From NCBI GenBank assembly GCA_902536765.1, contig CACAYM010000004.1, forward strand, positions 62,001-126,000: a DNA stretch of 64,000 nucleotides, in the 5' to 3' direction. This document shows, in pieces, positions 1 through 64,000 of this stretch. The first letter of the stretch is position 1. Each line of letters begins with the position of its first letter. The stretch comes from an uncultured Pelagibacteraceae bacterium (GTDB taxonomy: Bacteria > Pseudomonadota > Alphaproteobacteria > Pelagibacterales > Pelagibacteraceae). Made by a program: the position numbers and the translations under genes. The notes beneath the pieces were generated by a model. The model was not told the origin of the DNA. It saw only the letters and a list, made by a program, of their open reading frames with translations, and made no database searches.

Positions 1-395
1 ATTCTTAGAATCATTTTACATTTTAAATTAAAAAGAAAATTTAACATTAAGGGAAGAGATGTTATTAAATGAGCAATAAAATAACATTCTTTTTCTTTTT
101 TTAAAAATTTCAATAATGGCACAAAAGAAATTACAAATATAAAGATATATAATATCCTACTTTTCAAATATCCTGTATTTGGAAAATATTTGATTAGATT
201 TGGAAAAAAATTAATTACTTCAACTTCATTATCGTTAAAAATTTTTATATGTTTGTTCCATTCACCAAAAACATTGATAATTTTGACTGAGTTTTTTCCT
301 TTAGCAAATTTTTTTGCGGCTATAGCAGAATTTAAACACGATTTAATTGTTCCAACATTACCAATAAATGGTGACCAATAAACTAGATTATACAT
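1..395 (-). CDS. Glycosyltransferase, group 1-like (C-terminus outside window)
   Basis: An open frame runs leftward from an ATG at 393-395 to the window edge without a stop, giving the first 131 residues. The N-terminus (MYNLVYWSPFIGNVGTIKS) and the stretch HLITSLPLML near residue 110 resemble the N-terminal half of GT4 (group 1) glycosyltransferases of surface polysaccharide synthesis. A hydrophobic segment lies near residues 82-95. The sugar-nucleotide-binding half is off the window, so donor and acceptor cannot be named. The gene begins 21 bases after tRNA-Arg and has the same orientation. A small opposite-strand frame at 190-381 is taken to be its shadow. The family call rests on N-terminal resemblance only. 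Confidence 0.6.
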   Translation of the reverse strand, partial: MYNLVYWSPFIGNVGTIKSCLNSAIAAKKFAKGKNSVKIINVFGEWNKHIKIFNDNEVEVINFFPNLIKYFPNTGYLKSRILYIFIFVISFVPLLKFLKKEKECYFIAHLITSLPLMLNFLFNLKCKMILR

Positions 396-416
396 ATTCT
401 CATTAAGTTAAATTAA

Positions 417-493
417 TGGCGCGCCCTGAAGGATTCGAACCTCCGACCCACGGTTTAGAAAACCGTTGCTCTATCCAGCTGAGCTAAGGGCGC
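417..493 (-). tRNA. tRNA-Arg (anticodon TCT)
   Basis: A full cloverleaf reads on the minus strand. The 7-bp acceptor stem is GCGCCCT/AGGGCGC. The D arm is GCTC..GAGC. The anticodon stem ACGGT/ACCGT holds the loop TTTCTAA, giving anticodon TCT for AGA/AGG codons. The T loop is TTCGAAT. The discriminator is G and CCA is encoded (417-419). AGA is the main arginine codon expected in so AT-rich a genome, so this should be a heavily used tRNA. It sits 26 bases after trkH and 21 bases before the glycosyltransferase. Confidence 0.97.
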
Positions 494-519
494 AATTTTA
501 ATATACTTATATAATTAAA

Positions 520-1926
520 CTAATTTTTAAAAAAGAATTTTTTAAAAATAATAAGTATAGAGAGTAATTCAACTCTCCCGATAATCATAAATATTATTAA
601 AAAATATTTTGACGTATAACTAAACTGATCAAAATCAAGACCGTTTGTGCCTGTCATATGAGAGTTAACAGTATTCATCAGTGTTAATATAGATAACTTA
701 AATGAATTATCTAAGCTTAGACCTGATATTGATAAAATGCTGGTTAAAAATATTAAAGATACTATAAAAATTAGTATAGATAGAAAATATTTATAAAAAT
801 CTGAATTATCCATTATTTTATCTGAAAACCATAACTTATTTATAAAAATATTTTTTGGCTTGGCATTTGAAATTATTTCGTTCAAGGAGAATTGAAATAA
901 AGAAACTATTTTTAAAAATCTTAAACCTGAACTGGTAGAAAAAAATGAGCCTCCTATTATAATTAATACCAAAAAAATGAACGACATATTTATAGGTATA
1001 TTCTTAAAAGATATGCCAATATTTGAAACGCTGCTAGCAATAGATAAAAATATTATTGAAAAATTTAAATTTTTATCACTAAATAAAAAAAAGCTAAATA
1101 ATAATACTAAAAGATAAATAATTAAATAAACATCCTCTTGAAGTAATTTCAAACCTCTTTTTTTATAGACTAATAAATTATATGAAAAAAAAAGACTAAA
1201 AAAAGATACTAACATCAATAAAGAAAAAACTATAATTTTTATATGAGTATTAAGAATTACCTCTAAATTATTAACAGGCAAAAAACCACCTGATGAAATT
1301 AATGACATTGACAAATTCAAGGAAATAAAAGATCTAAAATCAAATAGATTTAATACGATAAAGATTATAAATGTTAAAAAAACATAGAAAATAAATATTT
1401 TAAAAGCCTGTTTTAAAATTTCTGCAGAGTTAATTGTGAGAAAATTTGTAAGTATTTTCTTTAAATTGTCATCAAAAATATCAATAAGCAAAATAATTGA
1501 GAATAAAAAATATAATCCACCTAACCATTGAGATGATGATCTCCACAAAATTAGGCTTTCGTCTAAATGTTTTATGTTATCAAATATAGTGAACCCAGTT
1601 GAAGTAAATCCTGAAACAGCTTCAAAATATGCATTTAAAAAGGTTATATTGTAAATACTAAAATAATAAGGCAATGCTATTAATATTGGTAAAAATATGT
1701 ACCCCAAAATTACTGATACAATTTTGGTGAAAACACTGATTTTAAATTCACTTTTTTTAAAGAAAAAAAAACTAAATAAGGGAATAATTGTAAATATTAA
1801 CGTATAAAAATAACTATCAACGTTTAAATATAAATCAAAATAATATGAATATAAAATATTTAAGAAACACAAGAAGCTTATTAAAATATTAAAAAATCTT
1901 AAATAATAAATACTAAATTTCAACAT
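520..1926 (-). CDS. trkH: TrkH potassium uptake transmembrane subunit
   Basis: Pore-forming subunit of the Trk/Ktr potassium transporter in the inner membrane. The 468-residue protein is hydrophobic throughout, with about ten membrane helices and four re-entrant loop filters: SGFTSTGF (105-112), LISSGGF (209-215), SVSNIG (299-304) and VNSHMTG (420-426). The third conserved cluster GGSFFSTSSGLRF (325-337) matches the TrkH region involved in gating. Its start overlaps the trkA stop (TAATG), so TrkH and its cytosolic partner TrkA are probably translationally coupled. Length is close to the usual 480 residues. Coupling of trkA to ntrYX is common in alphaproteobacteria; trkH directly downstream completes the transporter locally. 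Confidence 0.93.
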   Translation of the reverse strand: MLKFSIYYLRFFNILISFLCFLNILYSYYFDLYLNVDSYFYTLIFTIIPLFSFFFFKKSEFKISVFTKIVSVILGYIFLPILIALPYYFSIYNITFLNAYFEAVSGFTSTGFTIFDNIKHLDESLILWRSSSQWLGGLYFLFSIILLIDIFDDNLKKILTNFLTINSAEILKQAFKIFIFYVFLTFIIFIVLNLFDFRSFISLNLSMSLISSGGFLPVNNLEVILNTHIKIIVFSLLMLVSFFSLFFSYNLLVYKKRGLKLLQEDVYLIIYLLVLLFSFFLFSDKNLNFSIIFLSIASSVSNIGISFKNIPINMSFIFLVLIIIGGSFFSTSSGLRFLKIVSLFQFSLNEIISNAKPKNIFINKLWFSDKIMDNSDFYKYFLSILIFIVSLIFLTSILSISGLSLDNSFKLSILTLMNTVNSHMTGTNGLDFDQFSYTSKYFLIIFMIIGRVELLSILIIFKKFFFKN

Positions 1927-3299
1927 TAAGTCGCACTAATACGAAACATATTTTCGACTACCGCAATTTGATCATTTTTTGCAAGAAAGACTACTCTGTC
2001 ATCTTTCTGAAATACAAAATTTGATCTTGGAATAATTATATCCTCACCTCTTAAAATTGCTCCAATTCTTATTTCATCAGGTAAATTTGCGTTTTTTAAT
2101 TCTTTATTTACAAGTTCAGAAGTTTCAATTATTTCTGCTTCGATAACCTCATACTGACCATTTAGAATACTATAAGCCGATTCAATAGTACCTTTATGAA
2201 CATGTTTTAAAATACTAGAAACAGTACTCATTCTAGGATCGATTAAATCATCAATTTTTAAGGAAGATTGAAGCAATGAATAATTTGATTTGTTTGTTAG
2301 TGCCAATGTTTTTTTATTTTTAGAAAATTTTTCGACAAGCACACTTGCCATTAAATTGTCCTCGTCATCATTTGTTAAAGCCAAAACAGTTTCAATCTCC
2401 TCTAAATTAGCTTCTGATAAAACATCTTCGTCTAATGCATCTCCATTGATGATTATTGAATTATTAAGTTCATTAGCTATAAATTCAGCTCTCTCTTTGT
2501 TTTTTTCAATAATTTTAATTCTGACAGACTCTAACGTTTCTTCAATATTTTTTGCTAAATTAAATCCTATATTTCCTCCACCAATAATTAATATTTTGTT
2601 TGAAATCTTTTCATTATGTCCAAAAGCTATAAGCGTTTTTGCCATTTGAGAGGAATTAATTATCACATATGCTTTGTCATCTTTCTCCATTACATCACTT
2701 TTTTTTAATATTTTAAATTTTTCTTTTCTAATAACACCTAAAATATTAGCCTCTAAATCAGGAAATTTTTTTGTTAATTCATTTAATTTTATATTCTTTA
2801 TAGGACAATCATTTTTAATAAAAATTTCTAATAATCTTATTTTATTTTCAGCAAAAGGTATATTGTCTAAAGCTCCTGGGGCCTCTAATTTTCTTTGTAA
2901 TGATTTTGCAATTTCAAGTTCTGGTGAAATAATAACATCTATAGGTAAATTTTCTTTGTTATACAATTTAGAAAATTTCGGATCTAAATAATTCTGTGAT
3001 CTAATACGAGCTATTTTTTTTGAAATTTTAAATGTTGCATATGCAATCTGGCATATAAGCATATTTATCTCATCATTTCGTGTTACAGCAATAATCATAT
3101 CGGCATCTGCACCATTGGCTTTTTCCAAAATAGATGGATAAGTTGCTTTTCCAACAATTGCATTAACATCAAGTGAATCTTTTATTTTTTGTATATCTTC
3201 ACTAGACTGATCTATTACAGTAATTGAATGATTTTGTTCACTTAAAAGTTTAGCTATAGTGAAACCAACTCTCCCCGCACCGCAAATTATTATATTCAT
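1926..3299 (-). CDS. trkA: TrkA, NAD-binding regulatory subunit of potassium transport
   Basis: Peripheral cytosolic subunit that binds NAD(H) and gates TrkH. The 457 residues hold two RCK_N/RCK_C pairs: a first Rossmann motif GAGRVG (7-12), a second GGGNIG (240-245), and TrkA-C domains after each. I chose the ATG at 3297-3299 rather than a TTG one codon upstream, because MNIIICGAGRVG is the family N-terminus. This start overlaps the ntrX stop (TGATG), and the stop overlaps trkH. The order ntrY-ntrX-trkA is a standard alphaproteobacterial neighbourhood, so the potassium system is probably co-expressed with the NtrYX pair. Confidence 0.94.
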   Translation of the reverse strand: MNIIICGAGRVGFTIAKLLSEQNHSITVIDQSSEDIQKIKDSLDVNAIVGKATYPSILEKANGADADMIIAVTRNDEINMLICQIAYATFKISKKIARIRSQNYLDPKFSKLYNKENLPIDVIISPELEIAKSLQRKLEAPGALDNIPFAENKIRLLEIFIKNDCPIKNIKLNELTKKFPDLEANILGVIRKEKFKILKKSDVMEKDDKAYVIINSSQMAKTLIAFGHNEKISNKILIIGGGNIGFNLAKNIEETLESVRIKIIEKNKERAEFIANELNNSIIINGDALDEDVLSEANLEEIETVLALTNDDEDNLMASVLVEKFSKNKKTLALTNKSNYSLLQSSLKIDDLIDPRMSTVSSILKHVHKGTIESAYSILNGQYEVIEAEIIETSELVNKELKNANLPDEIRIGAILRGEDIIIPRSNFVFQKDDRVVFLAKNDQIAVVENMFRISAT

Positions 3300-4654
3300 C
3301 AATTCAGATCTTTTATATTAAGCCCTTTTAATTTTCTGTGTAATGCTGATCTTTCCATTCCAATAAATTTAGCCATCTTAGATATATTTCCTCCAAATTT
3401 TTTTAATTGAGATGACAAATACTCTTTTTCAAAATTTTCTCTAGCTTCTTTTAAAGGTACAGACAAAGATTTTTCATGAAACACATTTTCACCTTCTGAA
3501 ATTTTTAATGACTCCTTAATTATACTAAATATCTTTTCAGGACTATCTGGTGATAGTATAGCTATTCTTTCTATCAAGTTTCTTAATTCTCTAACATTAC
3601 CAGGCCAAGAATAATCAATTAAATTATGGTTATTTGGATCAATAATAAACTTTTTAAGATTATAATTTTCAGCAATTTTTTCTGAGAAGTATTTAATTAA
3701 TAAAGGTATATCTTGAACTCTTTTATTTAAGGGTTCGATGTTAATTTGAAATACATTTAATCTATGAAATAGATCTTCTCTAAAATTTCCCTGAGATATT
3801 TCATAATTAATGTCTGTAGAAGTAGAACAAATTATTCTTACATCAACTTTAATATCATGATTCCCATTAATTCTTTTAAATTTTTGGTCTGTTAGAACTC
3901 TTAAAATTTTCGATTGTGTTTCTAGAGGTATCTCTGAAACTTCGTCAATCAAAAGAATTCCTCCTGAAGATTTTTCTAGAGCACCATAAGAAATTGATCC
4001 ATCTTCCTTCTCTTCACCAAACAATTCCTGCTCGTATTTTTTTACATCCAATAGAGCACCATTAAGTATTATAAAAGGCTTATTTCTTCTATTTGAAATT
4101 TTATGAATTTTACGAGCTATCAGTTCTTTTCCAGATCCAGTTGGACCACAAATAAAAACTCTTGACTCAGTTGTTGATACTTTTTGTATCTGATCATTTA
4201 TTTTATTTATATTGTTGCTTGAACCAATTAGATCAAATGAGTGAAAAAGTTTAGTTTCTAAATATTTATTCTCTTTAATTAAGTTATAATTTTCTGATGC
4301 CCTCTTTATAAAGTTCATTAATCTTTCTTTATCAAATGGTTTTTGTATAAATTCAAATGCTCCTGATTTAAGCGATTTTACAGCCATTTCTATATTCGCA
4401 TGCCCAGAGATAATGATTACAGGTATATCTTTATTTTTTTGTTTGATGTGATTAAGTAGCTCAATTCCATCATTGTCACCCTTATCTAATTTTACATCTA
4501 TAATAGCTACTTCAGGCAACTTTTTATCAATTTCTTTTAATGCCTGATTATAATTTGCTGCAACTCTAGTTTTATATCCAGCATCGGAAATAAGGTCATC
4601 TAAAATATTCCTTATATCAGGGTTATCATCAATAATTAAAATTTCTGTAGACAT
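3299..4654 (-). CDS. ntrX: NtrX-type response regulator (AAA+ and Fis HTH)
   Basis: Cytosolic transcription regulator, partner of NtrY. The receiver domain spans residues 1-120, with phosphoacceptor D53 and K105. The AAA+ domain spans about 140-370, with Walker A GPTGSGKE (160-167) and Walker B LLIDEVSE. The C-terminal Fis-type helix-turn-helix lies at about 421-442. The L1 loop, where sigma-54 activators carry GAFTGA, instead reads GEEKEDGSISYGALE (213-227). It therefore probably does not open sigma-54 promoters and more likely acts on sigma-70 promoters as activator or repressor, as proposed for other alphaproteobacterial NtrX proteins. It lies one base downstream of ntrY and overlaps trkA. 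Confidence 0.92.
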   Translation of the reverse strand: MSTEILIIDDNPDIRNILDDLISDAGYKTRVAANYNQALKEIDKKLPEVAIIDVKLDKGDNDGIELLNHIKQKNKDIPVIIISGHANIEMAVKSLKSGAFEFIQKPFDKERLMNFIKRASENYNLIKENKYLETKLFHSFDLIGSSNNINKINDQIQKVSTTESRVFICGPTGSGKELIARKIHKISNRRNKPFIILNGALLDVKKYEQELFGEEKEDGSISYGALEKSSGGILLIDEVSEIPLETQSKILRVLTDQKFKRINGNHDIKVDVRIICSTSTDINYEISQGNFREDLFHRLNVFQINIEPLNKRVQDIPLLIKYFSEKIAENYNLKKFIIDPNNHNLIDYSWPGNVRELRNLIERIAILSPDSPEKIFSIIKESLKISEGENVFHEKSLSVPLKEARENFEKEYLSSQLKKFGGNISKMAKFIGMERSALHRKLKGLNIKDLN

Positions 4655-4655
4655 T

Positions 4656-6431
4656 TTAGACAGGTAAATTTATTTTGATTGTTGCTCCAATTTTTTTCTC
4701 AACAAGTTTTAAAGTTCCATTATGATCATTAATTATTTTATTAACTATAGGAAGACCTAAACCAGTACCATTACTCTTTGTTGTGAAATATGGTTTAAGC
4801 AAATCATCCAAATTTTTACTACTAAATCCTAGACCATTATCACTAATAATGATTTGTATATAATCATCTTTTTTTAAAATTTCTATATCAATTTTCTTTG
4901 TAAAATCGGGGCTTTTTGAGAATTTCTCTTTTAAACTTTCAATAGAGTTTTTAAAAAGGTTTGTAAAGATTCTATTTAATTGCTCTGAGTCACAATTTAT
5001 ATTTAATGGTTCATTGAAGGAATTAAAGGTTATATTTACCGATTTATCAATTTCATTCATCAATAATATATTTTCTTTAATTATTTTCACAATATTATGT
5101 TTTTTTAAAATAGGTTTTGGCATTCTAGCGAAATCAGAAAATTCATTTATTAAATTTTCTATTTGTTTAATTTGCTTATTTATAATTTTTAAATTTTCGT
5201 TAAAATTTGATTTATCATTTTCACTCATTAAATTTGAAAACTTTGAATTAAATCTATCAATAATTAACTGTATGGGAGTTAGAGGATTTTTAATCTCATG
5301 AGCTAATTTTCTAGCTACATTTTCCCATGCTTCATGTCTTTCAGTAAGAAGTAATTTATCTTGTTGGGTTTTTAAACGATCAATCATCAGGTTGAAATTT
5401 TTATTAAGTGACTCAAGTTCTTTGTCTGTTTTTATCTCAGGAACTTTTGTATCCAAATTTCCTCTGCCAATACTCATTGATGCGTTTACTAAATTATTAA
5501 TTGATCTGAAAAAACGTGAGGAGAACCTTATGGCTATTGAAACGCTTAGAAACAGCATTAAAGAAACAACTATTAAATAAATTAATATAAAAGAGATTTG
5601 TATACCTGTTCTTTTATCTTCAACTGTATAATAAAAATTGAGTGCTTCCTGGGACTCTGTCAAAAATTTCGAAATATCTTCTTCTAAATATTTAACAACA
5701 TATATGTATGTGTTTTTATAATTAGGCAGCTTAAGTATTGCAGCAGATTTATTCTCAAATGCATTTATAATTTTTAAAGGTCTGTTATCTTTCATTACTA
5801 AATCGAATGCTTTTTGTTCTGGTGCTATGAATTTCTTCATATCATTTAAAGTTGACATAATAATTTTTTTTTGATCAGTTATTATATGAATCTCATCTAC
5901 ATTTCTTAAAATTTTTTGGTTTATTAAGAATTTTTTAAAATCTAGTGGATCGCTTTGATAAAAATTTCCGCTTTTGTTTATATCGAAAGCTATCATCACA
6001 ATATCGCTCTCTATCTTATTTCTTACATCCTGCACATAATTTTTAGCTAACTCATAAGAGTTGTTGACAGCGGTTGTAATTTTTTTATCAAAATATTTCT
6101 CTAAAGCAAAAGAAAATAAAAAGAGAGAAAAAATTGATATGAGTATTGATGGTATTAAAGTGAATAGAGCAAAAAAAGTAATATATTTTTTATTTGATTT
6201 TGAGCCTTTTACATCAATTTCATTTTTAATCGATTTTTTTATTTCACGAAAAACAAAAATAAAGAAGAATAATAATAATACTATGTTTACAAGTAACAAA
6301 TATTGTAAATTGACCTCATTTAATTCAATAAAACTTTTATCAATAAATGTTAAAAATGTAATAAAACCAACAAATAAGGTAATAAGAAAGATTAAAATAA
6401 TAAAAATATTTTTTTTGATAAATTCAAGCAT
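4656..6431 (-). CDS. ntrY: NtrY-type sensor histidine kinase lacking PAS
   Basis: Membrane sensor kinase of the NtrY/NtrX pair, 591 residues. Membrane segments appear near residues 9-30, 43-61, 84-108 and 275-300, with an extracytoplasmic region of about 165 residues between the third and fourth. A HAMP domain (about 300-355) runs straight into the HisKA helix with LAHEIKNPLTP (H378). The HATPase_c domain shows N-box NLFKNSIESL (491-500), DNGLGF (531-536) and GTGLGL (555-560). There is no room for the PAS domain that NtrY proteins usually carry between HAMP and HisKA, which accounts for the short length. It is the first gene of ntrY-ntrX-trkA-trkH and is divergent from ispDF across 34 bases. 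Confidence 0.92.
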   Translation of the reverse strand: MLEFIKKNIFIILIFLITLFVGFITFLTFIDKSFIELNEVNLQYLLLVNIVLLLFFFIFVFREIKKSIKNEIDVKGSKSNKKYITFFALFTLIPSILISIFSLFLFSFALEKYFDKKITTAVNNSYELAKNYVQDVRNKIESDIVMIAFDINKSGNFYQSDPLDFKKFLINQKILRNVDEIHIITDQKKIIMSTLNDMKKFIAPEQKAFDLVMKDNRPLKIINAFENKSAAILKLPNYKNTYIYVVKYLEEDISKFLTESQEALNFYYTVEDKRTGIQISFILIYLIVVSLMLFLSVSIAIRFSSRFFRSINNLVNASMSIGRGNLDTKVPEIKTDKELESLNKNFNLMIDRLKTQQDKLLLTERHEAWENVARKLAHEIKNPLTPIQLIIDRFNSKFSNLMSENDKSNFNENLKIINKQIKQIENLINEFSDFARMPKPILKKHNIVKIIKENILLMNEIDKSVNITFNSFNEPLNINCDSEQLNRIFTNLFKNSIESLKEKFSKSPDFTKKIDIEILKKDDYIQIIISDNGLGFSSKNLDDLLKPYFTTKSNGTGLGLPIVNKIINDHNGTLKLVEKKIGATIKINLPV

Positions 6432-6465
6432 TGTGTAATAAATTCATTATCTTATATATAACGAA

Positions 6466-7575
6466 ATGAGTAATTGTTTTATAATACTAGCTGCGGGACA
6501 AAGCAAAAGGTTTAAATCAATTAATTTAAAGCAATATACATATTATAGAAATAGACCTCTATTTGAACATACATTAGATAAAATATTAGAATGTAAACTC
6601 TTCAAATACATAATTTTAGTAACCAATAAAAAATCATTTATTAAAAAGAAATATTTATCAAAAATTAAGGTTTTAAAAGGAGGAAAAGAAAGGAGCGATT
6701 CTTCTTTAATCGCCATTACATATGCTAAGAGGTTTAAAGTCAGAAATATCTTAATCCATGATGCAGCAAGACCAAATTTTTCACTTAAATTAGTTAAAAA
6801 TTTATTATTTAATTTGAAAAAAAATAAAGCTGTTGTGCCATACATTTATTCTACAGATGCAATTAAATACAATGTTAAACAATCGCTATTTAATTTAAGA
6901 AAAGAAAATATTTATTTAGCACAAACTCCCCAAGGTTTTAGGTTCAAAGATATATATAATTTAGCAAAAAAAAATAAAAACAAGATTCAGGATGAGTCTA
7001 GCCTGTTCATTAATAATAACTATAGAGTTAAATTTATTAAAGGTGAAATAGAGAATACTAAAATTACATATAAGAGTGATTTAAAATATATATCAACATT
7101 TTATGGAATTGGATTTGATGTCCACAGACTTGTCAAAGGAAGAAAACTTTATTTAGGTGGATTAGATATTAAATCATCATTAGGAACACTAGGACATTCT
7201 GATGGAGATCCTGTTTTACATGCTATAACAGATGCAATTCTTGGAGCCTGCAAAAAGGGTGACATTGGTCAGAAATTTTCAAATAAAAATTCTAAGTATA
7301 AAAATATAAGATCAACAATATTATTAAGTAGAGTAGTTAAAGAAGTGGAAGAAAATAGTTTTTATATAAATAATCTGGATATTAACATAATAACTCAAAC
7401 GCCTAAAATTTCAAAATATAAACATAAAATTGTTAAATCAATTTCAGATATTTGTGGAATATCGAAAAATAAAATAAATATAAAAGGTAAGACAACAGAA
7501 AAATTGGGATTAATAGGTGAGAAAAAAGCTATTGCTTGTGAAGTAATTGCTTCAATTTCAAAATATGATTTATAA
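6466..7575 (+). CDS. ispDF: Bifunctional IspD/IspF (MEP pathway)
   Basis: A fusion catalysing steps 3 and 5 of the MEP isoprenoid pathway: CTP-dependent cytidylylation of MEP, and cyclisation to 2-C-methyl-erythritol 2,4-cyclodiphosphate. The IspD half (1 to about 208) has the nucleotide-binding motif AAGQSKRF (9-16) and HDAARP (98-103). The IspF half (about 212-369) has the zinc ligands D218, H220 and H252, the GHSDGDP motif (243-249) and KGKTTEKLG near the end. The fusion is typical of alphaproteobacteria and allows channelling or hexamer assembly with IspE, which is not in this window. It overlaps pgpA by 11 bases and is divergent from ntrY. Confidence 0.95.
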   Translation: MSNCFIILAAGQSKRFKSINLKQYTYYRNRPLFEHTLDKILECKLFKYIILVTNKKSFIKKKYLSKIKVLKGGKERSDSSLIAITYAKRFKVRNILIHDAARPNFSLKLVKNLLFNLKKNKAVVPYIYSTDAIKYNVKQSLFNLRKENIYLAQTPQGFRFKDIYNLAKKNKNKIQDESSLFINNNYRVKFIKGEIENTKITYKSDLKYISTFYGIGFDVHRLVKGRKLYLGGLDIKSSLGTLGHSDGDPVLHAITDAILGACKKGDIGQKFSNKNSKYKNIRSTILLSRVVKEVEENSFYINNLDINIITQTPKISKYKHKIVKSISDICGISKNKINIKGKTTEKLGLIGEKKAIACEVIASISKYDL

Positions 7576-8059
7576 ATTTAACTCATTATTCGTAACACTA
7601 TTTGGTATTGGTAGAATAAACAAAATTCCAGGTAGTATTGCATCTTTAGTAACTACTATTTTTTTATTTTTTATATTTCAAATTTTAGATTTATCACCTG
7701 ATCTAGTTTTAATTTGTTTGATTGTAATATTTTTTGTTTCACTTTATTCTATAAATCAGTTTATTAAAAATAAAGAAAATAAAGATCCAAAAGAAATTGT
7801 AATAGATGAATTTATTGGTCAATCAATACCAATATGTTTATATGAAATAGCTCACAAGGGTTCAAAAGAAACTAACGAAGTTTTAATATTCTATTCTATA
7901 ATGTTTATTCTATTTAGAATTTTTGATATTACTAAACCTTACCCCATTAGTTATTATGATAAAAATTTTAAAAATAGTTTTGGTGTAGTTATGGATGATG
8001 TTTGTGCTGGGTTATATGTTGTGGCAGTTATGGTATTATATATAGTTTTAAGCTCATGA
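7565..8059 (+). CDS. pgpA: Phosphatidylglycerophosphatase A
   Basis: Inner-membrane phosphatase that dephosphorylates phosphatidylglycerophosphate to phosphatidylglycerol. The protein has 164 residues from the ATG at 7565. A TTG 18 bases upstream could add six residues, but I prefer the ATG, which overlaps the ispDF stop by 11 bases. Family motifs are IPGSIASL near the N-terminus, the metal-binding DEFIGQ (81-86), FDITKPYP, and a conserved aspartate pair near the C-terminus (VVMDDVCAG). Three or four membrane segments are visible. The stop overlaps the pncC ATG (ATGA), so the two are probably translationally coupled. Confidence 0.9.
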   Translation: MIYKFNSLFVTLFGIGRINKIPGSIASLVTTIFLFFIFQILDLSPDLVLICLIVIFFVSLYSINQFIKNKENKDPKEIVIDEFIGQSIPICLYEIAHKGSKETNEVLIFYSIMFILFRIFDITKPYPISYYDKNFKNSFGVVMDDVCAGLYVVAVMVLYIVLSS

Positions 8060-8529
8060 AAAATCTATCTAACAAAATAGTTAATATACTTAGGACGAAA
8101 AAATTAAAAATTTCTTTTGTGGAGTCATGCACAGGCGGTTTATTAGCTAGTTCGATTACTTCGATTAGTGGATCTTCTAAGATTTTTACTTTAGGAATGG
8201 TTACTTACTCAAATCAATCAAAAATAAATATTTTAAAAGTTCCAAAAAAAATTATAGCCAAATATGGTGCTGTTAGCTACGAGACATGTTTGGAAATGGT
8301 AAAGAATTTGAGTAAAATTAGTCGAACAAATATATCAATTTCTATAACAGGTGTAGCTGGTCCCAAAGGTGGAACTAAAGAAAAACCAGTTGGACTTGTT
8401 TATATTGGGTTAAAGAAAGGAAGTAAAATTGTAGTAAAGAGATATTTATTTAAAAACAAAAATCGAAATTCAATTCAAAAAGCTACAGTTATAAAAGCTT
8501 TAAACCTCATTTTAAGTATTTTTAAATAG
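8056..8529 (+). CDS. pncC: CinA C-terminal-type nicotinamide-nucleotide amidohydrolase
   Basis: Predicted NMN deamidase that recycles nicotinamide mononucleotide to nicotinic acid mononucleotide in NAD salvage. The 157 residues cover only the CinA C-terminal domain: VESCTGGLLAS near residue 23 (catalytic serine region), the glycine-rich TGVAGPKGGT, and EKPVGLVYIG. The frame is open further upstream, but the ATG at 8056 overlapping the pgpA TGA is the sensible start because the domain begins there. No molybdopterin-binding N-terminal domain is present. The 3' end overlaps the convergent ratA gene by 18 bases. Confidence 0.88.
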   Translation: MKNLSNKIVNILRTKKLKISFVESCTGGLLASSITSISGSSKIFTLGMVTYSNQSKINILKVPKKIIAKYGAVSYETCLEMVKNLSKISRTNISISITGVAGPKGGTKEKPVGLVYIGLKKGSKIVVKRYLFKNKNRNSIQKATVIKALNLILSIFK

Positions 8530-8961
8530 TTCCTCTGCTCTTTTTTGAAATGCATCAGCAATCTTATTCAGACCATATGTAAAAGACTTAGTCATTAATA
8601 TATTTAAAAATTTATTTTTTAGCTCAAAATCTACATCAAAAGATACTTCAGTCATGTTATCTTTTTGATTAAAATACCACCTATTTTCAAGATATTTTAA
8701 TGGACCATCAATATTAGTAACGTAAATTGTGTCCTCTTTTTTATTAAATCTAACATCGCTTTTATACGTATCTTTAAAAATTCCCTTTCCAATAGTTAAA
8801 TCTGCAATAATATAGATATTTTCCCCTTTATCGTTACGTTCATAAACTTTTGAGTTAATACAATAAGGTATGAAATTGGGATACTTGTCTATATCTAAAA
8901 CTAAATCAATTAAATTTTTTTTTTCAATTTGAATTAATCTTTTGACCGATGCTTGGGGCAT
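8512..8961 (-). CDS. ratA: RatA/Coq10 family START-domain protein
   Basis: Polyketide-cyclase/START fold protein of the RatA/Coq10 family, 149 residues. These proteins bind hydrophobic ligands; the mitochondrial homologue Coq10 binds ubiquinone, while E. coli RatA has been described as a ribosome anti-association toxin. The N-terminus [16 protein letters not shown] and the motif [12 protein letters not shown] (24-35) match the family closely, as does the C-terminal amphipathic helix. The start lies 38 bases inside lipA, but the protein has no later methionine and the N-terminal alignment supports the overlap. Function in SAR11 is not established; a ubiquinone-related role seems likelier than toxicity. 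Confidence 0.85.
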
Positions 8962-9877
8962 TTGTTTTTAAACGTTGGGTTTTTAGTTTTCTAAAATCTT
9001 CATCTGCATGATAAGAGGATCTTGTTAATGGCGTTGAAGATACTAGTAAAAATCCTTTTGATTTTGCAATTTCCCCAAATTCTTTAAATTCATCAGGATG
9101 ATAATATTTTTCGAGTGGATGATGTTTAGGGGAAGGTTGTAAATATTGACCAATTGTTAAAAAATCAACTTTGGCAGATATTAAATCGTCCATAACTTGT
9201 ACAACTTCATCTTTTTTTTCACCTAAACCAATCATTATTCCAGATTTAGTAAATATATTTTTATTTATCTCTTTAGATTTTTTTAAAAGATCTAGAGATG
9301 CAAAGTATCTAGCTCCTGGTCTGACCTTTCTATAAAGGCTAGGCACTGTTTCAATATTATGATTAAATACATCTGGATTAGCCTCAATAACTTTTTTATA
9401 TGACTCGCCTTTTCTAAGAAAATCTGGAGTTAGTACCTCTACTGATGTGTTTGGGTTTAATTTTTTTGTAGCTAAAATTACCTCATAAAAATGATTTGAT
9501 CCACCATCGGGTAAATCATCTCTATCAACGGATGTTATTACTACATGGTTAAGATCTAATTTTTTTACTGCATTTGATATTTTGTATGGTTCAAATGGAT
9601 CGAGCGGCTGTGGTTTTCCAGTGCTAACATCACAAAAAGCACAAGCTCGAGTACAAGTGTCTCCCATTATCATAAAAGTTGCGTGCCTTTTACTCCAACA
9701 TTCAGTTATATTTGGACAATTCGCTTCCTGGCAAACTGTAACTAATTTACTTTTATTAATTAAACTTTTAGTGATAAAAAATTCTTTACTATTAATTATT
9801 TTAGATTTAATCCAATTAGGTTTCCTCTTTATTGGATTAATTGGTTTATTTACTTTTTCTGGGTGTCTAATTTTCAT
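8924..9877 (-). CDS. lipA: Lipoyl synthase
   Basis: Radical-SAM enzyme that inserts two sulfurs into octanoyl groups on lipoyl domains of 2-oxoacid dehydrogenases and the glycine cleavage H protein. The 317 residues carry the auxiliary cluster cysteines C49, C54 and C60 ([12 protein letters not shown]) and the SAM-cluster motif C75-x3-C79-x2-C82 (CTRACAFC). The C-terminal SSYHADED region contains the serine that ligates the auxiliary cluster. It starts 11 bases inside ftsB and ends 38 bases inside ratA, so ftsB-lipA-ratA looks like one transcript. In many alphaproteobacteria pyruvate dehydrogenase genes separate ftsB from lipA; here they do not. Confidence 0.96.
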
Positions 9878-10175
9878 TGCCTATAACTATATAAGTCGTT
9901 TCCCCCTTTTTACCAAGCATCAATTTGTCCCTTATAAGCATATCTATGTAATCATAATCAAGCCTCTCACTTAAAAGAGTATTTTTTAATTCAATATTTT
10001 TTATCTTTTCAAGCGTTTCTTTTTCTTGGATTTTAAGATTTTCTAAAACTTCCTTTTTTTCAAAATATGCAAATAAACCTCTTTGACCCCCAAAAAGATT
10101 TATTAAGATGTATACAAATAAAATAGTTAAAATAATAATTTTTAGATTTTCTTTGATTTTTAATAAAACACTCAC
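9867..10175 (-). CDS. ftsB: FtsB/DivIC-type septum formation initiator
   Basis: Small bitopic division protein, 102 residues. It has a short cytosolic N-terminus, one membrane helix (about 12-28, [16 protein letters not shown]) and a periplasmic coiled coil (about 35-75, rich in E/K/L). This is the architecture of FtsB, which bridges FtsL and FtsQ at the divisome. The start is a GTG at 10173-10175 that overlaps the enolase TGA (GTGA); no ATG is available upstream of the membrane helix. The eno-ftsB pairing is conserved in proteobacteria and supports the call despite low sequence conservation. Confidence 0.82.
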
Positions 10176-11425
10176 AAATAATTCATCCTAGCATTAGACC
10201 CTAAATCTTCCTCGATTCTTATTAATTGATTATATTTTGAAACTCTTTCAGATCTTGACAATGAACCAGTTTTTATTTGATTTGAATTAGTACCTACCGC
10301 AAGGTCTGCAATGAAAGTATCTTCGCTGTCTCCTGATCTATGTGAAATGACGGTTTTATATCCAATATTATTTGCGAATCTAATAACATCTAATGTTTCA
10401 GAAACTGTTCCAATTTGATTGAGTTTAATCAGAATTGAATTGGAAGACTCGTATAAAAAACCTTTTTTAAGTCTCTCCAAATTGGTTACATATAGGTCAT
10501 CACCAACAATTTGTATTTTTTTTGTAGCTTTATTGAATCTACTCCATGCCAACCAATCGTTTTCAAAAAAAGGGTCTTCTATAGACCTAATTTTAAACTT
10601 TTTAATTAATTTGATATACTTATTAATTGTTTGCTCTACATTTAGGTATTTTTTTGAATGAATTGAATATTTCCTGTTTTTATATAATTCATTAGCAGCA
10701 ACATCTAGGCAAATTGATATTTGCTTACCATTTTTAAAGCCGGCTTTTTCAATTGATTTTACTATTAGTCGTAATGCCTCTTCATTGCTTGATATCATTG
10801 GAGCAAATCCACCTTCGTCACCAACAGAAATTGACATTCCTCTATCTGATATAATTTTTTTTAAACACTGTATTACTAAAAAACACATTCTCACAGCCTC
10901 TGAAAAATTTTTTGCTCCATCCGGACGGATCATAAATTCTTGTATTCTTAATTTATTATTTGCATGTACGCCCCCATTAATTATATTCATCATTGGAAAA
11001 GGTAGTTTGAAGTTTTTTTTAATTATAAAATTTTTATAAAGTGGAATTTTTTTAATTTTTGATGAGAGTTTTTTTACAGCCATTGATACAGCTAAAATTG
11101 CATTTGCCCCAATTTTTGTTTTATGTTTAGTGCCGTCTAAATTAATTAAAATTGAATCGATAAGTTCTTGATTATGAACATTTTTATTTAATAATTTTTT
11201 TGATATTTTTGAATTAATGTATTTGACAGGGCCAAAAACACTTTTTCCAAAATATTTTTTATTTTTTTTGTCTCTTTTCTCATGCGCCTCATAAGAACCC
11301 GTTGAAGCACCGGATGGACAAATTGCGCTTGAACTTTTTTCATTGCTGAAAACTTCTGCTTCGATGGTTGGGTTTCCTCTACTATCAAATACCTGCCTTG
11401 CTATAACTCTGGTAATTTTACTCAT
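10172..11425 (-). CDS. eno: Enolase
   Basis: Converts 2-phosphoglycerate to phosphoenolpyruvate in the cytosol; usually also a degradosome partner. The 417 residues start [20 protein letters not shown] and show SGASTGSYEAHEKRD, the catalytic SVGDEGGFAP, metal ligands in IEDPF and GDDLYVTN, and the signature SHRSGDSEDTFIADLAVG with catalytic lysine and histidine regions. The start overlaps the kdsA stop (TAATG) and the end overlaps ftsB. The pyrG-kdsA-eno order is common in alphaproteobacteria. Confidence 0.97.
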   Translation of the reverse strand: MSKITRVIARQVFDSRGNPTIEAEVFSNEKSSSAICPSGASTGSYEAHEKRDKKNKKYFGKSVFGPVKYINSKISKKLLNKNVHNQELIDSILINLDGTKHKTKIGANAILAVSMAVKKLSSKIKKIPLYKNFIIKKNFKLPFPMMNIINGGVHANNKLRIQEFMIRPDGAKNFSEAVRMCFLVIQCLKKIISDRGMSISVGDEGGFAPMISSNEEALRLIVKSIEKAGFKNGKQISICLDVAANELYKNRKYSIHSKKYLNVEQTINKYIKLIKKFKIRSIEDPFFENDWLAWSRFNKATKKIQIVGDDLYVTNLERLKKGFLYESSNSILIKLNQIGTVSETLDVIRFANNIGYKTVISHRSGDSEDTFIADLAVGTNSNQIKTGSLSRSERVSKYNQLIRIEEDLGSNARMNYL

Positions 11426-12249
11426 TAAATTTTTACAAGCTTATCTATTTCATATAATTGATTTAATAATTGTTCTAATTTATTTATTGGTAACATGTTT
11501 GGCCCATCCGAAGGTGCATTATCTGGATCTTGGTGCGTTTCGATAAAAACGCCTGCAACACCAACTGCTACAGCAGCTCTAGCTAAATATTCCACAAATT
11601 CTCTTTGACCACCACTTTTATCACCCATCCCACCGGGTTGTTGTACAGAATGAGTAGCATCAAATATTACAGGATATCCAAGTTTAGACATTATCGGTAA
11701 TGATCTCATATCTGATACTAGAGTATTATAACCAAAGCTTGCTCCTCTCTCTGTAACCAAAATATTACTATTTCCAGATTCAGAAATTTTTTTTGTCACA
11801 TTTGCCATATCCCATGGTGCTAAAAATTGACCTTTTTTAACATTGATTATTTTATTTGTTTTTGCAGCAGCAATTAATAAGTCTGTTTGTCTACAAAGAA
11901 ATGCTGGAATCTGCAAAATATCTACATGATTTGATACAGCCAAGCATTGCTCCTCGTTATGAATATCCGTTAAAACAGGAACTTTTAAATCATTTTTAAT
12001 TTTATCAAAAACCGGTAAAGACTTTTCTAACCCGGCACCTCTTTTACCTTTTATACTTGTTCGATTGGCTTTATCAAACGACGTTTTATAAATAAAACCA
12101 ATACTAAATTTATCTGCTATTTCTTTTATTTTTCCAGCCATATCCATTGAATGTTGTTCGGACTCCAATTGGCATGGACCCGCAATTAAAGTGAATGTAT
12201 CTTTATTTGAAATTTTAATTCCATTACAATTAATTATTTTATTTTCCAT
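11425..12249 (-). CDS. kdsA: KDO-8-phosphate synthase
   Basis: Condenses arabinose-5-phosphate with phosphoenolpyruvate to 3-deoxy-D-manno-octulosonate-8-phosphate, the first committed precursor of the KDO core sugar of lipopolysaccharide. The 274 residues fit the DAHP-synthase-like TIM barrel: [11 protein letters not shown] (16-26), [26 protein letters not shown], and [12 protein letters not shown]. It begins at the pyrG stop and overlaps eno by one base; PEP made by enolase is its substrate, so the pairing is metabolically sensible. It fits with the lipid A genes at 22-26 kb in showing that this cell keeps a KDO-lipid A pathway. Confidence 0.96.
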
Positions 12250-13862
12250 TATTTTGATTTAGCAGCCTTAATAAAGGAAGAGAATAAAGGATGAGGGTTT
12301 AAAGGTCTAGATTTAAATTCTGGATGAAACTGAACACCGATAAACCATGGGTGATTCTTTAATTCGATTATTTCAGGTAAATTATTGTTTGGTGACATTC
12401 CAGAAAAAATCATACCATTGGTCTCAAACTTACTTTGCAAATGTTTATTAACCTCATATCTATGCCTGTGTCTTTCTTTAATATTAGTTGAATTGTATAT
12501 TTTTTTTACTAGGGAATTATGTCTTAATTTTGCTTCATAAAGACCTAGTCTCATAGTACCACCTAATTCTTTATTAGTACCTTTAATTATTTTCCCATCT
12601 TTATCCCATTCATTCATCAGACCAATAACTGGAAAGCATTTTTTATCTAACTCGGATGATCCTGCATGCTTAATATTCAGTTTATTTCTAGCAAATTCAA
12701 TAACAGCCATTTGCATACCAAAACATATTCCAAAGAAAGGAATTTTATTTCTTCTAGCAAAATTAATTGCTGCTATTTTGCCCTCTGTACCCCTTTTTCC
12801 AAAACCACCTGGTATTAGAATACCTGACACATTTTTAAGTAATTTCTTAACATCTTGTTTCTTTAAATTATCAGACTCAATTCTTAGTAGGTTTACTTTT
12901 ACTTTATTAAAAATTCCACCATGAATTAAGGCTTCATCTAAAGATTTATAAGCATCTTTTAAATTAACGTATTTTCCAATAATCGCTATGTTCACCTGTT
13001 TTTTTGAATTTAAAACAGTATCGGTTATTTTTTTCCACGGTGTTAAATTTGCATTTTTTTTTGGTCTAATATTAAAATATTTTAAAACTTGTCTATTTAA
13101 TTTTTCTTTGTGAAAACTTATTGGTGCTTCATAAATTGTTCTTACATCAACAGTTTCAATAACATTATCTATTGGTACATTGCAAAATAAAGATATTTTT
13201 TTTCTTTGGTCTATCGGAATTGATTTTTGTGATCTACATATCACTATATCTGGTTGAATACCCAAACTTCTAAGCTCCTTAACTGAATGTTGCGTTGGTT
13301 TAGTTTTAATTTCATCAGATGATTTTAAAAAAGGAACAAGTGTCAGATGTATAAATAAACTTCTTTTTTTTCCTACATCATTTGCAAATTGTCTTATGGC
13401 TTCGACAAAAGGTAAACTCTCAATATCCCCTACGGTTCCACCTATTTCGCAAATTACAAAATCTTCATTAGTTATATCACCTTTAATAAATTCTTTAATT
13501 CTATCAGTTACATGAGGTATCACTTGTACAGTTTTACCTAGGTACTTACCTGTTCTTTCTTTTTTAATTATATCGCTGTAAATTTTTCCTGTAGTTATAT
13601 TGTCTGTTTTTTTTGCAGAAATATTTGAGAATCTTTCGTAATGGCCTAAATCTAAATCTGTCTCTGCGCCATCGTCGGTGACAAAAACTTCACCATGTTG
13701 AAATGGGCTCATCGTACCAGGATCTACATTTAAGTAAGGATCCATTTTTCTCAGTCTTACCCTGTAGCCTTGAGATTTAAGCAAATAAGCTAGTGATGCT
13801 GAAGATAAACCTTTGCCTAAAGATGAAACCACGCCGCCAGTAACGAATATATATCGCGCCAT
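12249..13862 (-). CDS. pyrG: CTP synthase
   Basis: Glutamine-dependent amination of UTP to CTP. The synthetase domain (1 to about 270) has the P-loop-like [14 protein letters not shown] (11-24) and the [17 protein letters not shown] region. The glutamine amidotransferase domain (about 290-537) has nucleophile C380 in GICFGMQ and H513/E515 in FHPEF. Length 537 is normal. It is followed at one-base overlap by kdsA. CTP is also consumed by KdsB, IspD and CdsA, the last two encoded in this window. Confidence 0.97.
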
Positions 13863-13902
13863 GGAATTATGTTATAGCGAATTATTTTAAAAATGAAAAT
13901 AC

Positions 13903-14205
13903 TTAATTGTTATTTTCAGGAATTTTTGGAACTTCTTCAGAATTTTGCTCTATTTTATCAATCACTGAAGACTCTGTCTCAAGATCGCCCCTAGATATGA
14001 TTGTTAATGAAAGACTACAAATTATAAATAAAGTAGCAATAATGGCAGTTGCTTTTGTCATAAAATCACCTGCTGTTCTAGAAAACATAAAACTTTCTTG
14101 AGAAACACCAATGCCTAGCGCTCCACCCTCAGATTTCTGCAATAAAATGATTATTACCAATATTACTGCTAAAATCACATTTGCCACTAATAGAATATTT
14201 TCCAT
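13903..14205 (-). CDS. secG: SecG preprotein translocase subunit
   Basis: Small inner-membrane accessory subunit of SecYEG, 100 residues. The first helix is at about 3-22, followed by the conserved LLQKSEGGALGIG (21-33), a second helix at about 51-70, and an acidic C-terminal tail ending EVPKIPENNN. It lies five bases downstream of tpiA. The tpiA-secG-pyrG order is standard in alphaproteobacteria and supports the call. Confidence 0.93.
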   Translation of the reverse strand: MENILLVANVILAVILVIIILLQKSEGGALGIGVSQESFMFSRTAGDFMTKATAIIATLFIICSLSLTIISRGDLETESSVIDKIEQNSEEVPKIPENNN

Positions 14206-14210
14206 GGGAA

Positions 14211-14966
14211 TTAATTAAACGTTTTTTTTATTATATCAATAAATATATTGCTATTTTGAGATGCGCCACCTACTAAAAATCCATCTAGATTTGTTATATT
14301 TTTTAAAAGATTTACGTTCTTTTGATTAACAGATCCACCGTATATAACTTTTGGATTCTTATATTTCATTTTATTGCTTAGAAATAATTTTATTATCCTC
14401 GTGGTATTTTCTAAGTCTTGTATTTTTGGAATCATACCTGAACCTATAGACCAAACTGGCTCATAGGCAATTATTATGTTTTTTTTATTTTTTATTTTTT
14501 TAAGACCTTTGCTAATCTGATTTAGTAAGGTTTTTTTTGTTAATTTTTTCTTTTTTTGTCCATATGTTTCGCCAATACAAAAAATTACTTTTAAATTGTT
14601 TTGAAGAGCAGAGATAATTTTTCTATTGATAATATTATCGGTTTCACCTTTAGCTCTTTTTTCAGAGTGTCCTAATATAACGTATTCACATTTTAAAGAT
14701 TTTATCATCATTGCATTTATAGATCCAGTAGGTGGTCCATAGTTAGACCCAAAGTTACAATTTTGTGCTCCGGTCTTAATAGTAGTATTTTTCAATTTTT
14801 GTATAAAAGGATGTATCAATGTGAAGGGAGGACAGTAAATGATTTTTAAATTTTTCGCTTTTTTATTTTTTTTCTTGAATTTTATAACTTTATTTAATGA
14901 ATTAACGCTATTTAAATGACCAAACATTTTCCAATTTGCAACAAAATATCTTAATTTATTTGTCAT
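14211..14966 (-). CDS. tpiA: Triosephosphate isomerase
   Basis: Interconverts dihydroxyacetone phosphate and glyceraldehyde 3-phosphate. The 251-residue TIM barrel has substrate-binding N11 and K13 (NWKMFG), the electrophile H100 (ILGHSEKR), catalytic base E169 (IAYEPVWSIGSG), and phosphate-binding IYGGSVNQKN and GFLVGGAS. It is the first gene of a minus-strand run tpiA-secG-pyrG-kdsA-eno-ftsB-lipA-ratA and is divergent from the PpiD-like gene across 57 bases. Confidence 0.96.
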   Translation of the reverse strand: MTNKLRYFVANWKMFGHLNSVNSLNKVIKFKKKNKKAKNLKIIYCPPFTLIHPFIQKLKNTTIKTGAQNCNFGSNYGPPTGSINAMMIKSLKCEYVILGHSEKRAKGETDNIINRKIISALQNNLKVIFCIGETYGQKKKKLTKKTLLNQISKGLKKIKNKKNIIIAYEPVWSIGSGMIPKIQDLENTTRIIKLFLSNKMKYKNPKVIYGGSVNQKNVNLLKNITNLDGFLVGGASQNSNIFIDIIKKTFN

Positions 14967-15023
14967 ATTTAATTATTTAATCTATAGGTTTGTCGTTTAT
15001 AGTTCAATAATTTAAAAAAAACG

Positions 15024-16451
15024 ATGTTAAATAGTATTAGAAATTTTTCAAAAACGATAACTGCAAAAATATTCTTATTTATAGTTGCAGTGCCTTTTGT
15101 CTTTTGGGGTATGGGTGATGTATTTACGAGTGGAAATACAAATTCTTTAGCAAAAATAAATAATGAAAATATATCCACAGAGGATTTTATTAACCATATA
15201 AATGAATTGAATATTAATCAAAACTTAATAAAGGATAGATTAGAAGACAATATTCTGGAGGAAGTTCTTAGCAGATTAATATCAAAAAAATTGATTGAAC
15301 TTGAAATAAAAGAAGCAAATTTAATTATATCTGACAAAATTCTAGCAAAAAAAATAAAAGCAAACTCAAATTTTTTAGATGAAAATTTAAATTTTTCTAG
15401 AACAAAATATGAAAAATTTTTACTATCAAACAATTTAACAGCAAGTCAGTTCGAGAAAAATTTTAAGGAAAATGAGTTTCAGGAAGAACTATTTAATTAT
15501 TTGGGTGGGGGAATTAAATCACCCAATTTTTTGATAAATAATTCTTATGAGGAAGAGACAAAAAAAGTTGATATAGAATTTATAAATCTTGAAAAAATTT
15601 ATACAAAAAAAGAAAATATTAAAAATGAGGATATTCAAAAATACATAAATGAAAATAAGGAAAAACTCAAAAAAAATTATATAGATTTTTCTTATTCAAA
15701 AGTATCCCCTAAAGATTTGATTGGGCTAGACGAATATAATAATGAATTTTTTACAAAAATAGATGAAATTGAAACCAAATTATTAAACAATGTAAGTTTT
15801 AAAGAAATAATTCAAACATATAATTTAAAAAGCATATCAAAAAACAAGTTTACTCCAAAATCTGATAAAGAAACAATAGAAACTAAAATTTATAATCTTA
15901 GAAACAACGCAATGACTGGTGTAATTGATGAAAGTGATTTTTTTATAGTTTATGAAATTTCAAATATTGAAAATAAAATTCCAAGATTAGATGATGATAA
16001 CTTTGAAAAGGAGATTAGACAATTTATATATAACAAAAATAAATTTGAATTTAATAAACGAATTTTAAAAAAAATTACCGATAATAATTTTTTTGACAGT
16101 GATTTTAATAAATTAGTCTCTGAAAATAATAAAATTGAGAAATTATTAATTAAATCAAAGAATGATGTAGAAAAATTTAGCTCAGAATCACTTGAGGTCA
16201 TTTATTCACTTCCAATTAAAAGTTTTGTATTAGTTGCTGATAGTGAGAAAAATGTTTATCTAGTAAAAATCTTAAATCATACAATTGATCAAATGGTTGA
16301 TAATATGGAACTAAAGAATATTTATTATATTGAAGCAAATAATTTATTAAAAAATAAAATATTTCAATCTTATGATGTTTATTTAAATTCTAAATATACA
16401 ATCAAAATAAATGAAAAAACTCTAGAAAGAGTAAAAAACTATTTTAGATAA
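15024..16451 (+). CDS. ppiD: PpiD/SurA-N-like periplasmic chaperone, parvulin motif not seen
   Basis: Membrane-anchored periplasmic folding factor resembling PpiD. The 475 residues comprise a short cytosolic start (MLNSIRNFSKTITAK), one membrane helix (about 16-32), a SurA_N-type helical region (about 45-190) with the PpiD-like stretch NNLTASQFEKNF, and a C-terminal helical part. PpiD is usually about 600 residues; the middle domain here is short and lacks the GGDLG-type parvulin signature, so isomerase activity is doubtful and a chaperone role more likely. Its stop overlaps the trpE start (TAATG). The ppiD-like-trpE arrangement is known from alphaproteobacteria and supports orthology. Confidence 0.78.
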   Translation: MLNSIRNFSKTITAKIFLFIVAVPFVFWGMGDVFTSGNTNSLAKINNENISTEDFINHINELNINQNLIKDRLEDNILEEVLSRLISKKLIELEIKEANLIISDKILAKKIKANSNFLDENLNFSRTKYEKFLLSNNLTASQFEKNFKENEFQEELFNYLGGGIKSPNFLINNSYEEETKKVDIEFINLEKIYTKKENIKNEDIQKYINENKEKLKKNYIDFSYSKVSPKDLIGLDEYNNEFFTKIDEIETKLLNNVSFKEIIQTYNLKSISKNKFTPKSDKETIETKIYNLRNNAMTGVIDESDFFIVYEISNIENKIPRLDDDNFEKEIRQFIYNKNKFEFNKRILKKITDNNFFDSDFNKLVSENNKIEKLLIKSKNDVEKFSSESLEVIYSLPIKSFVLVADSEKNVYLVKILNHTIDQMVDNMELKNIYYIEANNLLKNKIFQSYDVYLNSKYTIKINEKTLERVKNYFR

Positions 16452-17905
16452 TGTTAAACAGAAGCTATAGCCAATTTAAGTTTCAACATCAAAATAAGAC
16501 AAACCAAGTATTATATTTAGAAAAAAAATTAAATGATAATAATCAAATATTAAATCTTATTGACAATTTTTTAAATGAAGAGAATAGTTTTATATTTGAG
16601 TCAGTTGAGAAAGGAGCAAAAGGTAGATACACAATTTTTGGGAAAAAACCTGATAAAATTTGGGAATTTAATAATAATAAATCTTTTAGAATTCATAATA
16701 AAAAAAAAATTCCTATAAAAGGAGAACCAAAAAAAATTATTGAAAATATTTTAGAAAATTTTAAATTTAAAACTCCGACAAATCTTCCTCCAATTTGTTC
16801 ATTAATATCTGGATATTTTTCGTATGATACAATCAGATATATAGAAAAAATTCCAAATAACTGTAAAGACGATTTAAAAATGCCCGATGTAAGACTTTTA
16901 AGACCAACAGTATTAATAATTCACGATAATCTAAAAAAGAAAATTTTTTACATAGTTAATGTATTCAAAGACCAAAGTATTCAAAATTATAAAAAAAAGT
17001 ACGATGATATTAAAAAACAAATAAACTTTATGACTCGCCAATCTAAATTAAGTTTAAATATCACAAATAGTTCAAAAAATGAGAAAAAAATAAAAGTAAA
17101 ATCTAATACATCTAAATCTCAGTATTTAAATATGGTTAAAAAAGCTAAAAAATTTATTAAGATTGGAGATATTTTTCAAGTTGTCCTAAGTCAGAGATTT
17201 GAGGCAAAACTTACAAAAAAACCAATAGATATTTACAAAAAACTTAGAATATCAAATCCTTCACCATTTATGTTTTTTTTTAACTTTAATGACTTTCAAA
17301 TTATAGGTGCTAGCCCCGAAATTTTAGTTAGATTACGCAAAAACATTATTACTATAAGACCAATTGCTGGAACTCGCCCTAGAGGAAAAACAAAGAAAAA
17401 AGATAATTTTTATAAAAAAGATCTTCTGAAAGATAAAAAAGAGCTTGCAGAGCACTTAATGCTTTTAGATTTAGGAAGAAATGATGTTGGAAAAGTAGCC
17501 AAAATAAATAGTGTGAAAGTCACAGAAAAATTTTTAATAGAAAAATATTCTCATGTTATGCATATTGTTTCAAATGTAGAGGGGATACATAATAAAAGAC
17601 TCTCTAAATTAAATTCTCTGTTAGCCGGTTTTCCAGCTGGAACAGTTTCAGGTGCTCCAAAAATCAGGGCAATGGAAATTATTGATAAGTTAGAAAAATC
17701 AAAAAGAAAAGTATACGCGGGCGGTATTGGATATTTTTCTTCAAATGGTGATTTTGATACATGTATAGCTTTAAGAACAGCTGTAACGAAGAAAGATAAA
17801 TTTTATGTTCAAGCAGGCGCAGGTATAGTTGCCGACAGTAAACCTAATAATGAATATGAGGAAACGGTAAATAAAGCAAAAGCATTAATTAGCGCATTAA
17901 AATAA
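16451..17905 (+). CDS. trpE: Anthranilate synthase component I
   Basis: Chorismate-utilising subunit making anthranilate, the first step of tryptophan synthesis. The 484 residues have the feedback-site motif FESVEKGAKGRYT near residue 50, and the catalytic set PIAGTRPRGK, LAEHLMLLDLGRNDVGK, FPAGTVSGAPKIRAMEI and YAGGIGYFS. Start and stop codons overlap those of the ppiD-like gene and trpG, so no leader-peptide attenuator can precede trpE. Control may be mainly through feedback inhibition of the enzyme or through the promoter upstream of the chaperone gene. Confidence 0.96.
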   Translation: MLNRSYSQFKFQHQNKTNQVLYLEKKLNDNNQILNLIDNFLNEENSFIFESVEKGAKGRYTIFGKKPDKIWEFNNNKSFRIHNKKKIPIKGEPKKIIENILENFKFKTPTNLPPICSLISGYFSYDTIRYIEKIPNNCKDDLKMPDVRLLRPTVLIIHDNLKKKIFYIVNVFKDQSIQNYKKKYDDIKKQINFMTRQSKLSLNITNSSKNEKKIKVKSNTSKSQYLNMVKKAKKFIKIGDIFQVVLSQRFEAKLTKKPIDIYKKLRISNPSPFMFFFNFNDFQIIGASPEILVRLRKNIITIRPIAGTRPRGKTKKKDNFYKKDLLKDKKELAEHLMLLDLGRNDVGKVAKINSVKVTEKFLIEKYSHVMHIVSNVEGIHNKRLSKLNSLLAGFPAGTVSGAPKIRAMEIIDKLEKSKRKVYAGGIGYFSSNGDFDTCIALRTAVTKKDKFYVQAGAGIVADSKPNNEYEETVNKAKALISALK

Positions 17906-18477
17906 TGAAAATAATATTAATAGATAATTATGACAGTTTCACGTTTAACTTATTTCATTATTTATCCTCGTTGAAAATTAATGTTGATGTGATTAGAAAT
18001 GACAAGATTAATGCAAATCAAATTATTAAAAAAAAATATGATGGTATAGTAATTTCACCTGGCCCCGGCAATCCAAACCAAGCTGGAAATTGCATTAATA
18101 TTGTAAAATCTCTTTATAAGAAACTTCCAATATTTGGTGTATGTTTGGGTCATCAAATAATTGGCCAAGTTTTTGGGTCAAAAATAATTCAAGCAAAAGA
18201 ACTTATGCATGGAAAAACAAGTGAAATATTATCAAATAAAATAGGTGTTTTAAAAAATCTACCTAGAAAATTTGAAGCTACTAGATATCATAGTTTAATA
18301 ATTGACAAAAAAACCTTATCAAAAGACCTTTTAATCACTGCAGAAACTAAAGATGGTCTCATAATGGGAATTAAACATAAAAAATATAATGTGCAAGGTG
18401 TACAATTCCATCCAGAAAGTATTAAAACTAAATTAGGAATTAAAATTTTAAAAAATTTTGTTAATTTTAAAAAATAA
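17905..18477 (+). CDS. trpG: Anthranilate synthase component II (glutamine amidotransferase)
   Basis: Supplies ammonia from glutamine to TrpE. The 190-residue class I amidotransferase has the oxyanion motif SPGPGNP (51-57), nucleophile C80 in GVCLGHQ, and H169/E171 in FHPES. The PabA/TrpG family cannot be fully separated by sequence alone, so it could also serve PabB for folate synthesis, but its place between trpE and trpD makes tryptophan synthesis its main role. The start overlaps trpE and the stop overlaps trpD, both as TAATG. Confidence 0.95.
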   Translation: MKIILIDNYDSFTFNLFHYLSSLKINVDVIRNDKINANQIIKKKYDGIVISPGPGNPNQAGNCINIVKSLYKKLPIFGVCLGHQIIGQVFGSKIIQAKELMHGKTSEILSNKIGVLKNLPRKFEATRYHSLIIDKKTLSKDLLITAETKDGLIMGIKHKKYNVQGVQFHPESIKTKLGIKILKNFVNFKK

Positions 18478-19469
18478 TGAAAAATTACATTGAAAAAATT
18501 CAAAATAATCAAAACTTGACATTTGATGAAAGTAAGTCAGCTTTTGAAGTTTTAATGGAGGGTAAAGCTGAAGAAAATGAAATTTTTGATTTTTTAACTA
18601 GTTTATCAAAAAAAGGTGAAACATCTGATGAAATTGCAGGAGGTGTTTACGTATTAAGAAATAAATCTAAAAGAGTAAACGTAGATAATTGTATAGACAC
18701 GTGCGGTACGGGTGGTGATGGAATGAATACTCTTAATATTTCAACAGCTTCAGCAATTCTTTTAGCAAGTCTAAATGTAAATGTAGCAAAACATGGAAAT
18801 AAAGCTGTATCATCTAAATGTGGGTCAGGTGATGTATTAGAGGCTTTAAATATAAATATTAATCTTGAACCAAATAATGTTGAGGATCAAATAAAGAAAA
18901 ATAATTTTGGTTTTATGTTTGCACCTAATTATCATAGTGCAATGAAATTTGTGGGTCCAACGAGAAAAAAAATTGGAAAAAGAACAATATTTAATATGAT
19001 TGGCCCATTAAGTAATCCTGCATTAGTAGATAGACAAGTTGTAGGTGTTTTTGATAAAAAATTATTAAAGATTTTTGCAAATGCTTTACTCAATCTAAAA
19101 TTGAAATTTGCTTGGATTGTGAATAGTGAGGATGGTTTAGATGAAATCTCGCCATATGCAAAAACAAATATAGTACAACTGAAACACGGAAAAATTTCGG
19201 AAATTGTAATAGATCCTAACGATTTAAATGTTAATGCTGATAATTTCAAAAATCTTATTGGTCAAGATTCGAAATTTAACTCAGAAAAAATTATTGAAAT
19301 ATTTAAAGGTAAAGATAATGATTTTTCAAAAGCTGTATGTTTAAATGCAGCTGCTGGATTAATAGTTTCAGGAAAATATGAAGATTATGAAATAGCTTAC
19401 AATATTACTAGAGATTTTATTAAATCAGGTTCTGCACATGATCATTTAACTAAAATACAAAATGGCTGA
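18477..19469 (+). CDS. trpD: Anthranilate phosphoribosyltransferase
   Basis: Transfers phosphoribose from PRPP to anthranilate. The 330 residues show the PRPP motif CGTGGDGMNTLNIST (76-90), KHGNKAVSSKCGSGDVLEAL, the anthranilate-site region FAPNYHSAMKFVGPTRKK, and GPLSNPA. The stop codon lies inside trpC, giving an 8-base overlap. It is the third of four contiguous trp genes; trpF, trpB and trpA are not in the window. Confidence 0.96.
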   Translation: MKNYIEKIQNNQNLTFDESKSAFEVLMEGKAEENEIFDFLTSLSKKGETSDEIAGGVYVLRNKSKRVNVDNCIDTCGTGGDGMNTLNISTASAILLASLNVNVAKHGNKAVSSKCGSGDVLEALNININLEPNNVEDQIKKNNFGFMFAPNYHSAMKFVGPTRKKIGKRTIFNMIGPLSNPALVDRQVVGVFDKKLLKIFANALLNLKLKFAWIVNSEDGLDEISPYAKTNIVQLKHGKISEIVIDPNDLNVNADNFKNLIGQDSKFNSEKIIEIFKGKDNDFSKAVCLNAAAGLIVSGKYEDYEIAYNITRDFIKSGSAHDHLTKIQNG

Positions 19470-20253
19470 AAACATTCTTGAAAAAATAATCAAAAGAAAA
19501 ACTATTAATATAGAGAAATTAAAAAAAACTCTAAATCAAAATAATTTAAGAGATCTGATTGAAAAAAATAGATCTTTTGTAGACTTTAAAAATAAAATTA
19601 ATCAAAATATAAAAAATAATAAAATTTCAATAATTGCTGAAATTAAAAAAGCAAGTCCCTCGGCTGGTGTTATAATTGAGGATTACAATCCTTTAGAAAT
19701 AGCAAATATATACAAAAAAAATAATGCATCATGTTTGTCTGTCTTAACTGAAGAAGAATTTTTTTTAGGCAAATTAGATCATATCAGTCAGATTAAACAA
19801 AAAATTAAACTGCCAATCCTTTGTAAGGATTTTTTTGTTGATAAATTTCAAATCCCTCTTGCTAAAAGTTATGGAGCAGATGCTATTTTAATTATTTTGG
19901 CTGGAGTAAAAGAAAATCTGGCTGATGAACTATATAATGAGGCACTCAAACACAAAATGTCAATCATTGTTGAAGTTCATACGGTAGAGGAAGCTAAAAA
20001 AGCATTAAAATATGAGGACGCTCTAATAGGTATTAACAACAGAAATCTTAAAACTCTAGAAACAAACATTAATACAACTTATGATATTCATGATGTTTTA
20101 ATAAATCATAAAGGACCACTTATTTCCGAAAGTGGAATAAAAAATAAAGAGGAGCTTTTAGATTTAAAAAGCAAAACTTCAATTAAAACTTTTTTAATCG
20201 GTGAATCACTTCTCAAAAATTTGAAAAATAATTCAATTTTTTCAGTTCTTTAG
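19462..20253 (+). CDS. trpC: Indole-3-glycerol phosphate synthase
   Basis: Ring closure of CdRP to indole-3-glycerol phosphate. The 263-residue TIM barrel has IIAEIKKASPSAG (57-69) with the catalytic lysine, LSVLTEEEFF, LCKDFFVDKFQI, GINNRNLKT and ISESGI with the phosphate-binding loop. It is monofunctional with no PRAI domain attached. It is followed after 88 bases by lexA; in several alphaproteobacteria moaC and moeA lie between these two genes. Confidence 0.96.
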   Translation: MAENILEKIIKRKTINIEKLKKTLNQNNLRDLIEKNRSFVDFKNKINQNIKNNKISIIAEIKKASPSAGVIIEDYNPLEIANIYKKNNASCLSVLTEEEFFLGKLDHISQIKQKIKLPILCKDFFVDKFQIPLAKSYGADAILIILAGVKENLADELYNEALKHKMSIIVEVHTVEEAKKALKYEDALIGINNRNLKTLETNINTTYDIHDVLINHKGPLISESGIKNKEELLDLKSKTSIKTFLIGESLLKNLKNNSIFSVL

Positions 20254-20302
20254 TGAAATAATTCTTTATTTTCCTGGTTTTTTTACTATTGTTTAATTAT
20301 AA

Positions 20303-20317
20303 GAACTTTTATAGAAC
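20303..20317 (+). promoter_or_regulatory. Alphaproteobacterial SOS box (GAAC-N7-GAAC) at lexA
   Basis: GAAC at 20303-20306, seven bases, GAAC at 20314-20317. This is the reverse-strand reading of the GTTC-N7-GTTC direct repeat that LexA binds in alphaproteobacteria. It lies 25-39 bases before the lexA ATG and overlaps a possible -10 element (TATAGA, 20310-20315), placing it well for autorepression. Confidence 0.82.
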
Positions 20318-20324
20318 ATTATAT

Positions 20325-20339
20325 GTACGATATTTGTTC
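20325..20339 (+). promoter_or_regulatory. Second, imperfect SOS box at lexA
   Basis: GTAC at 20325-20328, seven bases, GTTC at 20336-20339. This matches GTTC-N7-GTTC at seven of eight defined positions, in the opposite orientation to the first box and ending two bases before the lexA ATG. Bound LexA here would block the start codon region. It is weaker evidence than the perfect box. Confidence 0.45.
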
Positions 20340-20341
20340 TT

Positions 20342-21019
20342 ATGCTTACTAAAAAACAAAAAAACTTATTACTTTTTATCAACAAAAAGTTGAGATCATC
20401 TGGAATTTCACCGTCTTATGAGGAAATGAAGGAATCGTTAAATTTGAAATCTAAATCAGGAATACATAGATTAATCAGCGCTTTAGAGGAAAGAGGCTTT
20501 ATAAAAAGGCTTGCTCATAAAGCAAGAGCTTTAGAAGTTGTTAAATTGCCTGAAACAGCGTCTGCAAATGATATTTATAATAGCTTTTCACCAAGTGTAA
20601 TAAAAGGTGGATTAGATGAAACGACGGATGAAAGAAATGGTGCAGAAATCCCTGTTTTAGGTAAAATTGCAGCAGGAACGCCGGTTGAGGCAATTCAAAA
20701 CGAAGTAGCAAGAATTCCATTACCTGAAAATATAGAGAAAAAAGGTGAATATTTTGGATTGAAAGTTCAGGGCGATTCTATGATTGAGGCTGGTATCAAT
20801 GATGGAGATACAGTTGTCATAAAAAAAACCAATACAGCAGATAATGGAAAAATTGTTGTTGCTTTAATAGATGATCATGAGGCAATGCTTAAAAGAATAA
20901 GAAGAAAAGGAAAAACAATAGCTCTAGAAAGCGCGAATAGAAATTACGAAACTAAAATATTTGGCCCAGATAGAGTAAAAGTTCAAGGTGTGCTTGTATC
21001 TTTATATAGAAGTTTCTAA
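20342..21019 (+). CDS. lexA: LexA SOS repressor
   Basis: Autocleaving repressor of the DNA-damage response. The 225 residues have an N-terminal winged HTH (about 1-68; SPSYEEMKESLNLKSKSGIH) and a C-terminal S24 latch protease. The cleavage bond is A111-G112 in KIAAGTP, the nucleophile is S146 (QGDSMIEAGI), and the general base is K184 (EAMLKRI). It is longer than E. coli LexA because of a linker (about 72-102), as is common in alphaproteobacteria. A perfect SOS box and a near-match lie directly upstream. The gene follows trpC by 88 bases and precedes gltX by 22 bases. Confidence 0.96.
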   Translation: MLTKKQKNLLLFINKKLRSSGISPSYEEMKESLNLKSKSGIHRLISALEERGFIKRLAHKARALEVVKLPETASANDIYNSFSPSVIKGGLDETTDERNGAEIPVLGKIAAGTPVEAIQNEVARIPLPENIEKKGEYFGLKVQGDSMIEAGINDGDTVVIKKTNTADNGKIVVALIDDHEAMLKRIRRKGKTIALESANRNYETKIFGPDRVKVQGVLVSLYRSF

Positions 21020-21041
21020 ATAAATAGTCTAAAAATCTTAA

Positions 21042-22439
21042 ATGTCAAAAGTAGCAACAAGATTTGCTCCCTCTCCTACTGGTCCATTACATATCGGTGG
21101 GGTTAGAACAGCATTATTCAATTGGTTATATTCCAAAAATCAAAATGGCAAATTCTATTTAAGAGTGGAAGACACAGATAAAGAAAGATCTAAAAACGAA
21201 TACAAAAATCAAATAATACAATCACTTAAATGGATTGGTATAGACTATGATGGTGAAGAATACATACAATCTCAAAAAGTAAACGATCATATAAAAGTTG
21301 CAAATGAGCTTCTTAGAAATGGTCGTGCATATAAATGTTATTGTTCAAGCGAAGAGATAGAAGAGCAAAAAAAAAGAGCAAGACAAAAAAAGATTCCTTA
21401 TATTTATGATAGAAAATGGAGAGATAAAAAAGAATCTGATGCTCCAAAAGATATCAAGCCAGTCATAAGGTTTAAAAGTAAGATAGATGGATCATCAGTA
21501 TTAAAAGATTTAGTTCAAGGCAATGTTGAAATTGAAAATAATACCATCGAAGATTTTATTATCTTAAGAAATGATGGAACTCCAACATATAATTTATCAG
21601 CATCCGTAGATGACCATCAAATGAATATGACGCACATTATTAGAGGTGATGACCATAAAATTAATACCTTTAAACAAATACAGATATATCAAGCTATGAA
21701 ATGGGATTTACCATCATTTGCTCATATACCATTGATACATACGATTGAAGGAAAAAAACTATCAAAGCGAGATCAGGCTTCTACGTTAGATGATTACTCT
21801 AAAATTGGAATTATGCCTGATGCTCTTAGAAATTATCTATTAAGATTAGGCTGGTCTTACAAAGATAAAGAAATATTTACATTGGAGGAAAGTATAAAGT
21901 TTTTTAATTTAGAGGGTGTTGGGAAATCTCCTTCTAAACTTGATATGAGTAGAATTTTATCAATGAATGAGCACTATATTAAGAATATTGATGAGAATGA
22001 TTTATTCATACAATTAGCTGAATATTGCAAATTATATAAAAGTGAAATTAATCCTGATAAGAAAGAAAAGATCAGAAATTCACTTGCTTTCTTAAAGAAT
22101 AAAGCAAAAACTTTAGAAGATATATTTAATAATGGTCAATATATTATAAAAGATGAGGTCAATTTTGATAAGGATGATATTAAATTAATTGATGATAAAG
22201 CAAGAAAAGTAATCTCCGATTTTAATGCTCAATTTGAAAAAATAGATCTGCCTTCTCGAGAAATTTTAGAACCAATAGTAAATGGGCTCATAAAATCTCA
22301 CGATACTAATTTTAAAGGGGTTGGCCAACCATTAAGGATTGCTCTAACAGGTTCGAAGTTTGGACCTGGTATATATGATATAATTCTATCCTTAGGGAAA
22401 GAAGAAGTTCAAAAACGATTAAGTGCTAAGATAGCTTGA
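21042..22439 (+). CDS. gltX: Glutamyl-tRNA synthetase
   Basis: Class I synthetase charging tRNA-Glu, and probably tRNA-Gln as well if the cell uses the GatCAB route, which this window cannot show. The 465 residues have PSPTGPLHIGGVRTALFNWL (10-29, HIGH class motif), the zinc-binding-region remnant CYCSSEE, and the KMSKS-equivalent KLSKRD. The C-terminal anticodon-binding helical domain is complete and ends GKEEVQKRLSAKIA. The 3' end overlaps the convergent lpxB gene by 21 bases, leaving no room for a separate terminator. Confidence 0.95.
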   Translation: MSKVATRFAPSPTGPLHIGGVRTALFNWLYSKNQNGKFYLRVEDTDKERSKNEYKNQIIQSLKWIGIDYDGEEYIQSQKVNDHIKVANELLRNGRAYKCYCSSEEIEEQKKRARQKKIPYIYDRKWRDKKESDAPKDIKPVIRFKSKIDGSSVLKDLVQGNVEIENNTIEDFIILRNDGTPTYNLSASVDDHQMNMTHIIRGDDHKINTFKQIQIYQAMKWDLPSFAHIPLIHTIEGKKLSKRDQASTLDDYSKIGIMPDALRNYLLRLGWSYKDKEIFTLEESIKFFNLEGVGKSPSKLDMSRILSMNEHYIKNIDENDLFIQLAEYCKLYKSEINPDKKEKIRNSLAFLKNKAKTLEDIFNNGQYIIKDEVNFDKDDIKLIDDKARKVISDFNAQFEKIDLPSREILEPIVNGLIKSHDTNFKGVGQPLRIALTGSKFGPGIYDIILSLGKEEVQKRLSAKIA

Positions 22440-23555
22440 AACTACTTCTGAGGCTTCTGATGATGATGAAGTTTTAGATTTTATCTCATTTAATGTATTA
22501 TTCACATCGATAATTTGTTTTTTCATAAGTTCGGGGTTTTTTAAGAAGTATACTACAGATCTAAAAATTTCTTTTGAATTACATTCTTTTTGAATTAATT
22601 CTGGAATTATTTCTTTTTGGTTAATTATATTAATTATATTTGCAAATCTTGTCTTAACTAAAAATTTTACAATAAAAAAATTAATAAAATTCATCTTATA
22701 AATAATAATAGAAGGAATTTTTGCATTACAGATTTCAAGGGAAACAGTTCCAGATTTCACCACAGCAAATACTGAGTTTGATAAGATTTGTGATTTTATA
22801 TTTTCTTCTGATATCACATCAACATTATCAAAATTTGTTTTTTTAATCTCGTCTTTTATCAAATCTTTATTTTTATCTGTTGCATGAAAAACAAAATTGT
22901 ATTCGTTAAATTTTTCATTCATTAATTTAATAAAATCTATTAAGATTGGCAAAAGAATGTTTGTTTCTGATGTTCGGCTTCCAGCAAATAAAGATATAAT
23001 CTTTTTATTTTCATTAATTATATTTGATAAATTTGTTTTAACATTTTCTTTATTTTCTAGTAAAGGATGACCAACAAACGTATTATTAATATTTTCTTTA
23101 TCAAAGTATTTTTTTTCAAAATTGAACAATAATAAAACATGGTCTAAAAATTTTTTAAAATTCTTAACCCTTCCCTCTCTCCATACCCATACTTGTGGTG
23201 CAACATAATGTATCGTTTTAATTTTAGGATTTATACTTTTTACTTTTTCAGCAACTCTCAAGGTAAAATCCGGGCTATCTACACTAAATAGAATATCAGG
23301 ATTAAATTCAATTATTTTGTTTACAGTTTTATTTATTTTGCTTCTGATTTTAAATAAATTTAAAATAACACTGGTAAAACCAATATAGGTTATCTCATTA
23401 AGATCATATATTGATTTGATCCCAAGTTTGTTTAAATGTGTACCACCAACACTTAGATATTCTATGTTTGAATGATTTTGTTGAAGTTTATTAATTACGG
23501 TTGAAGCTAATTTATCTCCTGACGGTTCACCAGTTAATATAAAGATTTTTTTCAT
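22419..23555 (-). CDS. lpxB: Lipid-A-disaccharide synthase
   Basis: GT19 glycosyltransferase joining UDP-2,3-diacylglucosamine and lipid X to form the lipid A disaccharide at the inner membrane. The 378 residues show FILTGEPSGDKLAS near the N-terminus, FSVDSPDFTLRVAEKV, HYVAPQVWVWREGRVK, FVGHPLLE, LFAGSRTSE, and the nucleotide-binding KSGTVSLEICNAKIPSI. It is the last gene of the long envelope operon, directly after lpxI (TGA/ATG overlap of 4 bases), and collides tail to tail with gltX. Confidence 0.95.
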   Translation of the reverse strand: MKKIFILTGEPSGDKLASTVINKLQQNHSNIEYLSVGGTHLNKLGIKSIYDLNEITYIGFTSVILNLFKIRSKINKTVNKIIEFNPDILFSVDSPDFTLRVAEKVKSINPKIKTIHYVAPQVWVWREGRVKNFKKFLDHVLLLFNFEKKYFDKENINNTFVGHPLLENKENVKTNLSNIINENKKIISLFAGSRTSETNILLPILIDFIKLMNEKFNEYNFVFHATDKNKDLIKDEIKKTNFDNVDVISEENIKSQILSNSVFAVVKSGTVSLEICNAKIPSIIIYKMNFINFFIVKFLVKTRFANIINIINQKEIIPELIQKECNSKEIFRSVVYFLKNPELMKKQIIDVNNTLNEIKSKTSSSSEASEVVSSYLST

Positions 23556-24346
23556 TTCACCGAGATAAACATCTTATTTTTATTAGCAAATCTAATACAT
23601 TTATTTTTGTCCAAAAATACATGTTGTTTACTTTTTACAACAATGCCTTTTAACCCGGCTGTCTTACTTTGTTTTAAAGTTTTTAAACCAATTGTAGGTA
23701 AGTCAACTCTAAGATCTTGTTTCTTTTTTGGAAATTTAACTAAAACTCCATGGTTTCGAAATTTTTTACTTTTGCTTTTTTCAAGTAATTTTTTTGTTCC
23801 ACCTTTTCCTTCTACAAAGACTACTTTTTTATTTCTGACTACTACGGCTTGACTATAATTATACTGTTTTAAACTATTTAGCGTTTTAATAGCCTTATTA
23901 ATATTTAATTGATCCTTATGATTGGGCTTGAGATTTGAATAATTCCCCTTTTTAAGTGTAAGCTCTGGATTAAATTTAAGTGAATTTTCAGTTTTTATAC
24001 TATTTTGAGCTAATATTTTTATAATTTCTTTCAAAATAGCAGCATCACCAAGCTTGGATGCTTTGATAATTCTTGGAATATAATAAATTCCTTTAAAATC
24101 TAACTTTAATTTTGAAAAGTTTGGCTTATTGACTTTACCTGCAAATAAAACTTTTTTACAGTTATTTTCCTTAAGAATATTAATTATTTTACCAAATTGA
24201 CCTATAGAAACTAAATAAGATTTGCTATCTTTTTTAAATTTCTTTGATTTTGTCAAATCTATTATTAAGTACTTTATTTTTCTTTTTCTAATTGTTTTAA
24301 GTATTTTATAAGGAAAATCTGTGTCACCAAAAATTAATCCTATCAT
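23552..24346 (-). CDS. lpxI: UDP-2,3-diacylglucosamine pyrophosphatase LpxI
   Basis: Hydrolyses UDP-2,3-diacylglucosamine to lipid X and UMP. LpxI is the alphaproteobacterial replacement for LpxH. The 264 residues have the N-terminal IGLIFGDTDFPYKI region, the central KLGDAAILKEI, and the C-terminal part with VVVRNKKVVFVEGKGGT, VDLPTIGLKTLK and AGLKGIVVKS, as in the former DUF1009 family. The position lpxA-lpxI-lpxB is diagnostic. It lies one base after lpxA and overlaps lpxB by 4 bases. Confidence 0.93.
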   Translation of the reverse strand: MIGLIFGDTDFPYKILKTIRKRKIKYLIIDLTKSKKFKKDSKSYLVSIGQFGKIINILKENNCKKVLFAGKVNKPNFSKLKLDFKGIYYIPRIIKASKLGDAAILKEIIKILAQNSIKTENSLKFNPELTLKKGNYSNLKPNHKDQLNINKAIKTLNSLKQYNYSQAVVVRNKKVVFVEGKGGTKKLLEKSKSKKFRNHGVLVKFPKKKQDLRVDLPTIGLKTLKQSKTAGLKGIVVKSKQHVFLDKNKCIRFANKNKMFISVK

Positions 24347-24347
24347 A

Positions 24348-25124
24348 TTATGAAAATGGGGTACAAATGGATCTTTTTTTATCCTTGGTAATAAATTCTA
24401 TTACCTCTTTAACTAATGGATTTTCTTTAAATGAGCCATTTAATTTACTTATATTTTCATTAATATTTTTAGAGGCAAAAATCTCCTTATAAGCCTCGCT
24501 TAAACCTAAAATATCTTTATTTTCAAATTTTGCTCTTCTCAACCCTATTAAATTTAATCCTTGTAATGAATTTCTATTTCCTGTTGATAACCCGTAAGGA
24601 ATAACATCGTGTAGAACTCCTGTCATTCCTCCAATCATTGCCATTTTACCAATTCTTGTAAACTGTTGAACAGCAGAATTCCCACCTATAACTACATTAT
24701 CTTCAATAACAGCATGACCACCTAAAGGTACATTATTTGCTATAATGACATTATTACCAACCTGGCAATCATGGGCTATGTGAGATGAAATCATAAATAA
24801 ACAATTATTTCCAATTACTGTCTTACCTCCACCTCCAATTGTTCCAGGATTTATTGTTACATACTCTCTTATTTTATTATGATCTCCAATAACTAAACTT
24901 GTTTCTTCGCCATTATATTTTAAATCTTGTGGATCATTAATTGACACAAATGGATAAATCTTATTTCCTTTTCCAATTTTAATATTTCCAGTAATGCTTA
25001 CATGTGATTGAATCTCTGTATTCTCTCCAATTTCTACATTGGGACCTATAAATGTGTATGGTCCAATCTTTACACTAGAATGAACTTTTGCATTTTTGTT
25101 TATTATAGCTGTTTTATCTATCAT
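24348..25124 (-). CDS. lpxA: UDP-N-acetylglucosamine acyltransferase
   Basis: First step of lipid A synthesis: 3-O-acylation of UDP-GlcNAc from acyl-ACP. The 258 residues comprise an N-terminal left-handed beta helix of hexapeptide repeats (about 1-185) with catalytic H118 (SSHIAHDCQVGNN), and a C-terminal helical domain with GLNLIGLRRAKF. The motif GGMTGVLHDVIPYG is conserved. It is preceded by lpxD with a 4-base overlap, so the two related hexapeptide acyltransferases are adjacent. Confidence 0.96.
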   Translation of the reverse strand: MIDKTAIINKNAKVHSSVKIGPYTFIGPNVEIGENTEIQSHVSITGNIKIGKGNKIYPFVSINDPQDLKYNGEETSLVIGDHNKIREYVTINPGTIGGGGKTVIGNNCLFMISSHIAHDCQVGNNVIIANNVPLGGHAVIEDNVVIGGNSAVQQFTRIGKMAMIGGMTGVLHDVIPYGLSTGNRNSLQGLNLIGLRRAKFENKDILGLSEAYKEIFASKNINENISKLNGSFKENPLVKEVIEFITKDKKRSICTPFS

Positions 25125-26098
25125 TGATTTTTCCTAATAAAATTTTTTAAGTCTTTTGCTGGATAACCCATTACTTTAGAATTATCGGGAATATTTTTTA
25201 TAACTCCACTACCACCACCAATTTGCACATTATTACCAATCTTAAGATGACCTGAAATACCTGCCTGACCTCCAATCATAACATTATTACCTAAAGTCGA
25301 ACTTCCAGCAAAACCTACTTGTCCAGCAATAATACAATTCTCCCCAATTTTAACGTTATGAGCTATATGTATTTGATTATCTAAATAAGTATTTTTTCCT
25401 ATAATTGTGTTTGAAAGAGATCCTCTATCTATCGTGGATCCACAGCCTATTTCAACATTATCTTCAATTATTACAATACCTATTTGAGGGTACCTAAAAT
25501 TTGATTCTTTATTAGGAAAAAAACCAAATCCTTTTTTTCCAATTACACAACCATCTAAAATGTGAACATTATTCTTAATTAATGAATTTCTAATAATTAC
25601 ATTCGATCCTATAGAACAATTATCGCCTATATTCACATTTTTTTCTATTATTGAATTATGACCAATTAAACAATTTTTACCAATTTTTACATTATTACCG
25701 ATAAGAACATTTTTTCCAAATTTAACTTTATTTTTAAATTCTTTCTCATTAATATTTTTAACGGTGTTGTCATAATCGTCAGTAATAGAGTCAGGATAAA
25801 AAATTTTTGTTATTTGAGCGGTATGTAATAAAACTTTGTCAGTAATTATAGCTTTACAAGTGTTTGGTAAAAATGATTTAAAATTTTCAGAAGTTAAGCA
25901 ATAAGAAGCTTTAGTTTTTTTTGCTAAATCAGCATATTTTTTTGAGTGAAAAAAAGTTATTTCATTTTTTTTTGATGAATTAATATCTTTAATATCAGTT
26001 ATTTCGTCATCTGGTAAATTATAAATATTTAATTTTATTGCCTCAAGCAAAAAATTTATATTATGAGGGCCTGTATTTTTAAAAAAAGGATTAATCAT
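25121..26098 (-). CDS. lpxD: UDP-3-O-acylglucosamine N-acyltransferase
   Basis: Adds the N-linked acyl chain in lipid A synthesis. The 325 residues start at the ATG 26096-26098 (MINPFFKNTGPHN); a TTG 18 bases upstream keeps the frame open but falls inside a hairpin and does not fit the family N-terminus. The uridine-binding N-terminal domain spans about 1-105. A beta helix of hexapeptide repeats follows, with catalytic histidine in NQIHIAHNVKIG and the conserved RGSLSNTIIG. The C-terminal helix ends GYPAKDLKNFIRKNQ. It lies between fabZ and lpxA, the reverse of the usual lpxD-fabZ order. Confidence 0.94.
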   Translation of the reverse strand: MINPFFKNTGPHNINFLLEAIKLNIYNLPDDEITDIKDINSSKKNEITFFHSKKYADLAKKTKASYCLTSENFKSFLPNTCKAIITDKVLLHTAQITKIFYPDSITDDYDNTVKNINEKEFKNKVKFGKNVLIGNNVKIGKNCLIGHNSIIEKNVNIGDNCSIGSNVIIRNSLIKNNVHILDGCVIGKKGFGFFPNKESNFRYPQIGIVIIEDNVEIGCGSTIDRGSLSNTIIGKNTYLDNQIHIAHNVKIGENCIIAGQVGFAGSSTLGNNVMIGGQAGISGHLKIGNNVQIGGGSGVIKNIPDNSKVMGYPAKDLKNFIRKNQ

Positions 26099-26099
26099 T

Positions 26100-26124
26100 A
26101 ATAAGTTTAATATCAAAACTTATT
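26100..26124 (-). repeat. Perfect 9-bp inverted repeat abutting the lpxD start codon
   Basis: AATAAGTTT at 26100-26108 and its exact complement at 26116-26124, with a 7-base loop. It fills much of the 54-base fabZ-lpxD gap and ends one base before the lpxD ATG. As RNA it would form an A/U-rich hairpin occupying the ribosome landing site. It has no GC core or U tract, so it is not a standard terminator. Confidence 0.5.
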
Positions 26125-26152
26125 TTAAAAGCTTATCAAGATTTATTGCTAA

Positions 26153-26602
26153 TTATTTCCTGTCAACAATTGTAGCTGACCATTGAGCATCTGCCATTTT
26201 TTTTCCATCAACAAAAGCTTCACCTTTATATTTCCAAACACGACCATGTGATCTTATAGCCTCAATTTGAAGCTCAAGCTTACAATCTGGAACAACTGGA
26301 TTCCTGAATCTAGCTTTTTCAACACTCATTAAAAAAACTAATTTATTTTCATAAGTAGATTTATCGATTCCATGAGCAGTTAAAGCTGCAGCAGCTTGAC
26401 CAAAAGCTTCTACAATTAAAACACCTGGCATAACCGGTTGACCAGGAAAATGACCTTGAACATAAAAACTATTTTTTTTTACATTTACTATAGCCTTCGC
26501 TGATTTAAGTTTTTCAATATTTATCAATTCGTCAATAAGCAACATTGGTTCTCTATGTGGTAGAAGGTTTATTATTTCGTTTTTTGATAATTTATCTAAC
26601 AT
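26153..26602 (-). CDS. fabZ: 3-hydroxyacyl-ACP dehydratase FabZ
   Basis: Dehydrates 3-hydroxyacyl-ACP in fatty acid elongation, drawing on the same hydroxyacyl pool used by LpxA and LpxD. The 149-residue hot-dog fold has LLPHREPMLLID (13-24), the active-site H51 in GHFPGQPVMPGVL and E65 in VEAFGQAAA. It is one base downstream of skp. Its product competes with lipid A acylation for substrate, which explains the conserved neighbourhood. Confidence 0.96.
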   Translation of the reverse strand: MLDKLSKNEIINLLPHREPMLLIDELINIEKLKSAKAIVNVKKNSFYVQGHFPGQPVMPGVLIVEAFGQAAAALTAHGIDKSTYENKLVFLMSVEKARFRNPVVPDCKLELQIEAIRSHGRVWKYKGEAFVDGKKMADAQWSATIVDRK

Positions 26603-26603
26603 A

Positions 26604-27128
26604 TCAATCTAGTTTAATTTTAGAAATTTTTTCATTAACAATTTTAAGAATATTAGATGTGATATCTAATTCTGATTTACCCATAATAATATTTTTTTTT
26701 TGAACAATTATAGAAATATTATTTTTAGCAGCGTAATCTCCTAATATTGGTTTTATTTGATTTGAGAATTCTGCACTTGCTTTTACTCTTTTCTTATTAC
26801 TCTCTTGAATTATATTTTGTCTTTTAGTTCTATATTCTGAAATTTGTTTACTTAGTTTCTCCAATTTTGTTTTAAATTCATTTTCACTAAGAACGTTTTT
26901 CTTACCAATCAAATCTAATTCTTGAGCTTTTAAATCTTCTTCTATCTTTTTAAATTTGTTAATATTTTTCTCATTTGATTTCGAAATTTGGTCTATAATC
27001 ATCTTACCTGCTTTAGATTCTTTCATAATTTTTTCCATATCAATATAAACTATCTGCTCCGCATTAATTTTTTGAAAAGCAAAAAAAAATAAAGATAAAA
27101 ATATTATGACTAATTTTTTTTTTAGCAT
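26604..27128 (-). CDS. skp: OmpH/Skp-family periplasmic chaperone
   Basis: Periplasmic holdase for unfolded outer-membrane proteins. The 174 residues comprise a signal peptide (MLKKKLVIIFLSLFFFAFQ, likely cleaved near NA/EQ), the OmpH start EQIVYIDMEKIM, and two long charged helices that form the tentacle-like coiled coil (about 45-130). The sequence is variable but size, composition and place directly after bamA (TAATG overlap) make the call firm. Confidence 0.9.
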   Translation of the reverse strand: MLKKKLVIIFLSLFFFAFQKINAEQIVYIDMEKIMKESKAGKMIIDQISKSNEKNINKFKKIEEDLKAQELDLIGKKNVLSENEFKTKLEKLSKQISEYRTKRQNIIQESNKKRVKASAEFSNQIKPILGDYAAKNNISIIVQKKNIIMGKSELDITSNILKIVNEKISKIKLD

Positions 27129-29356
27129 TAGAATGTTGTGCCAATATTAAATCTTACAGTTTCTGTTGTATCACCGTCGGCTTTTGAAATTGGTTGCGCT
27201 ATAGAAAAGTTTAAAGGTCCGACAACAGTGAACCAATCAATACTTAATCCTACGGATGATCTTAAATGTGAGTTATCCAATGAACTGTCATAGTCTACGC
27301 CCCAAACATTAGCGGCATCTAAAAATACCTGAAAATCAATAGTTTCTAAATTTGCTCCAAACTCAGGTAGTGTCGTCGAAGCATTCAATACTGCTACATA
27401 ATTACCACCTATATAATCTCCAGAGTCTTTAGGTCCAATTTTTCCTGACTCAAATCCTCTTAATTTTTTTGATGGTACATATAATCTTTTAGAGACTCTA
27501 ACATCTTCATTTCCAATTGCATTTATAGCAGATCCTTGAATTGAAAATCTGGTAACCATTTCAGAAATTTGATTAAATGTAGTAAATTCATAATTATTAT
27601 ATAAAGCTGTATCTTCGGTTACCAATGGAATTGATTGATTAAATTTACTCCTATAACCTGAAGTGGTCTGAAACCTTTGATTTCTTTTGTCTAGATCTAG
27701 TCCATAATTAAACGATGTATCAAAATACTCTCCATCTTGTTTTTTTAAATTTGCTGTTGCTGATTGATTTGTATCAAGTTTTTCATAAAATACTCTCACT
27801 TTAGGTGAGAAAATTACATCATCATATTGTTCCCATGCTGAACCTAAACTAAATCCTGTTTTATTTGTTTCGTAACCATAATCAGATAATCTATCGGTTA
27901 CGCTGCTCTCCACAGATGTAATCAAGGCCTTATCTGTATAATTCCACTTGGGATTAACAACAGAAAAAGCGCCTTTTATTGTTTCATCACTAATTCTTAA
28001 ATTTGTATCAAGAGAAATATTTTTACCTAAAAAATTATTTTCTTTTACTCCAAATCCTATTGTACTACCTTGCGTGCCGGCTCCAGCTGAGGCAAATATT
28101 TCTCCAGTAGGTTTTTCTGAAACTGTTATATTCAGAATTTTTTTATCATCTGGTTCAGATACAAGTTCATATTCAACTTTTCCAAATATATTGAGCGATT
28201 TTAAATTATTGATCGATTTAGTTAAAAGAAGTTCATTAAAAGGATCTCCCTCATCTACTTCCAAATTATCTCGCACAACTTTTTCTTCAGTGATATTATT
28301 CCCAAACACATTTACTTTTGATAGATACCTTTTTTGAAATTCTTTTATAACAAAAGAAAGTTCTAATTCATTTTGACCTACAATTTTTTTTTTAAATGAA
28401 GCATTTATAAATTCATAATCATTTCTATAAGTTAATTTATCTACCTCTTTAGCTATTTTGTTTAATTTGTTTAAAGAATAATTTTCACCTTCAAGTTTTT
28501 TTAATTTTTTCTCAATTTTTAAAAAATCTTTTTTATTATAATCATCTGGTAAAATTAATGAACTCTTGGATATTTTAAACTTTGGCCCCGCATTAATATT
28601 ATATTGTAATTTAAAATTATTATTTTCTGTTAGCTCTATGGTACTATCATTTACTACCACTTTATAATGACCCTTATTTAAATAGTAGTTTTTTAAAAGT
28701 CTTTTATCTAATTTTATATTTTCTGGATTAATAAATTTTCTATTAGTTATAAATTTCCAGAAACGATTTTCTTCACTTACAATTATGTTCCTTAAAAGTC
28801 TGTCTTTATAATATTTGTCACCAGTAAATTCTATCGTGTCTATATAAGCTTTATCACCTAAATTAATATTGAAAATAACATTTACAGTATTATTTTGATT
28901 TTCAACAATTTGTTCTTCTATAGATGAAAAATAATAACCAGAATTTTTGAGTATTTTTTGTATTCTGCCTATATCAGTAGATACGTAACTCTCTACGAAT
29001 GGATTTTTATCTTTTAATAGCAATTGCTTCTTAAGTATTTCTACTAATTCTTTTTTTTTGATTCCATTAATTTGAATTTCTTGTACAACTTTATTTTCAA
29101 CAACGTCAATTGTTAAAACACCGTTAACTAAATTAAGAGATATATCTGAAAAAAAATTAGTTTTGTACAGATCCTTAATAATCAAATCTAAATCATTAGT
29201 TGTATAGTTTTTACCTATTTTGATATTAGAAAACACTAAAATAGTTTCTGTAGTGATTCTATCATTATTAATTACACTTATTTTTTCCACAACCTCTGAA
29301 AGACTTTTAGATGTTAGAAAAAACAAATAGATAAAAATAAATAAAATTTTAGGCAT
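27128..29356 (-). CDS. bamA: BamA outer-membrane protein assembly factor
   Basis: Core of the BAM complex that inserts beta-barrel proteins in the outer membrane. The 742 residues comprise a signal peptide (about 1-20), five POTRA domains (about 22-410; for example VVQEIQINGIKKKELVEIL and YIDTIEFTGDKYYKDRLLR), and a C-terminal Omp85 barrel. The barrel includes the lid-loop-like VPSKKLRGFESGKIGPKD and ends with the aromatic residue of RFNIGTTF, the usual outer-membrane sorting end. It overlaps dxr by 8 bases and skp by one. In many proteobacteria the site-2 protease gene rseP lies between dxr and bamA; it is absent here. Confidence 0.96.
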   Translation of the reverse strand: MPKILFIFIYLFFLTSKSLSEVVEKISVINNDRITTETILVFSNIKIGKNYTTNDLDLIIKDLYKTNFFSDISLNLVNGVLTIDVVENKVVQEIQINGIKKKELVEILKKQLLLKDKNPFVESYVSTDIGRIQKILKNSGYYFSSIEEQIVENQNNTVNVIFNINLGDKAYIDTIEFTGDKYYKDRLLRNIIVSEENRFWKFITNRKFINPENIKLDKRLLKNYYLNKGHYKVVVNDSTIELTENNNFKLQYNINAGPKFKISKSSLILPDDYNKKDFLKIEKKLKKLEGENYSLNKLNKIAKEVDKLTYRNDYEFINASFKKKIVGQNELELSFVIKEFQKRYLSKVNVFGNNITEEKVVRDNLEVDEGDPFNELLLTKSINNLKSLNIFGKVEYELVSEPDDKKILNITVSEKPTGEIFASAGAGTQGSTIGFGVKENNFLGKNISLDTNLRISDETIKGAFSVVNPKWNYTDKALITSVESSVTDRLSDYGYETNKTGFSLGSAWEQYDDVIFSPKVRVFYEKLDTNQSATANLKKQDGEYFDTSFNYGLDLDKRNQRFQTTSGYRSKFNQSIPLVTEDTALYNNYEFTTFNQISEMVTRFSIQGSAINAIGNEDVRVSKRLYVPSKKLRGFESGKIGPKDSGDYIGGNYVAVLNASTTLPEFGANLETIDFQVFLDAANVWGVDYDSSLDNSHLRSSVGLSIDWFTVVGPLNFSIAQPISKADGDTTETVRFNIGTTF

Positions 29357-30524
29357 TGTCGTTGGATCTTACACATAAAGATCTAGTTTTCAATCTAACA
29401 TATTTATTTAATTTTGTTATTTGAACTAAATTATTAGGTTTTTTTGATCTTAATTTCTTAAATTCTTTAAGATTCAGAGTCGCTTTAAGATATTTTGAAA
29501 TATCTAAAAACTTTATTTTTTTTTTTAAAAATAAATCAACCAACTCATCATTTGCACTGACCAGAACAGTTTCTAATAGTGTATTTTTTTTTGAATAAAA
29601 ATATTTTATTAAATCTAATACCGGGAATTGTTTAATACTAACCGTGTTTAAATCTAAACTGTTTAATTTTTTTATATTTAATTTAGTAGGATATGTTTTC
29701 AAAGTTTTCTCTAGATAGAGAGAATTAAAGATTGGTATCTTCATACTTGTATCATGAATTAAAATTTTAGATAATCCATTTTTAAACTTAAGAATTGCAT
29801 GGACATAGGAATTAGGGTGAGAGAGTATTTTTATTTTTTTTGTTGAAATATTAAAAATTTTACTTGCCTCAATAATCTCAAAAATCTTATTGACCATTGT
29901 AGCGGAATCAATAGAAATTTTTTTTCCCATTTTCCATCTTGGATGCTTGATTGCCTGAAAAGGTTTTACATTAACTAAATTTTTTCTTTCTTTATTTAGA
30001 AAAGGTCCTCCTGATGCTGTAATAAAAATTTCATCTATATTTTCGTAATTATTATCAGCTAAAGACCAGATTGAAAAGTGCTCTGAGTCAATAGGTACAA
30101 ATTTAGTTTTGTTTTTTCTTAACTCAATATTAATTAGGTTCCAACCACAGATAATTGATTCTTTGTTTGCTATTGCTATAAGTTTAGTGTGCTTAATTAC
30201 CTCTAATGTAGGTTGTAAACCAGTAAAACCACTTATTGAACTCATTACGTAATCTATTTTTTTGGGAAAAATTTTTTTGAAACACTTATAATTATTATAA
30301 ATTTTTAATTTTTTATTTTTTTTTTTGAAATATTCAAACTTTTCATAATTTGTAATAATTAAGTATTTAGGTCTAAATGCTTTAATTTGTTTTGTTATTT
30401 CATTTATATTTTTGTTAGTTGATAAAAGAATAATTCTAAAATTCTTTTTATTTTTTTTTATAATTTCAAGTGTTTGTTTGCCGATTGATCCTGTTGATCC
30501 AAGAATTGCGATTTTTTTTTTCAT
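29349..30524 (-). CDS. dxr: 1-deoxy-D-xylulose-5-phosphate reductoisomerase
   Basis: Second step of the MEP pathway, making MEP from DXP with NADPH. I take the start at the ATG 30522-30524 (MKKKIAILGSTGSIGKQTLEI), giving 391 residues; the upstream TTG at 30563 lies inside cdsA and adds residues foreign to the family. Motifs are the NADPH-binding GSTGSIG (8-14), AIANKESIICGW, PIDSEHFSI with metal ligands, ITASGGPF, KHPRWKMGKKISIDSATM, and HPNSYVHAIL. Together with ispDF at 6.5 kb the window holds two MEP-pathway genes. Confidence 0.95.
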   Translation of the reverse strand: MKKKIAILGSTGSIGKQTLEIIKKNKKNFRIILLSTNKNINEITKQIKAFRPKYLIITNYEKFEYFKKKNKKLKIYNNYKCFKKIFPKKIDYVMSSISGFTGLQPTLEVIKHTKLIAIANKESIICGWNLINIELRKNKTKFVPIDSEHFSIWSLADNNYENIDEIFITASGGPFLNKERKNLVNVKPFQAIKHPRWKMGKKISIDSATMVNKIFEIIEASKIFNISTKKIKILSHPNSYVHAILKFKNGLSKILIHDTSMKIPIFNSLYLEKTLKTYPTKLNIKKLNSLDLNTVSIKQFPVLDLIKYFYSKKNTLLETVLVSANDELVDLFLKKKIKFLDISKYLKATLNLKEFKKLRSKKPNNLVQITKLNKYVRLKTRSLCVRSNDNA

Positions 30525-30525
30525 T

Positions 30526-31170
30526 TTAAAAAAAAGTAAATAAATATGTAAACGGAAGAGCAAAAATCATGCCATCGATTCTATCTAGCAATCCGCCATG
30601 TCCAGGAATTATTTTTCCTGTATTTTTGATTTTAGATAATCTCTTAAAATATGAGATTATTAAATCTCCTAATTGACTTACTGTTGACACTAATAGTACG
30701 AATAATATTAATTTCATATCAATATTAATTTTTTCAATATTAAATAAATAAATATAATTTGAAAGCACAATTAAACTTAAAATTGATAATAAATAACTTC
30801 CAAACATACCAGCATAAGTTTTGTTTGGGCTAATTTTAATTAATTTGGGTCCTTTAAATATTTTTCCAAAAACATAACCACCTATATCTGTGGATATGCA
30901 AACAATAATCGCTAGGATGAAAAGTGAATAATAATTTTTATCATCATTTATTCTTAGTAAATATGTTGAAAAAAATGAAAAAGTTAAAAAAAGAATTCCA
31001 GGTAAAAAGTAAAGTTTTTTTTTGGTTAAATTATACCATTCATAAACTGAAATAAAAAAACATACTAATAGTAGTATAATAAAATAAATTGAACCTTTAA
31101 AAATTAAAAAAAAAATAAAGGGTATAAGTATAATCGAGCTACATATTCTTTTTGTCGTTTCATTATTCAT
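30526..31170 (-). CDS. cdsA: Phosphatidate cytidylyltransferase
   Basis: Makes CDP-diacylglycerol from phosphatidate and CTP, the branch point for all phospholipids. The 214-residue integral membrane protein has about six or seven helices and the C-terminal signature GHGGLLDRIDGMIFALP. Motifs DIGGYVFGK and SPNKTYAGMFG are also present. It is short compared with E. coli CdsA (285) but complete for small alphaproteobacterial forms. It overlaps uppS by one base and precedes dxr by one base. Confidence 0.93.
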   Translation of the reverse strand: MNNETTKRICSSIILIPFIFFLIFKGSIYFIILLLVCFFISVYEWYNLTKKKLYFLPGILFLTFSFFSTYLLRINDDKNYYSLFILAIIVCISTDIGGYVFGKIFKGPKLIKISPNKTYAGMFGSYLLSILSLIVLSNYIYLFNIEKINIDMKLILFVLLVSTVSQLGDLIISYFKRLSKIKNTGKIIPGHGGLLDRIDGMIFALPFTYLFTFF

Positions 31171-31844
31171 TAAATATTTCCAAAGTTTCTTTTAGTTTTT
31201 TTAAATTTTTCAAGTATTTTACCATAATCGCTTTCTGTAAAATCGGGCCATAGTTTCTTTTCAAAATAAATTTCTGAATATGCTAATTGCCATAATAAAA
31301 AATTGCTTAACCTTTTTGTGTTGCCTGTTCTTATTAGCAAATCAGGTTCAGGTATATTTTTTGTTAAAAGATATCTATTAATATTTTTTTCGTTTATTTT
31401 TTCATTCTTTTTAATTATATTTTTAAAAGCATACAATAATTCAATTTTAGAACCATAATTTAGTGCTAAATTAATTTGTAATTTTTTATTTTTTAATGTT
31501 TTTTTTTCAGATATCCTCAAAAGTTTATTTAATTTTTTTGAAAATTTTTTAAAGCCAATAACTTTTAATTTAATTTTTTGTTTATTTAAATCTTCAATTC
31601 TATTTTTCAAAAAAGTTTCTAATAAATTAAACAAATAATTTACTTCTTTTTGAGGTCTTTTCCAATTTTCTGTAGAAAATGCATATAAAGTTAAAAATTT
31701 TATTTTTCTACGAATTGATTCTTTAATAATTTTTTCAACAGTATTTATACCAGCTTTGTGTCCAGCATTTCTTGAATTTTTATATTTTAGTCCCCATCTA
31801 CCATTACCATCCATAATAATGGCTACATGATTTATCGGGTTCAT
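31170..31844 (-). CDS. uppS: Undecaprenyl diphosphate synthase
   Basis: Cis-prenyltransferase producing C55-PP, the lipid carrier for peptidoglycan and surface glycans. The 224 residues have AIIMDGNGRWG (8-18) with catalytic D12, GHKAGINTVEKII, LTLYAFSTENWKRP, INLALNYGSK, and the C-terminal PEPDLLIRTGNTKRLSNFLLW. Its start overlaps the frr stop (ATGA) and its stop overlaps cdsA. Confidence 0.96.
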   Translation of the reverse strand: MNPINHVAIIMDGNGRWGLKYKNSRNAGHKAGINTVEKIIKESIRRKIKFLTLYAFSTENWKRPQKEVNYLFNLLETFLKNRIEDLNKQKIKLKVIGFKKFSKKLNKLLRISEKKTLKNKKLQINLALNYGSKIELLYAFKNIIKKNEKINEKNINRYLLTKNIPEPDLLIRTGNTKRLSNFLLWQLAYSEIYFEKKLWPDFTESDYGKILEKFKKTKRNFGNI

Positions 31845-32392
31845 ATTGTCATTATTTCTTTTTCTTTTATGGTAACTTTTTCGTCAATAATTTTTGTATG
31901 TTTATCGGTAAAATTTTGTACTTCTTTCTCGAATTTTTTTTCATCATCCTCCGAGATTATTTTTTTTTTTAATAAGTTTTTTAATTCCTCGTTTGCTTCC
32001 CTTCTAATATTTCTGATAGATATTTTACATTTTTCGCCCATAGTTTTAATCATTTTTTTTATTTCATTTCTTCTTTCTTCACTAAGATCAGGAATTGGTA
32101 ATCTGATTAGCTGACCGTCAATTTGCGGATTTAGCCCTAATTCAGATTTCTTAATAGCAGAGTCAATTAATACAACATTATTTAAATCCCATACTTGAAT
32201 ATTTATCATTCTAGCTTCTGGTGTTGTTATAGTTGCTACTTGATTAATTGGCATTTTTTGACCATATACATCAACCTTTACTAAATCTAACATACCTGCA
32301 TTAGCTCTACCTGTCCTTAATGTACCTAGCTCTTTTGTAAAAACTTCAATTGTTTTATTCATTTTTTGATTATAATTTTGAATGTCAAACAT
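31841..32392 (-). CDS. frr: Ribosome recycling factor
   Basis: Splits post-termination ribosomes with EF-G. The 183 residues show the L-shaped two-domain family pattern: ELGTLRTGRANAGMLDLVKVDVY, the insertion domain around QVATITTPEARM, and the signature RLPIPDLSEERRNEIKKM. It starts directly after the tsf stop. The UMP kinase gene pyrH that usually separates tsf and frr is not here. Confidence 0.96.
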   Translation of the reverse strand: MFDIQNYNQKMNKTIEVFTKELGTLRTGRANAGMLDLVKVDVYGQKMPINQVATITTPEARMINIQVWDLNNVVLIDSAIKKSELGLNPQIDGQLIRLPIPDLSEERRNEIKKMIKTMGEKCKISIRNIRREANEELKNLLKKKIISEDDEKKFEKEVQNFTDKHTKIIDEKVTIKEKEIMTI

Positions 32393-33244
32393 TTATTCTC
32401 CAATTTTTAATCTATAAAAATCGATTATTTTTAAATTTTCGTTATTTAATTCTTTTATTATATCTTTTACTTTTTTTTTCGGTTCCATTACCCATGCTTG
32501 ATTAATTAAACTATTCTCCTCTTTGAATTTATTAATTTTGCCTAAACTAATTTTTTTTATAATATCATCTGGTTTTCCCAGATTTTTTAATTCTTTTGAT
32601 ATTAATTCCTCTTCTTTTTTAATTATTTTCTCATCTATATCCTCAGAATTTAATGCTAATGGATTTGAAGCAGCAATGTGCATAGCAAGTTGTTTGCCAA
32701 AAACCTTGATATTATCGTCATTTGGATTTGCTTCCAAAGATACTATGACTGCTAATTTTGAAAGATTATCTTTAACAACTGTATGTAAATAAGTAAAAAT
32801 TAAATTGTTTTTATTTTGGATTGTTTTTGAACGTCCTAATGTAATTTTTTCACCAATTTTTGAAATTAAACCAACAAGGTTTTCTTCGACTGATTGGTTA
32901 TTTTTCATTTTATTTTTTTTTAACAAATCTATATTTGATTGAGATTGATTGTTAATTTCGCTTAATTCCTTAACAAAAGTTATAAAGTCGTTATTTTTAG
33001 CCACAAAGTCAGTTTCACAGTTTACTTCTATTAAGGATGAGGCACTCTCATTTTCCGAGAGTGCTATTACACCTTCTTTAGCTTCTCTAGACATTTTTTT
33101 TGATGCTTTGGAAATACCTTTTATTCTTAGTATTTCTGCCGCTTTTTGTAAATCTCCTGCGGCTTCTTGCAATGCTGAACTACAATCTTTAAATCCTGCA
33201 CCTGTACTCTGTCTAAGATGTTTTATTTTTTCTATTTCACTCAT
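32393..33244 (-). CDS. tsf: Elongation factor Ts
   Basis: Guanine nucleotide exchange factor for EF-Tu. The 283 residues comprise an N-terminal UBA-like domain ([20 protein letters not shown], 5-24), the TDFVAKN motif that inserts into EF-Tu (about 79-85), and the core dimerisation domains with [13 protein letters not shown]. It is 20 bases after rpsB and presumably controlled with it by the rpsB leader. Confidence 0.96.
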
Positions 33245-33264
33245 TGAAAACTTTAATTTTTTAA

Positions 33265-34005
33265 TTAATTTGCAGAGTTCTTTTGATCTTTTTTATCTTT
33301 ATTATCTTCACTATTCGATGTTTCTTGTTTTGCATTATCAATTGTTTGCTTTATTAGATTACAATATAGATCAATAGATCTTCTTGCATCATCATTTCCT
33401 GGTACTGGAAAATCTATACCATCAGGATTTGAATTAGTGTCTAATATAGCAATGATTGGAATATTTAATTTAATTGCTTCTTTTATAGCAAGCGACTCAT
33501 AATTTGTATCAATTATAAAAACTAAATCAGGAATTTTTTTCATATTGCTTATACCACCTAAAGATCTTTGTAATTTATCTCTTTGTATACTCATCTTTAG
33601 AAGTTCTTTCTTTGTAAAACCTCGATTTTCAGATACTAAATCAAGGTTTATTTTTTCTAGTTTTTTTATTGAATTTGATATTGTTCCCCAATTAGTTAGC
33701 ATTCCTCCAAGCCATCTATAATTAACATAATATTGATTTGTATCTTTTGCTAATTCAGATACTGCCTCAGATGCTTGTTTTTTTGTCGAAATAAAAAGAA
33801 TTTTGCCATTATTTTTTATAGTGTTGAATATTTTTTCTAAAGCAACATTGATTAATTCTAATGTTTGGGTTAAATCTATAATATGTATTGAATCTCTTTT
33901 ACCAAAAATATATTTTTTCATTTTTGGATTCCATCTTAAAGTTTTGTGGCCGAGATGAACTCCGGCTTCTAAAAGCTGTTGAATTGTTACAGTAGGTATT
34001 TTCAT
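33265..34005 (-). CDS. rpsB: 30S ribosomal protein S2
   Basis: Small-subunit protein S2, 246 residues, with the signatures [20 protein letters not shown] (11-30), [11 protein letters not shown] and [17 protein letters not shown]. The C-terminal tail is rich in N, D and K ([14 protein letters not shown]). It is preceded by a leader of about 90 bases with complementary segments that could close its ribosome binding region, consistent with S2 autoregulation known in E. coli. It is the first gene of the rpsB-tsf-frr-uppS-cdsA-dxr-bamA-skp-fabZ-lpxD-lpxA-lpxI-lpxB run. Confidence 0.97.
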
Positions 34006-34098
34006 AGTTATTCCCGGTTATCCCACCACAGTTATTTCCACTTAAGGACCGGAGGTATTACACCATTAACTGTGTGCGTGTTAAGATCGATTAAATAT
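34006..34098 (-). ncRNA. Structured rpsB 5' leader with predicted pseudoknot
   Basis: Three complementary features can be read on the minus strand. CACAGTTA (34067-34074) pairs perfectly with TAACTGTG (34027-34034). Inside that loop, TCCGGT (34048-34053) is complementary to ACCGGG (34013-34018), which lies seven bases before the ATG and includes the likely Shine-Dalgarno GGG. The two helices cross, forming an H-type pseudoknot that would hide the ribosome binding site. The loop also carries ACCTCC, resembling the 16S 3' end. S2-controlled rpsB leaders are known in E. coli, and I recall a conserved rpsB leader motif being reported for SAR11 and other alphaproteobacteria. Confidence 0.62.
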
Positions 34099-34104
34099 AT
34101 CTTT

Positions 34105-34110
34105 ATTATA
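34105..34110 (-). promoter_or_regulatory. -10 element of the rpsB operon promoter
   Basis: TATAAT on the minus strand, 100 bases before the rpsB ATG and 20-25 bases after the dnaE stop. It would start transcription near 34098, just upstream of the leader structure. No good -35 hexamer is seen at 17 bases (a run of A precedes it). Confidence 0.5.
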
Positions 34111-34129
34111 ACTTACTCAAGTCTTTTTT

Positions 34130-37100
34130 TTACTGAATATTTGCATTAATACCTTGATTTTTCAGCAAATTTATATGGTTTCTGTCAAAATATCTTTTAT
34201 TTTTTAAGTTAAACACTAGTTCTCCAGTATCAGAAATTATTTTGATTACTACGTTAGTATCACCTTGTTTATTAAGTATTTTATCTACTTCTTTAATTCT
34301 TTCCTCATTTTTAATCGAAATAATAACATTTTTTATTGGTTTATTAATTAAATTTTTTAAAGACGAAATTTTTTTTACATTAAATTTTTTAAATCTATTA
34401 TTTTCATCAGATAAATTTTTAGTAACAGTAATTATTACTGAACTTCCTTCATCTAGAAATCTCCGGTTACTCTCAAGTAAATCTGAAAAAATAAATAGCT
34501 CGAAAACCGACTTTAAATCACTAAATTTTACAATAGCATATGAGTTTCCTTTTTGAGTTTTTTTTTCTTGAACTTTTAAAATAGTTGCAGCAATATTTGT
34601 TTCTAGTATTTTAAGGTCACTGCTAAAATCAACAAAGCTTTTAACTTCATAATCAGCTAAAATTTCTGAGTATTCATTTAATGGATGATCAGATATAAAA
34701 AAACCAATTGATTCAAATTCTTTTGAAAGTTTTTCATCGAACTTCCAATCATCTATTTCATTGTGAAGATCATCTTGTTCTTCATCAGGTTGAAATAAAT
34801 TTATCTGGTTATTAATTTTATTTTCGTATGAATTTTTTGACTTTAATATTAATGATGGTATAGCCTCATACAATTCTTTTCTATTAGAGTGAATTTTATC
34901 AAAAGCTCCTGATTTCACCATACCCTCAAGTTGAAGTTTATTAACATCTTTGGGATTAATTCGATTTATAAAATTATATAGAGATTTAAATTTTCCGCCT
35001 TTAAGTCTTTCTCGAACAATATTTGAAACAGCGTCATAACCTACGTTCTTGATTGCACCTAATGCATAATAAAAAATATTATCTTTTGATTTAAAATCTG
35101 CAAAACACTCATTAATATCAGGCCGATGTATTTTAATATCAAGTCTTTTTAACTCTTCATAAAATTCACTTAGTTTATTTTGGTTTGATATATCCATAGT
35201 CATAGATGCTGAAAAAAACTCATTTTGATAGTAGGTTTTTAAAAAAGCTGTTTGATATGCTATTATCGCATATGCAGCTGCATGACTTTTGTTAAAACCA
35301 TACTCAGCAAATGGCTCAATTTTTAAAAAAATACTAGCAGCTGTTTCTCTATTTATTCCTTTTTTAGCTGCACCATCAATAAATCTCATTTTTTGTTTTT
35401 CTAGTTCTTGTCTTTTTTTCTTACCCATAGCTCTTCTTAATATATCAGCCTCACCAGCAGTAAAGCCTGATAATTTTTGTGCAATTTGCATTACTTGTTC
35501 TTGATAAATAATAACACCGTATGTAGGTTTTAGAATCTCTTCCAGTAATGGGTGCAGATAGTCTGGTTTCTTTTTTCCATGTTTACAATCATTGTAAGTT
35601 GGTATGTTTGCCATGGGACCAGGTCTATATAAAGCTACTAAAGCAATTATGTCCTCTAACTGATTTGGTTTCATTTGAATTAAAGCTTCTTTCATTCCCG
35701 AACTTTCTAACTGAAATAATCCAACGGTATGACCCTTTGATAATAATTCAAAAACTTTTTGGTCATCGTAATTAATTTTTTTTATATCGAAATCTTTATC
35801 TACTTCTCTAATCATTTTTGATGTGTTGTTTATCACGGTTAGAGTTTTTAAACCTAAAAAATCAAACTTAATCAAACCTGCATTTTCTGCTGAATACATA
35901 TCGAATTGAGTTGAAGGCAACAAAAGATTTGATGAATTATCTTTATAAAGAGGAACTGTATCTGTTAGTTCCTTATCTGCAATTACCACGCCAGCTGCAT
36001 GCGTTGCAAAATTTCTATTTAAACCTTCTAACTTTAATGACAGCTCTATTAATTTGTTTACTCTAGTATCATCTTTAATTAATTTTTGGAGTCTAGGTTC
36101 ACTATTAATACACTCTGTTAAATTTTGAGGTCTTGATGGATCAAAAGGTATCATTTTTGATATAGAGTCGACAAAGCCATAGGAAAAACCTAAAACACGA
36201 CCAACATCACGAATTACCATTCTTGCTTTAAGTTTGCCAAAAGTAATTATATGTGCGACGCTATTTTTGTATTTTGTATTTAAATATTCAAAAACCAAAT
36301 CTCTTTTTTCTTCACAAAAGTCAATATCAAAATCTGGCATTGAAATTCTATCTGGATTTAAAAATCTTTCAAAAATTAAATTAAATTTAATTGGATCAAC
36401 GTCAGTAATATCTAAACACCAAGCAACAAGTGATCCTGCACCAGATCCTCTACCTGGACCAACTGGTATATTTTTTCTTTTAGCCCATTTAATATAATCA
36501 GAAACTATTAAAAAATAACTAGAATATTCCATTTTTATTATGATTTGAATCTCGTGTTCAAGTCGCTGAAAATATTTTTGATATATTTCGTTTGTATCAA
36601 CATCAATCTCATTAACATTAAAATTATCAATTATTTTATTTTTTAAACCATTTGTCGACTCCTCAATCAAAATATTATCTGGGTTTAGACCTTTTTCAGA
36701 TCCAATATTTGGAAGAACTGGTTTGGAGTTTTCAGGTCTAAAATTTATCTTATAAACTAAGTTATAATTATTTTCTAAAGCTTCAGGTAAATCCGAAAAT
36801 AATTTTTCCAATTCATTATCATTTTTTAAATAATGTTGATCTGAAAGTTTTTTTCTATTTAGATCATTTATATTGGATTTATTACCTATGCACATCAGAG
36901 CATCATGTGCCTCATACATATCTTTGTCTAAATAATATACTTCATTTGTAGCAATTATTGGTATTTTTAGTTCATTAGATAATTTAAGATTTAAATTTTC
37001 AAAATTTTTTTCATTTAAATCGTTATGTCTTTGAATTTCAATGTAAAAATCATAGGAAAATTTATTTTTAAGCAAATTATACAAATTTTTAATTTCAGAT

Positions 37101-37537
37101 ATTTTGTCTTTTTCAAATAGTTTACCTGTGAGACTATTTAGAGAACCAGATAAAATAATTACATCACTTGAAATTGAAAGTAGTTCACTAATATCGCAGT
37201 GAGGCTCATTTAAATCATTATTTTCTAAAAATGATTTTGAGGATAGTTTAATTATAGATTTATAGCCAATTTCAGATTTTGCTATTATAGGAATTTTTCC
37301 AATAACATTTTTAAATTTAAAATTAATCTGTGAACCTAATATAGGTTGTGTTCCACTTTTAGAAATATTTTCTGAGAATTCAAGCGCACCACATAAATTA
37401 AAAGAATCTGAAATGCCTATAGCCTTAACTTTTTTTTTTTTACAAAAATCCGATAATTCCTCAATTTTGAGTGCACCTTCACATATTGAATATTGAGAAT
37501 GTATTTTTAAATGATTAAATTTATTATAGCTTTCCAT
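34130..37537 (-). CDS. dnaE: DNA polymerase III alpha subunit
   Basis: Replicative polymerase, 1135 residues, class DnaE1. The PHP domain (about 7-270) begins HLKIHSQYSICEGAL with a poorly conserved metal site, so intrinsic proofreading is unlikely. The palm domain has GPGRGSGAGSLVAW (361-374), catalytic D402 and D404 in MPDFDIDF, and third aspartate D559 in IKFDFLGL. The fingers include YQEQVMQIAQKLSGF. The tail carries helix-hairpin-helix and OB-fold regions. It overlaps lolD by 14 bases and is followed by the rpsB promoter, with no clear terminator between. Confidence 0.96.
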   Translation of the reverse strand: MESYNKFNHLKIHSQYSICEGALKIEELSDFCKKKKVKAIGISDSFNLCGALEFSENISKSGTQPILGSQINFKFKNVIGKIPIIAKSEIGYKSIIKLSSKSFLENNDLNEPHCDISELLSISSDVIILSGSLNSLTGKLFEKDKISEIKNLYNLLKNKFSYDFYIEIQRHNDLNEKNFENLNLKLSNELKIPIIATNEVYYLDKDMYEAHDALMCIGNKSNINDLNRKKLSDQHYLKNDNELEKLFSDLPEALENNYNLVYKINFRPENSKPVLPNIGSEKGLNPDNILIEESTNGLKNKIIDNFNVNEIDVDTNEIYQKYFQRLEHEIQIIIKMEYSSYFLIVSDYIKWAKRKNIPVGPGRGSGAGSLVAWCLDITDVDPIKFNLIFERFLNPDRISMPDFDIDFCEEKRDLVFEYLNTKYKNSVAHIITFGKLKARMVIRDVGRVLGFSYGFVDSISKMIPFDPSRPQNLTECINSEPRLQKLIKDDTRVNKLIELSLKLEGLNRNFATHAAGVVIADKELTDTVPLYKDNSSNLLLPSTQFDMYSAENAGLIKFDFLGLKTLTVINNTSKMIREVDKDFDIKKINYDDQKVFELLSKGHTVGLFQLESSGMKEALIQMKPNQLEDIIALVALYRPGPMANIPTYNDCKHGKKKPDYLHPLLEEILKPTYGVIIYQEQVMQIAQKLSGFTAGEADILRRAMGKKKRQELEKQKMRFIDGAAKKGINRETAASIFLKIEPFAEYGFNKSHAAAYAIIAYQTAFLKTYYQNEFFSASMTMDISNQNKLSEFYEELKRLDIKIHRPDINECFADFKSKDNIFYYALGAIKNVGYDAVSNIVRERLKGGKFKSLYNFINRINPKDVNKLQLEGMVKSGAFDKIHSNRKELYEAIPSLILKSKNSYENKINNQINLFQPDEEQDDLHNEIDDWKFDEKLSKEFESIGFFISDHPLNEYSEILADYEVKSFVDFSSDLKILETNIAATILKVQEKKTQKGNSYAIVKFSDLKSVFELFIFSDLLESNRRFLDEGSSVIITVTKNLSDENNRFKKFNVKKISSLKNLINKPIKNVIISIKNEERIKEVDKILNKQGDTNVVIKIISDTGELVFNLKNKRYFDRNHINLLKNQGINANIQ

Positions 37538-38207
37538 TGATGTTACTTATATTACCATCAATCATTTCAATTTTACAATCTGACATTTCAGCAAATTCTC
37601 TATTATGAGTTGCAAAAATTATTAATCTATTTTTATTTCTTAAATTAAATAAAGTTTTAAATACACTATTTGCATTTTTTAAATCCAAGTTTCCTGTAGG
37701 TTCGTCTGCGAGTATTATTTTAGGCTTATTAATTATTGCTCTTGCGATAGCAACTCTTTGATTCTCTCCTCCAGATAATTCTGTAGGAAAATGATTTATT
37801 CTCTTTGAAAGTCCCAAGTTTGATAATACTTTTTTTGCATTTAAATCTGCTGTTTTAGGATTATTATTTAATGCAAGTTCAGCTAAACTTACGTTTTCTA
37901 ATGCCGTAAAATCATTTAACAAATTATAATTTTGATAAATTATGCCAATCGATGCTGATCTATATAAATCATTAGCGTCTTGCTTATCATAATTAATAAT
38001 TTTATTTTCTATTTTTATTAATCCAGATGTCGGTTTGTCAATTAACGAAATTAAATTTAATAATGTAGATTTACCGGATCCTGAAGGTCCAACTATTGAG
38101 TATATTTTTCCTATTTTAAAACTAACGTTTATATTGCTCAATGCTCTAATTTTATTTTTTTTGAAAAAATATTTTGATACTTTTTTTAAGGATATAACAT
38201 CATTCAT
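37524..38207 (-). CDS. lolD: LolD lipoprotein-release ABC ATPase
   Basis: ATPase of the LolCDE exporter, which releases mature lipoproteins from the inner membrane towards LolA and the outer membrane. The 227 residues have Walker A GPSGSGKST (about 39-47), Q-loop YQNYNLL, signature LSGGENQRVAIARA, Walker B IILADEP and the switch histidine in FATHNREFA. It overlaps lolC by 8 bases, matching the usual lolC-lolD pairing downstream of proS in alphaproteobacteria. Confidence 0.94.
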   Translation of the reverse strand: MNDVISLKKVSKYFFKKNKIRALSNINVSFKIGKIYSIVGPSGSGKSTLLNLISLIDKPTSGLIKIENKIINYDKQDANDLYRSASIGIIYQNYNLLNDFTALENVSLAELALNNNPKTADLNAKKVLSNLGLSKRINHFPTELSGGENQRVAIARAIINKPKIILADEPTGNLDLKNANSVFKTLFNLRNKNRLIIFATHNREFAEMSDCKIEMIDGNISNINGKL

Positions 38208-39420
38208 ATTTAAGAGATTTAATAGGATCTAATTTAGATGCTTTAATTGCTGGAAATATTGATACTAAAACAGTTGCAGCTATCGAACAAATTGAGATCA
38301 ATATTATAGAATTTACATCTATTTCTGCTGGCATTTTACTTAAAAAATAAACTTCTTCAGGGAACAAAGAAATATTGAATATATCACTCAAGAAGGCACG
38401 AATATTTTCAACATATATTGAGAAGGTAACACCAATTAGAACTCCAAATACTGTTGCAGTCAAGCCTATATAAAAACCAACAAGAAAAAATATTTTTGTA
38501 ATAGATTTATTTAATACACCAATAGATTTTAGAACAGCTATTTCTTTTGTTTTATTTTTTACCAAGATAGTTAATCCAGAAATTATATTAAATGTAGCTA
38601 CAATTATTATTAGGGAAAGAATAATAAACATCACATTTCTTTCGACTTTAAGAGCAGAGAATAATGGTTTATTAAGATCGGCCCATGTGTAAATTAAATT
38701 ATTGGGGAATTTTGCTTCAAAAAATTTTTTTGCGTTAGTAATATTAATAGGATCTTTTAAGAAAATTTCTAAGTTTCTTTGTTCGCTGTTTAAATTAAGT
38801 AAGCTCTCCAAGTTATCAATACTCATAAAAGCTACATTGCGATCAAAATCAATTAAGCCACTTTCAAAAAACCCCGAAATTTCAAAAATTTCCTGTTTGG
38901 GCAAGTTACCTATAATTGTTTCTTCTCCTTTTGGTGACATCACCAATATTTTGTCACCAACTTTTAAATCTAAGTCAAAACTTAATTCTTTGCCTAAAAT
39001 TAGATTTTTTTTATTAGAAAATTTAAAATCCCTTAATTTATCTTCAAATATAGGTAAATTGTTTATTTCAGTTGATTTATATCCTCTTATAGAAAGACCT
39101 TTTGTAAAGTTTTCTTTGATTAAAACTACTTCCCCAGAATTCGTTTCAAGATAGATATCTAATAAAGTTTCTATTTCATTATCAAAAATATCTTTTGATA
39201 TCTTTCCGTAAGAGTGCACTATTACATGGGAATTAAAGCCTACTATTTTATTTACTAGCTCAGACCTAAAACCATTCATTACAGACATAACCACTATTAA
39301 AACAGCAACACCAAGAGATATTCCAATGAAAGAAAATGTTGATACAACATTCAAAAAACCATCTTTTTTTCTAGTTCTTAGGTATCTTAAAGCTATTTTA
39401 TTCTCTAATTTTGAAATCAA
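38200..39420 (-). CDS. lolC: LolC/LolE-family lipoprotein-release permease
   Basis: Inner-membrane permease of the lipoprotein exporter, 406 residues. It starts KLENKIALRYLRTRKKDGF, with one N-terminal helix (about 25-47, including GVAVLIVVMSVMNGFR), a MacB-like periplasmic domain (about 50-255) and an FtsX domain of three C-terminal helices. The only workable start is a TTG at 39418-39420, overlapping the proS TGA as TTGA. A single LolC/E-type gene is found beside lolD, so the exporter is probably a homodimer of this permease with LolD. Confidence 0.9.
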   Translation of the reverse strand: MISKLENKIALRYLRTRKKDGFLNVVSTFSFIGISLGVAVLIVVMSVMNGFRSELVNKIVGFNSHVIVHSYGKISKDIFDNEIETLLDIYLETNSGEVVLIKENFTKGLSIRGYKSTEINNLPIFEDKLRDFKFSNKKNLILGKELSFDLDLKVGDKILVMSPKGEETIIGNLPKQEIFEISGFFESGLIDFDRNVAFMSIDNLESLLNLNSEQRNLEIFLKDPINITNAKKFFEAKFPNNLIYTWADLNKPLFSALKVERNVMFIILSLIIIVATFNIISGLTILVKNKTKEIAVLKSIGVLNKSITKIFFLVGFYIGLTATVFGVLIGVTFSIYVENIRAFLSDIFNISLFPEEVYFLSKMPAEIDVNSIILISICSIAATVLVSIFPAIKASKLDPIKSLKYE

Positions 39421-40745
39421 TTTTTTTTACTTTGATTAATAAGTTTAATTATTTTATCCAAGTTAGAAATTTCTGGATTTTCGCCAATTTTAATAAATTC
39501 AAAATTATCTCCCTCTGTTTTATTACCTATTATAATTTGAGATGGGATACCTATTAAATTAAATTTTTTTAATTTTGATGAAAAATTTTCTTCTGTGTCA
39601 TCAATTATAAAATCAATATTATTTTCTCTCAACTTTTTTGATATATTAACCGCTTTATCCAAATTTTTCTTATTACCTTTATTTAAAAATGGAATAATTG
39701 CACAATCATATGGTGATATAGATTGTGGCCATTTCATTATTTCTTTTTTTTCATCGTACTTAGCTTCAATAATTGCTCCAACCAATCTTGATACTCCTAC
39801 TCCGTAAGAGCCCATTTTAACAAATTCTTTTTTTCCATTATAATCAACGCTTGAATTCATTGGTTTCGAATATTTATCTCCAAAATAAAATATGTGACCT
39901 ACCTCTATACCTTTTGTTTTTAGTCTAAATTCCTCAGGAACTTTATTGTTAAATTCTTTTTCACTATATTTTTCGTCTGTTACTGAATAAAACTTTTCAA
40001 ATTCTTTTCTTAAATTTGCTAGCGAATTTTTTTCAATTTTTGTTTGATCACTGTCAACATTAAATACTCTTTTGTCAGTATAAATTTTACTTTCGCCAGT
40101 ATCTGCTAAAATGATAAATTCATGAGAAAGATTTCCACCTATTGGTCCTGTATCTGCCGCCATAGGAATTGCTGATAAATTCAATCTTTTAAAAGTTTTT
40201 AAATAAGAAAGAAAAAATTTATTGTATGAGAATAGTGCTTCATCATCATTTAAATCAAAAGAATAAGCATCTTTCATATAAAATTCCCTGCATCTCATAA
40301 TCCCAAATCTCGGTCTTAATTCATCTCTAAACTTCCATTGTATATGATAAAGAAGTTGAGGAAGTGATTTGTAAGATTTTATACTTGATCTAAAAATATC
40401 TGTTACTAATTCCTCATTAGTTGGTCCATAAAGCATATCTCGACCTTGCCTATCTTTAATTCTTAACATTTCTTCACCATAATCCTTATATCTGCCGCTT
40501 TCTTTCCAAATTTCAGCAGATTGTATTGTTGGCATTAATATTTCTTGAACACCAATATTATCTTGTTCCTCTCTAACTATTTGCTCTATTTTTTTCATAA
40601 CTTTAAAACCAAGAGGTAACCATGAGTAAATACCAGCTGATGATTGTTTAATCATTCCTGTTCTAAGCATTAGTTGATGAGATTTAATTTTTGCTTCAGA
40701 AGGGATATTTTTAAGTATTGGAATAAATGATTTTGAAAACAACAT
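39417..40745 (-). CDS. proS: Prolyl-tRNA synthetase (short, alphaproteobacterial form)
   Basis: Class II synthetase, 442 residues. Motif 1 region is GIYSWLPLGFKVMKKIE, motif 2 FRDELRPRFGIMRCREFYMKDAY, and motif 3 GSYGVGVSRLVGAIIEAKYDE. It ends with an anticodon-binding domain (about 345-442). The editing insertion domain of the E. coli enzyme (572 residues) is absent, as in other alphaproteobacterial ProS proteins, so misacylated Ala-tRNA-Pro would need a free-standing editing protein elsewhere. It overlaps lolC by 4 bases and follows rnj after 34 bases. Confidence 0.95.
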   Translation of the reverse strand: MLFSKSFIPILKNIPSEAKIKSHQLMLRTGMIKQSSAGIYSWLPLGFKVMKKIEQIVREEQDNIGVQEILMPTIQSAEIWKESGRYKDYGEEMLRIKDRQGRDMLYGPTNEELVTDIFRSSIKSYKSLPQLLYHIQWKFRDELRPRFGIMRCREFYMKDAYSFDLNDDEALFSYNKFFLSYLKTFKRLNLSAIPMAADTGPIGGNLSHEFIILADTGESKIYTDKRVFNVDSDQTKIEKNSLANLRKEFEKFYSVTDEKYSEKEFNNKVPEEFRLKTKGIEVGHIFYFGDKYSKPMNSSVDYNGKKEFVKMGSYGVGVSRLVGAIIEAKYDEKKEIMKWPQSISPYDCAIIPFLNKGNKKNLDKAVNISKKLRENNIDFIIDDTEENFSSKLKKFNLIGIPSQIIIGNKTEGDNFEFIKIGENPEISNLDKIIKLINQSKKN

Positions 40746-40779
40746 AAATTTATTTAATTCTTTAAATTTAAATAATCAA

Positions 40780-42438
40780 TTAAATTTTTACTAAATTTAC
40801 GTTGGTTATTGGTTTTTTTCCAGTTTTTTCTTTTGAATATTTTTTACAAACTACTCTGATAGTATCAATTATATTATTCTCTTGTTTTTTATTATTAAGT
40901 GAAAATGTTTTTACTGTTTTATCAATTTCCTCTTCAAGTCCAAATTTAAATTCATCATTTTCTAGTACTGGTAACCCAACAAAAGTCAAAATTGGTCTGT
41001 CATGAAGGCTACCCTCAGAATTAATAAGAATTGTTACATCCAAAAAACCATTAGATGATAAATTTTTTCTTTCTTTAATTGACTTGAAATCTTCATCTAC
41101 ACTTATACTTCCATCAACGAAAAGTTTACCTGAGGGTGCTCTGTCGTAAACCTCTGGTTTCTTTCCGGGGTATAATTTTACTATGTCACCATTTTCAACC
41201 AATACGGTTTCAGGGACCTGCATTTCTTTTGCAAAATTTATATGCTCTATCATATGACGGTGTTCGCCGTGGACTGGAATAATACAATTTGGTTTTATCC
41301 AATCGTACATTTCTTTTAAATCTTCTCTGTTAGGATGTCCTGAAACATGAACAAATTCGTTTTCTTCAGAAATTACTTCAAGCCCTTCTTTGACTAATTG
41401 ATTATGGAGCTTATATAGTTTCTTTTCATTTCCAGGTATTATTTTCGATGAAAATATAACTGCATCACCTTTTTCAATTAATACATCTGGGTGAGTAAAT
41501 TTAGCTATTCTCATCATTGCTCCTAGTGGTTCACCCTGACTACCAGTACATAAGTAAACAATTTTTTCTCTTGATAAATTTTTTGCCTCTTTGGGGTCAA
41601 TTGGATCAATAATGTCTTTTAAGTAGCCACATTTTCTAGCTGCTTTAAAAATTCTATGCATTGATCTACCAACTAATGAAATGTTTCGACCAGTTTGTTT
41701 TGCGCAATGAAAGATAGTCTCCATTCTTGCAACATTAGAAGCAAAAGATGTTACAATTATTCTTTTTTTTAATCTACTCATTATATTCATTAAGCTTTTT
41801 CTTACATCTCCTTCTGAGCCAGATTTACCTTCACTAAAAACGTTTGTTGAATCACATATCATTGCTAACACTCCGTCCTGACCAATCTCTCTTAATCTTT
41901 TTTCATTAATATCACCTCCAATTAAAGGATTAGGATCAACTTTCCAGTCGCCAGTATGAAGAATGTTTCCAGCAGGAGTTTGAATTCTCAGTCCATTGGG
42001 CTCTAATATTGAATGTGTAAGTGTAATAAATTCAATTTTAAAAGGTGAAAGCTCTAAAGTACTATTTAACTGAACAACATTTATAAATGGGGTGATGTCT
42101 ATTTTTTTTTCTTTAAATTTCTCTATTATAAGAACAGCTGTGAAAGGGGTTGCATAAATTTTACAATTAAGCTTTGGCCAAATATGTGCAATCGCCCCTA
42201 TATGATCTTCGTGAGCGTGGGTTAGAACTATACCTAACAAATCATCTTTTTTGTCTACAATGAAACCTGGATCTGGATATATCAAATCTATACCTGGAAC
42301 TGTATCATCAGCAAATGTAACGCCGATATCAACTATAATCCACTTTTGCTCTCGAGGTTTTCCATAGGCAAAAAGATTCATGTTCATTCCAATTTCGCCA
42401 GATCCACCTAGAGGACAAAATAGTAGTTCTTCTTTCAT
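40780..42438 (-). CDS. rnj: Ribonuclease J
   Basis: Metallo-beta-lactamase/beta-CASP nuclease with 5'-exonuclease and endonuclease activity in RNA maturation and decay. The 552 residues have LGGSGEIGMNMNLF (10-23), the metal-binding THAHEDHIG (73-81; H74, H76, D78, H79), HTGDWKVDPNP, CDSTNVFSEGKSGSE, beta-CASP motifs SFASNVARM and CTGSQGEP, and VHVSGHPNREDL. The place after nuoN-birA-coaX and before proS is conserved in alphaproteobacteria. The start overlaps the coaX stop (TAATG). Confidence 0.94.
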   Translation of the reverse strand: MKEELLFCPLGGSGEIGMNMNLFAYGKPREQKWIIVDIGVTFADDTVPGIDLIYPDPGFIVDKKDDLLGIVLTHAHEDHIGAIAHIWPKLNCKIYATPFTAVLIIEKFKEKKIDITPFINVVQLNSTLELSPFKIEFITLTHSILEPNGLRIQTPAGNILHTGDWKVDPNPLIGGDINEKRLREIGQDGVLAMICDSTNVFSEGKSGSEGDVRKSLMNIMSRLKKRIIVTSFASNVARMETIFHCAKQTGRNISLVGRSMHRIFKAARKCGYLKDIIDPIDPKEAKNLSREKIVYLCTGSQGEPLGAMMRIAKFTHPDVLIEKGDAVIFSSKIIPGNEKKLYKLHNQLVKEGLEVISEENEFVHVSGHPNREDLKEMYDWIKPNCIIPVHGEHRHMIEHINFAKEMQVPETVLVENGDIVKLYPGKKPEVYDRAPSGKLFVDGSISVDEDFKSIKERKNLSSNGFLDVTILINSEGSLHDRPILTFVGLPVLENDEFKFGLEEEIDKTVKTFSLNNKKQENNIIDTIRVVCKKYSKEKTGKKPITNVNLVKI

Positions 42439-43205
42439 TAATTATTTTTAATTACTTTTATAAGACCATCTATAGTTAAGTCTTTAAGTATAATCGGATT
42501 GTTTTTTTTTAATTTTTTAAACATATGAGCGTAACCACCTGTAAAAATAATCTTGAAGTTTTTTTTTGTCTGTCTTTTAATCATTAATATGATGTTGTCA
42601 ATTAGACCTAAATAACCCCAATAAAACCCTGCCTTAACAGCTTGATTTGTATTTCTACCTATAACTTTTGAAATTCTAGATAGATTTATAGATGGTATTA
42701 ATGAAGCTTTTTTAATTAAAGTACCGAGAGATAAGGATATACCCGGAGCAATTACACCTCCATAATATGTATTTTTAATTATCACATCGAATGTTGTAGC
42801 TGTACCAAAATCTACAACTATGTAATTATTTTTATTGTCAATTATGCTGATAGCATTTGCTATTCTATCTGATCCAACTTGAGATCTGTTTACTTTAAGT
42901 TTTACTAATTCTGAAAATTTTTGATCTTTTAATTCACTACATGATGTATAGTATTTTTGCTTTAGGAATTTTTTTAATTGCTTGTAAGCAGGAGGCACAA
43001 CACTACAGAATAAACAAAATTTAATTTTGTAATATTTTAAAATATTTAATTTTATACTTAAATAGGCTTTAGATATTAATTTAGTTTTTAAAAATATTTT
43101 TTTAATTTTATTTAAATTTTGATTTAAAATAAATATTTTTGTATCTGTATTTCCTATATCTCCAATAATATATATATTATCTAAATTGGCCAATTTTTTT
43201 TTCAT
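42438..43205 (-). CDS. coaX: Type III pantothenate kinase
   Basis: First step of coenzyme A synthesis, an ASKHA-fold kinase. From the ATG at 43205 the protein has 255 residues; an ATG at 43247 would add 14 residues deep inside birA. Motifs are the phosphate-binding IIGDIGNTDTKIF near the start, VGSDRIANAIS, DFGTATTFDVI, GGVIAPGISLSLGTL and FTGGYA. It overlaps birA by 29 bases with the chosen start. The birA-coaX-rnj order is the usual alphaproteobacterial arrangement downstream of nuoN. Confidence 0.9.
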   Translation of the reverse strand: MKKKLANLDNIYIIGDIGNTDTKIFILNQNLNKIKKIFLKTKLISKAYLSIKLNILKYYKIKFCLFCSVVPPAYKQLKKFLKQKYYTSCSELKDQKFSELVKLKVNRSQVGSDRIANAISIIDNKNNYIVVDFGTATTFDVIIKNTYYGGVIAPGISLSLGTLIKKASLIPSINLSRISKVIGRNTNQAVKAGFYWGYLGLIDNIILMIKRQTKKNFKIIFTGGYAHMFKKLKKNNPIILKDLTIDGLIKVIKNN

Positions 43206-43698
43206 AGGTCTTACACAGTAAATTAAAAATTTGTAACTTTGTAACATTTTTTTTTGTAAAATAATTAATGAAATTAGTCTTATATTTTTTTATTTTTGGG
43301 CTTTTATTTAGATTTATTCCAATTCCTATTACTAAATATCTTTTTTTCTTTTTAAAAATAATTTCCTGTAAAATCCCACTTATTTTTTGTTGATTAATTA
43401 ATATATCATTAGGTTTTTTTATAACTACTTCATAGTCAGTAAATTTTTGTAAGCACTTCTGTACAATTAAACAGTTAATTTTCGTAATTTTATTTAAACT
43501 GGTTTGATTTTGTATCTCAAAAAAAACTGTCATAAATAAATTTCCTTTAAATGAAATCCATTTATTGCCTCTACGACCCTTCCCTTTAGTTTGAAATTCA
43601 GCTACAATAATTCCCTTTTCAACTCCTTTTCTTATATGTAAAATAGCTTTATCGTTAGTACTTTTAATTTTTTTATAATAAAACTTTTTTAAATTCAT
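43177..43698 (-). CDS. birA: Biotin-[acetyl-CoA-carboxylase] ligase, minimal form
   Basis: Attaches biotin to BCCP of acetyl-CoA carboxylase. The 173 residues start at the ATG 43696-43698, overlapping the nuoN stop (TGATG); a TTG one codon upstream is not needed. Catalytic-core motifs are present: KSTNDKA, the biotinyl-AMP loop KGKGRRGNKWIS (a GRGRRGR-type motif), the core KKPNDILINQQKISGILQEI, and VIGIGINLN. There is no N-terminal HTH, so it is not a repressor, and the C-terminal SH3-like domain of typical ligases (230 residues or more) is absent or reduced to a stub ending KKIGQFR. Confidence 0.9.
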   Translation of the reverse strand: MNLKKFYYKKIKSTNDKAILHIRKGVEKGIIVAEFQTKGKGRRGNKWISFKGNLFMTVFFEIQNQTSLNKITKINCLIVQKCLQKFTDYEVVIKKPNDILINQQKISGILQEIIFKKKKRYLVIGIGINLNKSPKIKKYKTNFINYFTKKNVTKLQIFNLLCKTYEKKIGQFR

Positions 43699-45116
43699 CA
43701 AACCAGATTAATTTTTGAAACGAAATTAATAAGGCTATTTGGATAAATAAAATAAATTAAAATTAAAATTGTTGTAATTATTAAAGATATTTTTAATCCT
43801 ATACTGTGATTTGTGTCATATTTCTCAACTTCACTATCAAAATATATCACTTTAATTAATCTTAAATAGTAAAATGCAGCGACAACAGTTGCTAATAAAC
43901 CTACAATTGCTAAGAAAAACATTGATTGCTCAATTACTGCCATAAAAATATAAAATTTAGCAAAAAATCCTGCTAATGGTGGTATTCCTGCCAGTGAAAA
44001 CAACACTATTAGAAGAGAAAACGATAATAATGGATGATTTTTTGATAATCCAGATAAATCATCTATGTTTTCGTAATATTTATCCTCACGTTTTAACATA
44101 AAAATACAACTGAAAAACGCAAGGTTCATTACTAAATATATTGAAATGTATGACACTGAACTTTGTATACCTTCGTTTGTGCCAGTTGTTAAACCTGCTA
44201 ATGCATAACCCATATGACTAATAGAACTATAAGCAATTAGTCTTTTTAAGTTTTTTTGACCTATAGCTGCGACAGCACCAAAAAGCATAGAGGCAATTGA
44301 TAAGAAAATAATTATTGTTTGCCATTGATCAATTAAATTTACAAATGGAGTGTACAAAAATCTAATAAAAACTGTTAATGCAGCAATTTTTGGCAAAATC
44401 GCAAAAAATAATGTAACTGATGTTGGTGATCCTTGGTAAACATCTGGAGCCCACATATGAAAAGGGACTGCAGAAATTTTAAATGCTAAGCCTACTAAAA
44501 TAAATACCATCCCAAATATTATACCTTGTGCTGATTGATCGTAATTAAATGAAATTTGCGAAAAATTAGTTGATGAGGAAAATCCATAGACTAAAGAACA
44601 ACCATATAAAAGTAAACCTGATGATAAAGCGCTAAGCACAAAATATTTTAAACCCGATTCTGAGGATAATACATTATCTCTATTAAAAGATGCTAATACA
44701 TATAAAGCTAAAGATTGTAATTCAAGTCCTATATAAAATACTATTAGATCATTTGAGCTTACCATCACCACCATTCCAAGAATGGAACTGAGAATTAATA
44801 TTGGATATTCTATATTATATATTTTAGTTACTTTGAGATACTGTGAAGAAGTTAACAAAACAAATAATGTTGAAATTATAATTAATATTTTTATAAAACT
44901 TGATAAATAATCTATTTTATAACTGTCATTAAATATTAAGATTTCTGGTCCAGATGGTACATTTAAAATCAAAGGAATTGATATTATTAATATTAATAAA
45001 GTTAAATTATATACTGTCGATGAGCTATTTTTTTTAAAAACGCCTAAAAGAAGTAAAAACATTAGACTTAAGGATAAAAATATTTCAGGTATTACATAAT
45101 ATATATCAGATATCAT
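43698..45116 (-). CDS. nuoN: NADH-quinone oxidoreductase subunit N
   Basis: Proton-pumping, antiporter-like membrane subunit of complex I. The 472 residues contain about 14 helices. Conserved features are the glutamate in FYIGLELQSLALYVLAS, lysine in GLAFKISAVPFHMWAPDVYQ, and KRLIAYSSISHMGYALAGL. It is the last nuo gene; its stop overlaps birA and its start overlaps nuoM (ATGA). Confidence 0.96.
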   Translation of the reverse strand: MISDIYYVIPEIFLSLSLMFLLLLGVFKKNSSSTVYNLTLLILIISIPLILNVPSGPEILIFNDSYKIDYLSSFIKILIIISTLFVLLTSSQYLKVTKIYNIEYPILILSSILGMVVMVSSNDLIVFYIGLELQSLALYVLASFNRDNVLSSESGLKYFVLSALSSGLLLYGCSLVYGFSSSTNFSQISFNYDQSAQGIIFGMVFILVGLAFKISAVPFHMWAPDVYQGSPTSVTLFFAILPKIAALTVFIRFLYTPFVNLIDQWQTIIIFLSIASMLFGAVAAIGQKNLKRLIAYSSISHMGYALAGLTTGTNEGIQSSVSYISIYLVMNLAFFSCIFMLKREDKYYENIDDLSGLSKNHPLLSFSLLIVLFSLAGIPPLAGFFAKFYIFMAVIEQSMFFLAIVGLLATVVAAFYYLRLIKVIYFDSEVEKYDTNHSIGLKISLIITTILILIYFIYPNSLINFVSKINLV

Positions 45117-46606
45117 TGGCTTTTAGCAGTGTATATTTCTAAATTTGCATTATAGTTATTTATTAAATTACTTACTGATACCTCTACTGTATTAATCAAA
45201 GGCTCAGGATAAAATCCAAAATATAAACTCGGTACCGCTAATGAAGTCAAAATAATAATTTCTGGTTTGTTTAAATCTACTAAATTTTTTAAATCTTTAT
45301 TTTTAAGTTCACCAAAAACAACTCTTTTATATAACCAAAGCATATATGCTGCGCCAAGTATCACTCCAAAACTTGCAACTACAGCGACCAAAAAATTATC
45401 TTTAAAAGCACCTATAAGTATTAAAAATTCTCCGATGAAGCCTGTTGTGCCTGGCAGACCAAGAGCTCCGAGTGTAAAAATCATTAAAACTATTGAATAT
45501 TTAGGCATAACATCAACTATTCCACCATATCTTTTAATCTCTCTAGTATGCATTCTTTCATAAATAACCCCTACGCACAAAAATAATGCAGCTGAAATTA
45601 TTCCATGACTTATCATTTGAAAAATACTTCCTTCCAAACCTTGTTGTGTCATAGTAAAAATTCCAAGCGTAACAAAACCCATGTGTGCAACCGAGGAATA
45701 TGCTATTAATTTTTTCATATCTTCCTGCATTAGCGCGACTAATGATGTATAAATAATTGCAATAAGACTTAATATATAAACTAAAGAGATAAAGTACTCC
45801 GAACCAATTGGAAATAAACCTATAGAAAATCTTATAAAGCCATATCCAGCCATTTTAAGAAGAATTGCTGCTAATAGAACCGAGCCAGCAGTTGGGGCTT
45901 CCACATGAGCATCTGGAAGCCATGTGTGAACTGGCCACATTGGTGTTTTAACAGCAAACGAGCTAAAAAAAGCTAACCACAAAATTTTTTGATATTTGGC
46001 ATCTATACCAATTTTGTAAAGTTTTTCAACATCTGTTGTTCCGGAGATCCAATAAATATAAATTATAGCAACAAGCATTAGAACTGAACCGAGCAGTGTA
46101 TATAGAAAAAATTTAAAAGCTGAATAAACTCTTCTTTCACCGCCCCATATTCCAATAATCAAAAACATAGGTATTAAACCTCCCTCAAAAAATAAATAAA
46201 AAACAACTAGATCTAAAGAGCAGAAAACACCAATCATTAAACTTTCCATTATCAATATGGCAATAAGAAAATCCTTCAGGCGATTTTTAATAGTACTATT
46301 TACTGATAATATGCACAAAGGAGTAATAAAAGTTGTAAGAACTACAAATAGGATTGATATACCATCTATTCCTACTTTATAATTTATGAAACCATAAATC
46401 CATTCTCTATTTTCAACAAATTGAAAAGATGATATTGAATTATCAAATTTATACCAAAGATAAATAGATAAGATTAAATTAATTAAACTGATGAAAATAG
46501 AAATATATTTATGACTATTATATTTTTCTGTTGATTTTGTAAAAAGAATAAATAGTGCTCCAATAGTTGGAATACATATTAGCAAAGATAAAATTGGTAT
46601 ATTCAT
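45113..46606 (-). CDS. nuoM: NADH-quinone oxidoreductase subunit M
   Basis: Antiporter-like proton-pumping subunit of complex I, 497 residues and about 14 helices. Motifs are VFYLFFEGGLIPMFLIIGIWGG (key glutamate), FAVKTPMWPVHTWLPDAHVE (key lysine), MKKLIAYSSVAHMGFVTLG and LPGTTGFIGEFLILIGAF. It overlaps nuoL by one base and nuoN by four. Confidence 0.97.
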   Translation of the reverse strand: MNIPILSLLICIPTIGALFILFTKSTEKYNSHKYISIFISLINLILSIYLWYKFDNSISSFQFVENREWIYGFINYKVGIDGISILFVVLTTFITPLCILSVNSTIKNRLKDFLIAILIMESLMIGVFCSLDLVVFYLFFEGGLIPMFLIIGIWGGERRVYSAFKFFLYTLLGSVLMLVAIIYIYWISGTTDVEKLYKIGIDAKYQKILWLAFFSSFAVKTPMWPVHTWLPDAHVEAPTAGSVLLAAILLKMAGYGFIRFSIGLFPIGSEYFISLVYILSLIAIIYTSLVALMQEDMKKLIAYSSVAHMGFVTLGIFTMTQQGLEGSIFQMISHGIISAALFLCVGVIYERMHTREIKRYGGIVDVMPKYSIVLMIFTLGALGLPGTTGFIGEFLILIGAFKDNFLVAVVASFGVILGAAYMLWLYKRVVFGELKNKDLKNLVDLNKPEIIILTSLAVPSLYFGFYPEPLINTVEVSVSNLINNYNANLEIYTAKSQ

Positions 46607-48519
46607 TATTTTATGATTAAGTAAGTTAATAATGCAGAAAAACCGACTAACATTATAAATGCATATTGATAGATAAATCCACTTTGGAACTTAACTGCTT
46701 TGTTAGATAGAATTTTTATTAAGTTCGATATACCATCTGGACCAAATCTATCAATTACAAGACCATCGATTTTTTTCCAAAAATAAAAACCAATTTTTTT
46801 TAAACTACTCACGAATAAAAATTCGTAAATTTCATCAAAGTACCATTTTTTTTTTAAAAAATTATATAAAGGCCGGTTTCCATCAACTATTAATGGAAGT
46901 AAATCTTTTCTCTTAACAAAAAAATAATAAGCAATAGGTATTGAAAATGTAACTAATGTAGGTGTTAAAAATATAAACCATTTAGGCGGATGTTCGCTAC
47001 TCAAAGGTTCTAGAAAAAAAATTGAAGAACTCCAGAACTGGTAACTTTTTTCAAAACCTATAAATAGATCTTTAAAAAAATAACCTGAAAAAATTGAGCC
47101 AATAGCCAGAATTACAAGAGGAATTGTCATAACCATTGGTGATTCTTGAATTTCATCGATTTTTATTGACCGATTATTAAAATCTCCATGAAAAGTTTTA
47201 AATATTAATCTCCAAGAGTAAATTGATGTTAACAAAGCAGTAAATATCCCTATTGCTGCCGCATAATATCCTAATGAACTATCCTTTAAGAAGGCAAACT
47301 CTATAATTGCATCTTTAGAGAAAAAACCAGACAATAAAGGGAAACCTGTAAGAGCAAGAGTACCAACTAACATTAATGTATAAGTAATTGGAAGTTTATT
47401 TTTTACTCCTCCCATATTATTAATATTTTGTTCTTCATGAAACGCGTGAATTACAGATCCCGCACCTAAAAATAGTAATGCCTTAAAAAATGCATGAGTA
47501 AATAAATGAAACATAGCAACGTTATATGCACCTACGCCAGTAGCAAAAAACATGTAGCCAAGTTGGCTGCAGGTTGAATAAGCGATAATTTTTTTTATAT
47601 CATCTTGTACCAATGCAACACTTCCTGCAAATATAGAAGTTGTCATTCCAATAATTGTTACAATCGATAATGCAAACTCAGAATATTCAAAAATTGGCGA
47701 ACATCTAACAACTAAAAATACTCCAGCTGTTACCATTGTAGCAGCATGAATTAATGCAGATACGGGAGTAGGTCCTTCCATAGCATCTGGCAGCCATGTG
47801 TGTAGAAAAAATTGAGCTGATTTACCCATTGCACCAATAAATAACAATATGCAAACAAGATCTATGCTATTAATTTTAATACCTAAAAAATTTAATTCAT
47901 CATTCGTGAACAAATTGATTTGTTGAAAAACTTCGTTATAATTTACTGTTCCAAATAAATAAAAGATTAAAAATATTCCTAATGCAAAACCAAAATCTCC
48001 AACTCTATTTACCAAAAAAGCTTTAATGGCTGCAGAGTTTGCAGAGTTTTTTTTAAACCAAAAACCAATTAAAAAATACGAGCAAAGACCGACACCTTCC
48101 CAACCAAAAAATAATTGCAAAAAATTATCAGAAGTTACTAGAGTTAACATTGCGAAAGTAAATAATGACAAATAAGCCATAAATCTTGGTTTGTGTGGAT
48201 CATGAGACATGTATCCAATTGAATAAATGTGCACTAATGAAGAAATTAAATTGACAACCACAAGCATAACAGCTGACAGCGCATCTATTTTGATAGACCA
48301 ATTCACTTCAAGGCTTCCAGAATTTATCCATTTGGCAATAATTAAATTATTTTCATATCCGTTTACAATTACATAATAGAAAATAATGATTGATAAAATT
48401 GCGCTTATAGTTGTAAACAAACAAGTAATATAATTACAAAATTTTTCTCCAATAATTTTGTTAAAAAAACCCGATATAATTGCTGCAACTAATGGTAAAA
48501 ATAAAATAAGATATTCCAC
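46606..48519 (-). CDS. nuoL: NADH-quinone oxidoreductase subunit L
   Basis: Largest proton-pumping subunit of complex I, with the long lateral helix at its C-terminus. The 637 residues have NFLQLFFGWEGVGLCSYFLI, GKSAQFFLHTWLPDAMEGPT, and KIIAYSTCSQLGYMFFATG. The start is GTG (48517-48519), one base after the nuoK stop, with a GAAAGG Shine-Dalgarno-like stretch inside the end of nuoK. The stop overlaps nuoM. Confidence 0.97.
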   Translation of the reverse strand: MEYLILFLPLVAAIISGFFNKIIGEKFCNYITCLFTTISAILSIIIFYYVIVNGYENNLIIAKWINSGSLEVNWSIKIDALSAVMLVVVNLISSLVHIYSIGYMSHDPHKPRFMAYLSLFTFAMLTLVTSDNFLQLFFGWEGVGLCSYFLIGFWFKKNSANSAAIKAFLVNRVGDFGFALGIFLIFYLFGTVNYNEVFQQINLFTNDELNFLGIKINSIDLVCILLFIGAMGKSAQFFLHTWLPDAMEGPTPVSALIHAATMVTAGVFLVVRCSPIFEYSEFALSIVTIIGMTTSIFAGSVALVQDDIKKIIAYSTCSQLGYMFFATGVGAYNVAMFHLFTHAFFKALLFLGAGSVIHAFHEEQNINNMGGVKNKLPITYTLMLVGTLALTGFPLLSGFFSKDAIIEFAFLKDSSLGYYAAAIGIFTALLTSIYSWRLIFKTFHGDFNNRSIKIDEIQESPMVMTIPLVILAIGSIFSGYFFKDLFIGFEKSYQFWSSSIFFLEPLSSEHPPKWFIFLTPTLVTFSIPIAYYFFVKRKDLLPLIVDGNRPLYNFLKKKWYFDEIYEFLFVSSLKKIGFYFWKKIDGLVIDRFGPDGISNLIKILSNKAVKFQSGFIYQYAFIMLVGFSALLTYLIIK

Positions 48520-48520
48520 A

Positions 48521-48832
48521 CTAACCTTTCAATTTCTCTATTTCCTCTACTCGTATCGTTCCAGAGTTTCTGTAGTAAACTACAATTATCGCAAGACCTA
48601 TTGCTGCTTCCGCTGCCGCAACCGTCAGAATAAATAGAGTAAAGATTTGTCCGCTTATATCATTCATATATATAGAAAATGATACAAGATTAATATTTAC
48701 AGCTAGAAGGATTAATTCGATGCTCATAAGAATCACAATTATATTTTTTCTATTTAGAAATATTCCTACTATTCCAATAAGAAAAATTATTGCACCTAAT
48801 GTCAGATAGTGACCTATTCCAATTTCAATCAT
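48521..48832 (-). CDS. nuoK: NADH-quinone oxidoreductase subunit K
   Basis: Small membrane subunit of complex I, 103 residues with three helices. Conserved acidic residues lie in [14 protein letters not shown] and the third helix [19 protein letters not shown], part of the central proton path. It overlaps nuoJ by 8 bases. Confidence 0.97.
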
Positions 48833-49448
48833 CTATTTTAACTCCTTGGTGAGATTTTACGTTTATAAGCGACACACCTTCATTTCTTTCTCTTGATAAT
48901 TGCTTAAAATAACTTTGCCTTTTTAAACCCTCCCTTTTTCTAAATGTAAGAACAATTGCACCAATCATAGCAACGAGTAATACCATTCCTGATAATTGGA
49001 AGAGGTGTATGTAATCAGTATATAAGACATTTCCAATTGAATGAGTATTAGTAACATCTGAAATAACTATTTTATTGGATAATTCGGGTTTATATTTCCA
49101 GCCACCAATTACAATGATTACCTCAAAAAAAATAATTATACTTACTAGAAGACCAATTGGTATATGTGCAGAATTAGTTGAGGATTTAAACCAAGTATTT
49201 TTTTGTTTTGCCACATTTAACATCATAACTACAAATAAAAATAAAACAGCAACAGCTCCAACATAAACAATGAGCATTATCATTCCTAAAAATTCAGCAC
49301 CTATCATTATAAATAAGCTTGAAATACTAATGAAATCTAAAATTAAAAAGAAAACTGAATGCACTGTATTTTTTGAAACAGTCACCATAATTGCAGACAC
49401 AACTGCAATAAATGAAAAAAAATAAAAAAAAAAGGCGTGTGCCATCAT
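48825..49448 (-). CDS. nuoJ: NADH-quinone oxidoreductase subunit J
   Basis: Membrane subunit of complex I, 207 residues with five helices; the third carries the pi-bulge region [21 protein letters not shown] typical of NuoJ/ND6. The C-terminal tail ([13 protein letters not shown] onwards) is cytosolic. Either of two adjacent methionine codons (49448 or 49442 region, MMAH) could start it; I keep the first. It follows nuoI by three bases. Confidence 0.95.
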
Positions 49449-49451
49449 TAA

Positions 49452-49937
49452 TTACCTATAAGGATTATCTGCCTTTATGTTTGCGGCTAAAACATTTTCC
49501 CATCTATCTCCATTTTCGAGTAATTTTTCCTTATTGTAATATAATTCTTCTCTTGTTTCTGTTGCGAATTCAAAATTTGGTCCTTGTACGATTGCATCTA
49601 CTGGGCATGACTCTTCACACAATCCGCAGTATATACATTTTAACATATCGATATCATATCTTGTGGTCTTTCTGCTACCATCATCTCTTTGTTCTGACTC
49701 TATTGTTATTGCCTGTGCAGGACATACAGCTTCGCACAATTTACATGCTATACATCTTTCTTCTCCATTTGGATATCTTCTTAAAGCATGCTCTCCTCTT
49801 GCTCTAGGGCTAATCTTACCTTTTTCAAAAGGATAATTTAGAGTTTTTTTATCTTTGAAAGCCTCTTTTATTGCAACTATTAAAGCAGTTAAGAAATCTA
49901 ACATGAATATAGTTTTTAATATTCTAGAAATTTTCAT
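49452..49937 (-). CDS. nuoI: NADH-quinone oxidoreductase subunit I
   Basis: Peripheral ferredoxin-like subunit with clusters N6a and N6b. The 161 residues have two CxxCxxCxxxCP motifs: [16 protein letters not shown] and [16 protein letters not shown]. An N-terminal amphipathic helix contacts the membrane arm. It lies three bases after nuoH. Confidence 0.97.
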
Positions 49938-49940
49938 AAA

Positions 49941-50939
49941 TTAAACCTTTGGCAATAAATCAAAATAAAGTAAAAAACCCGCAGTTAAAACTACCCATAT
50001 TAATGAAAAAGGTAAAAATATTTTCCAACCTAATTTCATAAGTTGATCATACCTATATCTTGGTACAATTGCTTTTACTAATGCAAAAAGAATAAATAAT
50101 AGAAGGATTTTAATTATAAACCACAACGCTGGTGGCACTATATCAAATGGATAAATATTAATTGGTGACAACCAACCACCTAAAAATAATATAGTCCCCA
50201 TCGCACACATAAGTAAAATATTTGCATACTCTCCTAACCAAAACATTGCATACATCATGCCTGAATATTCAGTTTGATAACCCGCAACTAATTCTGCTTC
50301 AGCCTCTGGTAAATCAAATGGAGGACGATTTGTCTCTGCTAATGCAGATATAAAAAAAATAACAAACATTGGAAATAAAGGTATAACAAACCATATTTTA
50401 TCTTGTGCCAAAACTATATCTGTAAGATTTAAAGATCCAACACAAAGTAGAACATTTATAATTATCACTCCAATAGATACTTCATATGAAACCATCTGTG
50501 CAGCAGATCTAATTGCACCTAAAAATGGATATTTTGAATTTGACGCCCAGCCACCCATGATAATACCGTAAACGCCTAAAGAAGAGATTGCGAATAAATA
50601 TAAAATCCCAACATTTATATTTGCTAAAACAAAATCTTCACTAAATGGAATAACAGCCCATGAAATTAAAGCTAATGTCATAGTTGTTATAGGAGCAAGT
50701 ATAAAAACTATTTTGTTTGAGCTAGCTGGTATAATAATTTCTTTAAAGATATATTTTAGAGCGTCTGCTAAAGATTGGAATAAACCAAATGGGCCAACAA
50801 CGTTTGGCCCTTTTCTTTTTTGAACAAATGCCCAAACTCTTCTGTCCAACCATACAATCATTGCGACTGCTGTTAACAACGGCAATAATAAGAATAAAAT
50901 TTTATATGTTTCCGAGATTAGTGTATAAAAATATTCCAT
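49941..50939 (-). CDS. nuoH: NADH-quinone oxidoreductase subunit H
   Basis: Membrane subunit forming much of the quinone chamber, 332 residues with eight helices. Conserved loops are [20 protein letters not shown] near the N-terminus and the acidic [20 protein letters not shown] with quinone-site glutamates, then [19 protein letters not shown] at the end. Confidence 0.97.
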
Positions 50940-50942
50940 ATA

Positions 50943-52979
50943 TTATCCATCAGTTCCTGTTTTCATAAGTTTTAGTAGACTATTTTTACATTCGGACATA
51001 GTTTTTGAGGCTCTTGCAATTACATTGCTATAATAATAATCCATTTCACTTATAGCAATTTTTTCATTTACAAATTCATTTTTTGACTTTTCCAAAGTAT
51101 TTGATCCTTTGTCTTTTTTTAATTTCAAATAATTAATCATGCTATCAATAAGTTCATTTTTATTTTTAAATAATTTTTTTCTTTTGATTAATTCGGACAA
51201 TTTATTTACAATTTCCCAATCCTCTAATGCATCGCCTGGTGGGTAGGAAGCTTTATACGTTTTTTGTAGTTTACCCTCTAGATTTGTATAGTGCGATTCT
51301 TTTTCTGTGTAGGCAGCTCCAGGTAAAATTAGATCCGACATTTCAGCACCTTTATCTCCATGCGTTCCTATATAAACAACGAATTCATTTTTTTTTGTAA
51401 AATTTAAATTGTCTTGTCCAAATAAAAATAAAATTTCATTTGTGTTATTTTGAATTTTATCTAAAGTTATATTCCTGCTACTTTCATTATTAATTAAATC
51501 TAAATCGTATGCACCAACAGTTGCTGAGTGATTTGAAATAACTCCTATTGAATTCCATTCATTGTTTATCTTACCATTTGATTTTAAAAAATTATTCAAT
51601 TGATCAAATAAAGTTTGAGCTGATTTTATTTTAAAAAAAGATTGACCGAGAATAACTATTGGTTTTTTAGCTGAAATTATTTTTTTACTTAATTGACTAT
51701 CTCCATCAACTAATGATTTAATTTCTGAGGTATCGTTTGGTAAAATTTTGTATGGATAAGTCAAATTTCCAACGTCTCCATAACTAAAAATTTGTAAATT
51801 ATTATTTAAATAAGATTTTCTTATTCTTGAATTTAAAATAGTTGCTTCAAACCTTGGATTGGCACCAATAATAACTACTAAATCACTCTGTTCTATTCCA
51901 TTTAAAGTTGGATTGAATATGTAGTTTGACCTATTGCTATTATCTACATATATATGATCAGACCTACAATCTAGGTTCGGCGATTTGATTGTTTTTTCAA
52001 AAAATTCTTTAACGATATACATTGTCTCCATATCTGTGAGATCACCTGTAAGTCCTGCAATTTTATCTGGTAAAACATTTGCAATTTTTTTCGTTAAAAT
52101 ATCGTAAGCCTCTTTCCATGTTATCTTTTTAAACTGATCATCAATTTTTACATAAGGTGTATCAAGTCTTTGATTTTTTAATCCATCGCATGCATATCTT
52201 GTTTTATCTGATATCCATTCTTCATTTATATCATCGTTGTTTCTAGGAAGTACTCTTTTCACTTCCCATCCATATGAATCAACTCTTATATTTGATCCAA
52301 CTGCATCCATCACATCAATTGTTTCGGTTTTTTTTAATTCCCAGGGTCTTGCCTCAAAAACGTACGGTTTTGATGTCAAAGCTCCAACAGGACAAAGATC
52401 TACAACATTAGCTGATAATTCTGACTCCATCGCTTTCTCTAGGTAAGTTGTGATTTGCATATCTTCACCTCGACCTATCGCACCTAGTTCTGGTACACCA
52501 GCAACTTCCGTAGCAAATCTAATACATCTAGTGCAATGTATACATCTAGTCATTTGAGTTTTTATAAGTGGGCCCATATACTTATCTGAAACATATCTTT
52601 TATTTTCTTTAAACCTTGATTTATCAAGACCATAATACATTGATTGATCTTGAAGATCGCATTCGCCTCCTTGGTCACAAACTGGACAGTCTAAAGGATG
52701 ATTAACAAGTAGAAATTCCATAACTCCTTTTCTTGCTTTTTCTACAAGTGGAGTATTAGTTTTAATATTCATTCCATCAGTGGCAGGCATCGCGCAAGAC
52801 GCTATAGGTTTAGGAGATTTTTCCATTTCAACTAGACACATCCTACAGTTTCCAGCAATTGATAGTCTTTCGTGGTAACAAAATCTTGGTATTTCAACAC
52901 CTGCAGCTTCGCACGCTTGAAGGACAGTTAATCCTTCTTCGACTTCAATTTCTTTGTCATTAATTTTTAATTTAAGCAT
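50943..52979 (-). CDS. nuoG: NADH-quinone oxidoreductase subunit G
   Basis: Large iron-sulfur subunit of the NADH-dehydrogenase arm, 678 residues. It has an N-terminal [2Fe-2S] ferredoxin domain ([18 protein letters not shown]), the His-Cys3 cluster [14 protein letters not shown], and a [4Fe-4S] motif [12 protein letters not shown] molybdopterin-oxidoreductase-like domain (about 220-620) follows, which has no cofactor in complex I. It overlaps nuoF by 8 bases. Confidence 0.97.
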
Positions 52980-54300
52980 TTTCTTTATCTAACAAGTGTT
53001 GATCTACTAAATATGGAATATTTTTATTTGTATTTACTAATGGATTGAAATTATTTCTTTTTATAATCTCTTTTTTGAAATGTCTTAAAAGACCTTGTAC
53101 TGGCCATGATGATCCTTCTCCGAATGCACATATTGTGTGTCCCTCAATTTGTTTAGTTACATCTTCTAACATTTCTATTTCTTCTCTTGATGCCTCATTA
53201 TTTTTCATTCTCTCTAACATTCTCCACATCCAACCAGACCCTTCTCTACAAGGAGTACATTGGCCGCAACTCTCATGCTTATAAAATCTTGCTATTCTCG
53301 CCATGCATGCAATAATATCTTGATCTTGGTTAATCACAATTATGCCAGCAGTACCAAGACCACTTTTCTGTTCAACCAAAGAGTCGAAATCCATTTTTAT
53401 TGTATCACACGTCTCTTTTGGCAACATTGGCATTGATGAACCACCAGGAATTACTGCTTTAAGATTTTCCCAACCACCTACTACTCCTCCCGCATGCTTT
53501 TCAATCAACTCTTTTAATGAAACCCCCATTTCCTCCTCAACATTACATGGTTTGTTCACGTTACCTGAAATACAAAAGATTTTAGTTCCAGTATTTTTTG
53601 GTCTGCCTAAGCCTGCAAACCATTTTGCGCCTTTTCTTAAAATTGTCGGAACAACTGCAATTGTCTCCACATTATTTACAATTGTTGGACAACCATACAA
53701 ACCAATTAATGCGGGGAATGGAGGTTTCAGTCTTGGTTGACCCTTGTTTCCCTCAATACTCTCTAATAAAGCTGTTTCTTCACCACAAATGTACGCACCA
53801 GCTCCATAATGTATATAAATATCTAAATCCCAACCAGTGCCACATGCGTTTTTACCAATTAATTTTTTTTCATATGCCTCGTTAATTGATTTTTGTAAAT
53901 TTTGTCCTTCATTGAAATATTCACCTCTTATATAAATATAACATTTGTGTGCACCCACTGCGTAAGATGCAATTAAACAACCCTCTATTAATTTTTGTGG
54001 TTCAAATCTAAGAATATCTCGGTCTTTACATGTGCCTGGTTCTGACTCATCTGCATTTATAACCAAGTAATGTGGCTTTGTTATTTCTTTTGGTGCAAAA
54101 GACCATTTTAATCCTGTAGGGAATCCTGCCCCACCTCTACCCCTGAGTTCAGAGGATTTAATTTCATCTATTATCCAGTTTTTACCTTTTGAACAAATTT
54201 CTTTTGTATCTACCCAATCTCCTCTCAACTTGGAAGACTCTACGTCAATACCGTTGTCACCGTATAAGTTCTGAAAAATTCTGTCTTTATCTTCAAGCAT
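52972..54300 (-). CDS. nuoF: NADH-quinone oxidoreductase subunit F
   Basis: NADH- and FMN-binding subunit with cluster N3, 442 residues. Motifs are the glycine-rich [16 protein letters not shown] (NADH), [16 protein letters not shown] (FMN), [19 protein letters not shown] and the cluster cysteines [12 protein letters not shown], with a fourth cysteine in HTICAFGEG. It overlaps both nuoE and nuoG by 8 bases. Confidence 0.98.
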
Positions 54301-54901
54301 TTTTTAAATTATTTAATGTGGTTCTTTCTGTCTCAGGAGCTGAATTAAATCTACCTTTATACGAGCCAGGTTTTGGCTGTTTACCATTTTTAGTCTCATC
54401 TATGATTTTTAATAGCTTATCTTTACTTAAATCTTCATAATAGTTTTCATTAATTTGTATCATTGGTGCATTTACACATGCACCTAGACATTCAACCTCA
54501 ACCCATGAACAGTTCCCATCTTCGGAAATTTCATTTTCATTTTTTGATATTTTTTCTTTACATGCCTCAACTAGTTTATATGCTCCTCTCAACATACATG
54601 GAGTTGTGGTGCATACCTGATAAAAATATTTTCCAACTGGGGTTAAATTATACATTGAGTAAAATGTTGCCACTTCATAAACTTTAATGTACGGCATATG
54701 TAATAGCTTTGCTATATACTTCATAGCTGCAAGTGGTATCCAATTTTGATTCTGATTTTGCACAAGATATAACAGTGACATAACTGCACTTTTTTGTTTT
54801 CCTTCTGGATATTTTGAAATAATTTCTTTTGAGATCTTTAAATTGTTTTCATTAAATTCAAATTTCTCAGGCTGATACTTTGATATTTTTTTAATACTCA
54901 T
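54293..54901 (-). CDS. nuoE: NADH-quinone oxidoreductase subunit E
   Basis: Thioredoxin-fold subunit with [2Fe-2S] cluster N1a, 202 residues. Cluster cysteines lie in [11 protein letters not shown] and [12 protein letters not shown]-terminal tail of about 35 residues ([20 protein letters not shown]) is longer than in E. coli and typical of alphaproteobacteria and mitochondria. Overlaps are four bases with nuoD and eight with nuoF. Confidence 0.96.
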
Positions 54902-56073
54902 CTGTCAATTTCTCCGAATACTATGTCTAACGACCCCAGTACCGCGGGGACGTCAGCTAACATGTGACCCTTAATTAAATAATCCATAGCCTGAAGATGC
55001 GAAAAACCAGGTGCTCTAATTTTACATTTATATGGCTTACTTGATCCATCTGAAATAAGGTATACACCAAACTCTCCTTTTGGTGCTTCTACAGCTGTAT
55101 AGATTTCATCTTTATCGACCCTATATCCTTCAGTAAACAATTTAAAGTGATGAATTAAAGCTTCCATAGACTCTTTCAATATTTTTTTTGGTGGCGCAGA
55201 AATTTTTCCATCTAATGCTTTTATTGGTCCTTTGGGCATATTTTTTAAACATTGATCAATTATTTTCACACTCTCTCTCATTTCTTCAACTCTGCATAAA
55301 TATCTATCATAACAATCTCCATTAGTTCCAACTGGGATATTAAACTCCATTTGTTCATAACAATCATATGGTTGTGATTTTCTCAAATCCCATGCAACAT
55401 TTGATCCTCTTAACATAACACCGGAAAAGGAATAATCGAGTGCATCTTGCTTACTCACTATTCCTATATCAACATTTCTCTGTTTAAAAATTCTGTTATC
55501 AGTCAGTAACGTTTCTAAATCATCAATAATTTTAGGAAATTTTTTAATAAAATCAGAAATATCATTATCTAAGCCCCTAGGTAAATCTTTGTGTACTCCT
55601 CCAGCTCTAAAATAATTAGCATGCAGTCTGGATCCTGAAACCCTCTCATAAAATGTCATTAGTGTTTCTCGTTCCTCGAATCCCCACAATGACGGTGTTA
55701 ATGCCCCGACATCCAAGGCCTGTGTTGTGATGTTTAAAATGTGACTCAATATCCTTCCTATTTCACAAAACAACACTCTTATATATTGTGCTCTAATAGG
55801 TACCTCTATTTTTAATATTTTTTCAATTGCTAAAGCAAAAGCATGTTCTTGATTCATCGGCGCAACATAATCAAGTCTGTCAAAATAAGGTACTGCTTGG
55901 GAATAAGTTTTATGTTCTATTAATTTTTCTGTTCCTCTATGTAACAAACCTATATGAGGATCAGCTTTCTCAACTACCTCTCCATCTAACTCCAATATTA
56001 ATCTCAAAACTCCATGAGCAGCAGGATGTTGAGGGCCAAAATTTAGATTAAGAGTTTTTGATTGTTTGGGCAT
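54898..56073 (-). CDS. nuoD: NADH-quinone oxidoreductase subunit D
   Basis: 49-kDa-type subunit forming the quinone site with NuoB, 391 residues. Motifs are [20 protein letters not shown] (quinone-site histidine loop), [36 protein letters not shown] and the C-terminal DIVFGEIDR. It is separate from nuoC, unlike the fused E. coli nuoCD. It follows nuoC by two bases. Confidence 0.98.
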
Positions 56074-56075
56074 TA

Positions 56076-56666
56076 TTAATCTTTAGTATTTTTGTTTATA
56101 TATTTTGTTCCTTCCCAAGGGCTTTCATAGTCAAAATTTCTGTAATTCTGTTCAAGTTTTACAGGCTCATAAATAACTTTCTTTTCATCTTCACTGTATC
56201 TAACTTCATTATGACCGGTTAAAGGAAAATCTTTTCTAAGCGGGTAACCCTCAAATCCATAATCTGTTAAAATTCTTCTTAGGTCAGGGTGATCTTTAAA
56301 TTTTATCCCATACATATCAAAAACTTCTCTTTCCATCCAATTTGCTGCTGGATATATTTTAGTAACTGTTGGTACTACTTCATCTTCATTTATGAAAGTT
56401 TCTAAAATTAACCTTGAATTAAATTCATGACTTAAAAATAAGTAAACTAATTTAAATCTTTTGTCGCTTTGTGGGTAGTCTACTGCTGTAATATCTATTA
56501 ATTGTTTAAATTTTGTACTCTGGTTATTTTTTATAAAAAGTATTACATCTATTAAATCTTCGCTATCAATGTTTAAATAAATTTGTGAATGTTTGATCTT
56601 AGAACTATTAATTTTTGTAGTAAGCTCAGAATTAATTTTTTTTTCTAAATTTTGCAATGTAACCAT
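56076..56666 (-). CDS. nuoC: NADH-quinone oxidoreductase subunit C
   Basis: 30-kDa-type structural subunit, 196 residues. The family signature [20 protein letters not shown] is followed by [20 protein letters not shown]. It lies four bases after nuoB and two before nuoD. Confidence 0.97.
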
Positions 56667-56670
56667 CTTT

Positions 56671-57192
56671 TTATCTTTCTAAAGATCCGTTGTTACGGAT
56701 TTTTTTTTGGAGTTGCATTATTCCATATAAAAGTGCCTCTGCAGAGGGCGGGCATCCAGGTACATAAATATCAACTGGTACAATCTTATCACATCCTCTT
56801 ACAACAGAATATGAATAATGGTAATAACCTCCACCATTTGCACAACTGCCCATTGAAATAACATATCTAGGTTCTGGCATTTGATCATAGACTTTTCTTA
56901 ATGCTGGAGCCATTTTGTTAGTCAATGTACCGGCAACTATCATAACATCTGATTGTCTTGGGGATCCACGAGGCGCTGCGCCAAATCTTTCCAAATCATA
57001 TCTTGGCATAGAAGTTTGCATCATCTCTACAGCACAACATGCAAGACCAAATGTCATCCAATGAAGTGAGCCTGTTCTTGCCCAATTAACTAAATTATCA
57101 AAAGATGTTGTGATAAAACCTTTGTCTGCAAAATCTTTCGCTAATTGTTTAAATTCGTCAGGTATCTGTTTTTCTTTTTCGCTGTTAATCAT
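56671..57192 (-). CDS. nuoB: NADH-quinone oxidoreductase subunit B
   Basis: PSST-type subunit with cluster N2, which reduces quinone. The 173 residues show [13 protein letters not shown] (adjacent cluster cysteines), [16 protein letters not shown] and [15 protein letters not shown]. It lies one base after nuoA. Confidence 0.98.
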
Positions 57193-57193
57193 T

Positions 57194-57562
57194 TTATTCC
57201 CAGTCTAGTGCACCTTTTTTCCATTCATATATAAATCCAACAGTTAATATAAAAAGAAAAACCAGCATTGAAAGATATCCATAAAAACCAATTGTTCCTA
57301 AAGAAATTGCCCAAGGAAAAAGAAAAGCTATCTCTAAGTCAAAAATAATAAATAAAATTGCAACTAAGTAAAAACGGACATCAAATTCCATTCTTGAATC
57401 ATTAAATGGCTCAAAGCCACACTCGTAAGCAGATAATTTTTCAGGGTCAGGATTTTTTGGAGAAAAAACAAAATTTAAAACAATAAACCCAATACTCAGT
57501 CCTAATGCTATAAACAAAAATAGCATTATCGGAAAATAATCTTTTAAAAATTCTGAACTCAT
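57194..57562 (-). CDS. nuoA: NADH-quinone oxidoreductase subunit A
   Basis: First gene of the complex I operon. The 122-residue subunit has three helices, with the conserved cysteine loop [20 protein letters not shown] between helices one and two and acidic residues in [20 protein letters not shown]-type helix two. About 98 bases separate it from tRNA-Asp; that gap contains a perfect Fur-like palindrome at 57639-57655 and a TACAAT hexamer at 57592-57597. No Shine-Dalgarno sequence is visible in the A/T-rich stretch before the ATG. Confidence 0.97.
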
Positions 57563-57638
57563 GGATAATATATATAGTTTTTTTTGCTGTAATTGTAAGA
57601 GATGTTTAGGTCACATTTCACCATATAATCCAGTTTAA

Positions 57639-57655
57639 TTGATAATAATTATCAA
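57639..57655. promoter_or_regulatory. Perfect 8-1-8 palindrome matching the Fur-box consensus upstream of nuoA
   Basis: TTGATAATAATTATCAA is perfectly self-complementary around its central base. It contains an exact match to the 7-1-7 Fur consensus TGATAAT-N-ATTATCA, and it also fits the looser TGA-N9-TCA iron-responsive (RirA) pattern. It lies six bases after the tRNA-Asp CCA end and 76 bases before the nuoA ATG. Iron control of the iron-sulfur-rich complex I would make sense, but the base composition makes A/T palindromes less rare than usual. Confidence 0.45.
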
Positions 57656-57660
57656 CTAAA

Positions 57661-57737
57661 TGGCGGGAGTGACGGGACTCGAACCCGCAGCCTTCCGCGT
57701 GACAGGCGGATGCTCTAACCAATTGAGCTACACCCCC
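57661..57737 (-). tRNA. tRNA-Asp (anticodon GTC)
   Basis: Complete cloverleaf on the minus strand. The acceptor stem is GGGGGTG/CACTCCC with one G-U pair; the anticodon stem TCCGC/GCGGA holds the loop CTGTCAC (anticodon GTC); the T loop is TTCGAGT. The discriminator is G and CCA is encoded at 57661-57663. Four bases after tRNA-Val, so the two probably share a precursor. Confidence 0.97.
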
Positions 57738-57741
57738 ATTT

Positions 57742-57817
57742 TGGTGGGCAGTAAAGGACTCGAACCTTTGACCCCCTCGGTGTAAACGAGATGCTCTACC
57801 AACTGAGCTAACCGCCC
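57742..57817 (-). tRNA. tRNA-Val (anticodon TAC)
   Basis: Complete cloverleaf on the minus strand. The acceptor stem is GGGCGGT/ACTGCCC; the anticodon stem TCTCG/CGAGG, closed by a T-G pair, holds the loop TTTACAC (anticodon TAC); the T loop is TTCGAGT. The discriminator is A and CCA is encoded at 57742-57744. It starts 49 bases after the lon stop; a weak TTTACT-N17-TATTAG promoter-like pair lies in that gap. Confidence 0.97.
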
Positions 57818-57866
57818 AAAATGTTCGGTACTAATACAACAAGGTTTAATTAAAGTAAATTACTAT

Positions 57867-60254
57867 TTATTGAATACTAGCTTGAGTTTCATCTTTTTTC
57901 TTTTCAGATGAAATTTTTTCAACTTCAACCCACTCCACTCTTTTTAACTCTTTCGTTAGTGCAATTTTTAAAACATCTTCAACCACCTCAACAGATGTAA
58001 TTTTAATATCTTCCTTCACTTTTTTTGGAATATCTGCAAGATCTTTCTCATTCTCTTTGGGTATCAATACTTCCTTTATACCTGCTCTATGAGCAGCTAA
58101 TAATTTTTCCTTTAATCCACCGATTGGTAATACTTGACCCGTTATTGTAACTTCGCCTGTCATAGCTAAATCTCTTCTTACTGATATATTAGTTATTGAA
58201 GATACTATTGAAGTTACCATAGCTATCCCAGCTGAGGGACCGTCCTTTGGTGTTGCCCCTTCCGGCACATGAATATGAAAATCTTTTTTCTCAAAGACTG
58301 GTGGTATAATTCCAAAGTCTAAACTCTTTGATCTAACGTATGATTTAGCAGCTTTTACTGACTCTTGCATCACATCGCCTAATTTTCCTGTAATTTGCAT
58401 TCTTCCCTTACCAGGCATATTAACAGTTTCTATTTTTAAAATCTCTCCTCCAAATTCTGTCCAAGCTAAACCTGTAACAATGCCTACTTTGTTATTGCTC
58501 TCTAGCTCTCCAAATTTAAACTTCTTCACACCTAAAAAATCGCTCAGATTTTTGTCATTAATTTTGACAGTGATCTCCTCAGAGTTTACAATTTTTTTTA
58601 CAACCTTTCTTGATACTTTAAATATTTCTCTCTCTAGATTTCTTACACCTGACTCTCTAGTATAATTTCTTATTATTTGTTTTAAGGTTCCATCTTTTAT
58701 TTCCATTTCACCTTCTTTAACCCCATTTTCTTTTATGGCTTTAGGTAAAAGAAATTTATCAGCAATGTTTATTTTTTCGTCCTCAGTATATCCAGGTATT
58801 CTTATTACCTCCATTCTGTCTAATAAAGGTGGTAAGATGTTTAGAGTATTAGCTGTTGTTACAAACATTACATCAGACAAGTCATAATCAACCTCTAAAT
58901 AATGATCATTAAAAGTAGTATTTTGCTCTGGATCTAGGGCCTCTAACAATGCTGAAGATGGATCTCCTCTATAATCATTTCCAACTTTGTCAATTTCATC
59001 TAATAAAAATAATGGATTTTTTGTACCAGCTTTTTTCATCATTTGTATTATCTTGCCTGGCAAAGAGCCGATGTAGGTTCTTCTATGTCCTCTAACCTCA
59101 GCCTCATCCCTGATGCCACCTAATGAAATTCTGACAAATTGTCTATTGGTAGCTTTGGCAATTGATTTTCCAAGTGAAGTTTTTCCAACACCTGGAGGGC
59201 CAACTAAACATAAAATAGGACCTTTAATTTTTTCCATTCTTTTTTGAACTGCTAAAAATTCAATAATTCTCTCTTTCACTTTATCCAAACCAAAATGATC
59301 CTCATCTAAAATTTTTAGAGCCTTGTTTAAATCTATGTCAACTTTATCTTTTTTATGCCATGGTAAATCTATCATCCAATCTAAATAATTTCTCACAACT
59401 GTTGCCTCAGCAGACATGGGACTCATGCTTCTTAATTTTTTAAGCTCAGACATACATTTTTTTTGAACTTCTTTTGGCATTTTTGCTTTTAAGATAGCTT
59501 TGTTTAAATTTGACGTCTCGTCTTTTCCATCCTCAATTTCACCCAATTCTTTTTGAATAGCTTTAAGTTGTTCATTTAAATAATACTCTCTTTGGGTTTT
59601 TTCCATCTGTGTTTTAACTCTACCACGAATTCTTTTTTCAACTCCTATTATACTGGTTTCATTATCCATTATTTTGATAACAGCGTTCAGTCTTTTTTTT
59701 ACGTCTGCAGTCTCAAACAGTTGCTGTTTTTCAGAAATAGTAGTATTTAAATGAGATGCAATATTATCAGCAATCTTGGAAGCATCCTTGAGATCTTTGA
59801 TGCTTGATATAGTTTCATTTGAAATCTTCTTATTTATTGACGAAAGTTTTTCAAGTCTTTTTAAAGCAGTTCCAGCTAAAGTAATTAAATCATCATTTTT
59901 ATCATAAACGTCATTAAAATACTCAAAACTACAATTTATAAATTTTTCTTCGTCTTTAAAATCAGTTATCTTCACTCTCTTAAATCCTTCCACTAAAACT
60001 TTAACGGTTCCGTCAGGTAATTTTAAGAGTTGTAAAATGTTACTTTCACAACCGTATGTAAAAATATCGTTTTTTTTAGGATCATCAACTTCAGAATTTT
60101 TTTGTGTTACTAGTATTAGTTTTTTCCCAGATTGCATTACTTCATTTAATGCAGAGATCGATTTATCTCTTCCCACAAAAAGAGGTATTACCATACTTGG
60201 AAATACTACAATATCTCGTAATGGTAATAGTGGTAAATTATGTTTAATTTCCAT
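57867..60254 (-). CDS. lon: ATP-dependent protease Lon
   Basis: Cytosolic AAA+ serine protease degrading misfolded and regulatory proteins. The 795 residues comprise an N-terminal substrate domain (about 7-200), a coiled region, an AAA+ module with Walker A GPPGVGKT (352-359) and Walker [11 protein letters not shown], and a protease domain with the catalytic dyad S674 (PKDGPSAG) and K717 ([10 protein letters not shown]). It lies 63 bases after clpX. The HU gene hupB that follows lon in many proteobacteria is not present; tRNA-Val comes next. Confidence 0.97.
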
Positions 60255-60317
60255 GACATTAATATGGATATAAATATAAATATTGCAATAGATATTTAGA
60301 CTTTATTATATCGGTTG

Positions 60318-61589
60318 TTATGCAGCTGTGGTTTTTGTAGACTTGTTTTTATTTTGAGCATTTTTAGAATGCACAATAATTGGCTGTGAAAGTCCTTTGG
60401 CCGCACCCGAATCTACTATTACTTCCTCAACATTGTCCAAACTAGGTAATTCAAACATTGTTTTTAATAATATATTTTCAAGTATTGACCTTAATCCTCT
60501 AGCGCCAGTTTTTTTTGAAATTGCTTTTAAAGCTATTTCTATTACAGCATTATCTTTAAAAGTTAGTTTCGCTCCCTCTAATTTAAATAATTCTTGGTAC
60601 TGTTTAATCAAAGAATTTTTTGGTTCTTGCAAAATTTTAACAAGTGATTTTTCATCTAAATCCTCAAGTGTTGCGATTATTGGAAGTCTTCCAATAAATT
60701 CTGGTATTAAACCGTATTTTAATAAATCCTCTGGCTCAAGTGTTTTCATTAATTCACCAGTTTTTTTCTCTTCAATACTTTTAACTTCAGCTCCAAAACC
60801 AATTGCAGTTCCTTTGTTTCTTTGAGAAATTATTCTATCAAGTCCAGCAAAAGCTCCCCCACAAACAAATAAAATATTTGTAGTATCAACTTGTAAAAAT
60901 TCTTGTTGTGGATGTTTTCTTCCACCTTGTGGTGGCACACTCGCTATAGTGCCTTCCATTATCTTTAATAATGCTTGTTGCACACCTTCTCCTGATACAT
61001 CCCTGGTTATAGATGGATTTTCTGATTTTCTACTTATTTTATCTACTTCATCTATGTAAACAATTCCTCTTTGAGCTTTTTCAACATTATAATCAGCTGC
61101 TTGTAACAATTTAAGTATTATATTTTCAACATCTTCACCAACATATCCAGCTTCAGTCAAAGTTGTTGCATCAGCCATGGTAAACGGTACATCTAAAATT
61201 CTGGCTAATGTTTGTGCCAAAAGAGTTTTTCCACAGCCAGTTGGGCCAACCAATAAAATATTTGACTTTGCTAACTCAACATTTTTACTAGTTTTAGACT
61301 CGTAATTAAGTCTTTTATAATGATTATGCACAGCAACAGATAAAACTTCTTTTGCATGCTTTTGTCCAATTACATAGTCATCAAGTATTGAGCATATTTC
61401 TTTTGGCGAAGGTAGTCCGTCTTGATGTTTTACAAATGTATCTTTGCTCTCTTCTTTTATAATATCCATACACAATTCAACACACTCATCACATATGAAA
61501 ACTGTCGGACCAGCTATTAATTTTCTTACCTCATGCTGACTTTTTCCACAAAAGGAACAATAAAGAATGTTTTTATTATTTGTGCTCAT
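60318..61589 (-). CDS. clpX: ClpX ATPase subunit of ClpXP
   Basis: Unfoldase that feeds ClpP. The 423 residues have an N-terminal C4 zinc finger (C11, C14, C33, C36: CSFCGKSQ and CDECVELC), Walker [14 protein letters not shown], Walker [11 protein letters not shown], the pore loop GYVGEDVE, sensor motifs, and the ClpP-binding IGF loop seen as [10 protein letters not shown]. It lies 89 bases after clpP, with a promoter-like sequence in the gap, so it may be transcribed both with clpP and alone. Confidence 0.97.
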
Positions 61590-61615
61590 TTTTTTTTAAA
61601 CGAATCAATTTTAAT

Positions 61616-61645
61616 ATTGTATTACAGTTGACTTTATATAATCAA
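61616..61645 (-). promoter_or_regulatory. Candidate sigma-70 promoter of clpX
   Basis: TTGATT (61640-61645) and TACAAT (61616-61621) on the minus strand, 18 bases apart, inside the clpP-clpX gap. Transcription would start near 61609, about 20 bases before the clpX ATG. This is a consensus match only, in A/T-rich DNA. Confidence 0.4.
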
Positions 61646-61678
61646 GTATAGGTTGACAGTTTAACTATATATTGTGAA

Positions 61679-62287
61679 TTATTCTCTTTTTTCTACAACT
61701 TTGTCTATTAAACCAAAATCCTTGGCCGCTTGTGGTGTCATAAAATTGTCGCGCTCTAAAGCAGATTTAATTTCTTCGACTGACTTCCCGGTGTGCTTTG
61801 AATAAATCTCATTCAGCCTTTTCTTCAAAGATAAAACCTCATTTGCGTGAATTTCGATATCTGTTGCTTGTCCCTGAAATCCTGCAGAGGGTTGATGAAC
61901 CATAACTCTTGCATTAGGCAACGAGAATCTTTTTCCTTTAGATCCAGCAGCAAGTAAGAATGACCCCATTGACGCAGCTTGACCTATACATAAAGTGGAT
62001 ACGTCTGGTTTAATAAATTGCATAGTATCATAAATACCCATACCAGCTGTAACAAGTCCTCCAGGACTATTTATATAAAAAAAAATATCTTTTTTTGGAT
62101 TTTCCGATTCTAAGAAAAGAAGTTGTGCAGTTGCCAACGATGCAACTTGATCATTTATTGGTCCAGTTAAAAAAACAATTCTTTCTTTAAGTAATCTTGA
62201 ATAAATATCATAAGCACGTTCACCACGACTAGACTGTTCTACCACCATGGGTATTAAAGTGTTCATATGTTCATCTATTTTATTCAT
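61679..62287 (-). CDS. clpP: ClpP protease subunit
   Basis: Serine peptidase that forms the ClpXP chamber. The 202 residues have the catalytic triad S106 (GQAASMGSF), H131 (VMVHQPSAG) and D180 (LERDNFM). Positions [11 protein letters not shown] and [12 protein letters not shown] are also conserved. It follows tig after 32 bases, and the order tig-clpP-clpX-lon is widely conserved. Confidence 0.98.
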
Positions 62288-62319
62288 ATATCGATTCGTT
62301 ATACTTATACAACTTGTGA

Positions 62320-63741
62320 TTACTTTTTGCTAACTTTTTTTGGCTTGGTTGGCTTCTTCTTTATAGTTTTTGTTTTTTTCTCAGTTTCTTTTTTTTCAAT
62401 TGATACGTCATCAACCTTCTCAGAAGCACCTTGATTATAGGATTTCATTTGCTTTTCATTTTCTGCTTTTAAAATTTTTTCAGCCTCTTCTTTGTTAACT
62501 TTTTTTTTATTAGTTTTTGCTTTAGATTTTATAGCCTCAATAATTTTCTCTTCGTAAACATTTCCTCTTAAACTTGCTACAGCTGACGGATTTTTTTGAT
62601 AATATTCCATTAAAAACTTTTCTTGACCAGGCATCATTCTCAATTGTTTTTGTATTTCTGCTTGTATTTCATTTTCTTCAATTTTTATTTTATTAGCTTC
62701 TCCAAATTCATTAAGAACTAATCCAACTTTAATTCTTTGTATTGCTTTTTTTTCAAATTCTTTTGCCTTTTTCTTTACTTCATCTTCTTTTAGCCCCTCA
62801 GAAATAATCTTCATTTCTTGATCTACTAAATTTTGAGGTATTTCACTAACTTTATATTTTTCAATCTGATCAAGGATTTGTTTTTTGGAAAGCATGTTTA
62901 GGGAATTTTTGTATTCTTGGTTAATTTGTTTTTCTAACAACAATTTAAGATCACTTAAATCTTTTGCTCCTAAGTTTTTAGCAAACTCATCGTTAATAGA
63001 AACTTTTTCTGGATTTTTAATGGATAATATTTTACACAAAAATTCAGCATCTTTATTTGCTACTTCTTTTTCAGGAAAATTTTCAGGTAATTTGATTCGT
63101 ATTTTTTTTTCTTCACTTTTTTTTACGCCTACTAATTGTTTATCAAAGCCTTTAATGAATAAGTCTTTACCAAGTTCTAGTTGTGTATTTTTTCCTTCAT
63201 TGCCTTTAAAATTTTTTCCATCGACTGTAGCTTTGTAGTCAAAAGATACTAAATCACCATTTTTTGAAATAGCATTTTCATTTTCTTTAAAATTCTTTTG
63301 GTTTTTTGCAATCTCATCTATTCTTTTATCAATTTCTTTTTTATCAATAGTAACTTCATACTCATCAACTTTAATATTTTCTAAAGGTTTTAGATCTATT
63401 TTTGGCAGTTCAGTAACTGAAATTATATATTCTAAATCCTTATCTTCACCATAAGTTTTAAGATCTATTTTTGGTTGGCCCGCTGGTTTTATTTTATTAT
63501 CGCTTAAAGCTTTTGTGCTAGTTTCTTTCAGAACTTTGTCTAATACTTCTCCAAATATAGCTTTACCAAATTGTCTTTTTAAAACCTCTTTTGGAACTTT
63601 TCCAGGCCTAAAACCTTTAAGCTGAACAGTCTTTGATACCTCTTCATATCTTTCATTTAAATGATTATCTATAATTTTTTTTTCAACAAAGATTTTTAAA
63701 TCTTTACTCAAGCCTTTTTTATTTTGAACTGTTACTTTCAT
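62320..63741 (-). CDS. tig: Trigger factor
   Basis: Ribosome-associated chaperone and prolyl isomerase. The 473 residues comprise the ribosome-binding domain with its signature around [18 protein letters not shown] (43-60), an FKBP-type domain (about 150-240; [14 protein letters not shown]), and the long helical C-terminal arms. The last 70 residues are lysine-rich (for example [20 protein letters not shown]), an extension beyond the E. coli protein. The ATG lies only 10 bases after the encoded CCA of tRNA-Leu, leaving little room for a leader or a Shine-Dalgarno sequence. Confidence 0.95.
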
Positions 63742-63751
63742 AATATTATAA

Positions 63752-63836
63752 TGGTAGGCGAGAAAGGACTCGAACCTTCACATGTTGCCATATTGGTTCC
63801 TAAGACCAACGCGTCTACCAATTCCGCCACTCGCCC
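63752..63836 (-). tRNA. tRNA-Leu (anticodon TAG)
   Basis: Class II tRNA on the minus strand. The acceptor stem GGGCGAG/CTCGCCT begins with a G1-U72 wobble. The anticodon stem TTGGT/ACCAA holds the loop CTTAGGA (anticodon TAG). A long variable arm has a GCAA loop (ATATG/CATGT). The T loop is TTCGAGT. The discriminator is A and CCA is encoded at 63752-63754. It lies ten bases upstream of the tig start codon. Confidence 0.96.
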
Positions 63837-63856
63837 AAATTATTGCTGCTTTATAT

Positions 63857-63862
63857 ATTATA
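63857..63862 (-). promoter_or_regulatory. Candidate -10 element for tRNA-Leu and tig
   Basis: TATAAT on the minus strand, 20-26 bases before the 5' end of tRNA-Leu, the expected spacing for a short tRNA leader. No convincing -35 hexamer is seen at 16-18 bases. Confidence 0.35.
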
Positions 63863-63918
63863 GAACTAATTTGTCCAATCCGAATATTTGTGTAAAAGTA
63901 TCTAAATTTAAAAAAAAT

Positions 63919-64000
63919 ATGATTATTTCACCTTGTATAAGTATTTGTAAAACAGATCCTGTCACTGGATTATGTTATGGCTGCGCTAGAAATAATGAAG
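63919..64000 (+). CDS. DUF1289 family protein (C-terminus outside window)
   Basis: The first 27 residues are visible, starting at ATG 63919 and running off the right edge. The sequence SPCISICKTDPVTGLCYGC matches the start of DUF1289 proteins, small cysteine-rich proteins with four conserved cysteines (C6, C10, C18 and C21 here) that may bind a metal or an iron-sulfur cluster. Function is unknown. It is divergent from tRNA-Leu across about 82 bases. Confidence 0.75.
   Translation, partial: MIISPCISICKTDPVTGLCYGCARNNE

Follow-up and report, generated by a model that had tools for sequence, protein, structure and literature searches.

The window, that is, the whole 64-kb stretch of DNA analysed here, carries on one strand 14 head-to-tail reading frames, nuoA to nuoN, which from nuoA (57562) down to nuoN (43698) overlap or are separated by only a few bases. 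The gene letters were given by the order and the reading of these frames, and only NuoA was used in a search. Between nuoA and a tRNA-Asp gene upstream of it on the same strand lies the perfect 17-base palindrome TTGATAATAATTATCAA (57639-57655), which stands five bases from the tRNA gene and 76 bases from the nuoA ATG (Table 1). Its core, TGATAAT-N-ATTATCA (57640-57654), matches the 7-1-7 inverted repeat TGATAATNATTATCA exactly. Since the nuo frames are nearly gapless, the palindrome region is the only sizeable gap upstream of the 14 nuo genes. The preliminary description of this DNA had pointed to a 17-base perfect palindrome with that core and to the interval between tRNA-Asp and nuoA as the sole sizeable gap, and both statements are borne out by the sequence and by the frame coordinates.

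Table 1. Features of the nuoA upstream region and of the operon behind it (window coordinates).
Feature	Position	Strand	Basis or remark
Putative Fur-type operator: 7-1-7 palindrome (nuo strand, TGATAATTATTATCA) extended by one flanking pair	57639..57655	-	Sequence, rarity, conservation
tRNA-Asp, upstream neighbour, same strand as nuo	57661..57737	-	
Conserved GTGAC element of the nuoA promoter	57610..57614	-	G of GTGAC is 40 bases past base 1 of the 15-mer
Putative nuoA promoter -10 region, TATATATA	57569..57576	-	
nuoA, leading gene of the operon under putative control	57194..57562	-	
nuoA-nuoN operon, 14 head-to-tail frames	43698..57562	-	Gene letters by order and reading

Exact matches to this repeat are scarce, with one place in the window and two in the 1.14-Mb assembly, in which the reversed control pattern has no exact place. 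When the 98-base intergenic region of the window was shuffled, none of 200 shuffles reached an exact match. With up to three mismatches allowed, 25 matches in the window stand against a chance mean of 22.98, so that only near-perfect matches are informative. At up to two mismatches the genome has an excess (53 places versus 30 for the reversed control), and single matches at this level would be mostly noise. The frequency of equal matches genome-wide had been named in the preliminary description as a check on its reading; they are rare (two exact), and the places of the strict motif mostly precede iron genes, as set out below.

Of the 586 relatives matched by the NuoA search, 80 loci were kept, 56 of which were used as SAR11 (L006-L059, L065 and L070). 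Combined with a genus sample and the window, and with identical regions counted once, they yielded 83 distinct upstream regions; locus L227, which has no tRNA-Asp plus nuoA pair, was left out. A box with at most two mismatches was found upstream of nuoA in 50 of the 83 regions (no mismatch in 8, one in 31 and two in 11), while 60 sets of shuffled copies of the same regions contained 0.42 boxes on average and 2 at most. The palindrome does not, therefore, drift freely among SAR11, the behaviour that had been proposed at the outset as evidence against an operator. No box was found at this threshold in the other 33 regions, among them that of G061, the only genus-sample genome listed as 100% complete and as a single contig. 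The other 24 of the 80 NuoA loci also lack a box at up to two mismatches; tRNA-Asp lies upstream of nuoA in ten of them, and four (L064, L069, L072 and L074) are titled Pelagibacteraceae, with NuoA identities of 67-69%. Counted over all 80 NuoA loci and the window, the box is present in 34 of 81.

Positions 3, 5, 6, 11, 13 and 15 are invariant in all 50 nuoA boxes, positions 1, 2, 10 and 14 vary in one or two of them, and the main changes fall at positions 4 (T/G), 7 (T/C), 9 (A/G) and 12 (A, else C, T or G) and at the centre; selection of the boxes by mismatch number favours invariance as such, not where the changes fall. The sfuC boxes, too, show T/G at position 4 and A/C at position 12. In a nuoA-B DNA tree, 8 of 10 rows of one deep clade and 26 of 47 rows of the other have the nuoA box, and its distribution takes 9 changes as against 18.2 with shuffled labels, none of 500 shuffles being as low. 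Given its presence on both sides of the deepest split and these 9 changes, the nuoA box is probably old, to judge from the sequences compared, and has probably been lost or exchanged several times. A Fur gene is kept in several box-less genomes (L009, L011 and L022), so the nuoA box is dispensable, and box loss shows no obvious match with Fur absence in a comparison made without a statistic among genomes many of which are incomplete. In the sister nuoA-B pairs L029/L058 and L024/L039 the upstream regions are quite different (short versus long leader), the box being absent from one member and present in the other in L029/L058, and these pairs look as if the promoter region had recombined.

In 51 genomes the degenerate motif TGAKAAYNRTTMTCA had 126 matches and its reversed pattern, used as a control, had 12; in 61 genomes of the genus the figures were 129 and 13. 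Among 49 motif loci, picked among the matches listed and with most of the known nuoA places left out, the neighbours fit iron genes in 40 cases and do not fit in nine. The fitting neighbours are sfuC (20), an iscR/hydrolase pair (6), nuoA (5), a gene for a 59-60-aa CxxC protein (5), hemB (3) and a katG-like gene (1). In this last case the motif lies inside the end of an irr-like gene and katG was named by reading; for IscR and HemB, one representative each was checked against NCBIfam. Seven of the nine unfitting motifs fall inside other reading frames and two have other neighbours.

The Fe(III)-transporter gene sfuC, whose product has iron-binding proteins as its best solved relatives, was also fetched by protein. 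The SfuC query matched 45 of the 61 genus genomes and 30 loci were kept, L250 being without a readable sfuC start; a box with at most one mismatch to the degenerate motif precedes the gene in all 29 readable regions, 25 of them with none. In a wider set the count is 59 of 59, which includes loci chosen by the motif and is not a frequency. The sfuC boxes (up to one mismatch) lie 13-76 bases before the ATG, start codons having been chosen by script, and often two of them occur at an offset of 16 bases. In G061, from which the strict motif is absent, a one-mismatch box stands before sfuC and none before nuoA in an assembly given as 100% complete. Transcripts of sfu and suf rise in iron-limited P. 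ubique (PMC2864753).

Within the genome of the window itself, the strict motif has three places, namely nuoA, hemB and the intergenic group beside the gene of the 59-aa protein. At the last of these (G000:C2:32282-32377, or L099:8283-8378), four box-like sites, one of them strict, separate the 59-aa CxxC-protein gene from a divergent 147-aa gene without a Pfam match. The 59-aa protein gave only a sub-threshold match, to a double zinc ribbon, and its gene is a recurrent neighbour of the motif in relatives. At hemB (G000:C13:3970-3984, L105) the box overlaps or touches the start codon, as it does in L144, L166 and L174. Neither an sfuC match, with the query that was positive in most genus genomes, nor an Rrf2/IscR match was found in this assembly of 92.8% completeness, and the two misses may mean that the genes are truly absent or that they lie in the 7% not assembled. 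The link to iron in this genome hence rests on its relatives together with its own hemB and 59-aa-gene sites.

Three Fur-family genes of the same genome exceed the Pfam FUR cut-off. The first encodes a 141-aa protein (around G000:C1:57147-57521) whose best solved relatives are named Fur (E 4.7e-48) and which scores 109.1 of 146 bits against the NCBIfam Fur model, under the curated cut-off; the gene beside it we take to be miaB. The second is nearest to Irr models and adjoins katG, and the third is nearest to the Zur model and adjoins a ZnuA relative. None of the three reaches a curated NCBIfam cut-off, so the naming relies on the best match and on adjoining genes. The Fur orthologue is, as far as sequence comparison goes, the natural candidate reader of the nuoA box. 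An Rrf2/RirA protein was rejected as the reader, since the genome gave no Rrf2 match while 13 of 14 control genomes were positive.

Downstream of the box, GTGAC occurs in 73 of the 83 SAR11 nuoA upstream regions, whether the box is present or not; no GTGAC was found in eight regions (L051, L053-L057, L059 and L070). In 69 of the 73 regions a TATAWW hexamer stands 35-41 bases beyond the G of GTGAC when counted without a tie-break (73 of 73 at 36-39 bases with a tie-break towards offset 38); shuffles gave 4.6 such regions on average and 11 at most. This spacing holds whether the nuoA ATG follows within 10 bases or after more than 100, and from the arrangement of GTGAC and TATAWW we infer the nuoA transcription start. 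The distance from the box start to the G of GTGAC could be measured in 43 of the 50 boxes and is 39-40 bases in 22, 51-53 in 17 and 63 in 2, with single cases of 30 and of 32 bases, the latter reading GTGAA. The box centre thereby falls at about -81 from the inferred start in most regions and at about -72, -94 or -105 in others. These classes lie about one helix turn apart (R 0.84 at 10.5 bp and p ~0.05 for four classes; R 0.80 and p 0.03 with L052 added), a phasing that is suggestive only, as it rests on four or five classes, and a period of 11 fits slightly better than 10.5.

Several further traits of this promoter region were observed. The GTGAC element is part of GTGAC-N6/7-CAC, about 37 bases before the -10-like hexamer and also present in box-less regions; in L012 it is symmetric, GTGAC-N6-GTCAC, and the element looks like the site of a second regulator. 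In most regions the nuoA ATG comes no more than 10 bases after the end of the putative -10 (57562-57576 in the window), so that the nuo transcript may have almost no leader or none at all, whereas one SAR11 group has nuoA leaders of more than 100 bases. In one deep SAR11 clade (L052-L057, L059 and L070) a hairpin of the form CCTCAA...TTGAGG was seen by eye shortly before the nuoA ATG, with compensating changes, also by eye, in L059 (CCTTGA...TCAAGG).

Given the 7-1-7 form, the deep conservation before nuoA, the motif shared with sfuC and the encoded Fur orthologue, the palindrome is very probably a functional Fur operator, as far as sequence can tell. The Fur-operator reading first offered for this site is supported in particular by the conservation of the degenerate motif, the iron-gene neighbours and the Fur orthologue. 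That such an operator would act on nuo is also highly likely. Complex I contains many iron-sulfur clusters. When iron is sufficient, iron-loaded Fur would bind the box and, from a position upstream of the putative core promoter, would activate nuoA-N, so that complex I would be made at its full rate only with iron available; at the uptake gene sfuC the same box would repress. It is the location of the box upstream of the putative core promoter that makes activation the most likely mode of action. At sfuC, only 8 of 59 regions have a TTGAC in the 60 bases preceding the first box, and the core promoter is unplaced in most relatives, which weakens the contrast with a repressor position, and we accordingly regard activation as the sign of this action with moderate confidence. 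The reading as a whole, a Fur operator for iron-dependent activation of nuoA-N, appears likely. A more elaborate version, which we offer tentatively, would be a composite iron-activated nuoA promoter with Fur as a class I-like activator on one helix face (at about -72, -81, -94 or -105) and GTGAC-N6/7-CAC as a second element at about -49, its gate having been lost repeatedly, so that SAR11 ecotypes would differ in how respiration is tied to iron.

Comparable arrangements exist outside SAR11. Neisseria is a betaproteobacterium in which, as with the putative SAR11 start, a box lies upstream of the nuoA start. For Neisseria meningitidis, a review places the Fur box of nuoA, an activated gene, some 100 bp ahead of the transcription start (PMC3788343). 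In Caulobacter crescentus, Fur binds the nuoA-N regulatory region in gel shifts and activates it in response to iron, with part of nuo reduced both under iron limitation and in a fur mutant (PMC6120978, PMC3751524). Caulobacter is likewise an alphaproteobacterium with Fur at nuoA-N, but both binding and response have been tested there, whereas the SAR11 site is known from its sequence only. A Fur box has also been predicted upstream of nuoA-N in Gluconacetobacter diazotrophicus (PMC9368920), a prediction only, with a 19-bp motif in another lineage, and that paper is mixed on the direction of the nuo response.

The same operator could instead repress, with holo-Fur lowering nuo expression at high iron or blocking read-through from the tRNA unit. 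Fur is best known as a repressor, and a protein sitting on the box, with the tRNA genes on one side and nuoA on the other, could form a roadblock. This is nevertheless rather unlikely: the box starts 30-63 bases before GTGAC, which itself lies about 37 bases before the -10-like hexamer, the Fur boxes upstream of nuoA in Neisseria and Caulobacter activate in the accounts cited above, and shutting down an iron-sulfur enzyme at high iron would make little sense.

Another metal regulator might read the site, be it a Mur-like, manganese-responsive form of the same orthologue or an Irr, Zur or Rrf2 protein. The Fur orthologue is about equally close to the structures 5fd5/5fd6, which we take to be rhizobial Mur, and 4ray, presumably Magnetospirillum Fur, and the genome also encodes the Irr and Zur relatives. 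We consider such a reader unlikely, since the motif has iron genes as neighbours and P. ubique adjusts sfu and suf to iron (PMC2864753), while the genome is without an Rrf2 match and its Zur relative adjoins the ZnuA relative. Moreover, Irr and Zur recognise motifs that differ from that of Fur.

The best of the explanations unrelated to iron is a hairpin in the trailer of tRNA-Asp, serving as a terminator or as a 3' processing signal. The proximity of the palindrome to the tRNA gene would suit such a role, and the window transcript folds into a 15-pair stem that is longer than the palindrome (-11.9 kcal/mol, z -4.76). Among the six sequences folded (five with a box and one without), L044 likewise gave a good fold (z -3.40), but L010 and L015 showed no advantage over shuffles and the pairing in L054 lies away from the box; the box-less L029 gave no stem. 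No intrinsic terminator was found between 57400 and 57900 (0 terminator-like sites), and an Rfam search of 57100-58000 with E up to 1 returned the two tRNAs and two matches under gathering scores only. Pairing is not maintained by the substitutions either, as the 4/12 pair is altered in 21 of 50 boxes and the 7/9 pair in 25 of 50, never to another Watson-Crick pair, although a G-U wobble would remain in 3 of the 21 and 14 of the 25 altered pairs, respectively. In L053 the box persists in a 3.4-kb locus that contains no tRNA, and the motif is also found in front of sfuC and other protein-coding genes. A terminator or tRNA trailer was rejected on the missing terminator, the lack of Watson-Crick compensation and the box kept without a tRNA in L053, and this origin appears very improbable. 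A chance palindrome is hardly credible and was rejected. The AT-rich genome and the chance rate of loose window matches might speak for it; against it stand the exactness, the rarity (two exact places genome-wide, the reversed pattern having none) and the conservation of the box before nuoA (50 of 83 regions versus at most 2 in shuffled sets).

Fur boxes as such have been described in SAR11. Hogle et al. (2016, PMC4771312) reported, in the main text, 15-bp 7-1-7 Fur boxes before Fe(III) ABC transporters and FTR1 permeases, which are the same 15-base inverted repeat as the nuoA box, and the words nuo, NADH and hemB are absent from that main text. For P. ubique HTCC1062, Steindler et al. (PMC3090418) reported that a classic Fur box was not found. 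The P. ubique study of iron limitation, on a strain that may be box-less, mentions neither nuo nor NADH in its main text, so that no nuo response is reported there. Titles, the beginnings of abstracts, and main texts containing both "SAR11" and "Fur box" held no report of a Fur site at SAR11 nuo. The initial remark that no such site had been described in this group thus holds for nuo in the literature searched, but not for uptake genes, whose SAR11 Fur boxes are published in the main text of PMC4771312. What is known, then, is Fur at nuo elsewhere and a Fur box at SAR11 uptake genes; their combination at SAR11 nuo was not reported in the literature searched.

SAR11 bacteria are among the most abundant cells in the sea and live with picomolar iron. 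If iron-dependent activation of nuoA-N by Fur holds true, iron supply would set the respiratory capacity of SAR11 as well as its uptake, and the patchy loss of the box would provide natural box-plus and box-minus lineages for comparison.
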